Shown: piece by piece, positions 1 through 64,000 of the stretch
Numbering within the stretch: the stretch's first letter is position 1
Layout: each line of letters begins with the position of its first letter
Source: Oscillospiraceae bacterium
GTDB lineage: Bacteria; Bacillota; Clostridia; Oscillospirales; Acutalibacteraceae
Assembly: GCA_015066245.1 (NCBI GenBank)
Contig: SVOS01000001.1
Location: forward strand, 62,001 to 126,000
Length of the DNA stretch: 64,000 bases
Direction: 5' to 3'
The notes under the pieces: model-generated
What the model was told of the DNA's origin: nothing
Seen by the model: only the letters and a program-made list of their open reading frames with translations
Databases searched by the model: none
Position numbers and translations under genes: made by a program

Positions 1-1423
1 TTATAAGTGTGTTGGGAGCAAGAGACTCAACATCCTGTGCCTGAAGAGTCATTCTCTCGCGGATAACACGCTCAAGACGGCTGAAGCCGATTCTGAACTG
101 ATTCTGTAAGAGCTCGCCTACGCAGCGGATACGACGGTTGCCGAGGTGGTCGATATCGTCAGTTGTACCAACATGCTCAGCAAGGTTGTTCATATAGTTG
201 ATAGATGCAAAAATATCGTCAAGGATAATGTGGTTGGGCACAAGCTCAGCAGCTCTGAGCTTAATCATTTCCTTGAGCTCTGCCTCATCCTGAGCAGCAT
301 CTAAAATCTCGCAGAGTACAGGGAAGTATACCTTCTCCTTGATGCCGCACTCAGCGTCAGCGTCAAAATTAACATAGCAAGCGATATCAACCATGTTGTT
401 GGAGATAACCTTGATCTCCTTGCCCTCAACTGCGATCAAAGCCTCGCGAACACCAGCATTTTCAATTACCATAGCCTTAGCTCTGGAAACTGTCTCGCCG
501 CGGGTTGCAAGCACCTCGCCTGTTCTGGGGTCTGCAATGGGTGCAGCAAGCACCTGATTTGCAAGTCTCTGGGAGATACCAAGCTTTTTGTTGTATTTGT
601 AACGGCCTACTCTGGACATATCATAACGTCTGGGGTCGAAGAAAAGGCCGTTTAAGTGTGCCTGTGCACTTTCAACTGTGGGAGGCTCAGAGGGTCTTAA
701 TTTGCGGTAAACCTCAATTAAGCCTGTCTCAACGCTGTCGGTTGTGTCCTTCTCAAGGGTTGCCTTGATACGGTCATCATCACCGAAATATTCTAAAATC
801 TCAGCATTTGTGCCAAGACCTAATGCACGCAAAAATACTGTAATGGGAATCTTGCGGTTTTTGTCGATACGTACGTAGAATACGTTGTTTACGTCGTTCT
901 CGTACTCAAGCCAGGCACCACGGTTAGGAATAACTGTAGAGGAGAAAAGCTCAAAACCTGTCTTGTCGTGGTCCATCTTGTAGTAAACACCGGGAGAACG
1001 AACAAGCTGAGATACGATAACTCTCTCTGCACCGTTGATAACAAAGGTACCGCTGTCTGTCATAAGGGGGAAGTCGCCCATAAAGACATTGCTCTCTTTG
1101 ATTTCGCCTGTTTCTTTATTCAGGAGTCTTGCTGTAACTCTGAGTGCTGCAGAGTATGTTGCATCTCTCTCTTTACACTCGATTACACTGTAGTTGGGAT
1201 GGTCAACATCCAAGGTATAGTCGATGAAATCAAGCACAAGATTACCTGAGTAATCTGTAATCTCCGATACATCCTTGAATACCTCTTTGAGTCCCTCGTC
1301 AAGGAACCACTGGTAAGACTTCTTCTGAATCTCGATGAGGTTAGGCATCTGGATAACTTCTTCGATATTAGCGAAGCTTACTCTCTCGCTTTTGCCGAGC
1401 TTAACGGGCTTAGCGTTAATCAT
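1..1423 (-). CDS. rpoB: DNA-directed RNA polymerase subunit beta, N-terminal part (runs off the left edge)
   Basis: Minus-strand translation from ATG at 1423 reads [49 protein letters not shown]..., typical RpoB N-terminus; SD-like aaggag upstream. Confidence 0.97.
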
Positions 1424-1853
1424 TAGGCATATCACTCCTTTTTAAAATTCTCAGCCGACTTACCGCAAACTAAGCCGACTTAGGGGATAAAAAACGGTAA
1501 CAAAAACTTCCATAAAATTAACACTTGACAAGTGCTGATTTATGTGATATATTTCTCATTTCACATCTTTGTGAAATCTGAAAAGGGGTAAATCCCCCCA
1601 TAATGTTACATCTTAGCATTATAGGCGAAAAATCTCCCAAAGTCAAGGGGCTTTGGCGGATTTTTTGCAATTTTTTTGATTTTAATTCCAATACGCAATC
1701 ATTTTTTGAAATCACTTGTTCTCACAAATTTACGATACACCCGAGTGCGTGTATTATTTACGCTCGCCGTATTTCCCTCTTTTCCCACTTTTTATGGTGT
1801 ATTTTCTGCCCATATCCCCCATATCTTGTATTTATCTTGTGTATATAAAACCA

Positions 1854-1885
1854 AAAGCTCCGCAGAGAATTCTCTGCGGAGCTTT
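1854..1885. terminator. 32-bp perfect palindrome, probable terminator of the LCP gene
   Basis: AAAGCTCCGCAGAGAATTCTCTGCGGAGCTTT is perfectly self-complementary and lies 22 bp downstream of the 1907..2947 stop. Confidence 0.7.
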
Positions 1886-1906
1886 CATATAATCTCAGGG
1901 TAAATT

Positions 1907-2947
1907 TTATTCAACGTCCTCGTAAATAAATCGTGCAACGTCCTGACGCAGTGCGTTCCAGTTTGTAATCTCAAGAACAGAGCCTGCATAATCGTAGTAG
2001 CTGTCTGTCCAGTAATCCCAGGGGAAGGTGGCACGCTCGATACTGTATCCCAGATACGCAGGAGCGTTTGAGATATGGCCTGCAATCTCTCCTGCACTCA
2101 GGTTTGTTGTGACATAAGGCAGCACCGTATACGCCATAGCCGAAACCTCGTCAAAGCTTAGGCTTACAAGCTCTGCTATAATGCCCTCAAACATCCTCTG
2201 CTGGCGGTCTACTCTGTCCCAGTCGGTACCGTAGAAATACTCACCGTTTACCTCACCACCGCGGTTTCTTGCATGCCAGAGAGCCTGTCCGCCTGTAAGA
2301 TGAACATATCCCTCGCCTGTGTCCTCGGCAATGTAGTTAGGCTGACCGTTCTGGGCAACCTGAGCATTGATGTAAGCGATTTCGTCCTCCGTAAGGTACA
2401 CATCCACGCCACCAATGGCATTTATCAGGTCTTTGAAGGTCTTGAAATTAACGATGGCATAGCCGTCAATATCAACACCGAAGTTATACTCCATCGTCTC
2501 GATACAAAGCTCCACACCGCCGTAGGCGTATGCCGCATTAAGCTTATCGGGGTCGTAGCCGGGGATAGTAACCAGAGTATCTCTGAGGAAGGATGTCATC
2601 TTAATCTTGCCGTGAACATTGTCAAGGCTCAGCACCATCAGTGTGTCACTTCTGCCCCAGTCGGAGTTGCTGTCTGTGCCTATGAGCAGGATATTTGTGA
2701 TGCTCTCATCAGCATAAAGGGGTGCTTTGGGCACCTCGGTATACAAAACCTCAGCCTCTGTGGTTTCTTCGGGGATAGTGGTTTCTGCTTCGGCAGCTGT
2801 GGTGATTTCCGCAGTGGTTGTTGCTGCGGAGGTCGCCTCTGTGTTAAGGGCTGCGTCTTTATTGTCAGTGCTTGCAGAATTGCTGCAAGCAGTAAATGTC
2901 AGACAAAGTGTAAGAATAACTAAAACAAGGGAAATAAGGTGTTTCAT
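1907..2947 (-). CDS. LytR-CpsA-Psr (LCP) family protein, lipoprotein-like signal
   Basis: N-terminal LTACS lipobox; LCP motifs ITNILLIGTD, RSDTLMVLSL, SFLRDTLVTIPG, KLNAAYAYGG, AIGGVDVYL. Confidence 0.92.
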   Translation of the reverse strand: MKHLISLVLVILTLCLTFTACSNSASTDNKDAALNTEATSAATTTAEITTAAEAETTIPEETTEAEVLYTEVPKAPLYADESITNILLIGTDSNSDWGRSDTLMVLSLDNVHGKIKMTSFLRDTLVTIPGYDPDKLNAAYAYGGVELCIETMEYNFGVDIDGYAIVNFKTFKDLINAIGGVDVYLTEDEIAYINAQVAQNGQPNYIAEDTGEGYVHLTGGQALWHARNRGGEVNGEYFYGTDWDRVDRQQRMFEGIIAELVSLSFDEVSAMAYTVLPYVTTNLSAGEIAGHISNAPAYLGYSIERATFPWDYWTDSYYDYAGSVLEITNWNALRQDVARFIYEDVE

Positions 2948-3393
2948 CTGAATGCTCCTGTGAAATAAAAGTCTCTGTTATTATTTTAGCAAGGAATTGA
3001 ATTGATGTCAATTGATTACAAAACACTTGATTTATATTAATTTCAATTCAATTCTTTTTAATTAATTTAACTTTAATTTAATTAAATTAACTTTACTTAA
3101 CTTTAATTAATTTTAATTATGCAGATTTTTGGCAGAAAAAAAGCAGTAAAAATGCAGTAAAAATGCAGAAAATTTCTGCCGTAAAGCAGACACCTGATTA
3201 GATTATTACTTGGTGTACTAAATTTTTATTTACACAGTCTTTATTAAATCAGGCGGTTAATTAAGAAAATTCCTTTTCAGATGCACTCCTTCCGACTACG
3301 CGGCAGATACAGCGATAATACAAAACATACACTTGTCTGTTGCGTTATACACATCTGCCAACAACACATTTTGCACCACCTATAACCGTGCAA

Positions 3394-3428
3394 AATCAAA
3401 AGCTCCGCAGTAAAAACTGCGGAGCGGA
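3394..3428 (-). terminator. Intrinsic terminator of the ABC ATPase gene
   Basis: GCTCCGCAGT-AAAA-ACTGCGGAGC hairpin just downstream of the 3443 stop; T-rich on the minus strand. Confidence 0.65.
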
Positions 3429-3442
3429 TGTACAGATTATAA

Positions 3443-4561
3443 TCAGTTTGTGATTGTCTGCTCTGTCTCTTTGTCGAAGATGTGAATCTTCTCGAGCTCA
3501 AGAGCAACCTGGATTGTGTCGCCGGGTTTAGCTGTAGATGTGGGAGCAACTCTTGCTGTAAGGGGAACGCCGTTGATGTTAACATAGAGGTAAATCTCAG
3601 CACCCATAAGCTCAGTAACGTCAACCTTGGATGTAAGGAGACCGTTGCCGTTCTTAACACTTGCAAGGAAGTCGGGCTCGTCGTGAACGTGCTCAGGACG
3701 GATACCGAAGCGAACTTCTTTGCCAACATAAGCGTCAAGCTTGCCGCCTGCAGACTTGGAAGCAGGAAGCTCAATGCTGTAACCCTCAAACTCGAGGCAG
3801 TATGCAGAGCCCTTCTTTGTGAGAACTGCGTCAACAAAGTTCATCTGGGGAGAACCGATGAAGCCTGCTACGAACTCATTGCAAGGCATATCATAGAGGT
3901 GCTGGGGAGTATCAACCTGCTGAATGAAGCCGTCCTTCATAACAACGATACGAGTACCCATTGTCATAGCCTCTGTCTGGTCATGTGTAACATAGATAAA
4001 TGTTGTACCGAGTCTCTGATAGAGCTTGTTGATCTCAGTTCTCATGTTAGCTCTGAGCTTAGCATCAAGGTTTGAGAGAGGCTCGTCAAGTAAGAATACC
4101 TTAGGATCACGAACGATAGCACGACCTAAAGCAACACGCTGACGCTGACCACCGGAAAGAGCCTTGGGACGTCTGTCAAGGTACTCCTCGATGCCGAGGA
4201 TTCTTGCAGCTTCTTCAACACGTCTTCTGATTTCTTCCTTAGGAAGCTTTCTGAGCTTAAGACCGAAAGCCATGTTATCATAAACAGTCATGTGGGGATA
4301 GAGAGCGTAGTTCTGGAATACCATTGCGATATCTCTGTCCTTGGGGGCAACGTCGTTGCAGAGTGTGTCGCCGATGTAAAGCTCGCCCTTGGAAATATCC
4401 TCAAGACCTGCAATCATTCTGAGTGTTGTGGACTTACCGCAACCTGAAGGACCAACGAGAATAATAAACTCTTTGTCCTCGATTTCGAGGTTGAAGTCTG
4501 TAACAGCAGTTACGCCGCCATCGTAAATTTTGTAAACATGTCTCAGTGAAACATTTGCCAT
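3443..4561 (-). CDS. Carbohydrate ABC transporter ATP-binding protein (UgpC/MsmX type)
   Basis: Walker A GPSGCGKSTTLR, signature LSGGQRQRVALGRAIVRDPKVFLLDEPLSNLDAKLR, C-terminal TOBE region. Confidence 0.95.
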   Translation of the reverse strand: MANVSLRHVYKIYDGGVTAVTDFNLEIEDKEFIILVGPSGCGKSTTLRMIAGLEDISKGELYIGDTLCNDVAPKDRDIAMVFQNYALYPHMTVYDNMAFGLKLRKLPKEEIRRRVEEAARILGIEEYLDRRPKALSGGQRQRVALGRAIVRDPKVFLLDEPLSNLDAKLRANMRTEINKLYQRLGTTFIYVTHDQTEAMTMGTRIVVMKDGFIQQVDTPQHLYDMPCNEFVAGFIGSPQMNFVDAVLTKKGSAYCLEFEGYSIELPASKSAGGKLDAYVGKEVRFGIRPEHVHDEPDFLASVKNGNGLLTSKVDVTELMGAEIYLYVNINGVPLTARVAPTSTAKPGDTIQVALELEKIHIFDKETEQTITN

Positions 4562-4767
4562 AATATAACCTCCATGTCTGCCGATTTATGCAATAAGGCA
4601 GAGTACTTTTTTTACACGATAATAGTTTAGCACTTTTTTTTGCAATTTACCATTAATGAAATAGCTAAAGTTTAATTAAATATTTTATGTAAAACCAACA
4701 TAGAGATAAAAATTCGTAAAAAATCATGGCAGTTTTTTGTCTATTCCCACAGTTTTATAAGGAAAAA

Positions 4768-5256
4768 TTACACAAATTCGCATATTTGCATCAGCGGCTC
4801 ATTTTGGCTCAGCGTCGTGAGATGTGCCCCTATAACCTGCTCTTTATATGTGTATAAAACTGCATAAAGATGCTTGCCGTCCGCTGTTTTGTTCTTGAGC
4901 TTAAGGTACCTTTCTTCTACCCTCTTGCGAGAAAACTCCATCAGTCTGAATCCTGCTTTTTCAAGGAATCCGCAATACTCCGAAAACACCTCGTCACTGC
5001 TGTCGGGCAGGGTAATGTCCCTCTTGCTTTCTTCTCTCAGAGGCTCAAGCCTGAGATTTCGGAGAAACTCTGAGACAGACCCGCATTCTTTAATATCTGT
5101 CTCAAAATCCGTATGGGGCTTTTTGCTTTGGGAAGTTGCCAGAGTCACCCCCACCGCTGTCAGCACCGCCAGCGCCAATGCCGAAAATATCGCCAGCACC
5201 TTGAGTCGGGTGCTTCTTTTTACTGAACTTATACTCATTACAAACATCTGCTTCAC
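4768..5256 (-). CDS. Membrane-anchored hypothetical protein (DUF4830-like)
   Basis: N-terminal TM segment, LPDSSDEVFSEYCGFLEKAGF pattern resembling DUF4830. Confidence 0.55.
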   Translation of the reverse strand: MKQMFVMSISSVKRSTRLKVLAIFSALALAVLTAVGVTLATSQSKKPHTDFETDIKECGSVSEFLRNLRLEPLREESKRDITLPDSSDEVFSEYCGFLEKAGFRLMEFSRKRVEERYLKLKNKTADGKHLYAVLYTYKEQVIGAHLTTLSQNEPLMQICEFV

Positions 5257-5328
5257 CTCACTTATTTATATGAGATGAAATGCTTTCCTAAACCCTTTTT
5301 CAGAAAATCAGAGCTTGACTCTTTTTTG

Positions 5329-5357
5329 TTGCAATACGGACAAAACTAAGTTATAAT
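5329..5357 (+). promoter_or_regulatory. Sigma-A-type promoter of the queT riboswitch transcript
   Basis: TTGCAA - 17 nt - TATAAT directly upstream of the riboswitch. Confidence 0.6.
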
Positions 5358-5373
5358 ATGTTTTGCTTGATGC

Positions 5374-5414
5374 GGTCAGTTCGCAAAATCCTGACCAAAA
5401 ATAAAACTACGGAG
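5374..5414 (+). ncRNA. preQ1-I riboswitch
   Basis: GGTCAG(5374-5379)-TTCGCAAAATC-CTGACC(5391-5396)-AAAAATAAAACTACGGAGG: short P1 stem, C/A-rich loop and A-rich tail running into the SD, as in preQ1-I aptamers; sits upstream of a QueT-family gene. Confidence 0.85.
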
Positions 5415-5424
5415 GAAATTCAAT

Positions 5425-5958
5425 ATGCAAAAACCCAAAAAACCCACTGTTTTTCTGACAGAGGCGGCTCTCATTGCGGCACTTTACGTTGTGCTTTGCT
5501 TTGCTCAGGAGCTTATTCTGCCAACATCTGCCACAGGAGCAGTTCAGGTACGAATTGCCGAGGCTTTGTCAGTACTTGTATGCTTTACACCGGCGGCTGT
5601 TTCGGGACTTACAGTAGGTTGTCTGGTGACAAACCTGCTGACTTTAGGCGTTATGCCAATTGACCTTGTCCTTGGCACCCTTGCTACACTGCTTGCTTGT
5701 CTTTCCGGCTATGCTCTGAGGAATGTCAAGTTCGTTAAGATTCCTTTGCTTACCCTTCTGATGCCGGTTATTTTCAATGCCCTTATTATCGGTCTGGAAA
5801 TCGAGCTTTTCTACATTGAGGGAGCATTCACCTTCACAGGATTCATGATTCAGGCCGGTTTTGTGGGAGTAGGCGAGCTTATCGCCTGCGTTGGTCTTGG
5901 CATCCCCCTTTATCTGGTGCTTAAAAAGCTTAATATTTTCGAAAAATTCAATTATTAA
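5425..5958 (+). CDS. queT: QueT family queuosine-precursor transporter
   Basis: Hydrophobic protein with LTEAALIAALYVVLCF, VRIAEALSVLVCFTPAAVSGLTVGCLVTNL; preQ1 riboswitch upstream. Confidence 0.9.
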   Translation: MQKPKKPTVFLTEAALIAALYVVLCFAQELILPTSATGAVQVRIAEALSVLVCFTPAAVSGLTVGCLVTNLLTLGVMPIDLVLGTLATLLACLSGYALRNVKFVKIPLLTLLMPVIFNALIIGLEIELFYIEGAFTFTGFMIQAGFVGVGELIACVGLGIPLYLVLKKLNIFEKFNY

Positions 5959-5992
5959 TATCTTTCGCCAGTGCTCGGCCTCGGGGTCGAAA

Positions 5993-6017
5993 CGGGCGAT
6001 TCCGGAATTGCCCCTAC
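5993..6017. repeat. REP-like palindromic repeat (unit A)
   Basis: CGGGCGATTCCGGAATTGCCCCTAC; same family as 48288, 61945 and 62057. Confidence 0.75.
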
Positions 6018-6070
6018 AATAGCATATTCGAAAACAAGCCCCTGCAGGCGTGTCAGTCTGCAGGGGTAGC

Positions 6071-6262
6071 TTATTTTTTATACATTTCGTTTTCGTCAAG
6101 CTCTATTTCGCCGTGTTCTTTTTCGAATTCACGAACGCAGGTTTGAGCCAAATATTCCAGTTGGTTATTCAAAGACCTTTGGTTGTATTTTGCTACTTGT
6201 GTGATTTTGTAAAGAAGCTCAGGTTTAAATCTGATACCTGTTTGTATTTTATCCGTCGGCAT
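6071..6262 (-). CDS. Small Arc/ribbon-helix-helix-like DNA-binding protein
   Basis: IRFKPELLYKITQVAKYNQRSLNNQLEYLAQTCVREFE resembles Arc-type RHH proteins. Confidence 0.7.
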   Translation of the reverse strand: MPTDKIQTGIRFKPELLYKITQVAKYNQRSLNNQLEYLAQTCVREFEKEHGEIELDENEMYKK

Positions 6263-6352
6263 GCAAACACCTCACTAACATTCTGATAACATTATAATGA
6301 GATTTTACTTGATTTAAAACTTACACAGTGTTATCATAGTGTTGGTGATATT

Positions 6353-6571
6353 ATGGATACTAATATATATTATAATGCAATATACAAAAATTTCAGAAAA
6401 TTATATGTTGAAAAAGGAATATCTTTCAAAGAAATTTCTGCACAAACCGGCATCGTCATCTGGGATTTATTGGTTGTATTTAATGTTATGCCTGCCACAG
6501 ACATCAGTTTGGATTGTTTCTTCAAATTGTGTGAATTTTTCGATGTTTCACCACTTGATATGCTAAAATAA
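6353..6571 (+). CDS. Small XRE-like helix-turn-helix protein
   Basis: YKNFRKLYVEKGISFKEISAQTGI...LDCFFKLCEFFDVSPLDML HTH_3-like pattern. Confidence 0.65.
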   Translation: MDTNIYYNAIYKNFRKLYVEKGISFKEISAQTGIVIWDLLVVFNVMPATDISLDCFFKLCEFFDVSPLDMLK

Positions 6572-6572
6572 C

Positions 6573-6613
6573 AAAAGCCCCTGCGAGGATAACAAGCATC
6601 CTTGCAGGGGTTC
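6573..6613 (+). terminator. Intrinsic terminator
   Basis: AGCCCCTGCGAGGAT-aacaagc-ATCCTTGCAGGGGTT followed by CTTTTT. Confidence 0.6.
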
Positions 6614-6630
6614 TTTTTGCATTAATTTAA

Positions 6631-6942
6631 TTAGTCAGCGAAATCGAGCTGGTCTTTCCACTTGTTCTTGAAAACCTCGAAAACAGCGTCTACAAGCTCT
6701 TCGTCCTCTATACCCTCGAAAGTCTCGTGCTCGTCGTCGATAGAAACGATTTTGAGGATAAGAACCTCGCCCTCTGCCTCTTCATCTTCCTCAACAGGCA
6801 TAAGAACAAGATACTCGTCGCCTTCGTAGTCAACAACGTCGAGATACTCGAACTCTACCTCGTTGCCAAGGTCGTCCTCAAGAACGATAATGCTGCCCTC
6901 TTCTTCCTCAGGGGCATTGTTCATAATCATATCTTCAGCCAT
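6631..6942 (-). CDS. DUF1292 domain protein
   Basis: Acidic protein IIVLEDDLGNEVEFEYLDVVDYEGDEYLVLMPVEEDE, typical DUF1292. Confidence 0.85.
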   Translation of the reverse strand: MAEDMIMNNAPEEEEGSIIVLEDDLGNEVEFEYLDVVDYEGDEYLVLMPVEEDEEAEGEVLILKIVSIDDEHETFEGIEDEELVDAVFEVFKNKWKDQLDFAD

Positions 6943-7012
6943 TTTAAATTCTCCTTTTCTAAGTTATAGATATACAATACACTATTTCAAAGGAAAAATC
7001 AATACTTATTTG

Positions 7013-7038
7013 CAGGGCGGTTTGTGAACCTCCCCTAC
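7013..7038. repeat. REP-like palindromic repeat (unit B)
   Basis: CAGGGCGGTTTGTGAACCTCCCCTAC, related to 48341 and 62109. Confidence 0.65.
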
Positions 7039-7068
7039 AGCATTCGCCTGCAGGCAGCTAACCTACAA

Positions 7069-7098
7069 AAAGCGGCTATCCTTTCGGATAGCCGCTTT
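7069..7098 (-). terminator. Intrinsic terminator of tuf
   Basis: AAAGCGGCTATCC-TTTC-GGATAGCCGCTTT downstream of tuf. Confidence 0.75.
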
Positions 7099-7149
7099 AA
7101 AGCTTTGATATTGGATTTCGTAAATCAGGATAAACCTAAGTTACTGAAA

Positions 7150-8352
7150 TTAGTCGTTGATAGCGATAACTGCGCCTGAACCAACTGTTCTACCACCCTC
7201 ACGGATAGCGAAACGGAGACCTACTTCGATAGCGATAGGTGTGATAAGCTCAACATCCATCTCAACGTTATCACCAGGCATGCACATCTCTGTGCCCTCG
7301 GGGAGGCTGATTGTACCTGTAACGTCTGTTGTTCTGAAGTAGAACTGGGGACGGTAGTTGTTGAAGAAGGGAGTATGACGGCCGCCTTCTTCCTTAGTAA
7401 GAACGTAAACCTGACCACGGAACTTTGTGTGGGGGTTGATTGTGCCGGGCTTAGCAAGAACCTGGCCACGCTCGATCTCAGAACGCTGAACACCTCTGAG
7501 GAGAACACCTACGTTCTCACCAGCCTCAGCAAAGTCGAGGGACTTTCTGAACATTTCGAGACCTGTAACAACAACCTTACGTCTCTCTTCTGTGAGACCA
7601 ACGATCTCAACTTCTTCCTGAGTCTTGATTGTACCTCTCTCAACTCTACCTGTTGCAACAGTACCACGACCTGTGATTGTGAATACGTCCTCAACGGGCA
7701 TAAGGAAGGGAAGGTCAGACTTTCTCTCGGGTGTGGGAATGAAGCTGTCAACAGCAGCCATGAGCTCGTGGATGCAAGCATACTCAGGAGCAGAAGGATC
7801 CTTGGAAGCGCTGTCAAGAGCCTGGAATGCAGAACCCTTTACGATAGGTGTATCGTCGCCGGGGAACTCGTACTCTGTGAGGAGGTCACGGATCTCCATC
7901 TCAACGAGCTCGAGGAGCTCTTCGTCGTCAACCTGGTCGCACTTGTTCATAAATACTACGATGTAGGGAACGCCTACCTGACGGGAGAGAAGGATGTGCT
8001 CTCTTGTCTGGGGCATGGGACCGTCAGCAGCGGATACTACGAGGATAGCACCGTCCATCTGAGCAGCACCAGTGATCATGTTCTTAACGTAGTCAGCATG
8101 GCCGGGGCAGTCAACGTGTGCATAGTGACGGCTCTCTGTCTGATACTCAACATGAGCTGTGTTGATTGTGATACCACGCTCTCTCTCTTCGGGAGCCTTA
8201 TCGATGTTTGCGTAATCAACGAACTCTGCGTCGCCGCCGAGGTTAAGAACCTTAGTGATAGCAGCTGTAAGAGTTGTCTTACCGTGGTCAACGTGACCGA
8301 TTGTACCGATATTAATATGGGGCTTACTTCTTTCAAACTTTTCTCTTGCCAT
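7150..8352 (-). CDS. tuf: Elongation factor Tu
   Basis: [37 protein letters not shown], full-length EF-Tu. Confidence 0.99.
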
Positions 8353-8462
8353 TGGAAATTTCCTCCTTAAATTTAATCGAAAAAAATTCGCTGTTTATAT
8401 TGTAGCAATTCTATCTAAAAATTGCAATAGTTTTAGCAAAAGTTTATGGGTAAGGACTAAAA

Positions 8463-10532
8463 TTAGCCTTCCTTCTTTGCCATTTTTTCTGCGATGCTCT
8501 TGGGAACCTCAAGATAGCTGTTGGGCTCCATTACGTACTGACCACGGCCCTGTGTCTTGGAACGGAGGTCTGTTGCGTAACCGAACATCTCAGAAAGGGG
8601 AACCTTGGAATCAACGCGTGTGATACCGTTGTCAGACTCCATACCTGCGATTGTACCACGTCTGGAGTTGATATCACCGATAACATCGCCGAGGTAATCA
8701 TCAGGAACAATAACTGTAACCTTCATGATAGGCTCAAGAAGAACAGGATCAGCCTTCTTCATAGCCTCCTTGAATGCGATAGAACCGGCAATCTTAAATG
8801 CCATTTCAGAAGAGTCAACCTCATGATAAGAACCATCATAAAGCTCAACCTTAACGTCAACAACATTGTAACCTGCAACTGTACCGGAAAGCATTGCACC
8901 CTGGATACCTGCATCGATAGCAGGGATATATTCCTTGGGAATTGCACCACCAACGATGGAGTTAACAAACTCGTAGCCCTTCTCGGGGTTGGGGAATACC
9001 TTGATCTTAACGTGACCGTACTGACCCTTACCACCGGACTGACGAGCATACTTCTCATCAACCTGAGCTTCGGTGCGGATTGTTTCTTTGTAAGCAACCT
9101 GGGGCTTACCGATGTTAGCCTCAACTTTGAACTCACGGAGAAGTCTGTCTACGATGATTTCAAGGTGAAGCTCACCCATACCTGCGATGATTGTCTGACC
9201 TGTTTCCTGGTCTGTGTAAGCCTTGAATGTGGGGTCTTCTTCTGCAAGCTTTGCAAGAGCAATACCCATCTTCTCCTGACCTGCTTTGGTCTTAGGCTCG
9301 ATAGCAACGCGGATAACGGGTTCGGGGAACTCCATGGACTCGAGGATTACGGGAGCCTTCTCGTCGCAGAGTGTATCACCTGTTGTTGTATGCTTAAGAC
9401 CAACAGCAGCAGCGATGTCACCTGCGTAGCAGCAGTCGATATCTTTTCTATCGTTTGCGTGCATCTGAAGGATACGGCCCATACGCTCGTTCTTATCCTT
9501 TGTGGAGTTATATACGTTTGTACCTGCCTCTACCTTACCGGAGTAAACACGGAAGAAGCAGAGTTTACCAACATAGGGGTCTGTAGCAATCTTGAAAGCA
9601 AGAGCTGCGAAAGGTGCTTCGTCAGAAGAAGGACGTGTGCACTCTTCCTCAGTATCCATGTCCATACCCTTGATGTCAGGAACATCTGTGGGAGCAGGCA
9701 TGTAATCGATAACTGCATCGAGAAGCTTCTGAACGCCCTTGTTACGGTAAGAAGTACCGCAAACAACGGGAACCATGAGGTTGTCGATAGTAGCTTTTCT
9801 GATAGTTGTCTTGATTTCGTCGATTGTAAGCTCTTCACCGCCAAAGTATTTCTCCATAAGAGCCTCGTCGAGTTCTGCAACAGACTCGATAAGCTTCTCG
9901 TGGTACTCGTTAGCGAGGTCAAGCATATCTGCAGGAATTTCTTCCTCACGCATATCTTTACCGAGGTCGTCATAGTAAACCTCAGCCTTCATTTCTACCA
10001 GGTCGATGATGCCGCGGAATGTGTCCTCAGCACCGATAGGAAGCTGAATGGGAACAGCATTACACTTAAGTCTGTCCTTCATCATTTTTACAACTCTGTA
10101 GAAATCGGCACCCATGATATCCATCTTGTTAACGTATACCATTCTGGGAACCTTGTAGTTATCAGCCTGACGCCAAACTGTCTCGGACTGGGGCTCAACA
10201 CCGCCCTTAGCACAGAGAACTGTTACGGAACCGTCAAGAACTCTCAGTGAACGCTCAACCTCAACAGTGAAGTCAACGTGACCGGGAGTATCGATAATGT
10301 TAATTCTGTTACCGTTCCAATAGCAGGTAGTAGCAGCAGAAGTGATTGTAATACCTCTCTCCTGCTCCTGAACCATCCAGTCCATTGTAGCAGCACCGTC
10401 ATGTGTTTCACCAAGCTTGTGGTTTACACCGGTGTAGTACAGAATTCTTTCAGTTGTAGTTGTTTTACCGGCATCGATGTGAGCCATGATACCGATATTT
10501 CTTGTATTTTCAAGAGATACTTGCCTTGGCAT
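8463..10532 (-). CDS. fusA: Elongation factor G
   Basis: [35 protein letters not shown], full-length EF-G. Confidence 0.99.
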
Positions 10533-10562
10533 AAAATCCTCCTAAATCTGAACAGAAAACTA

Positions 10563-11033
10563 TTACCATCTGTAATGTGCAAATGCTTTGTTAGCCTCTG
10601 CCATCTTGTGAGTATCTTCACGCTTCTTGAATGCACCGCCGGCGCCGTTAACTGCGTCAAGGATCTCACCGGCAAGTCTTTCCTTCATAGTTTTCTCGCT
10701 ACGCTGACGTGAATAGTTTGTCAACCAGCGAAGGCCCAGTGTCTGTCTTCTCTCGGGTCTAACCTCGATGGGAACCTGATAAGTAGAACCACCAACACGG
10801 CGAGCCTTAACCTCTAACTGAGGCATAACATTCTCCATAGCTGCCTCGAAAGTCTCGAGGGGGTCGTTACCTGTCTTCTGGTTAATAATCTCAAAAGCAC
10901 CGTAAACGATCTTCTGGGCAACACCCTTCTTACCGTCGAGCATAATGTTGTTGATTAAACGTGTAACGAGCTTGGAATTATAAATAGGATCGGGCAAAAC
11001 ATCACGTTTTGCAATGGAACCTCTTCTTGGCAC
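10563..11033 (-). CDS. rpsG: 30S ribosomal protein S7 (GTG start)
   Basis: (V)[39 protein letters not shown] at 11033 preceded by aggaggg SD. The longer ORF to 11135 runs into intergenic sequence. Confidence 0.97.
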
Positions 11034-11100
11034 TTTACTTCCCTCCTTCACAATTTTTAATGATATCATAGGTACTCGAAAGCGACAAACTCCCGTACGC

Positions 11101-11411
11101 CAATACAGAGGGTAGAGTGAGTCAGGTATATCCAAATCAGATTTTTGATGGATAATTTTTGCTCACTCATTGTCAAAATACTCGTGAACCCGTCAGGGTT
11201 CACTCCGTTTTTGTCGCGATTGAGTCAAAAATCCTCACCCCAAAAATTCTTCGACCTAAATCTTTTGGAGTTTCAGTTGATTTTGGGCGGCTGAGAATAC
11301 CGCAAGGCTGACGCCTTGGGGTGTTTGATACGCTCAAAAGCAGCGAAAATACAAAGATTTAGGCTGGTTCGGATATACTTGACTCACTCTTCTATATAAA
11401 ACCCTGTATTG
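11101..11411. mobile_element. MITE-like / structured inverted-repeat element between rpsL and rpsG
   Basis: Outer CAATACAG(11101)/CTGTATTG(11404) and inner AGAGTGAGTCAGGTATATCC(11114)/GGATATACTTGACTCACTCT(11371) inverted repeats; internal hairpins at 11184-11203 and 11303-11318; no coding potential. Confidence 0.6.
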
Positions 11412-11460
11412 TATACAGACGAAAATATCAATTTAAATTCGTTTGAGTTATGTCAATTCC

Positions 11461-11880
11461 TTATTTACCCTTCTTAGGACGCTTTGCGCCATACTTGGAA
11501 CGTGCCTGATTACGGTTAGCTACACCCTGAGTATCAAGAGTACCGCGGATGATATGGTAACGAACACCAGGGAGGTCCTTTACTCTACCGCCTCTGATAA
11601 GAACAACTGAGTGCTCCTGAAGGTTGTGGCCAACACCGGGAATGTAGGAACTAACTTCAATTCCGTTTGAAAGTCTTACTCTGGCAATCTTTCTGAGCGC
11701 TGAGTTAGGCTTTTTGGGAGTTGCTGTCTTAACAGCTGTGCAAACGCCTCTCTTCTGAGGGGAATTCTGGTTGATAGCTCTGTTTTTCTTAGAGTTCCAG
11801 CCCTTTAAGAGTGCGGGTGCCTTAGCTTTCTTTTCAGAAACCTCTCTTCCCTTACGAACCAGCTGGTTAAAGGTTGGCAT
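11461..11880 (-). CDS. rpsL: 30S ribosomal protein S12
   Basis: [70 protein letters not shown]. Confidence 0.98.
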
Positions 11881-12122
11881 TAAACTTTTCTCTCCTTTCC
11901 TCAAAATTTTGTATGTCAACAGACCATAAGTATTATAGTCCGCAAACAACCAAATATGCTTTTTATTGGTAATTCACAGAAAAACCTTGTAAAAACCGAG
12001 GTTTTACGGCATTTTTACCACTATCCGAAACCGCAAAACCGCAGTTTCCGACAATTACTTAATATATCAAATAATTTTTCAAAAGTCAACCATATTTTTT
12101 AAGTTTTTTTCTTGCAAAAATT

Positions 12123-12152
12123 AAAGGCGGCTCTGTGAAAGCCGCCTTTACC
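12123..12152 (-). terminator. Intrinsic terminator
   Basis: AAAGGCGGCTctgtgaAAGCCGCCTTT hairpin downstream of the dockerin gene ending at 12161. Confidence 0.6.
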
Positions 12153-12160
12153 ATAAGATA

Positions 12161-13425
12161 TTAAAAATCCGAATAGTACAAATAATTTGGACAAATATAC
12201 TCGATATCCTTACCTTCTCTGTGCTTAAGAGAATTAATCGCTTCGATTACACTGTCTTTGCCGCTACCTCTAAATTCCAACGTATACATACCTGTTGCGT
12301 ATTCGGCTCTTTCAATGTTATCAAAATCATACTCGGGAAAATCCTCAAGAGTATAAACATGCTCATCCTCGGTGCTTACAAAAACCAGAATCTGACCGTA
12401 TTCAAAGGGCTGACGCTCCTCATAATCGAAGTAACCTGCAAGCTTTTGCTGAATTCTTGTTACATCCTTGATATCAACATCAGGAGTTGTGGCAGAATTG
12501 TAGTCATAGTCCATTATGTATTCACCCAGAGGATGATTTTCGACAATATCCATCGCCTCGGGCAACTTGACAAGATATTTCTGTATCAGAGTGGCATCCT
12601 TGATTGTAAGCTTTTTATCGTTGTTTACATCTCCGTTTAAGTATATGCACCATTTATCAGAAAGCAAAGGATAAAGCTCTTCCATTTCAATAAGTCCGCT
12701 GTCAATTACCTTACCCAGAATATCAACATTGCCGTAATTATCCAGAGTGTAAAGTCCGAAGGGATTCTTTTCGTCACCATATTGAACATCGGAATAAAGC
12801 CAATAATCTGTATGTCCCTGGCGGACTTCATTTCCTTTTGCACTGCCGTTGTGAGCTCTGAATACCGCATAATGCTCAAACTGAACTGCAAAACGAACAT
12901 ACACATTTTCGTCTTCTGTTGCGATATTATACTCTTTTATAAATGCTTCTTTGCACTTTTCTTTAAGCACTGCTTCCTTCTCCGTCTCGGTCAAAGGGTA
13001 AATTCCGCAGTTGTAATCCTCGCTATTGTAAAGAGCATCCAAATCGGCATAACCTTTGTCATAAGCCTCTTTAAGAGTCAGAATTCCAAAGCCGAACTCA
13101 TCCCATGCATAAAGCCCTGTGGGGTTTGATTCTTCATCGCCTACAAGGGAGCCGTAGGTAAACCTATAATCACCGATAATCTGCTGGGATTCAAGGCCAC
13201 GGACCTCGCCGTAGTACGCTCTGTAAACACTGCACTTGCCTGCCGAGCCTATATAATTGATATGCAAAGTCTCCTCGTCAACACTTGAGCCATTCTGCTG
13301 AACATATTCAATGAAAGGGTCTCTGAACAAACTTTCAAGACTTGGCGTATATGCCGACACCGAAAAGGCGAGCGCACCGCAAACTATAAGCATAGCTAAC
13401 ATCATACTTAATATCTTTTTATACA
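12161..13425 (-). CDS. Secreted dockerin protein: signal peptide, two repeats of a ~95-aa domain, dockerin, C-terminal subtilisin-propeptide-like domain
   Basis: MYKKILSMMLAMLIVCGALAFSVSA signal; dockerin GDVNNDKKLTIKDATLIQKYLVKLP...DVDIKDVTRIQQKLAGYF; C-terminal LEDFPEYDF...GSGKDSVIEAINSLKHREGKDIEYICPNYL. Start at 13425 chosen by SD (gaaggagg). Confidence 0.85.
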
Positions 13426-13605
13426 TAATCTTTCCTCCTTCACAGTCAGGTTTGTCTTTCATATATTAGACGTAAAAATTACGATTCTCTCTCACTAAAA
13501 TTATAGGATTTTTTGATATTTTTGTATATTCGGAGATTTCAACAAAAACGGAATACGATTTTTGTCCATTGCGACAAACACAAGGTAATCGGGTTCGCCC
13601 GAAAA
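13390..13605 (-). repeat. Upstream/leader region duplicated at ~16252-16475 (copy 1)
   Basis: About 200 bp nearly identical to copy 2, including ATCGTAATTTTTACG and ATGAAAGACAAACCTGACTGTGAAGGAGGAAAGATTATG on the minus strand. Confidence 0.85.
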
Positions 13606-13664
13606 TGATGTAAATAAATCGCTACACTTATTTTGGTAACAGTAGCGGAGATTTATATACAGAA

Positions 13665-13690
13665 AAAGACCGACATAAAAGTCGGTCTTT
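13665..13690 (-). terminator. Intrinsic terminator (identical copy at 14951)
   Basis: AAAGACCGAC-ATAAAA-GTCGGTCTTT. Confidence 0.75.
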
Positions 13691-13697
13691 ATAAAGC

Positions 13698-14888
13698 TTA
13701 TTTTGTATATTTGTATTCGGTTACGCAAAGCTCATTATCACCCATATAGTAGAACATCGCTGCCATATTGTAAGTACCTGCATCTTCGGGCACTTTATTA
13801 TACTCGCCTGTTGTAATGTTATAAACAGATATAAAATCCCAGTCTTTGAACGCACCCACTTCTGATAAAAGCTCAGAAGTATCGGCACTATAGGTTTGCG
13901 ACCAAATTTCATCGCTTTTGATTACACTTTCAAGATACCCGACGTCTTTATTATAAAACTGCATAATGGTATCTGTATAATAAATGCCGTCTGCGGTATC
14001 AGTATAGCTTTCGTAATATCTTGTATCAGGAAGGTCAACACCTGCGTAGCTTTCAATACTGCGAATCTGCTGTCTTTTTTGAATATCCGTAGTCTCCCAA
14101 GAGTTTGAACAAAAGAACACCGCAAAAATCATCAATGCGGCAAAAAATCCTGCCAGACTATTACCTCGACCGCCGTTGTAATTCTTCTTCATGTATATCC
14201 CGAAGAAAAAGCTCACAATAGGGATAATTGCAAAAATGTAAGGATACCACCAATGCAAAGCCTCTGCAAAATATAGAGCAAAGCCACAGATAACACCGCT
14301 TACACCTGCAACAATTGAGAGCACCATAAGGACTTTTGACCAAGCTCTTATACCTTTGCTCGGCTTTTCGGGCTCTTTGGGCTTTATGCTGTGAAAAAGA
14401 GAGTTTTCAGCAAGTTCCTGTTTCTTGATAACATAAATTTGATTATTCAAATTAAGCAGATAATATTTGCCTGTATCAAATTTCTGTCGCAAGTCGGAAT
14501 ACTCAAACTTATTTAAATGTACGGTTTCGCCTTCTCTGGTGATTTTCAAAAACATACAGTCTTCAAAAAGCTCATAGCTATATACAGAAGAACAAACCTT
14601 AGGCTCTATGATTTTCCAACTTTTGCTTGCCATCAGCAGACTTTTAAGAGTAAAATACAAAGCCATACCCTCAACGCCAAGCATAAGTCCGCCAAAATAA
14701 TCAAATTCACCTCTTATCAGCACGTAAACAACTAATGCAACCATAATAATATTGGATATTATTACACGAGCTGTAATTGGTGTAAAATAAAGCTTTTTTG
14801 CCTCTCGGTATTCTTCTTTTGTATAGGTAAAACTGCAGCTTTCCAAGGGCATACTTTCTTTTTTCTCGAAAACCTCTGTGTCTGTCAC
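13698..14888 (-). CDS. Multi-pass membrane protein with YcxB-like region, unknown function
   Basis: Several hydrophobic segments; EDCMFLKITREGETVHLNKFEYSDL resembles YcxB-like domains. Confidence 0.65.
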   Translation of the reverse strand: MTDTEVFEKKESMPLESCSFTYTKEEYREAKKLYFTPITARVIISNIIMVALVVYVLIRGEFDYFGGLMLGVEGMALYFTLKSLLMASKSWKIIEPKVCSSVYSYELFEDCMFLKITREGETVHLNKFEYSDLRQKFDTGKYYLLNLNNQIYVIKKQELAENSLFHSIKPKEPEKPSKGIRAWSKVLMVLSIVAGVSGVICGFALYFAEALHWWYPYIFAIIPIVSFFFGIYMKKNYNGGRGNSLAGFFAALMIFAVFFCSNSWETTDIQKRQQIRSIESYAGVDLPDTRYYESYTDTADGIYYTDTIMQFYNKDVGYLESVIKSDEIWSQTYSADTSELLSEVGAFKDWDFISVYNITTGEYNKVPEDAGTYNMAAMFYYMGDNELCVTEYKYTK

Positions 14889-14950
14889 AAAACCGCCTCC
14901 TTTTACCGTATTCTAACACAGTCTATTTTTATAGTCAACACACAATACAA

Positions 14951-14976
14951 AAAGACCGACATAAAAGTCGGTCTTT
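14951..14976 (-). terminator. Intrinsic terminator (identical copy at 13665)
   Basis: AAAGACCGAC-ATAAAA-GTCGGTCTTT. Confidence 0.75.
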
Positions 14977-14983
14977 CATAGTT

Positions 14984-16285
14984 TTATGCATCATAACCCG
15001 CGTAGCAGGCAGAGATATGGCTGAACTCTGCACGGGTTCTGATAGAATTCATGGCATCTATAATATTATCCTTGCCGGGGTTTTTGAGATACACTGTGAG
15101 AAGTGTCATATCAAGCATATCCGAGTCGAATCTGTCGATTTTCTCAACCTCAAACTCGGGAAAATCCTCGGGGGTGTATTCTTTTGCGGTTTTCGGCTCT
15201 ATGGATATATTGAAAGCCTGATGGTCAAAAGACTTGGGGGCTTCTTCCACGATGATTTTTGCAACCTTTTTCTGGATAAAGGTTGCGTCTTTAATCGTTA
15301 CCTTAGAAGTTCCGCCGAACATTCTCAGCTCAAAAGGCTCGTCAACTTCCATTACACAGTAACCAAGTTGCAATTCACCGACTTTCTTTATAGCTTCGGG
15401 TACATTTGCAAGGTACTTCTGGATAAGAGTAGCATCTTTAACGGTAAGCTTTTTGTCGTTATCAACATCGCCCGACATATACATAACAGTCTTTTTTGAA
15501 AGCTCAGGGTAAACCTCATCCAAATCAATAAAGCCTTTGCTCACTGTTTTATAAAGGCTTTCGATATTGCCGAAGTTATCCATAGTATAAAGTCCTGTGG
15601 GATTATCCCTTTCACTGCCTATAATATTTCCTTCACAGAAAAGATATCCATCTAAATACTGGAAGCTTTCCATAGGTGATACCGTAATGGGATACAACTT
15701 GAACACAACATAGTTTTTAAACTGAATTGCAAAGGGAACATAAGAATATTCAGCACTATCGCCTATAAGTTCATACTGCTTAACAAAGGCTTCCTTGCAC
15801 TTATTCTCAAGTATTTCTTCATCGCTGAGCTTTTCCATGGTATCGTGCTTATCTGTTTGCTCATAAAGCAGGTCCAAATCCACCAAGCCTTTATTATAAG
15901 CTTCTTTAAGTGTCATCAGCTCGCCATCCTTGTAGGCAAACATAGCCGCAGGGTTGGTGTCGCAGTAAGTCATACACATAAAAGCGGTAAAACGATAATC
16001 ACCGATTATATCCGTAGGTGCTACAGGATCACCGGGTACAGCTGCTGCCTGAAAAACATGGCAGCCTGCCTCGCCGAGATAACTGAAATAGTTCAAAGTG
16101 CCGTCAAAATATTCTGCCTCGCCGCGTCCTTCGTAGTCCTCAAGCCACTGCTCGGTGTATGCGTCTTTGAGAACCTTTATTAACTCCTCACTTTCAGAAG
16201 TTTCGCCCTCAGCCGATGCAAAAACGGTAAAACACGAGCAAAGCATAAGCAAAACAAGCATAACACTTAATATCTTTTTATACAT
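14984..16285 (-). CDS. Secreted dockerin protein, paralog of 12161..13425, same architecture
   Basis: MYKKILSVMLVLLMLCSCFTVFASAEG signal; GDVDNDKKLTVKDATLIQKYLANVP dockerin; C-terminal YTPEDFPEFEVEKIDRF...LKNPGKDNIIDAMNSIRTRAEF. Confidence 0.85.
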   Translation of the reverse strand: MYKKILSVMLVLLMLCSCFTVFASAEGETSESEELIKVLKDAYTEQWLEDYEGRGEAEYFDGTLNYFSYLGEAGCHVFQAAAVPGDPVAPTDIIGDYRFTAFMCMTYCDTNPAAMFAYKDGELMTLKEAYNKGLVDLDLLYEQTDKHDTMEKLSDEEILENKCKEAFVKQYELIGDSAEYSYVPFAIQFKNYVVFKLYPITVSPMESFQYLDGYLFCEGNIIGSERDNPTGLYTMDNFGNIESLYKTVSKGFIDLDEVYPELSKKTVMYMSGDVDNDKKLTVKDATLIQKYLANVPEAIKKVGELQLGYCVMEVDEPFELRMFGGTSKVTIKDATFIQKKVAKIIVEEAPKSFDHQAFNISIEPKTAKEYTPEDFPEFEVEKIDRFDSDMLDMTLLTVYLKNPGKDNIIDAMNSIRTRAEFSHISACYAGYDA

Positions 16286-16475
16286 AATCTTTCCTCCTTC
16301 ACAATCAGGTTTGTCTTTCATATATTAGACGTAAAAATTACGATTTTCTCTCACTAAAATTATAGGATTTTTTGAGATTTTTGTATATTCAGAGATTTTA
16401 ACAAAAACGGAATACGATTTTTGTCCATTGCGACAAGCACAAGATAATCGGGCGAACACAGTTCGCCGAAAATGA
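16252..16475 (-). repeat. Upstream/leader region duplicated at ~13390-13605 (copy 2)
   Basis: Direct sequence comparison with copy 1. Confidence 0.85.
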
Positions 16476-16500
16476 TGCAATTTAACCGCAGCCTCCGACT

Positions 16501-17175
16501 TTAATCAAACAGACGCTCTCTGAGCTCAACTGTGTTATTAACAAACACGGTTGCACCCTCTGCACGCATGGTTTCCTCGGTGCCGTAGCCGTAATGCACA
16601 CCAATAAAATCCACGTTGTTGAGCCTTGCACCCTTGGCGTCAAATTTTGTGTCGCCAATCATCACTACTTTGTCGGTAATTTTGCCACCCAGAACATTTA
16701 CCGTATACGGAATAACGTCCTCTTTCTCTTTTCGGCTGCCGTCGGGGGCAGAGCCGCAGACAGCATCAAAGTATTTTGTGATACCCAAAAGCTCACAGAC
16801 GTCATCTGCAGGCTTCTGCTGCTTTGATGAGCAAACCGCAATTTTTGCATTACTTTCCGAAAGCTCTCTCAGCAAGTCCTCGATACCGTCATAAAGCTTG
16901 TTTGCCTTAAGTCCGTGGATTTTGTAAAAATCCTGATAAATGCTGAGGGCTTTGAGGGTATCTTCCTGAGAAAGTCCGCAAAGATGCGAAAAAGTATCCG
17001 CCAAAGGAGGGCCGATAAATTTTGAGTAATCCGATAAATCGGGGTGAGGTTTTTGGAGCTTATCCAGAGTAAGCTCGATACATTTGCGGATTCCGGGAGC
17101 ACTTTCTGAGAGTGTGCCGTCTAAATCAAAAAGAATATAATCGTATTTAGGTTTCACTTTAAGCTTTCCTTTCAC
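16501..17175 (-). CDS. HAD family hydrolase (phosphoglycolate phosphatase-like)
   Basis: YILFDLDGTLSES, CSSKQQK, MIGDTKFDAKGA HAD motifs. Confidence 0.88.
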   Translation of the reverse strand: MKGKLKVKPKYDYILFDLDGTLSESAPGIRKCIELTLDKLQKPHPDLSDYSKFIGPPLADTFSHLCGLSQEDTLKALSIYQDFYKIHGLKANKLYDGIEDLLRELSESNAKIAVCSSKQQKPADDVCELLGITKYFDAVCGSAPDGSRKEKEDVIPYTVNVLGGKITDKVVMIGDTKFDAKGARLNNVDFIGVHYGYGTEETMRAEGATVFVNNTVELRERLFD

Positions 17176-17268
17176 AATATACTTGTTTATTTTTCATATT
17201 TATGTTATAATGCTATACTACACTGCAAAAATGCTTTTTTCAACATTTTTCTGAAATCAGGTGACAAT

Positions 17269-18027
17269 TTGTCCGAATCAAAGCGAATTCACTTTATCGA
17301 CCAGGTCAGAGGATTCTGCGTAATGTGCATGGTGCTTTTTCATGCTATGTACACTCTGGGCTTTATGTACGATTATCCCGTGGCAAGAGAACTCTTTTAC
17401 TTTTTCAGCCACATAAGCCCCGCCTTTGCCTTTGCGTTTATTATGATGTGCGGTATTTCCTGCACACTGAGCCGCTCCAACTTAAGGCGAAGCATACCCA
17501 TTATCGGTGCATCCCTTGTGGTTACTCTTGTGTCAGTTGTGGTGATGCCCTATGCCCCCATCTACTTCGGCATTCTTCATCTGCTGGGCGTATCGGTCCT
17601 TGTCTATTCACTTATCGAGAGGCTTCCATTCAAGCTTAATTCTTTGGCAGGGCTGATTATTTGCCTTTTGATTTTTGCACTAACCTATAACCTGCCTCAC
17701 GGCTATCTGGGCTTTGAGGGGATTTATAAGCTGAACCTTCCCGAAAATCTTTTTGAGTCAGACTATTTTATGGCTTTCGGATTTATCTCGCCTTTCTCGG
17801 CTTACTCCGATTACTTCCCTCTTATTCCCTGGTTTTTTGCATTTTTGTCGGGTGTGTACGCAGGCAGGCTTTTAAAGGGCAGATATCCTGCATTCATGTA
17901 TAAAAAAGGTATCGGTTTCTTGTCTATACTCGGCACCAATGCCTTTGTTATCTATGTACTTCATCAGCCGATTATTTACGGCGTTGCTTATATATTAACA
18001 CTCATTTACGGAGGAATTATAAAATGA
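17269..18027 (+). CDS. DUF1624 / heparan-alpha-glucosaminide N-acetyltransferase-like membrane protein (TTG start)
   Basis: RIHFIDQVRGFCVMCMVLFHAMYTLGF, multi-TM. Confidence 0.8.
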   Translation: MSESKRIHFIDQVRGFCVMCMVLFHAMYTLGFMYDYPVARELFYFFSHISPAFAFAFIMMCGISCTLSRSNLRRSIPIIGASLVVTLVSVVVMPYAPIYFGILHLLGVSVLVYSLIERLPFKLNSLAGLIICLLIFALTYNLPHGYLGFEGIYKLNLPENLFESDYFMAFGFISPFSAYSDYFPLIPWFFAFLSGVYAGRLLKGRYPAFMYKKGIGFLSILGTNAFVIYVLHQPIIYGVAYILTLIYGGIIK

Positions 18028-19118
18028 AATTAGGTATTGTAGGCTTACCGAACGTAGGCAAAAGTACACTTTTCAACGCAATTACAAACGCAGGTGCTCA
18101 GTCTGCAAACTATCCCTTCTGCACAATTGAGCCCAATGTAGGCATTGTGTCTGTTCCCGACAAGCGTCTTGACAAGCTTGCCGAGATGTACGACCCCGAC
18201 AAATACACTCCTGCAACCATTGAGTTTGTTGACATTGCAGGTCTTGTAAAGGGCGCATCCAAGGGCGAGGGCCTGGGCAACAAGTTCCTCTCCAATATTC
18301 GCGAATGTGATGCAATTGTTCACGTTGTAAGATGCTTTGACAACGACGATATCATCCACGTTGAGGGCAGTGTTGACCCTCTGAGAGATATCGAGACCAT
18401 CAACCTTGAGCTTATTCTCTCTGACGTTGAGATGATTGAGAGAAGAATCGACAAAACAAAGAAGCTTTTAAAGGCTGACAAAAAATATCAGGCTGATCTT
18501 GATTTCTTTGGCCGCGTTCTTGAGGCTTTAAACGAAGGCAAATGTGCCAGAGCTGTTGAGTGCACTGAAGAAGAAGCCGCACTTCTCTCTGACGTAGCTT
18601 TGCTTACAAACAAGCCTGTTATCTACGCCGCAAATATGAGCGACACTGACTTTTCTGAAGGTATTACCGACAATGCAAGACTTAAGAGAGTCAAGGAGAT
18701 TGCCGACGAGGAAGGCGCCGCTGTGCTTCCTATCTGTGCCGAAATCGAGGCCGAAATCTCTGAGATGGACAAAGAGGACAAGGAGATGTTCCTTGCTGAA
18801 ATGGGACTTTCCGAGTCAGGTCTTGACAGACTTATAGGCGAATGCTACTCACTTTTAGGTCTTATCTCTTACCTTACTGCAGGCAAACAGGAGGTCAGAG
18901 CATGGACAATCAAAAAAGGCACCAAGGCTCCTGGTGCTGCCGGCAAAATCCACTCTGACTTCGAGCGTGGATTTATCCGCGCCGAGGTTATTGCCTACGA
19001 TGACCTGATTGCATGCGGCAGCATGGCAGCCGCCAAAGAAAAGGGACTTTTAAGAAGTGAAGGCAAAGAATATGTAATGAACGACGGCGATGTTGTTCTT
19101 TTCAGATTCAACGTATAA
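18024..19118 (+). CDS. ychF: Redox-regulated ATPase/GTPase YchF
   Basis: MKLGIVGLPNVGKSTLFNAITNAGAQSANYPFCTIEPNVGIV, full length. Confidence 0.97.
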   Translation: MKLGIVGLPNVGKSTLFNAITNAGAQSANYPFCTIEPNVGIVSVPDKRLDKLAEMYDPDKYTPATIEFVDIAGLVKGASKGEGLGNKFLSNIRECDAIVHVVRCFDNDDIIHVEGSVDPLRDIETINLELILSDVEMIERRIDKTKKLLKADKKYQADLDFFGRVLEALNEGKCARAVECTEEEAALLSDVALLTNKPVIYAANMSDTDFSEGITDNARLKRVKEIADEEGAAVLPICAEIEAEISEMDKEDKEMFLAEMGLSESGLDRLIGECYSLLGLISYLTAGKQEVRAWTIKKGTKAPGAAGKIHSDFERGFIRAEVIAYDDLIACGSMAAAKEKGLLRSEGKEYVMNDGDVVLFRFNV

Positions 19119-19154
19119 ATAATCTGTATACAGATTGCTGATTGGGGTGAGGAA

Positions 19155-19535
19155 ATGACAACTGAACAAACTGTGCCCAAAAGAAGGCTGGTGTTTGCCA
19201 AGGCCTTTGGTGTTCCGGGTATTGTATCGGCAATAATTGCCATGGGGTTTACGGTTACCGAGGCAATTGCGGCTATGACATCTTCAGAAGTTGTCAACCT
19301 CTTTACCTCTAAATGGCTGAGCTTTTCCATGACGGATTTTGTTAATATTCCTGTGCTGGCGTTCTGCATCTGCACCCTTGCGTGGGCTATGTTCTCGGTG
19401 ATTATGTGCATTATGTCACGCTCTCTCGGAGTAAGCAACAAAATGAATCAGACAGGCATTGTACTGTCGGTTGTATCATCAATCTGTTCGGTTTCTCTGG
19501 CGTTTTTTTCAGTAGTATATATGATTTTTGCGTGA
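19155..19535 (+). CDS. Small membrane protein, unknown
   Basis: Hydrophobic ORF following ychF, SD-like ggggtgagga. Confidence 0.5.
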   Translation: MTTEQTVPKRRLVFAKAFGVPGIVSAIIAMGFTVTEAIAAMTSSEVVNLFTSKWLSFSMTDFVNIPVLAFCICTLAWAMFSVIMCIMSRSLGVSNKMNQTGIVLSVVSSICSVSLAFFSVVYMIFA

Positions 19536-19645
19536 TTAATCGGCTTTATTTGTGGCTTTGTTACATTGACAAAGCCACTTTTTTGGGCTATTATATATGT
19601 TAGTCAATTATTGACAAATTATGAATATTTGAAAGGAGTTTAACT

Positions 19646-20260
19646 ATGGACTTCAAGAAAAAAGTTGCTGAGTTTGTTGATTGCTTCAAGAACATCGGTT
19701 CTTTTGACTTCCTCGGCAGACTCAAGACAATCGTAAAGGATATCCCCGGACTTATCGCACTTGCAGGTGCTACACTTATGCTTATCGGTGCATTTGTTCC
19801 TAACTTCCACCAGACAGTTTCTTTCTGGGGCATGAGCGAATCCGTATTCTATAACCTTTTCCAGGCAGGAGGTTGGTATGTATTCGTACTTACTCTCATC
19901 GCTTTAGGTCTTGCTTATTTCAAGCAGACATTCTGGGCAGGTGCAACTGCAGCTCTCGCTCTTACACTTACCGTTATCCAGGGTATCACATTCTCCGCTT
20001 CCATCGCAGTACCCAGCTACTTAAGCAGCTACGGTTGCAGCTCAGGTGTTCACGTTGGTTGGTTCTTCATCCTTCTCGGTGAACTTGCTGTTATCGGTGC
20101 ATTCGTACTTGAGGAGTTTGTATTTGCAAAGAAGGCAGCTCCCGCTGTTGCTGCTCCTGCTGCAGCTCCTGTAGCAGCTCCTGTTGAGACTCCCGTTGCT
20201 CCTGTTGAGGCTCCTGTTGCTCCTGTAGCAGAGGTTACAGAGAACACAGACGCTCAGTAA
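19646..20260 (+). CDS. Membrane protein with Ala/Pro-rich C-terminal tail, unknown
   Basis: SD gaaaggag; TM segments; tail KKAAPAVAAPAAAPVAAPVETPVAPVEAPVAPVAEV. Confidence 0.65.
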   Translation: MDFKKKVAEFVDCFKNIGSFDFLGRLKTIVKDIPGLIALAGATLMLIGAFVPNFHQTVSFWGMSESVFYNLFQAGGWYVFVLTLIALGLAYFKQTFWAGATAALALTLTVIQGITFSASIAVPSYLSSYGCSSGVHVGWFFILLGELAVIGAFVLEEFVFAKKAAPAVAAPAAAPVAAPVETPVAPVEAPVAPVAEVTENTDAQ

Positions 20261-20342
20261 TTTAATTTACGGCAAAAAATTACACCGCAGACTTTTAAGT
20301 AAGACTGCGGTGTTTTTATTTTATCCTGCCTGTTTTTCGGGC

Positions 20343-20369
20343 AAAAAAAACGACCACCCTATTGGGTGG
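20343..20369 (-). terminator. Intrinsic terminator of 5S rRNA
   Basis: Minus strand CCACCC-AATA-GGGTGG-TCG-TTTTTTTT. Confidence 0.8.
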
Positions 20370-20378
20370 AAGCTCTTA

Positions 20379-20495
<117 letters not shown>

Positions 20496-20532
20496 ACTAT
20501 TAATTTGTGCCGCTCTCTCAAGCGACTTCGTT

Positions 20533-20561
20533 ATTATACAACACCGAAATCAAAAAGTCAA
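20533..20561 (-). promoter_or_regulatory. Promoter of the 5S gene
   Basis: Minus strand TTGACT - 17 nt - TATAAT, upstream of the 5S. Confidence 0.75.
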
Positions 20562-20724
20562 GGGTTTTTTCAAAAAATTTTTAAAATATTTTTAAAGTCC
20601 TTGTAATATATAGTAAATTGCTGAAAATAAGGTGAATTTGTTTGACTATCTCTCAAAAAAATAGTAATATAGTTTTATAATTGAGAAATGTTGTCTTATT
20701 AATAGTATATATGGAGGTTTTTAC

Positions 20725-22287
20725 ATGAAAAGAACTGGTTTTATCGCCCTGCTCCTTGTGCTTGTGATGACTCTGAGTCTTGTTTTTGCAGGCTGCAGTG
20801 CCGACGGCAACTACCCCGTAACCGTTGGTCACACTAAGATAAACGAGTCACCCGTCAAGGTAATCGCTTTGTCCGATAATATTGCAGACATTATCTGCTA
20901 TATGGGATATGCCTCTAAGCTTGCAGGCATCAGCGACTCCTGCACTCAGAAAGAAATGGCAGAATACATCACCTCTGTTGGCAGCGAAACCGCTCCCAAC
21001 ACCGAGCTTATTATAAATTCGGGTGCTACTGTGGTTTTTGCAGACAATGCACTTAATGCTGACGACACAAAGAAGCTTAAGGACGCAGGTATCACTGTTA
21101 TCACCACACTTTATCCCGAAAACGAGGACCAGCTCAGAAGCCTTTACGAAACCGTAGGTGCAGTTCTGGGCGGCGAGAAGGACGGCAGAGAGAAGGGCAT
21201 AGACGCCTTTGAAAGACTTATGGGTGTGCTTTCTGATGCTCAGAGCGAAACCGCCTCTGTTGCCTCATCCAAAACAATGTGCTACCTTTACATCGACGAG
21301 GCAAACAGACTTTGTGCCTGCACAGGTACTGTCAGTGACGGTTTTGTCCTCAGCTTTTTAGGCACCACAAATATTGCTCAGAACTTTACAAGCGGCTATG
21401 CCGATGAAAATATCCTCAAGCTCTCAAACCCCGATTTCATCTTCTTTGACTCTCAGGAGGTTATGGAGAGAATCGGCAGAAGCCAGTCGCTTCAGTCCGT
21501 AAACGCCATCAAAAAAGGCAACGTCTTTGAGCTTAAGCGAGCAGACCTGCTTCGTCAGGGCGAAAGCATGGTCAGTGTTCAGGCATTTTTGCTCTCAAGC
21601 ATGTTCCCCAACTTTGTAGAGGCTCCCGTAGAAGAATCAAAGGACTTAAGCTCAGCCTACGGCATAACTCTGAAGGAAGATATGAGCTTTAAAAACGGCG
21701 ACGACGACGAAAACATCGTTTTCATCCAGCAGAGACTGAAAGACCTTGGTTTCCTTGATTTGGGTGAGGATGCTCCCACAAGCTACTTCGGCGATATGAC
21801 CGAGGAGGCTCTCAAGGCATTCCAGACCGCCAACGGCCTTGAGGCAAGCGGTATCGCAAGCTTCGAAACCCTCAAAAAGCTTTTCAAATCCGATGCAACA
21901 GGCATTGACGGCGAGACCTATGTACCGGAAGTAACAACTCCCTCTGAGCCTCAGACAGAGGCAACAAAGCCCGAAAACGCTACCAATCCTCAGACAGAAG
22001 CAACCGATGCTCCCCATGAAAACGGCGATTATCCCATCACCATCACCGACTCCACATCTTACGGATACGGCGACGAGCACGAGGATATTATGGCTATTCA
22101 GAATCGTCTTGTGGAGCTTCTTTACTTAAGCTTTGGCGAAGGCGACAGCGCCACAACCTACTACGGTGCAGGTACAGAGGGTGCAATCCTCAGTTTCCAG
22201 GAAAGCAACGACCTTCCCCAGACAGGTGTGGCAGATGCCGAAACTCTGAGAGTTCTCTTCAGCTCTGACGCAAAAATCCCCCAGTAA
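20725..22287 (+). CDS. TroA/BtuF-like substrate-binding lipoprotein fused to two peptidoglycan-binding domains
   Basis: Lipobox VFAGCS; PVKVIALSDNIADIICYMGYASKLAGI; two PG_binding_1 repeats ENIVFIQQRLKDLGFL...FQTANGLEASGIAS and EDIMAIQNRLVELLYL...FQESNDLPQTGVAD. Confidence 0.82.
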   Translation: MKRTGFIALLLVLVMTLSLVFAGCSADGNYPVTVGHTKINESPVKVIALSDNIADIICYMGYASKLAGISDSCTQKEMAEYITSVGSETAPNTELIINSGATVVFADNALNADDTKKLKDAGITVITTLYPENEDQLRSLYETVGAVLGGEKDGREKGIDAFERLMGVLSDAQSETASVASSKTMCYLYIDEANRLCACTGTVSDGFVLSFLGTTNIAQNFTSGYADENILKLSNPDFIFFDSQEVMERIGRSQSLQSVNAIKKGNVFELKRADLLRQGESMVSVQAFLLSSMFPNFVEAPVEESKDLSSAYGITLKEDMSFKNGDDDENIVFIQQRLKDLGFLDLGEDAPTSYFGDMTEEALKAFQTANGLEASGIASFETLKKLFKSDATGIDGETYVPEVTTPSEPQTEATKPENATNPQTEATDAPHENGDYPITITDSTSYGYGDEHEDIMAIQNRLVELLYLSFGEGDSATTYYGAGTEGAILSFQESNDLPQTGVADAETLRVLFSSDAKIPQ

Positions 22288-22303
22288 TCAGACCGCAAAA
22301 ATC

Positions 22304-22345
22304 AAAAGCAGACACGAAGTTTTTTCTTTCGTGTCTGCTCTTTTT
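22304..22345. terminator. Bidirectional terminator between convergent genes
   Basis: AGCAGACACGAA-gttttttct-TTCGTGTCTGCT with flanking A/T runs. Confidence 0.8.
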
Positions 22346-22363
22346 ATTTGCTGAAGTTTTTAA

Positions 22364-24826
22364 TTATCTTTTGATATATTGTCCTAGAGGATAATCCACA
22401 GGTATATTTGCCACGAATTTCTGAATCATTGTGGCGTCTTTGATGCTTATCTTCAAATCAAGATTTACATTTGCACAAAGCTTGGCATTTTCGTCAAGCT
22501 CCAGTATGCTTGCAAGATACTTCTGGATTGTGGTTGTATCCTTGATGTTTACTTTTCCGTCAGTATTTGCATCTCCCAGAAGATATGTGTCCTCTGAGGG
22601 GGCTGAGGGAATTTCGGAAGGAGCGGCGGGATTTGACTCGCTTGCATCGGGCAGGGTCAAATCAGCAGAGCTGCTGCCCTCGGGCAAGGTCTCGTCCGGG
22701 TCATCCGCAGGATTTGTTGCGGGATTTGTCACAGGATCTGTGGGCTGAGGCAGGGTATCCTCGGCAGGGTCAGAGGGTGACGTGTCGGGAGTTGTGGTGG
22801 GCTCTATTGGCTTTTTCGCTTCTTCTACCTTAATAAGCTTTTCGTCAAAATGAATTCCATCCTGAGATTTTGCGATAATCTTAACCTCTCCCAAAGCCTT
22901 GGGTGTAACAACACCAAAGCCGTCTATCTCAGCGATTTTGGGGTTGCTGCTTTCCCAGGTTACAAAAATATTTTCTGCACCATCGGGATTCACCTTTGCC
23001 TTGAGGCTGATTTTTTCATCTAATCGGAGGCTGTCCTTACCCGATATGCTGACACCTTCGATGGGCTTCATAGCACCTCCAAGGCTGACAATCGCACTGC
23101 GATAGGTGTAGTTTGTTCTTTCATTGGTATTTTTATCTATGCAGTCCATAATGGTGACTTCGTACACGTTGCCCTTAGAGAGAGAAAGCGAATTATCGCT
23201 GAAGCTCAGTGTGTTGCCGCTGTTGTGAAGTCTGGGATTATTCCTGTCAAAAATCCACTCGTCCCCTGTGTTAAGGAGCTTTACCTTAACCCATGTACTT
23301 ATGTCAAAGCCGTAGTTTTTGTTTGTGGTTTTGATAGTCCACTGGAAAGCATTACGGTACAGAGCCTCTGTGGGAGTTACTCCCTTTGAGGGCCAGCAGA
23401 CAAAGTCGCAATCTACATTCTGATATCCGCTGAATTTATGGGCACCCTGATCATTGGTAGTGCCGATACCAAAATCAGCCGCCGAAGATAAGAGGTTGTA
23501 TCTGTGTCCGCAATATATGGGGTCACCGTAGCCGTCATCAAGGGCTTTGTAAATGCTGGAGATAGCATCTCCCCAGAAAAGATTTTCGGCACCACCGTTC
23601 TGACAAAGATTATAATACTCGTCTGATATACCGTCTACCTTAGGCGGAAAATGGGGGTTTGGCACATCATAATCCCCTTGACTGAGAAACACGGTATAGG
23701 TAGCCTTTGCCTGAGCGCCTGCCATAAGCTCGTCACTAAGCTTTAAAAGAGGCAATCCTGCGCCGTAGCGTATTGTGTTGAGATATCCGAGAGAGCCCTC
23801 TGCAATTTTGTCATTAAGTTTGCCTGCTGTAAGGGGCAAAGATGTAAACTGAGGCTCTATGTCATAGACCTTTTCGGCAGAATTAAAGGTTTCTACTGAC
23901 TCAAAGTACATTTCTTTCATTGTGCTTATTGTCTTCTTTTCTTCCTCGGTAAGCTCTACCTTCAATTTGTGAGCCTCAAAAAGCTGAGGATTGGTGCAAC
24001 AATAGCTTCTGCAATAATAGTCCTGGGTTTGAAATACAGTATAAGCAATGGCACGTTTGTCCGCATCGACCTCTCTGTTCAGAGCTTCTTCGGCAAATGC
24101 CATTGGGTTTGGAAGATACGAATAAGTTTCATCGTCTCTGTAATTTACAACACCATACATATCCACAAATCCGCCATATCCACGGTCATATGAGTAGTAA
24201 AATGCTTCGGTGTTGTTGTCATTGAGCTGAAGACACATCTGCATTGTATACTCGTCATAATATATTGGGGTATTGTAGCCGTAGTTTACAGACAATGCAT
24301 TGAACATATGCACGGTATGCTGGGCCAGCATAGGCATATACTTGTGGTTTTCTTCGGCAAACTTTGCATTTATATCCTCAGCCTTGGGCAAGCCTGCACT
24401 GTAGTTATAGTAAAGAAAGCCGTAGACAGTGTCGCTGTCGATGGTTGAGAGGCATGCCTTTTCGCCTATAATATAAAAGTCATCCTCGTCCCCAAAGTCA
24501 TAGTATCTTGTGGAAAAGCCCTCGCCAACACTGGCAAAAACCGCTATATCCCCGTTTGCAAGGGTTTCCAGATAAAGATAATCGCTGTAGTTTTCGCCGT
24601 AAAATGTGTAGGCAAAACCGCCAAACACGGACTCTGTCACCAGCACAGGCTCGCCAAAAAGCTTTTTGACGTCCTCTACATGCATATTCTTTGTGACGGC
24701 TTTTCCGTTGACGATAATCAGCGTATCAGATGGAAAATCCTCTTGTGCAATTACAGTGCTCACAGAAAAAGTGCCCACAGACACCAGCATAAGTACCGCA
24801 AGCAGAGCAGAAATCAACTTTTTCAT
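22364..24826 (-). CDS. Secreted CAP (SCP/PR-1)-like protein with Big_2 domain, Pro/Thr linker and dockerin
   Basis: CAP-like LGYLNTIRYGAGLPLLKLSDELMAGAQAKATY...GGAENLFWG; Big_2 VTWESSNPKIAEIDGFGVVTPKALGEVKIIAKS; dockerin GDANTDGKVNIKDTTTIQKYLASIL...LKISIKDATMIQKFVANI. Confidence 0.82.
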   Translation of the reverse strand: MKKLISALLAVLMLVSVGTFSVSTVIAQEDFPSDTLIIVNGKAVTKNMHVEDVKKLFGEPVLVTESVFGGFAYTFYGENYSDYLYLETLANGDIAVFASVGEGFSTRYYDFGDEDDFYIIGEKACLSTIDSDTVYGFLYYNYSAGLPKAEDINAKFAEENHKYMPMLAQHTVHMFNALSVNYGYNTPIYYDEYTMQMCLQLNDNNTEAFYYSYDRGYGGFVDMYGVVNYRDDETYSYLPNPMAFAEEALNREVDADKRAIAYTVFQTQDYYCRSYCCTNPQLFEAHKLKVELTEEEKKTISTMKEMYFESVETFNSAEKVYDIEPQFTSLPLTAGKLNDKIAEGSLGYLNTIRYGAGLPLLKLSDELMAGAQAKATYTVFLSQGDYDVPNPHFPPKVDGISDEYYNLCQNGGAENLFWGDAISSIYKALDDGYGDPIYCGHRYNLLSSAADFGIGTTNDQGAHKFSGYQNVDCDFVCWPSKGVTPTEALYRNAFQWTIKTTNKNYGFDISTWVKVKLLNTGDEWIFDRNNPRLHNSGNTLSFSDNSLSLSKGNVYEVTIMDCIDKNTNERTNYTYRSAIVSLGGAMKPIEGVSISGKDSLRLDEKISLKAKVNPDGAENIFVTWESSNPKIAEIDGFGVVTPKALGEVKIIAKSQDGIHFDEKLIKVEEAKKPIEPTTTPDTSPSDPAEDTLPQPTDPVTNPATNPADDPDETLPEGSSSADLTLPDASESNPAAPSEIPSAPSEDTYLLGDANTDGKVNIKDTTTIQKYLASILELDENAKLCANVNLDLKISIKDATMIQKFVANIPVDYPLGQYIKR

Positions 24827-24905
24827 ATTATGCCTCCTTTATTGTTCTGAATTCATTATATTACTTATATCTGTGAAGTGCAAAATATTTATATTTATTC
24901 TCACA

Positions 24906-24936
24906 AAAAACACCCCTGCAAAACTATGCAGAGGTG
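24906..24936 (-). terminator. Intrinsic terminator
   Basis: CACCCCTGCA-aaacta-TGCAGAGGTG hairpin downstream of the 24948 stop. Confidence 0.6.
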
Positions 24937-24947
24937 TATACTGTATT

Positions 24948-26162
24948 TTAATCTGTAACTGTAATCTGACGGTCTATACGCAGAGTTCTGCCCATATCGT
25001 CGGTGGCGTAGCAGCTTACAACATAGGTACCTGCTTTGTTTACATCAATATCGCCATCTACGCGGATTTTCGATGTGATATCGTTTCCGCAGGTATCAAC
25101 TGCACTAAGGCCGCCGTAAAGGTCTAAGGCACTGCCGATTCTGACGCTTGCTGCCTCTGCACCGAAAAGCTGAGGCTTAAGCTTTATATAGGGGTTGCCC
25201 TTTGTGTTGTCGGTGGGGTCATAATTAAGGCTGGCGGAGTTTTCTGTAAGCTTCATACCTGCAGGAGTTCCCAGAGGAGAAAACTTCTTCGAATTTGAGG
25301 AATTCACCACATGTACCAGCGTACCCTCTTTGCAGTTATCGTATATCCACTTGGCATCAGCTGCAGAGAGCCAGATGTTTTTGCTTGAGTTCTTTGCTCC
25401 CAGCTTGTTATAATCCTCAACCTTAAGAGAACCTGCATCTTCGGCAGAATAAGGAGTTGAGCAGAACATAAGCTGGTCACCCAGATAGCTTGCATAACAA
25501 TAGAAATTGCCGTCCTTAAGCTCTACCCACTGTGCCTTTTCGGATATTGCCTGCTCTATACGCTCGCCCTCGTCCTCAACCACCAAAGGTGACTTTGCGG
25601 TGCTGCACACCATAGCTCTGACAGCCTTGTTATAATCGCCGTTGGAATTATAGGTGAACACTGTCACAGTGCAGTCATACTCATTGACAATAATTGCATA
25701 AAGATTATTTTCGTCACCGCTTGCTTTGTTGCGGGATACATAATCAAGGTTTGAAGTCAGAGCGGTGGAGTAGGATGTGGTAGCCTTGGGTGCCTTTGTA
25801 ATCAGCATCTCATAGTCCACAGAGGCGGATTTTACCTTAGCGGTAATAATGACTTTGCCTTCTTTTTTGCCGTCTACTCTGCCGTTTGAGTCAACAGTGG
25901 CAATTTCGGGGTCGGATGAGCTCCACTGAACCTCGGACTCATAGTCGCTTTTTATGTTAACTGTAAGATACTCGTAGCTGCCTTTCTGGATTTCTCCGTC
26001 ATAATCCACAGCCGAAAAACCCATGCAACGTGCCTCGTCCTCGCTGCTCATAGCCTCAGGAGGAGCAATTTTTACTGCACATCCGCACAAGCTCAGCACA
26101 ATAGCAAGAACTGCCACAAGGGATATCAATCGTATTTTAAAGGACATACTTATGCCTCCCAA
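24948..26162 (-). CDS. Lipoprotein with Big_2 domain and degenerate L,D-transpeptidase (YkuD)-like domain
   Basis: Lipobox LSLCGC; Big_2 VQWSSSDPEIATVDSNGRVDGKKEGKVIITAK; YkuD-like IVNEYDCTVTVFTYNSNGDYNKAVRAMVCSTAK...NIWLSAADAKWIYDNCKEGTLVHVV without the ShGCIR motif. Confidence 0.7.
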   Translation of the reverse strand: MGGISMSFKIRLISLVAVLAIVLSLCGCAVKIAPPEAMSSEDEARCMGFSAVDYDGEIQKGSYEYLTVNIKSDYESEVQWSSSDPEIATVDSNGRVDGKKEGKVIITAKVKSASVDYEMLITKAPKATTSYSTALTSNLDYVSRNKASGDENNLYAIIVNEYDCTVTVFTYNSNGDYNKAVRAMVCSTAKSPLVVEDEGERIEQAISEKAQWVELKDGNFYCYASYLGDQLMFCSTPYSAEDAGSLKVEDYNKLGAKNSSKNIWLSAADAKWIYDNCKEGTLVHVVNSSNSKKFSPLGTPAGMKLTENSASLNYDPTDNTKGNPYIKLKPQLFGAEAASVRIGSALDLYGGLSAVDTCGNDITSKIRVDGDIDVNKAGTYVVSCYATDDMGRTLRIDRQITVTD

Positions 26163-26278
26163 ATCAATTTCATATATTTTAAGTATAGTACATTTTTAAT
26201 TCTAAATCAAGATTTTTTTGCAATATGTATTTATGTGTGTTACAATATGTATGAACAAAAGTCAGGGAGGCGATTTAT

Positions 26279-27427
26279 GTGGATAATACAAAATACTGCA
26301 AGGTGCTTAAGAAGTGCAGCGGATGCCAGCTTTCAAACCTTCAGTACCAGGACCAGCTCAAGCTCAAACAATCCATACTTCGCCGCACCTTTGCAGGCCT
26401 TGTGAAGCCCCGCAGAATATTGGGTGCTCAGTCGCCTCTTTTCTATCGCAACAAGGCACAGATTGTATTCAAACGCGAAAAAGGCAGAATTAATTTCGGC
26501 ATATATCAGTCCTCGGACCATGGTATCGTCATCACTGACAACTGTCCCCTGCACACCGACACCGCCAACAGTATCTCCCTGACACTTTCAAAGCTTTTCT
26601 ACAAATTTTCGCTGAGTCCCTACGATTTCAGAAGAAGAAACGGCTTTGTGCGAAGTGTGGTTATCCGCGAAGGCTTTATGACGGGCGAAGTCCTTGTGAA
26701 TATTGTTGCCTCCAAAAACACCTTTGAGAAAGAAAAGGATTTTGCAAAGGCAATTATCAAAGCCCACCCCGAAATAAAAAGCATAATCATCACCGAAAGC
26801 CAGAGTGCAAAGCTTACTCAGGGCGGCAACCCAAGGGTTATCTTCGGCAAAGAATATATAAGCGACATCCTCTGCGGTCTTGAATTCAGAATCGGCTACA
26901 ATACATTTTATCAGATAAACCCTGTGCAAACCGAAGTGCTTTACAACACCGCCATAAATATGGCAGAGCTTACTGAAAATGACGTGGTGCTGGATGCCTA
27001 CTGCGGAATAGGCACAATCTCCCTTGCAGTCTCAAGCAAATGCCGCAAGGTTGTGGGCGTTGAGCTTAACGAAAGCTCCATCGAAAATGCCAGAGAAAAC
27101 GCAAGGATAAATAATATTACCAACGCTGAATTTTACGCAAATGACGTGAAAAAGCAGATAAAAATTCTGCTTTCCAAGGGTATGGATTTTGACGTATGCT
27201 TTGTTGACCCTCCGCGAATGGGCTGCGACATTGATTTTCTCAGAAGTATTGTCAGTGCCGGTATTGAAAGAATAGTATATATATCCTGCAACATCGACAC
27301 CCAGGCAAGAGACCTCAGGTTTTTAGCCAAAAACGGCTACGAAATCAAATCCCAGCAGGGCGTGGATATGTTCCCCTACACCAGACACATCGAAAGCATA
27401 GTTTATCTCAAAAAAACAACTATGTAA
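26279..27427 (+). CDS. rlmD: 23S rRNA (uracil-5-)-methyltransferase, RlmD/RumA family (GTG start)
   Basis: CSGCQLSNLQYQDQLKLKQ, VLDAYCGIGTISLAVS, VFVDPPRMGCD-like, YISCNIDTQARDL. Confidence 0.92.
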   Translation: MDNTKYCKVLKKCSGCQLSNLQYQDQLKLKQSILRRTFAGLVKPRRILGAQSPLFYRNKAQIVFKREKGRINFGIYQSSDHGIVITDNCPLHTDTANSISLTLSKLFYKFSLSPYDFRRRNGFVRSVVIREGFMTGEVLVNIVASKNTFEKEKDFAKAIIKAHPEIKSIIITESQSAKLTQGGNPRVIFGKEYISDILCGLEFRIGYNTFYQINPVQTEVLYNTAINMAELTENDVVLDAYCGIGTISLAVSSKCRKVVGVELNESSIENARENARINNITNAEFYANDVKKQIKILLSKGMDFDVCFVDPPRMGCDIDFLRSIVSAGIERIVYISCNIDTQARDLRFLAKNGYEIKSQQGVDMFPYTRHIESIVYLKKTTM

Positions 27428-27463
27428 TTTTCAAATCACCACTTGTCTTAAGGAAGTGAAGCC

Positions 27464-28045
27464 ATGGAAAATAAAAAGAGCAAGCCCAGCTTTGCGGCTG
27501 TGCTGATGTATGTTATCATAGGCATCTGCCTCTGTGCAGCAGCGGTATTTCTGGGGCTTTATTACACCAAAGTACTTTATTCAACCGTAATTCTGTGGCT
27601 TGGTATAGTGAGCTTTACAATTATGTATCATTTATGGATGCGTATAATCATGGGCAACGCTACAAAGCTATTCAGAATTAATTATCAGAATTTCTGGTTC
27701 CGCGAAAAGAAATTTGAGAAAAAGATGTATAAATTTCTCAGGGTGAAACGCTGGAAAAACAAAACCCTGACCTATAATCCCGAGCTTTACGACATAAATA
27801 CCCGTACCCCCGAAGAAATTGCCTTTACTACGGCAAAATCCGAGCTGGACCACATTATCAATGTGCTGATTGCTTTTTCTACGGTTTTATTCGGACTTTT
27901 GTGGGGTATGACGTGGATTTTTGCGTTGACTGCATTTTTTGCGGCAATTTTTGACTCGCAGTTCATTATAATTCAGCGTTACAACCGCCCAAGGCTCGTA
28001 AAGCTTATTGAAAGAGAAAAAAGAAAACAGGTAAGTAAAATATGA
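27464..28045 (+). CDS. Membrane protein, unknown
   Basis: Four predicted hydrophobic segments; overlaps the next gene start by 4 nt. Confidence 0.65.
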   Translation: MENKKSKPSFAAVLMYVIIGICLCAAAVFLGLYYTKVLYSTVILWLGIVSFTIMYHLWMRIIMGNATKLFRINYQNFWFREKKFEKKMYKFLRVKRWKNKTLTYNPELYDINTRTPEEIAFTTAKSELDHIINVLIAFSTVLFGLLWGMTWIFALTAFFAAIFDSQFIIIQRYNRPRLVKLIEREKRKQVSKI

Positions 28046-28584
28046 AAGCACTGAAACACTTTATAACCATTACCAAACATCGTCACAAGGTTATTTCTCA
28101 CTGCAAAAAGGCAGGAATTCTGTGGCAGGGATTAAGACACGATTTGTCAAAGTATTCTCCCACAGAGTTTCTCACAGGTGCAAAGCATTATCTGGGTACC
28201 AGAAGCCCCAACGAGGCAGAGCGTGAGGAATACGGCTACTCAAAAGCATGGCTTCACCACAAGGGCAGAAACCGACACCACTTTGAATACTGGACCGACT
28301 ACTGTCCCAAAACCCGTCGGGTTGAGCCTGTGAGGATGCCCTACAACTATGTTGCCGAGATGTTCTGCGACAGAATTGCCGCCAGCAAAATCTACAACAA
28401 AGACGCTTACACCGACGCTCATCCTCTGGCATATTTTGAGCGTTCAAAGGCAACCCGATTTATCCACCCCGACACAAGTGCCGACCTTGAGGAGCTTCTT
28501 GTGATGCTCAAGGAAAAAGGCGAAAAAGAGACCTTTGCCTATCTTAAGAAAAAGGTTAAAGAATATAAGAAATCATCAAAATAA
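28042..28584 (+). CDS. DUF5662 family protein
   Basis: HRHKVISHCKKAGILWQGLRHDLSKYSPTEF...HHKGRNRHHFEYW. Confidence 0.8.
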   Translation: MKALKHFITITKHRHKVISHCKKAGILWQGLRHDLSKYSPTEFLTGAKHYLGTRSPNEAEREEYGYSKAWLHHKGRNRHHFEYWTDYCPKTRRVEPVRMPYNYVAEMFCDRIAASKIYNKDAYTDAHPLAYFERSKATRFIHPDTSADLEELLVMLKEKGEKETFAYLKKKVKEYKKSSK

Positions 28585-28590
28585 ATCACA

Positions 28591-28625
28591 ACCCGGAGCA
28601 TACATTGTGTGTGCTCCGGGTTTTT
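28591..28625. terminator. Bidirectional terminator
   Basis: ACCCGGAGCA-tacattgtgtg-TGCTCCGGGTTTTT. Confidence 0.8.
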
Positions 28626-28628
28626 GTA

Positions 28629-30674
28629 TCAGATTATATTGGCAAGTTTTTTCTGGATGGTTGTAGCATCTTTGATGTTCACCTTGTAGTCCAGGTTGTA
28701 ATCTGCAACTCCGATTGCATAGTTATAGAATGTCTCAATCTTTGCAAGATACTTCTGGATAAGTGTTACATCACGGATGTTTAATTTTCCGTCATCATTT
28801 ACATCGCCTGTAAAAGGAATAAGTGTTTCGTCAAAGCTTGCAGAGGTGGGATTGTTTGTCTGGAATGAGCAGGTATAGAATTCGTCACCTTTTTCACGGG
28901 TAATTCCGTACTCGCCGTTACCGTAGTAATAGTACCATTCGCCTGATACGGGGCCTTCCCAGTAGTGACCGCTGACGGGTGCATAAGGAGTACAAATATA
29001 AATCATTCCGTCAAAGCTCTCGACACCGTCGGGATAAAGAACACAATCTCCGGGCTCGTAAAAATCTGCACTGCCATTGCTTATACGATAGGCACAGTTA
29101 TAGGTGTCTGCCTCGGGGTCATAACCGCCGTCAAAGAAGTTGTTCCAGACAATCTCAGTTACATCCTTGGGCACATCGTAATAATAAACACCCTCAACAT
29201 CAGCTTTTTTAGCCTCATATCCGGGGTACTCTTTGCAGGCATCTGTGCCTTCCCACCAATAAATACCTACGGTGTCGGAATACTCGTTGTCAAGCCAGAA
29301 AGCAGGTCTGTAGAAATAATATCTGTTTGTTCCTGCCTGGTCATCAGTAGCAGGAACCGTAGGAACTTCCTCAGGTTCGCTTGTTGCAGGAACAGTTGCG
29401 GTAGTTGTTGTAATTTCTGAAGGCTCGGTTGAAGTTGTAACCTTTGGCTCTGTAGCTTCGGTAGTAATCACGGGCTCTGTAGGCTCTGTGACTACTGATG
29501 AGGGAGCCTCGGTGGGGTCTGTGGAAGATGTGGACGGATTTGTGGCAGACGAGCTGCTTTCCTGAGGCTCGGTTACAGTAGTGTTAATCTCAGGCACATA
29601 ATCGAACCAATCGTATAAAAGACTATCCGCGTCCAGACATTTTGCGGTCATGGTGCTGTCGGGATTGATAAGGTCGTTTGTGTAGTTGATATTTGCTCCG
29701 TCAGAGAAAACCACGTTGCCTTCTTTTGGAAGGTCAACAGACCAGATTTCACCGCCTTCATGAGTACAAAGTTTGCCGGGGAAGTTGCCGAACTCCATAA
29801 CACCCTCGTCAGTCCATGTATAAGCATAAACCTTTTCAAAGCCAGCGGTGTTTTCAAAGTAAACCTTTACAAAATCATCGGGAGCAACAGATGTGGGCTC
29901 GGTGATTTCGGTGGTGATTGTAGGCTCAGTGGGGTCTGTAGGAATGGAAAATTCCCACTCAAGGATATAGTCATCGTGTTCGTCCATGCCTTTATACACA
30001 GCAACATTTGTATCCTTGGGGGCTTCAAGAGCATTACTTTGACCACCGTCGATACTGAACATCACGTTTGTGCAGTTGTTGGGAATGAAAGCCTCCCAAA
30101 TGCCGTTATCAAGCTGCTTGCATTTTTTGCCGGGCCATAATCCCAGGGCTTCTTCGCCGGTCTCCTGATCCCATACATAAACACTTACATATCTCCATGT
30201 GGTGTCTTTTGCATCCACATATACTGTGTAGCCTTCCTGAGGAACATCGGGCTTTGTCTCATCGGGTGTTGCATGAAAATCAACCACACACTGAATCTGA
30301 GAAGAACATACTGTGCCCATGTTATCCTTAACATTAACTGTAATATCATAGGTTTTGTTCTCACCCAAAAACATATACTTGAAATCCGATGTTGAATAGT
30401 CAGACATAATACCGTCCAGAGCGTAGCTATAGGTATAGGGAGCTACACCGCCACTGGGGGTTGCACTTACCTTATGATACTGATATCTGCCGTCAACAAA
30501 CACCGCCTCTGCCTCAATGCTGAGAAAAAGCACATTATCATCAGGTGAAATAGGGGTATTGGGGCCAAAGTTGTTTTCGGGTACATCTGCTGATGCTGAC
30601 ATAACAGAAAAAGCACTGAAAATCATCATCACTGCCAAAACAGCGGTTAAAACTTTTACGATAGGTTTTCTCAT
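28629..30674 (-). CDS. Secreted starch-binding-type (CBM26-like) multi-module protein with dockerin
   Basis: Repeats WRYVSVYVWDQETGEEALGLWPGKKC and FEKVYAYTWTDEGVMEFGNFPGKLC; Thr/Ser/Pro linker; dockerin GDVNDDGKLNIRDVTLIQKYLAKI...YKVNIKDATTIQKKLANII. Confidence 0.85.
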   Translation of the reverse strand: MRKPIVKVLTAVLAVMMIFSAFSVMSASADVPENNFGPNTPISPDDNVLFLSIEAEAVFVDGRYQYHKVSATPSGGVAPYTYSYALDGIMSDYSTSDFKYMFLGENKTYDITVNVKDNMGTVCSSQIQCVVDFHATPDETKPDVPQEGYTVYVDAKDTTWRYVSVYVWDQETGEEALGLWPGKKCKQLDNGIWEAFIPNNCTNVMFSIDGGQSNALEAPKDTNVAVYKGMDEHDDYILEWEFSIPTDPTEPTITTEITEPTSVAPDDFVKVYFENTAGFEKVYAYTWTDEGVMEFGNFPGKLCTHEGGEIWSVDLPKEGNVVFSDGANINYTNDLINPDSTMTAKCLDADSLLYDWFDYVPEINTTVTEPQESSSSATNPSTSSTDPTEAPSSVVTEPTEPVITTEATEPKVTTSTEPSEITTTTATVPATSEPEEVPTVPATDDQAGTNRYYFYRPAFWLDNEYSDTVGIYWWEGTDACKEYPGYEAKKADVEGVYYYDVPKDVTEIVWNNFFDGGYDPEADTYNCAYRISNGSADFYEPGDCVLYPDGVESFDGMIYICTPYAPVSGHYWEGPVSGEWYYYYGNGEYGITREKGDEFYTCSFQTNNPTSASFDETLIPFTGDVNDDGKLNIRDVTLIQKYLAKIETFYNYAIGVADYNLDYKVNIKDATTIQKKLANII

Positions 30675-30797
30675 AAAAAATTCCTCCGTTAATTAATATC
30701 CTCAATATAATATTATCACTGCATCTGATAGCATACAAGTCAACTTTTATCTACAATTTAAACAAATATTAGCTTATATATAAAAAGATGCCGTATT

Positions 30798-32561
30798 TTA
30801 CAGCATCTTTTCGTGATTTATGTAATTATCAGAATTTTTAAGTTTAAGCTTTCCCTCGGCATCAATCTCGGCAACTGAGTCGCAGTATCTGAGCATTGAT
30901 TTGCGGTGAGTGATAATAAAGCAGGTTTTTCCCTTAAGCTCTGAAAGTCGCTGAAGAATTCTTCCTTCGCAGGCTTCGTCAAGAGCTGAGGTAGCCTCGT
31001 CCAGAATCAGCACAGGTCGGTCTCTCAGAATTGCTCTGGCAATGGCTATTCGCTGTGCCTGTCCCTCGGACATTCCGCCTGCTTTCTCTGAGAGTGTCAT
31101 ATCAAGACCTCTGGGATTTGCTCGTACAAACTCTCCTGCCTCTGCAAAATCCAGGGCTTTCATCATATCCTCTTCGGTAGCGTTTTTGTCCGCGGTAAGA
31201 AGGTTGGACTTTACCGTGCCCGAAATCAGCGTATTGCCCTGAGGTACATAGGAGATAAAACGTCTTGAATCAGGAGAAATCTCCTCCTTTTTGCCGTCTG
31301 TGACAAACTCTGCCTTGCCGCAATCGGGGCTTATAAGGGACAACAGCATTCGTATAAGGGTGGTTTTGCCTGCACCCGAGGCACCCACAATGCCAATCCG
31401 CTGACCGCTTGCAACCGTTAGATTTATATTGTCGAGAATCTTCTGGTCATCGTAGGTAAAGCTCACTCCCTCAAATCTTAAGCCTACATTTTCGGGGATA
31501 TCGGTACATCCCTTGTACTCATCCGCAGGGATATCGGTGATCTCTCTGAGGCGTTTAGCCGCAACCACTGCCGACAAACTGCGGGGAATTATTGCACCAA
31601 GACTCTTGATGGTACCCTGAAGTACACTGACAAGTGACAAAAACAGAGTCATGGTGCCGTATGTGTAGCCGCTGTCAGGCTGAGAAAGTCTGTATGCACA
31701 CCATGAGAAAGCCACAACGTAGCCGATGTTATACACAAGCTTCATCATAATGCTCATCAACGCACCCAGACGTGCACTTTTCATCACCAGAGAGAGCCTT
31801 TCTTTGCGTATATCCTCAAAGCGATCGTTGTTTTCGTCTTCCTGCTGAAAGCTCTTTGTTATCTGGATATTAGCCAAAGTTTCCTGAAAAAACGAATAAT
31901 ACTCCGACTCGCTGTCTCTGAGTTTTACCTGATATCTTACATATTTTCTGCGAAAAGCCGTGCCTGCAATCACACCCAGAGGACCGACCACCAAGCCGAC
32001 CAACGCCATAACAGGGTCAAAATACAAAAGTATTCCTGCCACAATCACCAGCTCCAGAAAAGACACAATCGCTGACGGAACAATGGAAATTATGGCGCTT
32101 GCAATGGTGTTGACGTCCCCTGTCAGACGAGACAGAATGTTGGCGGAGTGGAATTTGCTTATATTAAACCATCTGCCTCGCTGCACTCGGTCAAACATCC
32201 TTGCTCTGACAGAAAATGCAAACTTCTCGCCAACATAGCTGGAAAAAAGCGTGGCAAAAAATCCCATGAGAATTGTAATAAGCGTAGTCAGCAGCATAAC
32301 TGCAATATACAAAGTAAAATTCTGAGAATCAGCACTTGTGGCAGTATCCACCACAAACTTGCCTGCAACGGTGGACGAAAGCGTCACGACCATTGTCAGC
32401 AGATTAATGCCCAAAAAGCCGAAAGTATAGCCTCTGAAGCCTTTTGACTGCTTAAAAACCCACACAAGGTTACCCTTGAGCTCCTTTAATTCTCTCATAA
32501 AATTGTGTTTGCCTGCCATACTTTCACCTCTTTTCCATATAATTATATCACAAAAACTCAT
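30798..32561 (-). CDS. ABC transporter permease/ATP-binding protein (exporter type)
   Basis: N-terminal TM domain, [46 protein letters not shown]. Confidence 0.93.
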   Translation of the reverse strand: MSFCDIIIWKRGESMAGKHNFMRELKELKGNLVWVFKQSKGFRGYTFGFLGINLLTMVVTLSSTVAGKFVVDTATSADSQNFTLYIAVMLLTTLITILMGFFATLFSSYVGEKFAFSVRARMFDRVQRGRWFNISKFHSANILSRLTGDVNTIASAIISIVPSAIVSFLELVIVAGILLYFDPVMALVGLVVGPLGVIAGTAFRRKYVRYQVKLRDSESEYYSFFQETLANIQITKSFQQEDENNDRFEDIRKERLSLVMKSARLGALMSIMMKLVYNIGYVVAFSWCAYRLSQPDSGYTYGTMTLFLSLVSVLQGTIKSLGAIIPRSLSAVVAAKRLREITDIPADEYKGCTDIPENVGLRFEGVSFTYDDQKILDNINLTVASGQRIGIVGASGAGKTTLIRMLLSLISPDCGKAEFVTDGKKEEISPDSRRFISYVPQGNTLISGTVKSNLLTADKNATEEDMMKALDFAEAGEFVRANPRGLDMTLSEKAGGMSEGQAQRIAIARAILRDRPVLILDEATSALDEACEGRILQRLSELKGKTCFIITHRKSMLRYCDSVAEIDAEGKLKLKNSDNYINHEKML

Positions 32562-32613
32562 TATATCAATACAAAAAGAAAAACGGCAGAGATATCTGCC
32601 GTCTTATATATGT

Positions 32614-33456
32614 TCAGTTGTTATCAAGTGCCTCTTCCAATGCCTTTACCGCGGTTTCGTCAGCAACACAGCTCAAATGATACACAGGCACATTTTCTGC
32701 AATCTCAAGAACTGTATCGGTGGCTTTTTCCACGTCGTTTCTGTGCCAGATATTAAGGGTTATGCCCTCCCATATCCGCTTAAATGCCCTGAGCCCCGAA
32801 AGCTTTATTACGGTGTTTACGTTGCTCTGGCTGAGATACACCACAGCCCTGACTTTGCAGGTGTGATTTATCCTGACACCCGACGAGCCGCAATAAGGAA
32901 TACCTGCTGCCACAACACCGTCCTTTGTAAGCATAACCGCTGCTCTGTCGCCGTTTATGAGACGTGCTCCTCTGGTGTCCTGCCAGAGCTTAGCCTGGGT
33001 GGACTTGCCTGTGCCCGAGGGTGCGGTAAAAAGTATTGCCTCGTCGCCATATACTATGTATGAGCAGTGCAGAAGGATGCCCTTATTTTCGGTAATATTA
33101 TGCTCAAGCTCCATTGCCGTCAGCAGGGATTTTTCGTTTGCGGCATCGGATTTTATCTCGGTTCTTACATAATCGTCTTTAGCCTCTATCCTGAGATATG
33201 CCTTCGACAAATCTCCCGATTTGACACCCTCGTATCTTATATATCCTTTGCCGTTTTTGTATACAACCCTCATGGTGTCGTCGTAGATTTTGCTGCCCTG
33301 AGGCAGAGACAACTCATCTTTTACAAAAACCTCTAAGCTGCGGCTTTTGTCTGAAGACGCAGATACAAAATTCTCAAGAATTTCGCCAACGGTGATTTTG
33401 TCCCCGTCACCGCTTACGCAGTATTTAATTTTTGCTATCTCAAAATATTTATCCAT
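32614..33456 (-). CDS. HPr kinase/PEPCK-like P-loop protein
   Basis: HCSYIVYGDEAILFTAPSGTGKSTQAKLWQDTRGARLINGDRAAV, HprK-like P-loop and downstream ND motif. Confidence 0.82.
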   Translation of the reverse strand: MDKYFEIAKIKYCVSGDGDKITVGEILENFVSASSDKSRSLEVFVKDELSLPQGSKIYDDTMRVVYKNGKGYIRYEGVKSGDLSKAYLRIEAKDDYVRTEIKSDAANEKSLLTAMELEHNITENKGILLHCSYIVYGDEAILFTAPSGTGKSTQAKLWQDTRGARLINGDRAAVMLTKDGVVAAGIPYCGSSGVRINHTCKVRAVVYLSQSNVNTVIKLSGLRAFKRIWEGITLNIWHRNDVEKATDTVLEIAENVPVYHLSCVADETAVKALEEALDNN

Positions 33457-33635
33457 ATTATCTCACAAAATCCCCGAAATTCTTGTCCTTCAGATATTTT
33501 TATAAATTATAACATTCCACCTTTTTTTGTGTCAAGCTTATGAAAAATGTCGTTGGTAAATCTTGGTCTTACCTATATAAATGTGTTGCAAAAGAAAGAT
33601 AAATAAGGTATAATAAGATATTAAAATATGTCAAT

Positions 33636-34868
33636 TTGCAGACAAAATCAAGCAAAGGCAAAAGGGTGGTAAAAATGGAAAGAAAGTTATTTCTTAAAAT
33701 TCTTGAATCCTCCCTGCATTCTGCCCCCTTTGTATCTTCTGAGGGAAATCGCGAGCAGTGGCTGAACGTCTTCAGATTGGCTGAAATCCACAAGGTACTT
33801 CCCCTTGTGGTGGATGCATCCCTGAAGGTTTGTCCGCCGGATACCGATGAGCTCCCGTCTTTTATAAAAAAGACAAAGCTTATGGTAACAGGGCAGGTTA
33901 TCAAAAGTGCCGCATTTCTTAATCTTTGCAAGCTTTTAACGGAAGAAAACATCCGTTTTCTCACCTTAAAGGGCATTGTCTGCCGACAGGTTTATCCAAA
34001 GCCCGACCTGAGAATATCGGGAGACGAGGATTTGTTTGTGTGTTCTGAGGATTTTGCAAAGATAACCGACGTCCTCAAAAAAGCCGGATTTTTCTCTGTA
34101 AAGCCCGACACAGACGGTATAGAGGAGACTTTTACCGACGGCAAGGGGCTTTTTGTGGAGGTGCACAAGGCACTTTTTGACAAGGACAATGGCTATTTTG
34201 ACAAGTTCAATGCTTTATTTGACTCTGTCTTTGATAATCCCTTTTACCTTGAAGTAGCAAGCACGAAAATCCCCACATTACACCCCGAAATGCATCTTTT
34301 GTACCTTATACTTCACTGTGCAAAGCACTTTTTTCACAGCGGTGTGGGTATTCGTCAGGTCTCGGACATACTGATGTTCTACCGTTTCTATAAATCGTCC
34401 ATAAATTTAGAAAATGTTATTGATACCTGCCGCTGTCTTTCTCTTGATAAATTTGCTGCGGCGATTTTTGACATAGGCGACAGATATCTGGGATTTGAAA
34501 AACCCGATATAGCTGATATTGACTCGGACATGCTCCTTGAGGATATTCTGGATGCAGGCGTTTACGGCAGCAGCTCGCTTTCTCGCCAGCATAGCGCAGG
34601 CATTACCCTCTCTGCCGTAAAAGGCAAACGCAAAGGTGCCCTGGGCAGGATTTTTCCCTCATCTAAGGAGCTTGGCTCAGGCTTTACTTATGCAAAAAAA
34701 CATCCTGTCCTTCTGCCTGTGGCATGGGGACATAGACTGATGAGATATTCTTCTCAGGTGTCAAAAACGGCTGAAAATTCCCCTAAAGATACTCTCTCCC
34801 TGGGTAAAAAACGAGTTGAGCTTATGAAACACTACGGGATGATCCCCGAAAGTGAGGTAAAGAAATGA
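33636..34868 (+). CDS. Nucleotidyltransferase family protein (NTP_transf_5-like)
   Basis: FLTLKGIVCRQVYPKPDLRISGDEDLFV motif. ATG at 33675 (MERKLFLKIL) is the more likely start. Confidence 0.8.
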   Translation: MQTKSSKGKRVVKMERKLFLKILESSLHSAPFVSSEGNREQWLNVFRLAEIHKVLPLVVDASLKVCPPDTDELPSFIKKTKLMVTGQVIKSAAFLNLCKLLTEENIRFLTLKGIVCRQVYPKPDLRISGDEDLFVCSEDFAKITDVLKKAGFFSVKPDTDGIEETFTDGKGLFVEVHKALFDKDNGYFDKFNALFDSVFDNPFYLEVASTKIPTLHPEMHLLYLILHCAKHFFHSGVGIRQVSDILMFYRFYKSSINLENVIDTCRCLSLDKFAAAIFDIGDRYLGFEKPDIADIDSDMLLEDILDAGVYGSSSLSRQHSAGITLSAVKGKRKGALGRIFPSSKELGSGFTYAKKHPVLLPVAWGHRLMRYSSQVSKTAENSPKDTLSLGKKRVELMKHYGMIPESEVKK

Positions 34869-35659
34869 AAAAAAATATAATTTCCATTGTGCTCTTGGTT
34901 TTATCACTTTCTATAGTGATAGCCTACAAACAAATAGACTCCGCAAACACCGACTCAATCCCCCCTGTCCTCACTGCAGACAGCAGTGTCATCGAGGCAA
35001 GCGTTGAGGTTACTGAGGAGGAGCTTTTAAAGGGCATCACCGCCTATGACGCCAGATGGGGAGATGTGACCGACACTATTGTTGTTGAGGATATCTCCAA
35101 CTTTATCGAAGAAAACACCCGTATCATCACCTACGCCGCCGTTGACGGCAGCATGAACGTGGGCAGACTTGAGCGTACGCTTGTATATACCGACTACAAA
35201 GAACCTGTCTTTAACCTTTCCAAACCCTTGAGCTTTATTGTTGGTACACGAATCAATATCCTATCCAATATAAGTGCTGACAGCAGCCTTGACAAAGACC
35301 TGACAGAAAAAGTCCGCTACGGCCTTGATTCTGTTATCGACAACCTGGCAACCGGCGAATATCCCATAGAATTCAGAGTAACCGACAGTTGCGGCAAAAC
35401 ATCATACCTCAATACCTTTATCGAGATTTGCGACGCATCCTACTCGGCTATAGATATCGAGCTTTCAGATTATCTTATATACTTACCCGTTAACTCAAAA
35501 TTTAACCCCAAAAGCTACTTTAAGGGTGCCTCTATTGACGGTGAGCTTTCTATAAACTCAAAGGTCGACACCAAAACCCCCGGCACCTACCACGTTGACT
35601 ACTATGTAACAAGTGCCAGCATCCACGGCAAAAGCAGACTTGTTGTAGTGGTTGAATAA
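34865..35659 (+). CDS. Membrane-anchored protein with bacterial Ig-like repeats
   Basis: N-terminal TM; repeats ending ITYAAVDGSMNVGRLERTLVY, PIEFRVTDSCGKTSYLNTFIE, YHVDYYVTSASIHGKSRLVVVV. Confidence 0.65.
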   Translation: MKKNIISIVLLVLSLSIVIAYKQIDSANTDSIPPVLTADSSVIEASVEVTEEELLKGITAYDARWGDVTDTIVVEDISNFIEENTRIITYAAVDGSMNVGRLERTLVYTDYKEPVFNLSKPLSFIVGTRINILSNISADSSLDKDLTEKVRYGLDSVIDNLATGEYPIEFRVTDSCGKTSYLNTFIEICDASYSAIDIELSDYLIYLPVNSKFNPKSYFKGASIDGELSINSKVDTKTPGTYHVDYYVTSASIHGKSRLVVVVE

Positions 35660-35682
35660 TTCTGCGGGAAGGACTTGAATCT

Positions 35683-37209
35683 ATGCAAAACAAATCAAAA
35701 TTGCTTGACACTATTTATGTGTTTATTATTGATATACTCAAGCACCTGATTCCTATTGTGTGCGTAGGTTTGTCGGCGGTTATGCTCAGCCACGTGGTTA
35801 TGTCCATGAGCTACACCCCCACCTACACCTCACGATGCACCATGATTGTATCTGCAAAAATCAACAACACGGGTATCTACACCGATACCACCGAAACCGA
35901 AAAGCTTACCGACACAATCAATGCGGTTATGACCAGCACGGTGCTTAAGAAAAAAACCGCCGAGAATCTGGGGCTTTCCTCCTTTGACGGCAATATCAAT
36001 GTCTTTGTAATTCCAAACACCAATATGCTGGAGCTTTCTGTTACAAGCTCCAACCCCAATCTTGCTTTCAGACAGCTGAAAACCCTCATAAGTCTCTATC
36101 CCGATATTTCAAGAGATGTTCTGGGCAAGATTGTTATGGAGGTTTTTGAGGAACCAAGTTTTCCCTCGGCTCCCTCCAACTATATCAACTACACTAAGAC
36201 CTACAGACTGAGCTTCCTTATCGGTGCAGGTCTTGTAATTCTTATAGTTGTGCTTTACACCTACTATCACGACACAATCAAAAACAAGTGGGAGCTTGAG
36301 GACAAGCTGGACACCAAACTTATCACGGTGTTCTATCACGAAAAATCCTACCTCAACTTCAAAGAGAGGCTCTTAAGACGCAAGAAACGTCTTTTGACGG
36401 GTGCTCCGGGTGTCAGCTTTAACTTCAGCGAAACCGTCAAGAAGCTGAGAACAAACATCAGCTACTATCAGGACAAAACCAAGGGCAAGGTTATTCTTTT
36501 CACGTCTTACGCAAGCAAAGAAGGCAAAACCACCATGGCTGCTAACGTTGCCCACACAATGGCACAGAAAAAGCAAAAGGTCCTCATTATTTCGGGCTCT
36601 CACGAAAGCGGAGATTTGCTGAATATACTCAACATAAATTTACCCAAAAAATTCAGCTCTGAAAAGTCAAATTCCGTTGCCGAGCGAATCTATACAAAGC
36701 CCGACTCCACCTTAAGCGTTCTGACTTCTCACGAAAACACCCGTCCCGGTGAGTTCGCAAGATTTATTGCATCAGAAAAATTCAAGGCATTTCTTGAGCG
36801 AGCAAGAGAAATATTTGACTGCATAATCATCGACGGCCCTGCGGCAAAGGACAACTCAAACACCGAGGTTTTTGCAAGGCTTTCGGACTTTTCGGTGATG
36901 GTCGTAAGGCAGAATATGTCAACCTCAACCAACATCAACGACACTGCAGATATGCTCAACAAATACGCCCACGGGCTGTTGGGTTGTGTTTACAACAATG
37001 TTTTCTCCTCTGCTACCGTTATCAACTTAAGCTACAGCTACGGATATCATTACGGCTACAGCCGCTACGGCAGCTACGGCAAATACAAGAAATACAGTGA
37101 TTATAAAGGCTACAACAAATACAACCACTACAACCATTATAACCACTACAATCATTACGCACGCTATAAACCCGAATCTGTTTATGTGAATCCCGATTCC
37201 GAGAGGTAA
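35683..37209 (+). CDS. Wzz/BY-kinase-like protein with degenerate Walker A' and Tyr-rich C-terminal tail
   Basis: Two TM helices flanking a Wzz-like domain; Walker A TSYASKEGKTTMAANVA, Walker B FDCIIIDGPAA, Walker A' position reads VLIISGSHESG; 18 Tyr in the last ~58 residues. Confidence 0.88.
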   Translation: MQNKSKLLDTIYVFIIDILKHLIPIVCVGLSAVMLSHVVMSMSYTPTYTSRCTMIVSAKINNTGIYTDTTETEKLTDTINAVMTSTVLKKKTAENLGLSSFDGNINVFVIPNTNMLELSVTSSNPNLAFRQLKTLISLYPDISRDVLGKIVMEVFEEPSFPSAPSNYINYTKTYRLSFLIGAGLVILIVVLYTYYHDTIKNKWELEDKLDTKLITVFYHEKSYLNFKERLLRRKKRLLTGAPGVSFNFSETVKKLRTNISYYQDKTKGKVILFTSYASKEGKTTMAANVAHTMAQKKQKVLIISGSHESGDLLNILNINLPKKFSSEKSNSVAERIYTKPDSTLSVLTSHENTRPGEFARFIASEKFKAFLERAREIFDCIIIDGPAAKDNSNTEVFARLSDFSVMVVRQNMSTSTNINDTADMLNKYAHGLLGCVYNNVFSSATVINLSYSYGYHYGYSRYGSYGKYKKYSDYKGYNKYNHYNHYNHYNHYARYKPESVYVNPDSER

Positions 37210-37214
37210 ACAAA

Positions 37215-38582
37215 ATGAGTTCAACAGAAAAAGATAAAACCGAATATAGCAGCGGCATTGATTTTGTGATGCTTTTGCTCAATTACCTTCGTTCTTTGTC
37301 AAGAATCTGGGTAGGTATTGCAGCACTGGCATTGGTCTTTGGCGGTATATCCGTGGTCAGGGCACACATAAACTATGTACCTTACTACACCGCGTCATCC
37401 ACCTTCACTATCAACATCAAATCCGAACAGAGCATCTACGGCTCTGTTGCGTACTATGACAATGCTGCTGCCGAGCACATGGCTCAGACTTTCCCATATA
37501 TCCTCACAAGCAGCTATCTTTACAGAGTTGTTGCCAATGATATGCAGGAGCCTGTTTCGGGCTCTATCCGTGCATCGGTTGTGGAAAACACCAACCTTCT
37601 CACCCTTTCTGTTACAGACAGAGACCCCGAAAAAGCCTTAAGGACTCTTAACTCGGTTATCAAGTGTTATCCCGATGTTTCCGAGCCTATTGTGGGCAAG
37701 GTAACCATGAAGGTACTTGATGAGTCCGGTGTACCCTCGGCACCCGATAACGAAAGGTCTTATCTGCGTCCCGCACTGAGCGGAATACTCATAGGTACTG
37801 TCATCGGACTTTTGTGGGGTATGCTTATTTACATCACCAACCGCACAATTCACAGCAGCAGCGAAATCAAAAAGTATCTCGGCATCAGTTGTCTGGGCTC
37901 TATTCCCAAGATCTTCAAGAGAAAACGTACCAAAGAGACCTCTGACTACTATACAATTACAGATACCGTTACCAAAGACCTGCTGACCGAACCCTTCAGA
38001 ATGATTAAAAACAAGGTTGAGTATCATGCCCACAAACATGACCACAAAACCTTTCTTGTTACAAGTGCCACCGCAGGCGAAGGCAAAAGCTTCTTTGCCG
38101 TTAACCTTGCTCTTACACTGGCTCAGTCAGGCAAAAAGGTAGTTATCATCGACTGCGACCTTCGCCACCCCACAGGCAGACAGATTTTCGATATGCCTGC
38201 AGGCAGAGGCTTGGGCGAATACCTTAAAGAAGAATGGGAGCTTGCGGAGTATCTCAGCACTGCAAAAGCCGAGAACAACCATAACATCCCCAATCTTCTG
38301 TTTTTACCCGGTGGTGCCACCATCGGTGATGGTTCAAGACTTCTTTCGGGCTCAAGGCTTCAGAATCTTATTGCCAGTGCCAAAGCAAATGCAGACTATG
38401 TTATCCTTGACAGTGCTCCTGCAGGACTTCTCACAGACTCTGCTATTCTTGCCAAATACGCCGATGCGGCTCTTATTGTTATCCGTAAAGAGTTTGCACG
38501 CGTTGACTTTATTCTTGACACCTTCAAACATCTTGCCGACAGCGACATCCACATCGTCGGCGGTATACTCAACGACACATAA
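37215..38582 (+). CDS. Wzz/BY-kinase (capsular exopolysaccharide family tyrosine kinase), no Tyr tail
   Basis: Walker A TSATAGEGKSFFAVNLA, Walker A' VVIIDCDLRHPTGRQ, Walker B YVILDSAPAG; ends GGILNDT. Confidence 0.9.
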   Translation: MSSTEKDKTEYSSGIDFVMLLLNYLRSLSRIWVGIAALALVFGGISVVRAHINYVPYYTASSTFTINIKSEQSIYGSVAYYDNAAAEHMAQTFPYILTSSYLYRVVANDMQEPVSGSIRASVVENTNLLTLSVTDRDPEKALRTLNSVIKCYPDVSEPIVGKVTMKVLDESGVPSAPDNERSYLRPALSGILIGTVIGLLWGMLIYITNRTIHSSSEIKKYLGISCLGSIPKIFKRKRTKETSDYYTITDTVTKDLLTEPFRMIKNKVEYHAHKHDHKTFLVTSATAGEGKSFFAVNLALTLAQSGKKVVIIDCDLRHPTGRQIFDMPAGRGLGEYLKEEWELAEYLSTAKAENNHNIPNLLFLPGGATIGDGSRLLSGSRLQNLIASAKANADYVILDSAPAGLLTDSAILAKYADAALIVIRKEFARVDFILDTFKHLADSDIHIVGGILNDT

Positions 38583-38606
38583 TTTACTTTTTGAGGAGGC
38601 GTTACT

Positions 38607-39320
38607 TTGGTAGATATTCATTGTCATATACTGCCGGGCATCGACGACGGTGCCGCGGATTTGTATGATAGCCTTAATATGGCGTCTCTCGCCGCCAAAA
38701 GCGGTGTCAAAGCTATTGTGGCAACCCCTCATTGCAATGTGCCTGAGTCTCCTCCCAACTACTTTGACGAGCATTTTCGCAATTTGCTCCTTAAAACCCG
38801 CAAAGCCATTGAAAAAGAGGGTATCCCCGTAAAGCTTCTGGGCGGTATGGAGGTTTTTGCCACATACGACCTGCCCGACCTCATTAAAGACGGCAAAATC
38901 CTTACCCTGAATCAGAGCAGATATATGCTGATTGAATTTGGCTTTTACGAAGAGCCGGAGTTTGCAGAAATTATGGTGAGAAGGCTTAAGGAACTTAAGA
39001 TTATCCCCGTAATTGCCCATCCCGAGCGATACGAATTCATCAAGGATGACATCGAATTTGCAAAACAACTCAAGGCAACGGGTTGTATTTTTCAGGCAAA
39101 CAAGGGAAGTTTTCTGGGAAGATACGGAAGCTCCACGGAAAAATGTGCATTTGAGCTTATAAACCAAGGGCTTATTGATGTAATAGCCAGCGATGCCCAC
39201 AACCCCGACATCCGTACTCCCCACATGACAAGTGCCTACAAAAAGCTGAGCGACAAATACGATGTTCACAAGCTATTCAGCACAAATCCCCGACTTATCT
39301 GCACCAATCAACCTTTATAA
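38607..39320 (+). CDS. CpsB/CapC (YwqE-like) tyrosine-protein phosphatase, PHP family
   Basis: VDIHCHILPGIDDGAADLYDSLNMASLAAKSGVKAIVATPHC, IASDAHNPDIR. Confidence 0.93.
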   Translation: MVDIHCHILPGIDDGAADLYDSLNMASLAAKSGVKAIVATPHCNVPESPPNYFDEHFRNLLLKTRKAIEKEGIPVKLLGGMEVFATYDLPDLIKDGKILTLNQSRYMLIEFGFYEEPEFAEIMVRRLKELKIIPVIAHPERYEFIKDDIEFAKQLKATGCIFQANKGSFLGRYGSSTEKCAFELINQGLIDVIASDAHNPDIRTPHMTSAYKKLSDKYDVHKLFSTNPRLICTNQPL

Positions 39321-39329
39321 AACAAAAAA

Positions 39330-39357
39330 ACGCAGACCTTTATCTTAAGGTCTGCGT
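39330..39357. terminator. Bidirectional terminator
   Basis: ACGCAGACCTT-tatctt-AAGGTCTGCGT between convergent genes. Confidence 0.75.
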
Positions 39358-39374
39358 TATTTTTATGTTTGGGA

Positions 39375-40811
39375 TTAGAGGTCGTAGTACTGTGAGAACT
39401 CTGCAGGATGAGGAATCTGATTGATCTTAGAAGCCTCAGCACGCTTGTTCTTGATCCAGAGCTTAAGAAGTCTCTCGGGGAATACGCCGCCTGCTGTGAG
39501 GTACTCGTAGTCAGCCTCAAGAGCATCTAAAGCCTCGTCCAATGTCTTGGGAAGGCCCTGAAGCTTTGCCTTCTCCTCGTCAGAGAGGTTGTAGAGGTTG
39601 TAGTCATAGGGACCCCAGCCGTTGAGCTCAGGATCGATCTTGTTCTTAACACCGTCGAGACCTGCCATAAGAATTGCAGCATATGCATAGTAGGGGTTGC
39701 AGGTTGCGTCGGGGTTTCTGAGCTCAAAACGCTTTGTCTCGGGGCTCTTTGCATAAGCAGGAATACGGATAACAGCACTTCTGTTAGAAGTTGCATAGCC
39801 GATTGTAACAGGAGCCTCATAGCCGGGAACAAGACGCTTGTAGGAGTTTGTGGAGGGGTTTGTGATTGCACAGAGGGATGCGGCATGCTTTAAGAGACCG
39901 CCCATAAACCAGTGAGCAACATCAGAAAGACCTGAGTAACCCTTCTCGTCAAAGAAGAGGGGCTTGCCGTCTTTGAAGAGGAGCATGTGAACGTGCATGC
40001 CGTTGCCTGCCTCGCCAAAGATGGGCTTAGGCATAAATGTAGCAGTTTTGCCATTCTTAACAGCCTCGTTCTTAACGATATACTTGATAATCATGGTCTT
40101 GTCAGCCATCTCAAGCATCTCACCGAGCTCAACCTCGATTTCTACCTGGCCTGAACCGCCAACTTCGTGGTGGTGATACTTAACCTTAACGCCCCACTCC
40201 TCTAAGAGCAAGCACATCTTGCTTCTGAGGTCGTATGTAATATCCTGGGGAGCAGCAATGTGATAACCGCCATGCTGGGGAACCTGATAGCCGAAGTTCT
40301 GAACCTCGTTCTCGCCTGTGTTCCACTGTGCCTGGTCTGTGTCTACCTCGTAAGCTACCTTGTTGGACTTGCACTCATAGCTTACATGGTCAAGAAGATG
40401 GAACTCAAACTCGGGACCGATAATCATCTGGTCAGCGATGCCTGTTTCCTTCATATATTCCTGAGCACGGATAGCAACGTTTCTGGGATACTGGTCGAAA
40501 GGTCTGTTTTCTTCGCCTACAGCACCGATGATGCAAACATCACCTGTCATTGTAAGAGTATTCTCAACAAAGGGGTCAACCTGTGCGGATGCAAGGTTGG
40601 GGATAAACACCATGTCGCTTTTTTCAACAGCGGCAAAGCCGTAGTTTGAACCGTCAAAGCCGATACCATAAGTCATAGTATCCTCTGTAAGACGAGCTAC
40701 GGGGATTGTGATGTGTCTCCAGCGGCCGTTGATGTCGATCATCTTGAAGTCGATCATCTTAATGCCATTTTCTTTGCAAAAGCTCTGAACTTCTGCTACT
40801 GTCTTAAACAT
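39375..40811 (-). CDS. glnA: Glutamine synthetase type I
   Basis: IDINGRWRHITIP, GFDGSNYGF, GNGMHVHMLL, NRSAVIRIP motifs. Confidence 0.95.
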   Translation of the reverse strand: MFKTVAEVQSFCKENGIKMIDFKMIDINGRWRHITIPVARLTEDTMTYGIGFDGSNYGFAAVEKSDMVFIPNLASAQVDPFVENTLTMTGDVCIIGAVGEENRPFDQYPRNVAIRAQEYMKETGIADQMIIGPEFEFHLLDHVSYECKSNKVAYEVDTDQAQWNTGENEVQNFGYQVPQHGGYHIAAPQDITYDLRSKMCLLLEEWGVKVKYHHHEVGGSGQVEIEVELGEMLEMADKTMIIKYIVKNEAVKNGKTATFMPKPIFGEAGNGMHVHMLLFKDGKPLFFDEKGYSGLSDVAHWFMGGLLKHAASLCAITNPSTNSYKRLVPGYEAPVTIGYATSNRSAVIRIPAYAKSPETKRFELRNPDATCNPYYAYAAILMAGLDGVKNKIDPELNGWGPYDYNLYNLSDEEKAKLQGLPKTLDEALDALEADYEYLTAGGVFPERLLKLWIKNKRAEASKINQIPHPAEFSQYYDL

Positions 40812-40881
40812 ATATATTCCTCCTAAAATTCGGATTACACAACGAATATATCACAAAAGTATATAATTCGTCAATAATTTT

Positions 40882-41313
40882 TTAAATCTCAGATACCTGT
40901 TCCTGAGTAATGCACTTGATGCCTTCTTTTAAGAGAAGCTCAGCAACACGCTCGTTGTCTGTAACTCTCAGCACAACATAAGCATGGTGAGGTGTAGCAC
41001 CGTTGAAAGCATACATATACTCAACATTGATGTCGCCCTCTGAAAGCACCCTTACAACTGTGGCAAGTGCACCGGGCTCGTTTCTCAGTCTTGCACCAAT
41101 AACAGCGGTTTCGGTAACGATGCAGTTTTTGCTTCTTAAAACCTCAAGTGCCTTGTCGGTATCGGAAACAATAAGACGCAGAATACCGAAATCCTGAGTG
41201 TCGGCAATAGACATTGCTCGAAGGTCGATATTTTCTTTTGCAAGGGTATCGGTAATCTCAACCAAAGAACCTTTTTTATTTTCTACGAAAACTGAAATCT
41301 GGCGGATAGACAT
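40882..41313 (-). CDS. Tandem ACT-domain protein
   Basis: MSIRQISVFVENKKGSLVEITDTLAKENIDLRAMSIADTQDFGILRLIV plus a second ACT repeat. Confidence 0.92.
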   Translation of the reverse strand: MSIRQISVFVENKKGSLVEITDTLAKENIDLRAMSIADTQDFGILRLIVSDTDKALEVLRSKNCIVTETAVIGARLRNEPGALATVVRVLSEGDINVEYMYAFNGATPHHAYVVLRVTDNERVAELLLKEGIKCITQEQVSEI

Positions 41314-42632
41314 TATTTCTGACCCCCTAATAATTTTCTCTTATCTTCTACTCTCTTTGCTTTGCCCATACTTCTCTCGATGGAGTTAGGAGCAACAAGC
41401 TTAACATTGGCAGAAATACCGAGGAGAGACCTCAGCTCAGCCTCAAGCTTTTCTTCGTTTGCCTTAACAGCACCGATTGTATCGGAGAACATATCCTCAT
41501 TCATCTCAACGTGAACATCGAGAGTATCTGTATTGTTAACTCGGTCAACATAAATTTTGTAGTTGGGAGAATAACCCATCTTAAGAAGAACTGTCTCAAT
41601 CTGTGAGGGGAATACGTTAACACCGCGGATGATCATCATGTCGTCACTTCTGCCCATAGGCTTTGACATTCTTACAAATGTTCTGCCGCAGGCACAGGGC
41701 TCGGTATTAACCACGCCGATATCTCTTGTGCGGTAACGGATAAAGGGACAGCACTCCTTGGTAATACATGTGAATACAAGCTCACCCACCTCGCCGTTGG
41801 GGATAACCTCGCCTGTATCGGGATTGATGGTCTCAATAATGAAGTGGTCCTCGTTAACGTGCATACCTGCCTGCTGAGAGCACTCGTAAGATACACAAGG
41901 GCCCATAATCTCGGTAAGACCGTAAACATCGTAAGCCTTGATATCCAGAAGCTCCTCTATCTGCTGACGCATCTCCTCTGTCCATGGCTCTGCACCGAAG
42001 ATACCTGCCTTAAGGGGCAGAGTCTTGGGGTCTACACCCTTTTTCTTCAATGTTTCGCCGATATACATTGCATAAGAAGGAGTACAGCAAAGCACTGTGG
42101 AGCCAAAGTCCTCCAGGATTGTAACCTGTCTGTCAGTGTTACCTGATGAAACAGGAATAGCAGTAGCACCAAGCTTTGTGGCACCGCCGTGAAGACCAAA
42201 GCCGCCTGTGAAAAGGCCGTAGCCGTAAGAAACATGAACAAAGTCATTTTCATCTGCACCAACTGCACAAAGCTGACGTGCAGCGATATCGTCCCATACA
42301 TCAAGGTCGTTTCTTGTGTAGCCTACTACAATCTGTTTGCCTGTAGTACCACTGGATGCGTGAAGTCTTACAACATCCTTTGTGGGTACAGCAAAAAGAC
42401 CGTAGGGGTAGTAGTCTCTTAAATCCTGCTTTACTGTAAAGGGGAGCTTGTGTAAATCCTCAACACCCTTGATATCATCGGGGGTAAGTCCTGCTTCTTC
42501 CATTCGCTTGCGATAAGGCTCTACATTCTCAAAGACGTGCTTGACAGTCTTCTTGAGACGCTCATCCTGAATCGCCTTGATTTCTTCTCTGGAAGCGGTT
42601 TCAATCTCCTTTTGCCAATACTTTTCTGCCAT
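41313..42632 (-). CDS. paaK: Phenylacetate-CoA ligase
   Basis: LHASSGTTGKQIVVGYT, YGLTEIMGPCVSYEC, RSDDMMIIRGVNVFPSQIE. Confidence 0.95.
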   Translation of the reverse strand: MAEKYWQKEIETASREEIKAIQDERLKKTVKHVFENVEPYRKRMEEAGLTPDDIKGVEDLHKLPFTVKQDLRDYYPYGLFAVPTKDVVRLHASSGTTGKQIVVGYTRNDLDVWDDIAARQLCAVGADENDFVHVSYGYGLFTGGFGLHGGATKLGATAIPVSSGNTDRQVTILEDFGSTVLCCTPSYAMYIGETLKKKGVDPKTLPLKAGIFGAEPWTEEMRQQIEELLDIKAYDVYGLTEIMGPCVSYECSQQAGMHVNEDHFIIETINPDTGEVIPNGEVGELVFTCITKECCPFIRYRTRDIGVVNTEPCACGRTFVRMSKPMGRSDDMMIIRGVNVFPSQIETVLLKMGYSPNYKIYVDRVNNTDTLDVHVEMNEDMFSDTIGAVKANEEKLEAELRSLLGISANVKLVAPNSIERSMGKAKRVEDKRKLLGGQK

Positions 42633-42662
42633 TTTAAAGCACCTTGCTTTCGTTATTTAAAA

Positions 42663-43244
42663 TTAATAGTTGTATCCAAGCTCAAAAGCTTTTTTGTTAA
42701 GCTCTACGAACCTCTCTGCAACTGTGGTTTCAATAGCTTCAATCCACTTGTCGTAGGAAATGTCGAAATACTTTGCAAGTCTGCCCATAAGCACAATGTT
42801 AACTGCCTTAGAAGAACCTGCCTCAGTTGCAAGAGAAAGTGCATCAAGAGCATCTACCTTGACTTTGGTACTTAACTCGTCAAGGATGTTTTCGGGGTAC
42901 TCTGCGGCACCTGTAATAACGGGCATAGGGTCAATCTGCTGGGTGTTTGTAATAATTACACCGTCTTTCTTGAGGTACTCAACCCATCTTGCAGCCTCAA
43001 GCTTTTCAAAAGATACGATACAATCTGCACCGCCCTTGTCAATTACGGGAGAGTAAACCTTTTCACCGCATCTTACGTATGTAACAACAGAGCCGCCTCT
43101 CTGGCTCATTCCGTGAACTTCGCTAACCTTAACGTCCAAGCCCTCGTTCATAAGAAGCTTGCCCAAAAGCTTGCTGGCAAGCAGCGAACCCTGGCCGCCA
43201 ACACCTACAATCATAATACTTTTATTCATTACAGCACACCTCAC
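42663..43244 (-). CDS. iorB: Indolepyruvate ferredoxin oxidoreductase, beta subunit
   Basis: IMIVGVGGQGSLLASKLLGKLLMNEGLDVKVSEVHGMSQRGGSVVTYVR; overlaps iorA by 4 nt. Confidence 0.95.
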   Translation of the reverse strand: MRCAVMNKSIMIVGVGGQGSLLASKLLGKLLMNEGLDVKVSEVHGMSQRGGSVVTYVRCGEKVYSPVIDKGGADCIVSFEKLEAARWVEYLKKDGVIITNTQQIDPMPVITGAAEYPENILDELSTKVKVDALDALSLATEAGSSKAVNIVLMGRLAKYFDISYDKWIEAIETTVAERFVELNKKAFELGYNY

Positions 43245-44968
43245 TCACAAATTGCATCAAATTTACAAAGCTGCTCGCAAACACCGCAACCAACACAGAG
43301 AGTTACGTCAATCTCTGCCTTGCCGCCGTGCATGCTGATAGCGGGACAGCCCAGCTTCATGCACATTTTGCAGGACTTACACTTGTCTCTGTCTACCTTA
43401 ACAGGGGGATTGAGCTTAACGCTCTTAAGAAGAACACAAGGTCTGCGGGAAATAATAACGGAAGGCTCCTCTGCGGCGAGTTCCTCTTTAACAGCCTGCT
43501 CGCACTCTTTAAGGTTATAGGGGTCTACAACTCTTACTCTGTTGATACCAACAGCTCTGCAAAGTGTCTCAAGGTCAATCTTTGCAGCAGGGTCGCCCTT
43601 GATGGAGTAGCCTGTTGTGGGGTTCTGCTGGTGACCTGTCATACCTGTAATGGAGTTATCAAGGATGATAACTGTGGAATTTGATGCGTTATATGCGATA
43701 TTGATAAGACCTGTAACGCCTGAGTGCATAAAGGTAGAGTCGCCGATTACACAAACGCTCTTGCCCTCGGTATCTTTACCGCCTGCTTTATTAAATCCGT
43801 GAAGACCGGAAACAGACGCGCCCATACAAAGTGTGGAGTCAAGAGCACTTAAGGGAGCCTGAGCACCTAAAGTATAACAGCCGATATCGCCTAAAACTGT
43901 AATCTTGTTCTTGGAAAGCACGTAGTACATGCCTCTGTGGGGACAGCCTGCACACATAACGGGAGGACGCATGGGAACCAAAGTTTCGATAGAGTCAAAC
44001 TCTGCAATCTCTTTGCCGAAAGCCTCTGCCACCATATTCTGAGAAAACTCGCCGATATTTGAGAACATCTCCTTGCCCTCAACCTCAAGGCCTAAGTTCT
44101 TAACATGGCTCTCGATAATGCCGTCAAGCTCCTCAACAATATAAAGCTTCTTAACTTTTGATGCAAAATTCTTGATTCTCTCAACAGGAAGAGGGTTAAT
44201 CATACCGATTTTGAGAACGCTTGCCTCGTTGCCGAAAACTTCCTTAACATACTGATATGAAGTGGAGCTTGTGATAATACCAATCTCGCCTGTACCCCAC
44301 TCCTCGCGGTTAAGGTCAGATGTTTCTGCAAGCTCTGTAAGCTTTCTTGTTCTCTCCTCAACAAAGGGATGACGCTTCTTCGCCATTGCAGGCATCATGA
44401 TGTATTTCTGCATATTCTTCTCGTAGGGCTTCATTTCAGGCACTACTCGCTCAGAAAGCTCTACAACACTCTGAGAATGTGCAACTCTTGTGCACATTTT
44501 AATAAGAACAGGAGTGTCATACTCCTCGGAAATTTCAAAAGCACGCTTTGTAAACTCAAGTGCCTCTTTAGAGTCAGAGGGCTCAAGCATAGGAACCTTT
44601 GCGGCGATTGCATAATGACGGGAGTCCTGCTCATTCTGAGAAGAATGCATGCCGGGGTCGTCAGCAACACAAACCACAAGACCGCCTGTAACACCTGTGT
44701 AAGAAAGTGTAAATAAGGGGTCAGCCGCTACGTTAAGACCTACGTGCTTCATAGCACAGCAAGCACGCTTGCCTCTTAAAGATGCACCGAAAGCAACCTC
44801 CATAGCCACCTTTTCGTTAGGCGCCCACTCACAATAAATATCATCGTATTTTGCGGCAAGCTCAGTAATCTCTGTACTGGGAGTACCGGGATAAGAGGAC
44901 ACAATCTCGCATCCTGCCTCGTAAAGACCGCGGGCAACAGCACCGTTGCCGATAAGTAATTCTTTCAT
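43241..44968 (-). CDS. iorA: Indolepyruvate ferredoxin oxidoreductase, alpha subunit
   Basis: MKELLIGNGAVARGLYEAGCEIVSSYPGTPSTEITE; C-terminal 2x[4Fe-4S] CKSCKMCMKLGCP...CVGCGVCEQLC. Confidence 0.97.
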   Translation of the reverse strand: MKELLIGNGAVARGLYEAGCEIVSSYPGTPSTEITELAAKYDDIYCEWAPNEKVAMEVAFGASLRGKRACCAMKHVGLNVAADPLFTLSYTGVTGGLVVCVADDPGMHSSQNEQDSRHYAIAAKVPMLEPSDSKEALEFTKRAFEISEEYDTPVLIKMCTRVAHSQSVVELSERVVPEMKPYEKNMQKYIMMPAMAKKRHPFVEERTRKLTELAETSDLNREEWGTGEIGIITSSTSYQYVKEVFGNEASVLKIGMINPLPVERIKNFASKVKKLYIVEELDGIIESHVKNLGLEVEGKEMFSNIGEFSQNMVAEAFGKEIAEFDSIETLVPMRPPVMCAGCPHRGMYYVLSKNKITVLGDIGCYTLGAQAPLSALDSTLCMGASVSGLHGFNKAGGKDTEGKSVCVIGDSTFMHSGVTGLINIAYNASNSTVIILDNSITGMTGHQQNPTTGYSIKGDPAAKIDLETLCRAVGINRVRVVDPYNLKECEQAVKEELAAEEPSVIISRRPCVLLKSVKLNPPVKVDRDKCKSCKMCMKLGCPAISMHGGKAEIDVTLCVGCGVCEQLCKFDAICE

Positions 44969-44992
44969 TTCAATTCTCCTATATGTAAAGTC

Positions 44993-46537
44993 TTAGTCCT
45001 CAAGACTGTTTTTTGCTTTAACCGTTACGGTTTTCTCGTAGCACGAGAATTTCTCGTCAACCGCTTTCATATCAGGCTTCTTTGTTAAAAGGCTTATTAC
45101 AACCACAAGAATAATACCCATGAACATCGCCATAACACCTACGTTTGAAGATGACTGTAAAATCTTGGGTAAAACCGCGATATTGCCCGAAAGCTTCAAG
45201 GTCATAAATGTTACGTTTACCACAACGCTGAAAATAAAGCTTGCCCAGACAGAAGGCTTTGTGGCACGTTTCCAGTAAAGGCCCAGCATAAAGGGACCCA
45301 GAAAAGCACCGCTCATTGTACCCCAGGATATACCCATAAGGTCGGCAATAAATGCTACCTTTGTATTTGCCTGCATAATTGCAATACCTGCAGAAACAAT
45401 AATAAAGAATACAATAAACACACGCATGTATCGCATTTTAGATGCCTCTTTCATCTTGCCGCCCTTGAGAGGATTAACAAAATCCAGAGTAAGAGTAGAG
45501 CTTGATGTAAGCACCAGAGAAGAAAGTGTAGACATAGAAGCCGCAAGCACCAGCATAATTACAAGTGCAATTACAACATCTGAAAGATTTGAAAGCATCT
45601 CGGGAATAATGCTGTCATACTGGCCGTTGAACTCGCCTTCTTTAAAGAAGAGTCTGCCAAATCCGCCTAAGAAGTAACATCCGCCTGCAACGATAACTGC
45701 AAAAACAGTAGAAACAATTGTGCCGGTCTTAATAGCCTTTTCGTCCTTGATGGCATAGAATTTGCCAATCATCTGGGGAAGTCCCCAGGTGCCCAAAGAG
45801 GTAAGAAGCACTACACCTAAAAGTGCCACAGGGTCAGGGCCAAAGAAGGATGTAAATCCGCCCTCTGAGACAGTGTCTGTAGAAATCTGAGAAAGCCTAT
45901 CAACACTGCTCTGAAGTCCGCCGTGAACATCAAGCACCGCAAATACAACCACAACTATGCCCACAAGCATAATCACGCCCTGCACCGCACTGTTTAAGGC
46001 TGTACCCATATAACCCGAAAGCACAACATACATAGCAGTAACCAAAGCCATAGCCACAACACAAACCCAATAAGGAACACCAAAGCTCATCTCAAAAAGC
46101 CTTGAAAGTCCGTTGTAAAGAGAAGCCGTGTAGGGTATCATAAAGATAAACACAATAGCAGAAGCTACGATTTTTAGAGCCTTGGAGTCGTATCTTTTCT
46201 CAAAGAAATCAGGCATTGTTGCACTACCTAAATGCTGAGTCATTACTCGTGTACGTCTGCCCAACACCTTCCATGCAAGATAAGAGCCTATAAAGGCATT
46301 GCCAAGACCTATCCACGTAGAAGCAAGACCGAAATTCCATCCGAACTGACCTGCATATCCTACAAAAATAACCGCCGAAAAGTACGACGTACCAAAAGAA
46401 AATGCAGTCAGCCAAGGACCTACCGATCTGCCGCCTAAAACAAATCCGTTTACATCCGTTGCTTTTTTTCGGCTATATATACCGATTCCGATAGTAATTA
46501 TCAGAAAAAGCAGGATAAAAAGGATTTTTATTACCAT
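44993..46537 (-). CDS. Sodium:solute symporter family protein
   Basis: Multi-TM SSS-type, FVLGGRSVGPWLTAFSFGTSYFSAVIFVGYAGQFGW. Confidence 0.93.
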   Translation of the reverse strand: MVIKILFILLFLIITIGIGIYSRKKATDVNGFVLGGRSVGPWLTAFSFGTSYFSAVIFVGYAGQFGWNFGLASTWIGLGNAFIGSYLAWKVLGRRTRVMTQHLGSATMPDFFEKRYDSKALKIVASAIVFIFMIPYTASLYNGLSRLFEMSFGVPYWVCVVAMALVTAMYVVLSGYMGTALNSAVQGVIMLVGIVVVVFAVLDVHGGLQSSVDRLSQISTDTVSEGGFTSFFGPDPVALLGVVLLTSLGTWGLPQMIGKFYAIKDEKAIKTGTIVSTVFAVIVAGGCYFLGGFGRLFFKEGEFNGQYDSIIPEMLSNLSDVVIALVIMLVLAASMSTLSSLVLTSSSTLTLDFVNPLKGGKMKEASKMRYMRVFIVFFIIVSAGIAIMQANTKVAFIADLMGISWGTMSGAFLGPFMLGLYWKRATKPSVWASFIFSVVVNVTFMTLKLSGNIAVLPKILQSSSNVGVMAMFMGIILVVVISLLTKKPDMKAVDEKFSCYEKTVTVKAKNSLED

Positions 46538-46695
46538 ATTTATCCACTTCTTTCAAAATATTCGCAAAACACCTGGATTTTGCTAAAATGATATTATATT
46601 ATACCAAAATCTGAGGATAAGCACAAGTATTTTTGCAGGATTTGTAAGATAAATTTGCAAAATACAGGGTGTAAAACCTTTCCTATCAAAAAAAG

Positions 46696-46724
46696 TTGAC
46701 ATAGATTGCAAGTTGGTTTATAAT
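46696..46724 (+). promoter_or_regulatory. Perfect-consensus sigma-A promoter of the metY leader
   Basis: TTGACA (46696-46701) - 17 nt - TATAAT (46719-46724). Confidence 0.93.
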
Positions 46725-46753
46725 GAACTCAAGTTTTGCAGGAGGACACCAAA

Positions 46754-46813
46754 ATGAAAAGTTTATATGTAAACTACAATATGATGATGTGCACCTGTGC
46801 CTTCAAAAACTGA
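46754..46813 (+). CDS. Putative 19-aa Met/Cys leader peptide MKSLYVNYNMMMCTCAFKN
   Basis: SD caggagga at 46740-46747, ATG at 46754, TGA at 46811; three consecutive Met codons, then Cys-Thr-Cys, directly before a terminator and metY. Confidence 0.85.
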   Translation: MKSLYVNYNMMMCTCAFKN

Positions 46814-46880
46814 TTGAGTCTTTTGATTTATTCTGATTTTTGAGGGCAGATACCCGTTTAAAGGGTTTCTGCCTTTTCTT
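46796..46880 (+). promoter_or_regulatory. Transcription attenuator: antiterminator 46796-46809/46837-46850 versus terminator 46845-46873 plus T-tract
   Basis: TGTGCCTTCAAAAA pairs with TTTTTGAGGGCAGA (one mismatch, one GU); terminator GGCAGA-T-ACCC-gtttaaa-GGGT-T-TCTGCC-TTTTCTT shares GGCAGA with the antiterminator. Confidence 0.85.
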
Positions 46881-46906
46881 ATTTAATCTTTAAGGAGGAA
46901 GATACG

Positions 46907-48190
46907 ATGAGTAATTTCAGTATCGATACCAAATGCGTTCAGGGCGGCTATACACCCTCAAACGGCGAACCTCGCCAGATTCCCATTGTGCAGAGCACTA
47001 CTTTCAAATATGCAACTTCAGAAGCAATGGGCAAGCTTTTTGATCTTGAGGCAGAGGGATATTTTTACACCCGACTTCAGAACCCCACCAATGACACAGT
47101 TGCTAAGAAAATCTGCGAGCTTGAGGGCGGTTCTGCCGCAATGCTTACTTCCTCAGGTCAGGCAGCAAGCTTTTTCAGCATTTTTAATATTGCAGGTGCA
47201 GGAGACCACGTTGTTGCTTCCTCTGCAATTTACGGTGGAACATATAACCTCTTTGCAGTTACAATGAAGCGTATGGGCATCGACTTTACCTTTGTTGCTC
47301 CCGACTGCTCTGAGGATGAGCTTAACGCAGCTTTTAAGCCTAACACAAAGGCACTTTTCGGTGAGACTATTGCAAACCCCGCTTTAGTTGTTATTGATAT
47401 CGAAAAGTTCGCAAAGGCCGCACACAGCCACGGTGTTCCCCTTATTATCGACAACACCTTTGCAACTCCCGTTAACTGCAGACCTATTGAATGGGGTGCA
47501 GATATTGTTATTCACTCCACCACAAAATATATGGACGGCCACGGTGTAAGCGTTGGCGGATGTATTGTTGACTCGGGCAAATTTGACTGGACAAAATATC
47601 CCGACAAGTTCCCCGGTCTTTGCACTCCTGATGAAAGCTACCACGGCGTAACATATACAGAGAGATTTGGTTTAGAGGGTGCTTATATCACAAAGGCAAC
47701 TGCTCAGCTTATGAGAGATTTCGGATGTATCCAGTCTCCTCAGCATGCTTTCTACATCAACATGGGCCTCGAGAGCCTTCACCTGAGAATGAAGCAGCAC
47801 TGTGCAAACGGTCTTGCTGTTGCAAAATACCTTCAGAACCACCCCAAGGTTGCTTGGGTGCGTTTCCCCCACCTTGAGGGCGATGCTTCCTTCGAGCTTG
47901 CTCAGAAATATATGCCCAATGGCGGTTGCGGTGTAGTATCCTTCGGCGTTAAGGGCGGAAGAGCTGCTGCAGAAACCTTTATGAAAAATCTTAAGATTGC
48001 CGCAATCGAAACCCACGTTGCAGATGCACGTACCTGCTGCCTGCATCCTGCCAGCGCTACCCACAGACAGATGAACGACGATGAGCTTACTGCTGCAGGT
48101 ATTTCTCCTGATTTAGTTCGTTTCTCCTGCGGTATCGAAGGTGCCGACGACCTTATCGCTGACATCGAAAACGCACTCGCTCAGGTTTAA
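46907..48190 (+). CDS. metY: O-acetylhomoserine aminocarboxypropyltransferase (sulfhydrylase)
   Basis: FSIDTKCVQGGYTPSNGEPRQIPIVQSTTFKY, PLIIDNTFATPVNCRPIEWGADIVIHSTTKYMDGHG. Confidence 0.95.
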   Translation: MSNFSIDTKCVQGGYTPSNGEPRQIPIVQSTTFKYATSEAMGKLFDLEAEGYFYTRLQNPTNDTVAKKICELEGGSAAMLTSSGQAASFFSIFNIAGAGDHVVASSAIYGGTYNLFAVTMKRMGIDFTFVAPDCSEDELNAAFKPNTKALFGETIANPALVVIDIEKFAKAAHSHGVPLIIDNTFATPVNCRPIEWGADIVIHSTTKYMDGHGVSVGGCIVDSGKFDWTKYPDKFPGLCTPDESYHGVTYTERFGLEGAYITKATAQLMRDFGCIQSPQHAFYINMGLESLHLRMKQHCANGLAVAKYLQNHPKVAWVRFPHLEGDASFELAQKYMPNGGCGVVSFGVKGGRAAAETFMKNLKIAAIETHVADARTCCLHPASATHRQMNDDELTAAGISPDLVRFSCGIEGADDLIADIENALAQV

Positions 48191-48287
48191 GCGGATTATC
48201 TCCCGCAGGGCAATTCGCCTTTGGATAGGTTCGTATTAACGCCAACTCCCATTAACGGCAGGTTGGTTTTATGAGAAACCCTCATCG

Positions 48288-48365
48288 TAGGGGCGATTCG
48301 TGAATTGCCCGTTTAACGCTTAATATGTCAGCATCGTTTTCGGGAGGTTCACAAGCCTCCCCTAC
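48288..48365. repeat. Composite REP-like element (unit A + unit B)
   Basis: GTAGGGGCGATTCGTGAATTGCCCG - 29 nt - CGGGAGGTTCACAAGCCTCCCCTAC. Confidence 0.8.
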
Positions 48366-48397
48366 CATAACACTTCAACAACAGGGAGGTTTTAATC

Positions 48398-49324
48398 ATG
48401 CCAATCAAAATTCCCAACGAGCTTCCTGCTACAAAAACTTTATTTGAAGAAAATATTTTTGCCATAACCGAAACAAGGGCTTTGACTCAGGATATCCGTC
48501 CTCTGCAGATTGTTGTGCTTAACCTTATGCCCACAAAGGTAGAGACCGAAACTCAGCTTGCCCGTCTTTTGGGTAACACACCTCTTCAGGTGGATTTGGA
48601 GCTTATCCACACTGCTACCCACAAGTCAAAGAACGTGGACTCTGACCATCTCTTAAGCTTTTACAAGACTTTTGACGAGATAAAGCACCGCAAGTTTGAC
48701 GGTATGATTATCACAGGTGCCCCTGTTGAGCATCTTGAGTTTGAGGATGTTGAGTACTGGGATGAGCTTTGTGAAATTATGGAGTGGACCAAAACCAACG
48801 TTACCTCAACCTTTCACATCTGTTGGGGTGCTCAGGCAGGTCTTTACTACCATTACGGAATCAAAAAGTATCCTCTCCCCAAAAAGCTGTTTGGTATCTT
48901 TAAACACACTCTGGATTACAAGCGTTCAATGCTTTTTAGAGGCTCTGACGATGAGTTCTGGGTGCCTCAGTCACGCCACACTACTGTAAGACGCGAGGAC
49001 ATTGAGGCTGTAGAGGAGCTTAAAATCCTTTCTTCGTCAGAAGAAACAGGCGTGTACGCCATTGCTACCGCAAAGGGCAGACAGATTTTCATTACAGGTC
49101 ACTCCGAATATGACAGAGATACCCTCAAAAAAGAGTATTTAAGAGACAAAAACTTAGGCAAGCCCATTGACCTGCCTAAGAATTACTTCCCCGATGATGA
49201 CGACACAAAAGACCCCGTAATCAAATGGAGAAGCCACTCAAGTCTTCTTTACTCCAACTGGCTCAATTACTTTGTGTACCAGACAACCCCCTACAACATC
49301 AACGAAATTGATTCTATAAAATAA
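48398..49324 (+). CDS. metA: Homoserine O-acetyltransferase/O-succinyltransferase (MetA family)
   Basis: [69 protein letters not shown]. Confidence 0.96.
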
Positions 49325-49328
49325 GCAA

Positions 49329-49355
49329 AACGCCTTCCGAACTTCGGAAGGCGTT
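49329..49355. terminator. Bidirectional terminator
   Basis: AACGCCTTCCGAA-c-TTCGGAAGGCGTT between convergent genes. Confidence 0.8.
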
Positions 49356-49357
49356 AT

Positions 49358-50530
49358 TTATTTAAGCAAGTATTGTCCCAGTTCTTCTCGGTTTGATACG
49401 TCAAGCTTTTCGTATGTAACCGAAAGATGATGCTTGACCATTCGGGTGGAAATTTCAAGATGGGCGGCTATCTCTTTGACCGACCAGCCGCGGTTGAAAA
49501 GCATAGCAACAACAAACTCATTGGCAGAAAGATTCACTGTCACCTTGCTGTTGGTGATTTCATTATGAAGCATTCTCCAACCTGTGCTGAAGTCCCTCAC
49601 CTGGCTGACTATATCGCTGTATGACTCTTTAAAATCAGACTTAAGCTCTGCTTCGATTATGCCCTGCAACAACCCGTGATGCTCAACAAAGGGCTGATAA
49701 AACTTCTCTCTCAAGGCAATTCGGTTGATATCATTAAAGCTTTTTTTGGCGTTAACACTTTCCTTAAGCGCCATATAGCAAACGCTTTTAATCAGCTTCA
49801 GGTACAAAGATGCCACAGGAAAATCTCCCTGCCTCATAGCAAGGCAAATATCCGCCACACCTATTGCACGGTTGTACTCCTTGTTAAGATACAACCTGTG
49901 GGCAATTATATATGCAGAAAAAAGCCTTAATCCCTCAGGAAGCTCAGCCATAACAGACTCAAGAGCAGGCAAGCCCCCGATTTCTCTGTGCAAAAGCACC
50001 ACGGTAGCTGTACCCACAAACACCGCAAAAGCTCTGAGCTTAGGAGAATCGTTTATCTCCAGGGCACTTTTAACGCATTTTTCGGTATTTGCAAGACTAA
50101 AACGCACAAGATGACTTTTGCAGGACTTAAGACTTGCAAAGGTATAGATAAAATTAGCCGAAAGCCTGAGGCCGTAGTCGTAACTGTCAAGATAAGGCTC
50201 CAGGATTTCCATCGCCTTGTCGGTGTTGCCTCTATAATAGCAATACTCAGCTTCGGCGATTGCTCTGTCATCGCTGTCCTGAAAACTTTCAATAAGTTTT
50301 CTGCATGATCCGGGAACAAAAGTATTGGAAAGCAAGGGCATAACAGGATGGACACAAAGGTCGACCTGATTATTGCAAACCGCCTGAGGGCCTTTTGTGC
50401 CTGCAGGGATAAGCCACTGTCTGCCCATTTGCTTTGCACCGGGGATTTTTCCTTCTTTTGCCCATTTCTGGACTGCTCTCGCAGTTACTCCAAGTCTTTG
50501 GGCGGTTGATGATGCCGATTCATATTCCAC
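49358..50530 (-). CDS. Regulator with N-terminal excisionase/MerR-like HTH and C-terminal LuxR-type HTH
   Basis: N-term SSTAQRLGVTARAVQKWAKEGKIPGAKQMGRQWLIP; C-term NRGWSVKEIAAHLEISTRMVKHHLSVTYEKLDVSNREEL. Confidence 0.82.
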   Translation of the reverse strand: MEYESASSTAQRLGVTARAVQKWAKEGKIPGAKQMGRQWLIPAGTKGPQAVCNNQVDLCVHPVMPLLSNTFVPGSCRKLIESFQDSDDRAIAEAEYCYYRGNTDKAMEILEPYLDSYDYGLRLSANFIYTFASLKSCKSHLVRFSLANTEKCVKSALEINDSPKLRAFAVFVGTATVVLLHREIGGLPALESVMAELPEGLRLFSAYIIAHRLYLNKEYNRAIGVADICLAMRQGDFPVASLYLKLIKSVCYMALKESVNAKKSFNDINRIALREKFYQPFVEHHGLLQGIIEAELKSDFKESYSDIVSQVRDFSTGWRMLHNEITNSKVTVNLSANEFVVAMLFNRGWSVKEIAAHLEISTRMVKHHLSVTYEKLDVSNREELGQYLLK

Positions 50531-50542
50531 AACAACATCCCC

Positions 50543-52314
50543 TTATTCTGTCATATAGGCACTGTAAAGCTCGGTGTAGATGCCGTTTTTCTCCAAAAGC
50601 TCCTTGTGGCTGCCTTCTTCGGCAATTCCGTTTTTGGTGATAACAAAAATTCTGTCGGCATTCTTGATGGTGGTAAGTCTGTGAGCAACGGTGATGGTTG
50701 TTCTGCCCTTTGAAAGTACATCAAGGGATTTCTGCACCACAAGCTCCGACTCGTTATCAAGTGCAGAGGTTGCCTCGTCCAAGAGAAGCACAGGAGGATT
50801 CTTGAGGAAAACTCTGGCGATAGAAATTCTCTGCTTCTGACCGCCCGAAAGCTTTACTCCTCTCTCTCCAACATAAGTGTCATATCCCTGAGGCAGACTC
50901 ATAATAAAGTCGTGAGCACCTGCCATTTTTGCCGCTTCGAAAATTTCCTCGTCGGTGGCATCAAGCTTCCGTAGGCGATGTTGCTTTTTACCGAGCCCGA
51001 AAAAAGATAAACGTCCTGCTGGACAATGCCGATTTTGTCCCTCAGGCTCTTGAGGGTAACATCTTTGATGCTCTTGTTGTCAATGAGGATTTCGCCTTCG
51101 TCAACCTCGTAAAAACGGGGAATCAGCGAGCAGATTGTGGTTTTGCCACCGCCCGAAGGACCTACAAGGGCGACTTTTTCGCCGCTTTTTATCTTGAATG
51201 ACATATCAATAAGCACGTCTTCGTTTTCTTCGGAATATCTGAAGGTTACGTTCTTAAACTGGATTTCGCCTTTAATATCGCCTAAATCCACGGCATTTTC
51301 TTTATCAGTAATCAGAGGCTTTGTATCCAAAATCTCGTAAAATCTCTCGATACCTGTCATACCACGCTGAAACTGCTCGGCAAATTCTACGATTCTCCTT
51401 ACGGAAGTAAGCAAGGTGGACACAAAAAGCAGATAAGCCACAAAATCCGACGATGAAATAAAGCCCTTCATCATAAACAGGGTGCCTGCAACCACCACAA
51501 CGATATACATAAAGCCTTCGAAAAACCTTGTGGTAGCCTGATAAAGACCCATATACTTATAATTTTTCGCTTTAATCTTAAAAAATCTGCGGTTGCCCTC
51601 GTCAAATTTGCTCTGCTCAACATCTTCGTTGGCAAAGGACTTGACAACTCTTATGCCAAGAAGGCTATCCTCTACCTGAGAGTTAAGCTCGCCGATTTCA
51701 ACCCTTTGCTGACGAAAGCCCTTCTTGATTTTGCGGTTGAAAAGGGTTAGAGCAATAATCATAGGGGGAATCACAAGGAAAACCAGAAGTGTCAGAGGCA
51801 CATTGAAGGTGCAGAGAATCACAAATGCGGCTAAAATCTTGATTCCTGCAATAAAGAACTCCTCGGGGCAGTGATGGGCAAACTCTGTAACATCAAAAAG
51901 GTCTCCTGTAATACGGCTCATGAGGGTGCCGACTTTTGCGTTATCGTAGTAACCCATGTGAAGCTTCTGCAAATGGGAGAACAGGTCTTTTCGCATATCT
52001 GTCTCGATTTTAGTGCCCATAACGTGACCAACATTAGCCATATAAAAATATGCAAGGCCGTCAATAAGCCTCATGGCAAGATATGCCCCACCCACAGTAA
52101 CCACAAAGCCTACAGTAAGGCTCAGAGGGTCTGTAGAGAGCCTGCTTGTGATTTCTCGCACCACAAGAGGCAGCATTATCTCGCACAAAGTAGTAAGTGC
52201 CGCACACAACAGGTCCTTGACCATGGTTGTGCGGTATTTTTTGTAGTAAGGCAAAAACCGCCTTAAGGGGGATTTTCCCTCTTTTCTTTTTCCTTTCATT
52301 TTGTTCACCAGCAT
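50543..52314 (-). pseudogene. ABC transporter permease/ATP-binding protein, frameshifted near 50968-50972
   Basis: ORF 50899..52314 carries TM and Walker A; ORF 50543..50926 carries [32 protein letters not shown]. Adding one base at ~50970 restores [27 protein letters not shown]. Confidence 0.85.
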
Positions 52315-52385
52315 TAAATCAATATACTATTATGTTACTACAAATTTCACATCAAGGCAAGAAAAACAATAATTAATAAGCAAAC

Positions 52386-52412
52386 GGCACGTATTTAAAC
52401 GTGCCGTTAAAA
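52386..52412 (-). terminator. Intrinsic terminator
   Basis: AACGGCACGT-attta-AACGTGCCGTT downstream of the subtilase stop. Confidence 0.7.
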
Positions 52413-52443
52413 CTTAAAATATATAATTTTCTGTAGTGAGTTA

Positions 52444-54768
52444 TTACTCGCCAAATTCATCGATAATATGAGCAATATATTTTTGAATAAGGCTGGTATC
52501 TTTTACAGAAACACTGCCGTCAAAATTAACATCTGCACGCAAAAGCTGATTGGTAGTTAACGGTGTTGTCAACTGTGCGTTAAGGTGCTTTTGAATTGTA
52601 GATACGTCTGAGGTGGATACACTGCCGTTGCCGTCAACATCTCCCAGTATTCCCGAATCAGGTTTCCAATACGCACAAAGCACCACAGTATCTCCGTGAG
52701 TAACATCGTCAAATGTGGTATACTGAACTGTTTTTCTGTTTATCAAATCCATTCTGGTGTAATTATCGGGGATTTCATTCATATTGTACCAACCGCCGTT
52801 ACTTCCGTCTGTATAATACATTTTGCCATCTGTATTTTTTGCATACCAATGGTCAAAAGTACAGCCTGTACGGGTAAAAGTATTTGCGGGTAGACCTTGC
52901 GGAGTATTGCAAACCAATGTCAGCATTGGCATACTGCCACTTGTAGCGTTATTCGATTCAAAAACAATATTAATTTCATTAGGCTCCCACTGTGCATAAA
53001 GATAAACTCTGCCGTCTTTCTGGCCTGTACGGGATACCTTCTGACCGTTACGATATACGTATTTTCTGTAGCCTGAGGGTTGGCTTCCTTCAACACACCA
53101 CTTGCTGGTTGTACCATTTGTATAATACCAGGTGTTGTTATCAGGTCTGTAGGCTGTCCAACCTGCAAAATGATTGCCTGCTTTTGTATATGTATTATTT
53201 TTAATTGCAGTTGCACAACCGTAAATAATACTTTGACTCTCCATATATCCGCTGCCGCCGTTGGGATTGAATTCTATTGAGAAATACTTTAAACCTGTAA
53301 GTGCCTTATATGCATTAAGCCTTCCGCCTGTTTCAACTTTATCTGCAAGGGCTGGGATAACATCTACGTTTGATAAAATGTAGTCTTTAATAGCTTTTGC
53401 ATCCATGCCCTGATATTTGCTCTTAAGCAACGCCGCTACACCGGTTACATAAGGGGCGGCAATTGAACTGCCTTCTGTTATTATATAATCATTTATAGAA
53501 TCACTATCCGTTGTCAAAATATTTACACCAGGAGCAGAAAGGTCAACATATGTGGTACTGTAATTGGAGTCAGAGGCTAACGCATCATTTGTATTGTCAC
53601 TACCTTTCGCAACGGCAATCATATTGTCAGTATTATATGATACAGGATAGTGATTTGTATCAGTAACCGCAACCCCATCATTTCCTGCACCGACTATAAT
53701 TAAACCAGAGTAATTTAGTAATGCTGATAGTACATCAGCATTCTCTGAACTACCACCAGAACTATAATTCAAAATTGTTATACCTTTTGTTTTTGCGTGT
53801 GTAATTGCTGCTATAAAAGCAGTTGATTTTGTGTTGTATTCATTTCTTTCGCTATCATATGCAATAGTTTTCAGGCTTGCTAATTTTATATTCCAACACG
53901 CCCCAACGGTTCCTGTGCCATTATTTCCTTTTGCCGCAATCACTCCAGCAACCTGTGTACCATGTCCCAAAGTGTCAGTTAATGCAGATGTGCCATCACC
54001 GGAACAGTTTTTATGATAAGAAGAAGCCGCTATGTTAGCCGATAAGTCTTCATGGTCGCTTCGAATTCCCGAATCGATTACACCTACAATAACAGTACTG
54101 CTTCCGCTAGTTATGTTCCATGCTTCGGGCAAATCTATTCTGTCTATACCCCACTGTCCAAATTCACTGGTATAATCATTTGGAGTGTTTGTGGTTGCAC
54201 GGGCAGAAGTCATTATCTCGTCTATGGTTGCTATACTTTCTTCCATAGGCTCAATTACATCTATGTAATTAGGCATTGCAAGTATGACATCTTCTCTTTG
54301 CTCAAGAAGCTTTATACTTTTTATAACGTTTGCTTTTCCGCTTCGATTAAGTTTAATCAGTAAAAATTGATGGTGCTCATCTTCGTCGATATAAACTGCA
54401 CTTTCATCTGCTGTACTTACACCCAAATAAGCCTGTGTCCCAGTATTTTTAGATGTACGCTGTGCCTTAATCATATCGTCGGTTTCTTTAGTAAGATTTT
54501 CAACGTACTTCACAGGAAGTTCGGGAAAATCTAATTCAGAAAAATCATTTAACTCTTTACTTGTTGAGTTGTTTAATACTACAATAATTTCGTCTTCTAC
54601 AAAATTATCATTTACGTCTACTGTTGTTATTATCTTTTCTTCTGTTGTAATAATGTCGAGATTTTCTGATGAAGTATTATCCGTTTCAGATACAGACAAT
54701 GCAGTTGTAGTTGTTATAGCTGAAATAATAATTATAATAGCCATTAGCAAACTTATTATCTTTTTCAC
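52444..54768 (-). CDS. Secreted subtilisin-like (S8) protease with propeptide, two InlB/Flg_new-like repeats and dockerin
   Basis: Catalytic motifs VGVIDSGIRSDHEDL, DTLGHGTQVAGVIAA, GAGNDG, GSSIAAPYVTGVAALL; AGWTAYRPDNNTWYYTNG / FDHWYAKNTDGKMYYTDG repeats; dockerin GDVDGNGSVSTSDVSTIQKHL...FDGSVSVKDTSLIQKYIAHI. Confidence 0.93.
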   Translation of the reverse strand: MKKIISLLMAIIIIISAITTTTALSVSETDNTSSENLDIITTEEKIITTVDVNDNFVEDEIIVVLNNSTSKELNDFSELDFPELPVKYVENLTKETDDMIKAQRTSKNTGTQAYLGVSTADESAVYIDEDEHHQFLLIKLNRSGKANVIKSIKLLEQREDVILAMPNYIDVIEPMEESIATIDEIMTSARATTNTPNDYTSEFGQWGIDRIDLPEAWNITSGSSTVIVGVIDSGIRSDHEDLSANIAASSYHKNCSGDGTSALTDTLGHGTQVAGVIAAKGNNGTGTVGACWNIKLASLKTIAYDSERNEYNTKSTAFIAAITHAKTKGITILNYSSGGSSENADVLSALLNYSGLIIVGAGNDGVAVTDTNHYPVSYNTDNMIAVAKGSDNTNDALASDSNYSTTYVDLSAPGVNILTTDSDSINDYIITEGSSIAAPYVTGVAALLKSKYQGMDAKAIKDYILSNVDVIPALADKVETGGRLNAYKALTGLKYFSIEFNPNGGSGYMESQSIIYGCATAIKNNTYTKAGNHFAGWTAYRPDNNTWYYTNGTTSKWCVEGSQPSGYRKYVYRNGQKVSRTGQKDGRVYLYAQWEPNEINIVFESNNATSGSMPMLTLVCNTPQGLPANTFTRTGCTFDHWYAKNTDGKMYYTDGSNGGWYNMNEIPDNYTRMDLINRKTVQYTTFDDVTHGDTVVLCAYWKPDSGILGDVDGNGSVSTSDVSTIQKHLNAQLTTPLTTNQLLRADVNFDGSVSVKDTSLIQKYIAHIIDEFGE

Positions 54769-54929
54769 GTTTTTTCACTCCTTTGTATTTCTCTAAAAAT
54801 AATCATTTGTTTTAGTTTAGAATAATCGTTAATAAATTTAATTTAGATATAATCATTCGCATCAATAATACAATAAACGCGTGTATTCATTACACTTTTT
54901 CAAAAGCAAAAACAATAATGTATAAAAAT

Positions 54930-55559
54930 TTAGAACTTTATACTATAAACATAATTTGGCATTGCCAATTTCATATCTATATTAGCTCTGTAGTCCAACG
55001 ATTTAATAAATTCAAGTACATTATTTCTTCCGGGAGTTTCCAAGTATAACAAATAGAATTGAGACTTAGTTTCAGGAACATCTGCCAGAAGTTCTATGGA
55101 CTTCAAGTTGCATTCGGGAAAATCCTGTACAGTATATGGTGTTTTATCTTTTAGTTTAACAACAACTATAACACAATCATCTTCAAAGTCATTTTCTGTT
55201 GCAACATACTTTGAAAACTCGTCTTGACTTGCCATTAATATTTCCTCGCCCCAAGGAGTTTCGGTCTCGTACTGGGCAAGATATTTCTGGATAGCAGTTG
55301 CATTTTTAATAGAAAAACCTTCGTTATCGGGGTCGGCAAGGAATCTCTGCACTGCATTTACATAGTGAATCTCGGCAAGCCCTTTCTGGATATATGTAAC
55401 ATCCTTAACGGTAACTTCGCCGTCCTGATTAACATCACCGTAAATAAACTTATCGGGTTTTACATACTCCCCCTCAGCATTTGCAGAAATAAGACTTGCT
55501 GACGAGAATATAAATACCATCGATAAAACAACTGATAAAATTTTAAAATAGTTTTTCAT
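54930..55559 (-). CDS. Secreted dockerin protein with C-terminal subtilisin-propeptide-like domain
   Basis: Signal peptide; GDVNQDGEVTVKDVTYIQKGLAEIH...FSIKNATAIQKYLAQY; C-term VIVVVKLKDKTPYTVQDFPECNLKSIEL...GRNNVLEFIKSLDYRANIDMKLAMPNYV. Confidence 0.85.
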   Translation of the reverse strand: MKNYFKILSVVLSMVFIFSSASLISANAEGEYVKPDKFIYGDVNQDGEVTVKDVTYIQKGLAEIHYVNAVQRFLADPDNEGFSIKNATAIQKYLAQYETETPWGEEILMASQDEFSKYVATENDFEDDCVIVVVKLKDKTPYTVQDFPECNLKSIELLADVPETKSQFYLLYLETPGRNNVLEFIKSLDYRANIDMKLAMPNYVYSIKF

Positions 55560-55820
55560 GATAATTCCTCCTAAAATAAAAAGTGTAATTATTTTTATGA
55601 TAAACAGCCCATCGGTAACACCTCTTTATTTTATAAAATCAGAGTATTTTTGCGAGCTTAATTATAACATAAATTATTACGAAAATGTGCTATCTGGTAT
55701 AATCTGTCGGTATTCTGGTAAAGATTGCATATTTAAATTGGTTATTATTCTTTTACGCAATTATAATCGTGCGGGTTTGTGCTACCAGGCGATGCAAAAA
55801 AGAAAAGGCACAGAAAGCAA

Positions 55821-55852
55821 AAAACGGCGATGGATTAACCATCGCCGTTAAT
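55821..55852 (-). terminator. Intrinsic terminator of glgP
   Basis: AACGGCGATGG-atta-ACCATCGCCGTT hairpin downstream of glgP. Confidence 0.7.
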
Positions 55853-55867
55853 ATTAAAAGTATTGAA

Positions 55868-58222
55868 TTACTTTACGTGCCAGAGCTCGGTTGCGTACTG
55901 GAGGATTGTTCTGTCAGAGCTGAACTTGCCTGCGTTTGCAACGTTCTTTAAGCACTTTGTACCAAATGCGATTCTGTCTGCATACTCTTTGTTGCAGCGA
56001 ATCTTTGTCTCGATGTAATCGGGAAGATCACGGAGAATAAAGTAGTGGTCGGGTGCATGCCAGCATTTGCCGTCAAGTAAGCCCTCCCAAAGCTCTCTGA
56101 AGCTGCCTTCGCCCTGAGCACCGTCATCAGAGAACATGCCGTTAACGAGACAGTCAATAACACGTCTAACCTCAGCATTTGTATCATAGATACCTCTGGG
56201 CCAGTAACCGTTAGCCTTGAGGGAGTCGATCTCCTCAACACGTGCACCGAAGATATACTCGTTCTCCTCGCCTGCCTGCTGAGCAATCTCAACGTTAGCA
56301 CCATCGTAAGTACCGAGAGTAACAGCACCATTGAGCATGAACTTCATGTTACCTGTACCAGAAGCCTCTGTACCTGCAGTAGAAATCTGCTCGGAAACAT
56401 CAGCAGCAACAACGATCTTCTCTGCGTAAGAAACGTTGTAGTTGGATACGAACACAACCTGGAGCTTGTCCTTTGTATCGGGATCGTTATTTACGAGATT
56501 TGCAATCTCACCGATGAACTTGATAATAGCCTTAGCACGTCTGTAGCCGGGAGCAGCCTTAGCACCAAAGATGAATGCTGTGGGGTTCCAATCTGTGAGA
56601 GTGCCGTCCTTGATGCGGAAGTAGATAGCAAGAATAGAGAAAGCATTGAGGAGCTGTCTCTTGTACTCGTGAAGTCTCTTAACCTGGATATCAAAGATAA
56701 AGTCGGGGTTAAGGTCGAAGTTGTCCATCTTCTTAACGTACTGAGCAAGCTGCTTCTTCTTCTTAGCCTTGATCTTGTTGAATTCCTTAACAGCCTTAGC
56801 ATCAATCATATCGTTGAGAGCAGAGAGCTTACTAAGGTCCTTCTGCCAGCCGTCGCCAACCTTCTCTGTTAAGAAAGCGGAGAGCTCGGGGTTACAGAGG
56901 CCAAGCCATCTTCTCTGAGTGATACCGTTTGTCTTGTTCTGGAATCTCTCGGGATAAATCTTGTACCAGTCGTTTAATACGTCGTTCTTGAGGATTTCTG
57001 TGTGAATCCATGCAACGCCGTTAACGTAGCTTGTAGCATAAACACCGAGACGAGCCATGTGAATCTGCTCACCCTCGATGATTCTCATGCGGTTGATCAT
57101 ATCCTCGGGCATACCCTTGGAGTAGAAGTCAGCAACCTCGCGGTCATTGATTCTGCAGATGATCTCGAAGATCTCGGGAATAACCTCACGCATGAGGGAG
57201 ATGCTCCACTTCTCGAGAGCCTCTGCCATAACTGTGTGGTTTGTATATGCAAATGTCTTCTGTGCAATCTCGAATGCCTCGTCAAAACCTACGCCCTCGA
57301 GAGCGAGAAGTCTGATAAGCTCGGGGATACAGCAAATAGGATGTGTATCGTTAAGCTGGATAGCGTTCTCTTGAGCAAAGAAGCTAAAGTCATTGCCGTG
57401 CTTTGCCTTATACTTCTTGAGGATATCCTGTAAAGAAGCAGAGCAGAAGAAATACTGCTGCTTAAGTCTTAAAACTTTACCCTCACGGGAGTTGTCGTTG
57501 GGATAGAGAACCTTAGAGATATTCTCAGCATCGTTCTTAGCCTTGATAGCAGCGTCATATCTGCCGTCGTTGAACTGTAAGAAGTCAAACTCCTCAACTG
57601 CCTCTGCCTGCCAGAGACGGAGAGTGTTGATGTTCTTTGTGCCATAGCCGATGATAGCCATATCGTAAGGAACAGCTACTACTGTCTGGTCAGCGAACTT
57701 AACCTCAACAGCCTCGTCGATTCTTCTGATACACCAGGGATCGCCGAACTTCTGCCAATCGTCTGCTACCTCTACCTGTCTGCCGTTTTCAATCTTCTGC
57801 TTGAAAAGACCGTACTTGTAGCGGATGCCGTAACCATCAAGGGGAACATCATGAGTTGCAGCAGAATCAAGGAAGCAAGCTGCAAGACGGCCGAGACCGC
57901 CGTTACCTAAAGCTGCGTCGTCGATATCTTCGAATACGTTGATATCAATGCCCTTGGACTTGAGAAGGGACTTAACCTCGTCAAGAGCGTCTAAGCAATA
58001 AAGGTTGTTGTAAATCATTCTGCCCATCAAAAACTCAGCAGAGAAGTAGTATGCACGTCTCTTTTTTGCGTGAGCTTTCTTGCTCTTTTCCCAACGGTCT
58101 GCGATTTCAGACATAACAGCCTTACCTAAAACAAGATGAAGCTGCTCAGCATTAAGCTCCTTGGGCTTTACGCAATAAGCACTTTTTGAAATTGTCTCTA
58201 AATTCTCAATAATCTTACTCAT
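55868..58222 (-). CDS. glgP: Glycogen/starch phosphorylase
   Basis: Full-length phosphorylase; DIDDAALGNGGLGRLAACFLDS, EASGTGNMKFMLNGAVTLGTYDGANVEI. Confidence 0.97.
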   Translation of the reverse strand: MSKIIENLETISKSAYCVKPKELNAEQLHLVLGKAVMSEIADRWEKSKKAHAKKRRAYYFSAEFLMGRMIYNNLYCLDALDEVKSLLKSKGIDINVFEDIDDAALGNGGLGRLAACFLDSAATHDVPLDGYGIRYKYGLFKQKIENGRQVEVADDWQKFGDPWCIRRIDEAVEVKFADQTVVAVPYDMAIIGYGTKNINTLRLWQAEAVEEFDFLQFNDGRYDAAIKAKNDAENISKVLYPNDNSREGKVLRLKQQYFFCSASLQDILKKYKAKHGNDFSFFAQENAIQLNDTHPICCIPELIRLLALEGVGFDEAFEIAQKTFAYTNHTVMAEALEKWSISLMREVIPEIFEIICRINDREVADFYSKGMPEDMINRMRIIEGEQIHMARLGVYATSYVNGVAWIHTEILKNDVLNDWYKIYPERFQNKTNGITQRRWLGLCNPELSAFLTEKVGDGWQKDLSKLSALNDMIDAKAVKEFNKIKAKKKKQLAQYVKKMDNFDLNPDFIFDIQVKRLHEYKRQLLNAFSILAIYFRIKDGTLTDWNPTAFIFGAKAAPGYRRAKAIIKFIGEIANLVNNDPDTKDKLQVVFVSNYNVSYAEKIVVAADVSEQISTAGTEASGTGNMKFMLNGAVTLGTYDGANVEIAQQAGEENEYIFGARVEEIDSLKANGYWPRGIYDTNAEVRRVIDCLVNGMFSDDGAQGEGSFRELWEGLLDGKCWHAPDHYFILRDLPDYIETKIRCNKEYADRIAFGTKCLKNVANAGKFSSDRTILQYATELWHVK

Positions 58223-58226
58223 TGGA

Positions 58227-59720
58227 TTAGTCCTCCGTTCTACCTGTTCTGGTAGCTAAATCTTTTAATTTTGCGGCAAGCTCCTTTGTAAGCATTGCAC
58301 CGTCAATTCTCCACTCCCAGTTGCCACCGAGGGTTGAGGGTGTGTTTATTCTTGCTTCGGAACCAAGTCCGAGAATATCCTGCATCTGAATAATTGCATA
58401 GTTTGCTTTGCTTTCGTAAGCAGTACGGATGATACCCCAGTTAAAGCCCTCCTCGGGAGAGATCTGGCAGTAGCTCCATGCGTGAGCCTTGTCACTGTCA
58501 GAAGCAGTGTTGTCATGCCATCCCATGAGAGTATCGTTATCATGTGTGCCTGAGTATACTACGCAGTTCTCTGTGTAGTTGTGGGGAAGGTAATCGTTCT
58601 CCTCACCGCTGTCAAATGCGAACTCAAGAACCTTCATGCCGGGATAGCCGCTGTCCTTAAGAAGCTGGATAACACCGGGGGTAAGTGTACCGAGGTCTTC
58701 TGCAACGATTTCGATATCGCCGATAGCCTCTTTCATTCTATTGAAGAACTCAATTCCGGGGCCCTCAAGCCAGCTGCCGCCGATAGCGTTCTCAGCAGGG
58801 AAAGGAATTGCCCAGTAGCTGTCGAAAGCACGGAAATGGTCGATTCTTGTAATATCAAAAAGTGCGTCTGCTGCCTTGATGCGCTCAAACCACCAAGCGT
58901 AGTTTGTGCTCTTGAGGTACTCCCAGTTGTAGAGGGGGTTGCCCCAAAGCTGACCTGTAGCAGAGAAGTAATCGGGAGGACAACCTGCAACGCATACGGG
59001 CTGGCGGTCTTCTGTAAGCCAGAACACCTCGGGGTTTGCCCATGTGTCAGCACTGTCCATAGCAACATAGATGGGCATATCGCCTAAAATCTTGATGCCC
59101 TTGGAGTTAACATAAGCACGGAACTTCTCCCACTGCTCATAGAACTTATACTGAATCCAGCTCCAGAAGCCGATTTCATCCTTGAACTTTCTTGTGTATC
59201 TGTCCACAGCCTTGGGCTCGCGAACACGAATGTCTTCGTCTTCCCACTCTGTCCATGCTTTCATGCCGTTAGCCTTTTTAACAGCCATGTAGAGAGCATA
59301 GTTTTTGAGCCATTTGCAGTTTCTTCTCTTGAAAGAAGTAAATGCCTTCTGGTCTTCCTGCTCCTTAAAGCGGTCATAAGCGATTCTTAAAACTTCGAAT
59401 CTGGAGTTGTAGATTTTCTCATAATCTACATAGCCGGGGTTAGAGCCCCATTCATACTTCTTGAGCTCAGCCTTCTTAAGTAAACCCTCAGCAACAAGAG
59501 TATCGAGGTCGATCATATAGGGGTTACCTGCATAAGTAGAGAAAGACTGATAAGGTGAGTCACCGTAGCTTGTGGGACCAACGGGGAGAATCTGCCAGAT
59601 TTTCTGACCTGATTTCTTAAGAAAATCTGCAAACTTGTAAGCCTCTTTGCCTATTGTACCGATACCATAGGGAGAGGGTAATGATGTGATTGGCATAAGA
59701 ATGCCAGCCTGTCTGGGCAT
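58227..59720 (-). CDS. malQ: 4-alpha-glucanotransferase
   Basis: RQAGILMPITSLPSPYGIGTIG, DITRIDHFRAFDSYWAIP, EDLGTLTPGV, YSGTHDNDTLMGW. Confidence 0.97.
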   Translation of the reverse strand: MPRQAGILMPITSLPSPYGIGTIGKEAYKFADFLKKSGQKIWQILPVGPTSYGDSPYQSFSTYAGNPYMIDLDTLVAEGLLKKAELKKYEWGSNPGYVDYEKIYNSRFEVLRIAYDRFKEQEDQKAFTSFKRRNCKWLKNYALYMAVKKANGMKAWTEWEDEDIRVREPKAVDRYTRKFKDEIGFWSWIQYKFYEQWEKFRAYVNSKGIKILGDMPIYVAMDSADTWANPEVFWLTEDRQPVCVAGCPPDYFSATGQLWGNPLYNWEYLKSTNYAWWFERIKAADALFDITRIDHFRAFDSYWAIPFPAENAIGGSWLEGPGIEFFNRMKEAIGDIEIVAEDLGTLTPGVIQLLKDSGYPGMKVLEFAFDSGEENDYLPHNYTENCVVYSGTHDNDTLMGWHDNTASDSDKAHAWSYCQISPEEGFNWGIIRTAYESKANYAIIQMQDILGLGSEARINTPSTLGGNWEWRIDGAMLTKELAAKLKDLATRTGRTED

Positions 59721-59827
59721 AAAATCAACTCCTGTTTAAATTTTTTCAAAAAATCCGTTTTTGATATATATTCCCAATATAAAAATTCAATTATGTAGCT
59801 TGATTGTACCACAATTCTTTAGAAATA

Positions 59828-60373
59828 TCAATAGTTTTCGCCTTTTGCTTCTTTAAATCCACAATAAATGGCAAGAAACGCCGCAGATTGGCGAATTTTA
59901 TCTCTTGTGGCGTTTTTTGCCGCAAGATTTGCCAATATTCCGTAATTTTTGCCAATAGTTGACACTCCGATAAAAACTGTTCCTACGGGCTTTTCTTTGC
60001 TGCCGCCTGTGGGCCCTGCGATACCCGTGGTGGATATGCCTATGTCAGAGCCCGAGAGCTCTCTCACGCCTTTAGCCATCTGCATAGCAACCTCGCGGCT
60101 GACCGCACCCTTTGTCCTCAAATCTTCCTCAGACACCGAAAGCACCTTTGCCTTGATTTCGTTAGCATAAGAACATACACCGCAGTCAAACACCGCACTT
60201 GCTCCCGAAACATCGGTAATCATCTTGCTGATAAGCCCGCCTGTACAGCTTTCGGCAGTAGCGATTTTCAGCTTTCGCTCAGAAAGCTCTTTTACCAAAA
60301 GCTCAGGAAGCTCAGCTATTTCTATATCATTATTCTCAAGTTCTTTCATAAATCCATCAAAGTCAATTTTCAT
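59828..60373 (-). CDS. CinA C-terminal domain nicotinamide-nucleotide amidohydrolase
   Basis: KIATAESCTGGLISKMITDVSGASAVFDCGVCSYANEIKAKVL, GIAGPTGGSKEKPVGTVFIGV. Confidence 0.93.
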   Translation of the reverse strand: MKIDFDGFMKELENNDIEIAELPELLVKELSERKLKIATAESCTGGLISKMITDVSGASAVFDCGVCSYANEIKAKVLSVSEEDLRTKGAVSREVAMQMAKGVRELSGSDIGISTTGIAGPTGGSKEKPVGTVFIGVSTIGKNYGILANLAAKNATRDKIRQSAAFLAIYCGFKEAKGENY

Positions 60374-60498
60374 ATCTCTACCTCGAAGCCAAAAATTTCT
60401 TCATTATAATAATATCATTTTAACTTATTTATTGCAATATTCACCGATATTTGTTATATTTTAGATGTATATTATGTTTGTATATTAAGGAGCTTTTT

Positions 60499-61218
60499 AT
60501 GGCTTGGTTTTTTACTGAGGAAAATTTCAAGGATAAATATGTTATCAGCGGCGAGGATGCTCAGCACATCCGAAAATCTCTGCGTATGAAAGAAGGCGAA
60601 GAGCTTACCCTTGTATCTCCCGACAAAGAAGAGCACCTCTGCAAAATCGAGAGTATCAACGAAGATGTCACCGTCAGAGAGATTTCATCAAAAAAATGTG
60701 AGCAGGAGCCTACGGTTGAGGTAACTCTTTACCAAGGGCTTACCAAAGGCGACAAAATGGATTTTATTGTACAGAAGGCGGTGGAGCTTGGCGTTACAGA
60801 AATTGTGCCAATACTCACCAACAGATGCATCTCGCGTCCCGACCAGAAATCCATGAAAAAGAAAACCGAACGCTGGCAAAAAATCGCACTTGGTGCGGCT
60901 CAGCAATCACGCCGAGGCATTGTGCCCGAAGTCAAGCCTTTGCTTACTCTCAAAGAAGCTGCCGAAAACACCAAGGACGATGTATCCATGGTATTTTACG
61001 AAGGTGGCGGCGACAGCATAGCCTCTCTTATGAAGAACTCCCCCAAAACCGTCAGCATTTTTATCGGCAGCGAGGGTGGATTTGAAGAAAGCGAAATTGA
61101 GATGCTTCGTTCAAAAGGTGTAACAAACGCTACTCTGGGAAAAAGAATTTTAAGGGCAGAAACCGCACCTCTGGCGGCTCTTTCGGCAATAATGTTTTAT
61201 ACAAGCAACATGGAGTGA
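60499..61218 (+). CDS. rsmE: 16S rRNA (uracil1498-N3)-methyltransferase
   Basis: ISGEDAQHIRKSLRMKEGEELTLV, IVQKAVELGVTEIVPILTNRCI, FIGSEGGFEESEI, LGKRILRAETAPLAALS. Start at 60499 by SD aaggag. Confidence 0.94.
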   Translation: MAWFFTEENFKDKYVISGEDAQHIRKSLRMKEGEELTLVSPDKEEHLCKIESINEDVTVREISSKKCEQEPTVEVTLYQGLTKGDKMDFIVQKAVELGVTEIVPILTNRCISRPDQKSMKKKTERWQKIALGAAQQSRRGIVPEVKPLLTLKEAAENTKDDVSMVFYEGGGDSIASLMKNSPKTVSIFIGSEGGFEESEIEMLRSKGVTNATLGKRILRAETAPLAALSAIMFYTSNME

Positions 61219-61223
61219 TAATT

Positions 61224-61919
61224 ATGTTAGGAATTATATGTGCAATGGCTATTGAGGTTGAGGGCATTCTCAGCCTTATGGAAAACAAAGAGGAAATCAG
61301 AAAAGCAGGCGCCGTATTTACAAAAGGCACCGTCCACGGCAAGGATGTTGTGGTTACCGAGTGCGGTATCGGCAAGGTAAACGCCGCTCTGACAACTCAG
61401 GTGATGATTGACACCTTCTCCCCCTTAGCCATCATCAACAGCGGTGTGGCAGGAGCCCTGTCAGAAAAGCTCAGAGTAGGTGACATTGTTGTAAGCACGG
61501 ATGCAGTAGAGCACGACTATGACACCACTGCTTTCGGCGACCCCATGGGACTTATATGCTTTGCTGATGAGCAGAGGGTTGATATGCCTGCAGACAAAAA
61601 GCTTTGCGAGGCTCTTATAAGTGCCTCAAATAATCTTGAGGACACCACCGTACTCAGCGGCAGAATCGCCACAGGCGACCAGTTTATCAGCAACACAGAA
61701 AAAAGGCTTCAGCTCGGCAGGAGTTTTGATGCTCTTGCCTGCGAAATGGAAGGCGGTGCAGTAGGTCACGCCTGCTATCGCAACAAAGTGCCCTTTGCGA
61801 TTCTGCGCTGTATCTCTGACGATTTGACCAACTCAACATCCATGGACTACGAAGCTTTTAAGTCTTTCGCCGCCAAGAAAACAACCTCAGTTTTGTCGGA
61901 TTTTATCAAGGATATGTAA
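61224..61919 (+). CDS. mtnN: 5'-methylthioadenosine/S-adenosylhomocysteine nucleosidase
   Basis: LGIICAMAIEVEGI, GIGKVNAALTTQVMIDTF, INSGVAGAL, CEMEGGAVGHACY, RCISDD. Confidence 0.94.
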   Translation: MLGIICAMAIEVEGILSLMENKEEIRKAGAVFTKGTVHGKDVVVTECGIGKVNAALTTQVMIDTFSPLAIINSGVAGALSEKLRVGDIVVSTDAVEHDYDTTAFGDPMGLICFADEQRVDMPADKKLCEALISASNNLEDTTVLSGRIATGDQFISNTEKRLQLGRSFDALACEMEGGAVGHACYRNKVPFAILRCISDDLTNSTSMDYEAFKSFAAKKTTSVLSDFIKDM

Positions 61920-62056
61920 ACTGAATTTTTAACCTTTTTATATCGTAGGGGCGATTACCGTTTGCCACGGTGGGCAGTTCCGACTGTGGATAAGTTAAAT
62001 ATTAAACACAACGTATCATCAACGTCGGGTTTGTAAAATTTAATCTATTGCTTATT

Positions 62057-62133
62057 GTAGGGGCGATTCAAGAATCGCCCGTTACCTTTCACATTAATCG
62101 CGGCTATTCGGGAGGTTCGTGAACCTCCCCTAC
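62057..62133. repeat. Composite REP-like element (unit A + unit B)
   Basis: GTAGGGGCGATTCAAGAATCGCCCG - 27 nt - CGGGAGGTTCGTGAACCTCCCCTAC; a degenerate unit A lies at 61945. Confidence 0.8.
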
Positions 62134-62174
62134 GGTAAACGTTTCATTAAAATTTAAACTTTTCATACAAAAGC

Positions 62175-62208
62175 AAAAACTCCCGTTGGATTTCCAACGG
62201 GAGTTTTT
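62175..62208. terminator. Bidirectional terminator
   Basis: AAAAACTCCCGTTGGA-tt-TCCAACGGGAGTTTTT. Confidence 0.85.
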
Positions 62209-62210
62209 TA

Positions 62211-62408
62211 TTATTGCTGGGGATTATTATTGTTATTGTCAGTGTTCTGCTGATTGTTATTCTGATTGTTTCTGTTGGCAGCACGCACACCAAATACAAT
62301 CGCAACCACAACACCGCCCACCAAAAGGCTTATACCAATAACAATACCTAAACTGTTCAGTCCGTATGTCATAACGCCGGGATCAAGATAAGCAAATCTG
62401 GAAAACAT
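62211..62408 (-). CDS. Small single-TM protein with FAYLDP motif and Asn/Gln-rich tail
   Basis: MFSRFAYLDPGVMTYGLNSLGIVIGISLLVGGVVVAIVFGVRAANRNNQNNNQQNTDNNNNNPQQ; SD ggagg. Confidence 0.7.
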   Translation of the reverse strand: MFSRFAYLDPGVMTYGLNSLGIVIGISLLVGGVVVAIVFGVRAANRNNQNNNQQNTDNNNNNPQQ

Positions 62409-62425
62409 AACAATCCTCCCTTAAA

Positions 62426-62629
62426 TTAATCCTCAAAGTTACCTGTTACGTCTTCTTCTACTTCTTTCTTGGCGTTCTCGTCAATACCCAGCTTGTCGTT
62501 TACCTTTTTCTTGATGTTGTGATAGTAAACAGCAACTGCTGCGCCGATTGTAACTGCTACACCTGCGATAGATGAGAAAAGAACAGTAGCGGTTGCGGGG
62601 TCGAGATATGCAAAATTAAACATTACCAT
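62426..62629 (-). CDS. Small single-TM protein with FAYLDP motif and charged tail
   Basis: MVMFNFAYLDPATATVLFSSIAGVAVTIGAAVAVYYHNIKKKVNDKLGI; SD aggag. Confidence 0.7.
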   Translation of the reverse strand: MVMFNFAYLDPATATVLFSSIAGVAVTIGAAVAVYYHNIKKKVNDKLGIDENAKKEVEEDVTGNFED

Positions 62630-62662
62630 AATAAAAATCTCCTTTTATTTTTAAGCTTATTC

Positions 62663-64000
62663 TTATTTTTTCTTTGTTTCGTTAGCTTTCTGCTGACGCT
62701 TTGCAATCTGCTGATAGATATACTTTGCGCCTGCCTTGCCGCTTTCGCCGATATTGAAGATGTTGTTCTTTAAAGCCTCTTCAATCTTGTCGCGGTACTT
62801 GTCGGGGTTGCCCAAAAGCTCTGCAACGGTTGCCTCAACCTTATCAAGCTCGTTCATCTCAAGAGACACACCAACCTGGTCTTTCCATGAAATTTCAGCA
62901 GGAACTGTTGAGTATTTCTCATAGTTGGGGTTAAGCACCTTGGGGGTAGTGTTGATAAACATAGAAGGCTTCTTTGTAGCATAAGAGAACTCGTATGCAA
63001 TACCTGACCAGTCTGTTACAAGAAGGTCACTCTCCCAGATTGTACGGTTTGAGGAGAAGTCCATCTCAATGATAAAGTCGTCGCCGTCTTTGCCCTGCCA
63101 CTTCTCAAGGATTGCGTCCATCTTAGGACGGAAACGCTTGATAAACTCGGGGTGAGGTCTTAAGATTACCTTGTTACCCTTGCCGATAAACTGGGGAAGA
63201 ATCTCATCAAGGCAGCTCTCGAGGATGTTGTCCTCCTGCCATGAAGGAGCAATAAGAATCTGCTTCTTTGTACCCTCGGGCTTTTTCTCCATATTCTTGT
63301 AGCTTTCGATAAGGTTATCAATAACACCGAAACCTACGGGAACAAGAGTCTTCTCGGGAAGGTTATACATCTTAACAGTCTCCTGAAGCTCAGTTACCTG
63401 ATGAGGGCCAACACAGAAGATAGTGTCAAATGCATCGTAGGCACCCTCTTTTACGCACATTGTTGTACTTGTGGGGCCGTGGAAGGTGTAGATATACTCG
63501 ATATCTTTTCTTACATAAGAACGCTTGATGTGGTATTTATCAAGGTCGGGAGTTGTCATGAGCACGATATCGGCATCCATCTTCATCATAAATGTGATGA
63601 TTTTCTTAGGTCCGATATAGTAAGGCTTGATTTTGGGCTCAGATTTTGCAATCTCAAAAATCTGATCATCGGGGTCATTGGTTACATAGTGGATAGTAAC
63701 ACTTGTGTTCTTTAAGAGAGAATTGATGATATTCTCAAAATATTTGTAGAAGCCGCTCTTCTCAGACCAGATAACAAGATGCTTGTTGGCAATAGAGAAG
63801 AAACGCTTGTAGTCTTCTTTTTCACGCTTTGCGTTGGGGTCTTTCTGGAAAGGCTTCTTTTTATCGCCCAGAGAGTTAAGAGCTGCAAGCTCCTGACGGC
63901 TTGCCTCAAGCTCCTCATAGTCAACGTACTTCTTTGGGGGAATAACCGCATTGAGAAGCACAACCTGTAAAATCGCAAAGAGGTTACTTGCCACCCAGTA
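62663..64000 (-). CDS. C-terminal part of a YidC-like/CDP-glycerol glycerophosphotransferase fusion (runs off the right edge)
   Basis: First visible codons YWVASNLFAILQVVLLNAVIPPKKYVDYEELEASRQELAAL resemble a YidC C-terminus; the rest has TagB/TagF-like motifs TFHGP, LIAPSWQEDNILE, VILRPHPEF, LLVTDWSGIAYEFSYATKKPSMFINT. Confidence 0.8.
   Translation of the reverse strand, partial: YWVASNLFAILQVVLLNAVIPPKKYVDYEELEASRQELAALNSLGDKKKPFQKDPNAKREKEDYKRFFSIANKHLVIWSEKSGFYKYFENIINSLLKNTSVTIHYVTNDPDDQIFEIAKSEPKIKPYYIGPKKIITFMMKMDADIVLMTTPDLDKYHIKRSYVRKDIEYIYTFHGPTSTTMCVKEGAYDAFDTIFCVGPHQVTELQETVKMYNLPEKTLVPVGFGVIDNLIESYKNMEKKPEGTKKQILIAPSWQEDNILESCLDEILPQFIGKGNKVILRPHPEFIKRFRPKMDAILEKWQGKDGDDFIIEMDFSSNRTIWESDLLVTDWSGIAYEFSYATKKPSMFINTTPKVLNPNYEKYSTVPAEISWKDQVGVSLEMNELDKVEATVAELLGNPDKYRDKIEEALKNNIFNIGESGKAGAKYIYQQIAKRQQKANETKKK

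Follow-up and report, generated by a model that had tools for sequence, protein, structure and literature searches.

Attenuation by leader peptides has been described for several amino acids. In the trp and his attenuators of E. coli, a leader ORF in which codons for the end product stand in tandem is combined with mutually exclusive antiterminator and terminator helices before a biosynthetic gene. In Firmicutes, methionine genes are usually controlled at the RNA level by S-box (SAM-I) and T-box leaders. Described systems related to the one presented here include the His leader peptide that precedes hisZ/hisS paralogues in bacilli (PMC2965389), a leucine-rich attenuator peptide known from Staphylococcus aureus (PMC5794164), Cys leaders in Actinobacteria (PMC1262725) and the uORFC-8-2 motif before cysS in Rhodobacterales, where tandem control codons in a uORF are followed by a terminator (PMC8632094). 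Concerning methionine, a conserved fold with a pseudoknot has been proposed for the metXZ RNA element of betaproteobacteria, with no leader ORF described (PMC4239095), and a Met-containing leader, MSTTSDRTPATEATTTPGARCMCRRMCAF, has been predicted before metNIQ in Streptomyces lividans (metL), where no typical Rho-independent terminator was found (PMC8079986). This prediction, with its unclear terminator, is the only described Met-containing leader that we found, and we found no description of a methionine leader attenuator with a full terminator/antiterminator; subscription literature was not covered, and an unseen report is possible.

Here we analyze the region preceding metY in a Clostridia genome, within a stretch of 64,000 nucleotides hereafter called the window (Table 1). 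The leader found there is very probably a ribosome-mediated transcription attenuator sensing methionyl-tRNA, an assignment that is not yet backed by any experiment. The elements required of an attenuator are present, i.e. a short translatable leader ORF with its ribosome binding site (translation being inferred), control codons in tandem that specify the pathway's product (a conserved MMM before metY), an intrinsic terminator between leader ORF and metY, and an antiterminator incompatible with the terminator, its 5' arm being predicted to be freed or masked by the ribosome. Promoter, Shine-Dalgarno (SD), uORF, terminator and an alternative helix had been located in an initial annotation of this DNA, and we reproduce them base for base. 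The same annotation took the helix, which overlaps the terminator 5' arm, for an antiterminator; its pairing, 13 of 14 positions with one G-U included, is confirmed and covariation supports it (see below). The whole terminator hairpin has a folding energy of -20.4 kcal/mol (RNAfold), and was overlooked by a simple terminator scan, probably because of mismatches within the stem. The leader layout is more than chance, as judged from its folding z of -4.95, the uORF kept across relatives and the excess of MMM before metY.

Table 1. Features of the metY leader and of the genes that follow it, in window coordinates.
Feature	Position	Strand	Basis
sigma-70-type promoter TTGACA-N17-TATAAT (-35 at 46696-46701, -10 at 46719-46724, spacer 17 nt)	46696..46724	+	12/12 consensus matches; seen in relatives' leaders too
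Shine-Dalgarno AGGAGG of leader ORF	46740..46745	+	from sequence
Leader ORF MKSLYVNYNMMMCTCAFKN*, 19 codons	46754..46813	+	12 congeners retain start, frame and Met run; codons 2-9 with an excess of third-position differences
Control codons Met10-Met12 (ATGATGATG)	46781..46789	+	conservation, enrichment, modelled permissive boundary
Antiterminator 5' arm, within leader ORF (codons 15-19)	46796..46809	+	pairing, covariation, ribosome modelling
Antiterminator 3' arm, overlapping terminator 5' arm	46837..46850	+	pairing, covariation
Intrinsic terminator hairpin GGCAGA...TCTGCC, followed by T-rich tract 46874-46884	46845..46873	+	folding, covariation
metY, O-acetylhomoserine sulfhydrylase, regulated gene	46907..48190	+	TIGR01326, 561.9 bits (cut-off 495.1)
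metA, homoserine O-acetyltransferase (acetylating MetA)	48398..49324	+	NF047918, 499.1 bits (cut-off 460.5)

Downstream of metY lies metA, probably in the same transcription unit, although co-transcription is inferred. The gap between both genes carries a palindrome, GGGGCGATTCGTGAATTGCCC (48290-48310), probably a dispersed repeat, with related copies at 5993 and 62060. Further on, in 50543-52314 of the minus strand, the overlapping ORFs 50543-50926 and 50899-52314 resemble a single ABC transporter split by a frameshift.

A DNA search retrieved close copies as well as partial matches, in which the peptides are altered and the layout is kept (e.g. MYTNFKTIYMMCRSAFRSITE and MYANYEKTHMMMCSSAFKSHR). 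Covariance model R1, run over 161 genomes of the genus, yields strong matches in 12 congeners, every one a Met leader, and the downstream gene is metY wherever it was read (not all were); the weak matches within the genus (E 1e-5 to 1e-2) contain no Met leader. The uORF is unchanged in close relatives and reappears in divergent ones, with three Met in 11 of the 12 congeners and two in the other (G020), which lost a whole codon. Codons 2-9 differ freely, with a coding-like excess of third-position differences in both groups of leaders (34 third, 22 second and 12 first in one, 12 third, no second and 6 first in the other). Absence of the uORF or of its Met codons from related genomes, which had been set beforehand as a refutation of the attenuator, is not what is seen, since many relatives carry both. 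Most other congeners have a more distant metY, and the Met leader is absent from all those sampled. Two congeners with a metY 87-88% identical, G066 and G078, keep the terminator and lack the Met uORF. Upstream of metY in these two genomes (L142 and L146) there is a promoter and a terminator-like hairpin. A short segment close to where the transcript is predicted to begin, ATGTTCT in L142, can base-pair with a portion of this hairpin and may represent a different control.

The frequency of Met runs was determined for SD-preceded uORFs in 266 distinct metY upstream regions, using fifty dinucleotide shuffles as control. MMM is observed in 15 uORFs against a mean of 0.06 in the shuffles (largest value 1), an enrichment of about 250-fold, the runner-up being RRR with 8 observed for 5.16 expected; the reverse strand of the same 266 regions gives no MMM uORF. 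Many of the 15 are related to each other, hence the independent number is smaller, and two bacterial families are represented. The second of these came from a scan of metY upstream regions at other loci, where one (L075) holds MKQNMLSSMMMPSAAFAAS, and the same genus and family provide MKMNMVSSMMMPCAVFGCF, MNMIHRAVMMMCDTACVNAL, MLKRTYNGFYMMMPITVFSRF, MSLIHHRAVMMMRSAVFGRTSDKRS, MKNSVYMCMMMFRTALSLR, MNALSMRAVMMMPNTVFGRFQNR and MLHFKIDMRMMRLSALSYVS.

Covariance model R2 was built from six leaders of the second family only, and its query contained no metY. When 401 genomes of this family were scanned, it yielded ten matches at E<0.001, the remaining hits being weak. Nine are full-length and located before metY, six of them training members and three new (MNMAYDFNMMMPCTVFGSLVC, MKTVYTHTTMMMRSTACV and MKNALYMCMMMRRTALNRM), and the tenth (G913) is partial and at another gene. 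R2 also recovers leaders of the window's own genus that were unseen in training (the window itself with 21.3 bits and E 9e-4, L011 with E 7e-7), and gives no match at the corresponding place in metY loci without a Met uORF. A class-wide pattern scan for SD-ATG-MMM in 392 genomes, in which the hits not retrieved were judged by eye only, found no such Met leader upstream of any other gene, since the retrieved in-frame hits correspond either to normal gene starts or to short frames lying within other genes. Overall, a Met leader precedes metY in at least 23 species. Leader-bearing genes are scattered over several places of the metY tree, with nine state changes counted (one an artefact of an unlabelled duplicate row), hence repeated gain, loss or transfer of the leader is likely, the three not being separable. 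Three further cases (L081, L113 and G461) show Met-rich uORFs and terminators before metY, but their modelled boundary is not at the Met run, and they are retained as possible only.

Concerning the two exclusive helices, the part of the ORF downstream of the Met run finds its best pairing with the terminator 5' arm from 0-5 nt past the last Met codon in almost all leaders, and this pairing overlaps the terminator arm by 7-20 nt. Covariation was evaluated on 13 divergent members, aligned by hand with a shared GGC fixing the register; slid alignments pair far less than the chosen one. In the antiterminator 93.8% of the cells are paired, 15 cells are changed on both sides, and the covariation score is 0.444 compared with 0.241 for shuffled alignments; in the terminator 97.4% are paired and the score is 0.438 compared with 0.224, with no shuffle out of 500 reaching the observed value in either case. 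These counts are not probabilities, since the shuffles leave relatedness in place. The shared arm covaries with both partners: the window terminator GGCAGA is matched by TCTGCC, GGCGGC in G358 by GCCGCC on both sides, and GGCGGT in G437 by ACCG, also on both sides. Within the genus most antiterminator positions are invariant and covariation is by itself uninformative; the signal arises from the comparison between lineages.

To model the effect of translation, a ribosome with an assumed footprint of -17 to +12 from the A-site codon start was placed at each codon, and the antiterminator probability was computed before the terminator 3' arm exists. For the window, the model gives 0.89 at Met10, 0.80 at Met11, 0.46 at Met12 and 0.00 with the ribosome anywhere from Cys13 to the stop. 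Each of the 20 MM-bearing leaders that were modelled shows this drop from permissive to non-permissive, inside the Met run or directly behind it. Without ribosome, these 20 leaders show antiterminator probabilities of 0.55-1.00, and no protector hairpin was found that makes termination the default without translation, as the trp type would demand; lacking a dominant one, the antiterminator is predicted as default on the ribosome-free leader. It should be noted that for the full-length RNA at equilibrium the terminator wins in most members even with the ribosome on Met, hence the switch must act kinetically, through the folding order during transcription. The uORF of G404 ends only beyond the antiterminator arm, so that a ribosome at its stop codon would leave this arm uncovered. 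What the sequence itself shows is the anatomy with its conservation, the covariation in both helices, and the boundary modelled at the Met run.

The alternative that survives best is a general translation-stress sensor, in which any delay or breakdown in translating the leader (through antibiotics, other amino acids or poor initiation) leads to read-through, with Met as one input among several. It is in line with a model that permits antitermination at nearly any codon through Met12, and also without ribosome, but it has no need of an invariant Met run at the boundary while codons 2-9 vary freely, nor does it lead one to expect confinement to metY; we consider it unlikely, albeit not negligible.

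A cysteine signal, alone or jointly with Met as held by the initial annotation, would be favored by Cys13 and Cys15 in the window peptide and by the fact that metY enzymes of the same family also work in sulfur assimilation. However, Cys is missing in G010, G318, G358, G437, G404 and G402 (Cys-free peptides include MYATLKNTYMMMRRSAFKNT and MKQNMLSSMMMPSAAFAAS), whereas Met is always present, and the model predicts that a ribosome held up at either Cys13 or Cys15 blocks the antiterminator. The Cys codons being beyond the boundary and unconserved, the signal is read as Met and not Met/Cys, for which the modelled boundary is the strongest argument, and cysteine sensing becomes very improbable. 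Also against it, the cysE of the same genome is preceded by a T-box. This genome (G000) contains eight T-box matches, on contigs C33, C20, C18, C7, C25, C29, C12 and C22 (L131-L138), three of them above the Rfam cut-off and all before genes other than metY; by eye, the first ORFs after them are cysE, pheS, an isopropylmalate/homocitrate-synthase-like gene, trpB, alaS, an AMP-ligase, thrS and ilvA. The only S-box of the genome precedes metK, hence Cys and SAM appear to have sensors of their own. A search before metY found neither an S-box (RF00162) nor a T-box (RF00230). A T-box sequence does precede some other metY genes (L023 by Rfam, L084 by eye), thus metY control seems to be swapped between RNA systems in these Clostridia.

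There is scarcely any support for nascent-chain arrest, where the peptide would stall the ribosome upon a ligand (SAM or Met) regardless of tRNA charging: an AF/VF at Met+5 is common to both families, but these shared residues are encoded within the antiterminator arm, and the residues preceding the Met run, which would occupy the exit tunnel, are patternless (e.g. MKSLYVNYN, MYATLKNTY, MLKRTYNGFY). Barely tenable is an RNA-only terminator, constitutive or metabolite-controlled, with an incidental uORF, since despite the two congeners with terminator and no uORF, SD, frame and Met run are all conserved, MMM is strongly enriched, and Rfam finds no credible family in the metY leader region even at a loose threshold.

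We return, then, to attenuation through methionyl-tRNA, a ribosome-mediated reading already put forward at the outset and supported by the comparative data, with the mechanism itself inferred. Transcription would start about 20 nt upstream of the leader ORF, with the ribosome trailing RNA polymerase. With plentiful Met-tRNA, the ribosome would pass the three Met codons, reach the stop and cover 46796-46809, allowing the terminator (46845-46873) to form and transcription to end ahead of metY. With scarce Met-tRNA, it would pause on Met10-12, its leading edge leaving 46796-46809 open to pair with 46837-46850, which would capture the terminator 5' arm and give read-through to metY and probably metA. 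If initiation fails, which Met shortage could cause via fMet-tRNA, the antiterminator would form as the predicted default, and stalling and failed initiation would thus both give read-through. Translation of the leader and stalling are inferred, as are the co-transcriptional timing and any response to methionine or tRNA charging.

Methionine is a special case, since every leader peptide begins with Met and starvation affects both initiation and elongation. A default-on layout, as predicted here, is a testable answer to this initiation problem: if true, the element escapes its own need for fMet-tRNA to start, and reports the whole Met-tRNA supply of the cell (elongator and initiation). Whether these leaders form a class of attenuators of their own in Clostridia, specific for methionine, default-on and so far undescribed, is, in our judgment, evenly balanced. 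They appear to be a little-known route for bacteria to sense methionine shortage, found in a gut Clostridia genome and a range of other species. In the genome of the window, sulfur amino acid metabolism would receive three RNA inputs, namely the SAM riboswitch of metK, the cysE T-box and the Met leader of metY.

Compared with the known systems, the present metY lacks the S-box or T-box usual for its phylum. It shares Firmicutes leader-peptide attenuation with the bacilli His leader (PMC2965389) and with the S. aureus leucine-rich peptide (PMC5794164), amino acid and genes being different. With uORFC-8-2 (PMC8632094) it has in common a tandem-codon uORF, a terminator and a sulfur amino acid, which in that motif is cysteine, in Alphaproteobacteria and before a synthetase gene. 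The metXZ element (PMC4239095) is a candidate for terminator/antiterminator control at the same pathway step, but is proposed to be a conserved RNA fold with a pseudoknot and has no described leader ORF. Like metL (PMC8079986), the metY leader encodes a Met-containing peptide, whereas metL belongs to a different phylum and a transporter operon, on a leaderless mRNA and with Met scattered instead of tandem. The trp/his logic invoked by the initial annotation holds only in part: the layout of tandem-codon ORF, exclusive helices and biosynthetic gene is alike, but the amino acid sensed is inferred to be methionine, and a leader free of ribosomes is predicted to adopt the antiterminator, with no dominant protector hairpin, whereas in trp such a hairpin makes termination the default. 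The metY leader is hence classed as ribosome-mediated attenuation by inferred mechanism, following a known logic with a new amino acid and a default-on layout.
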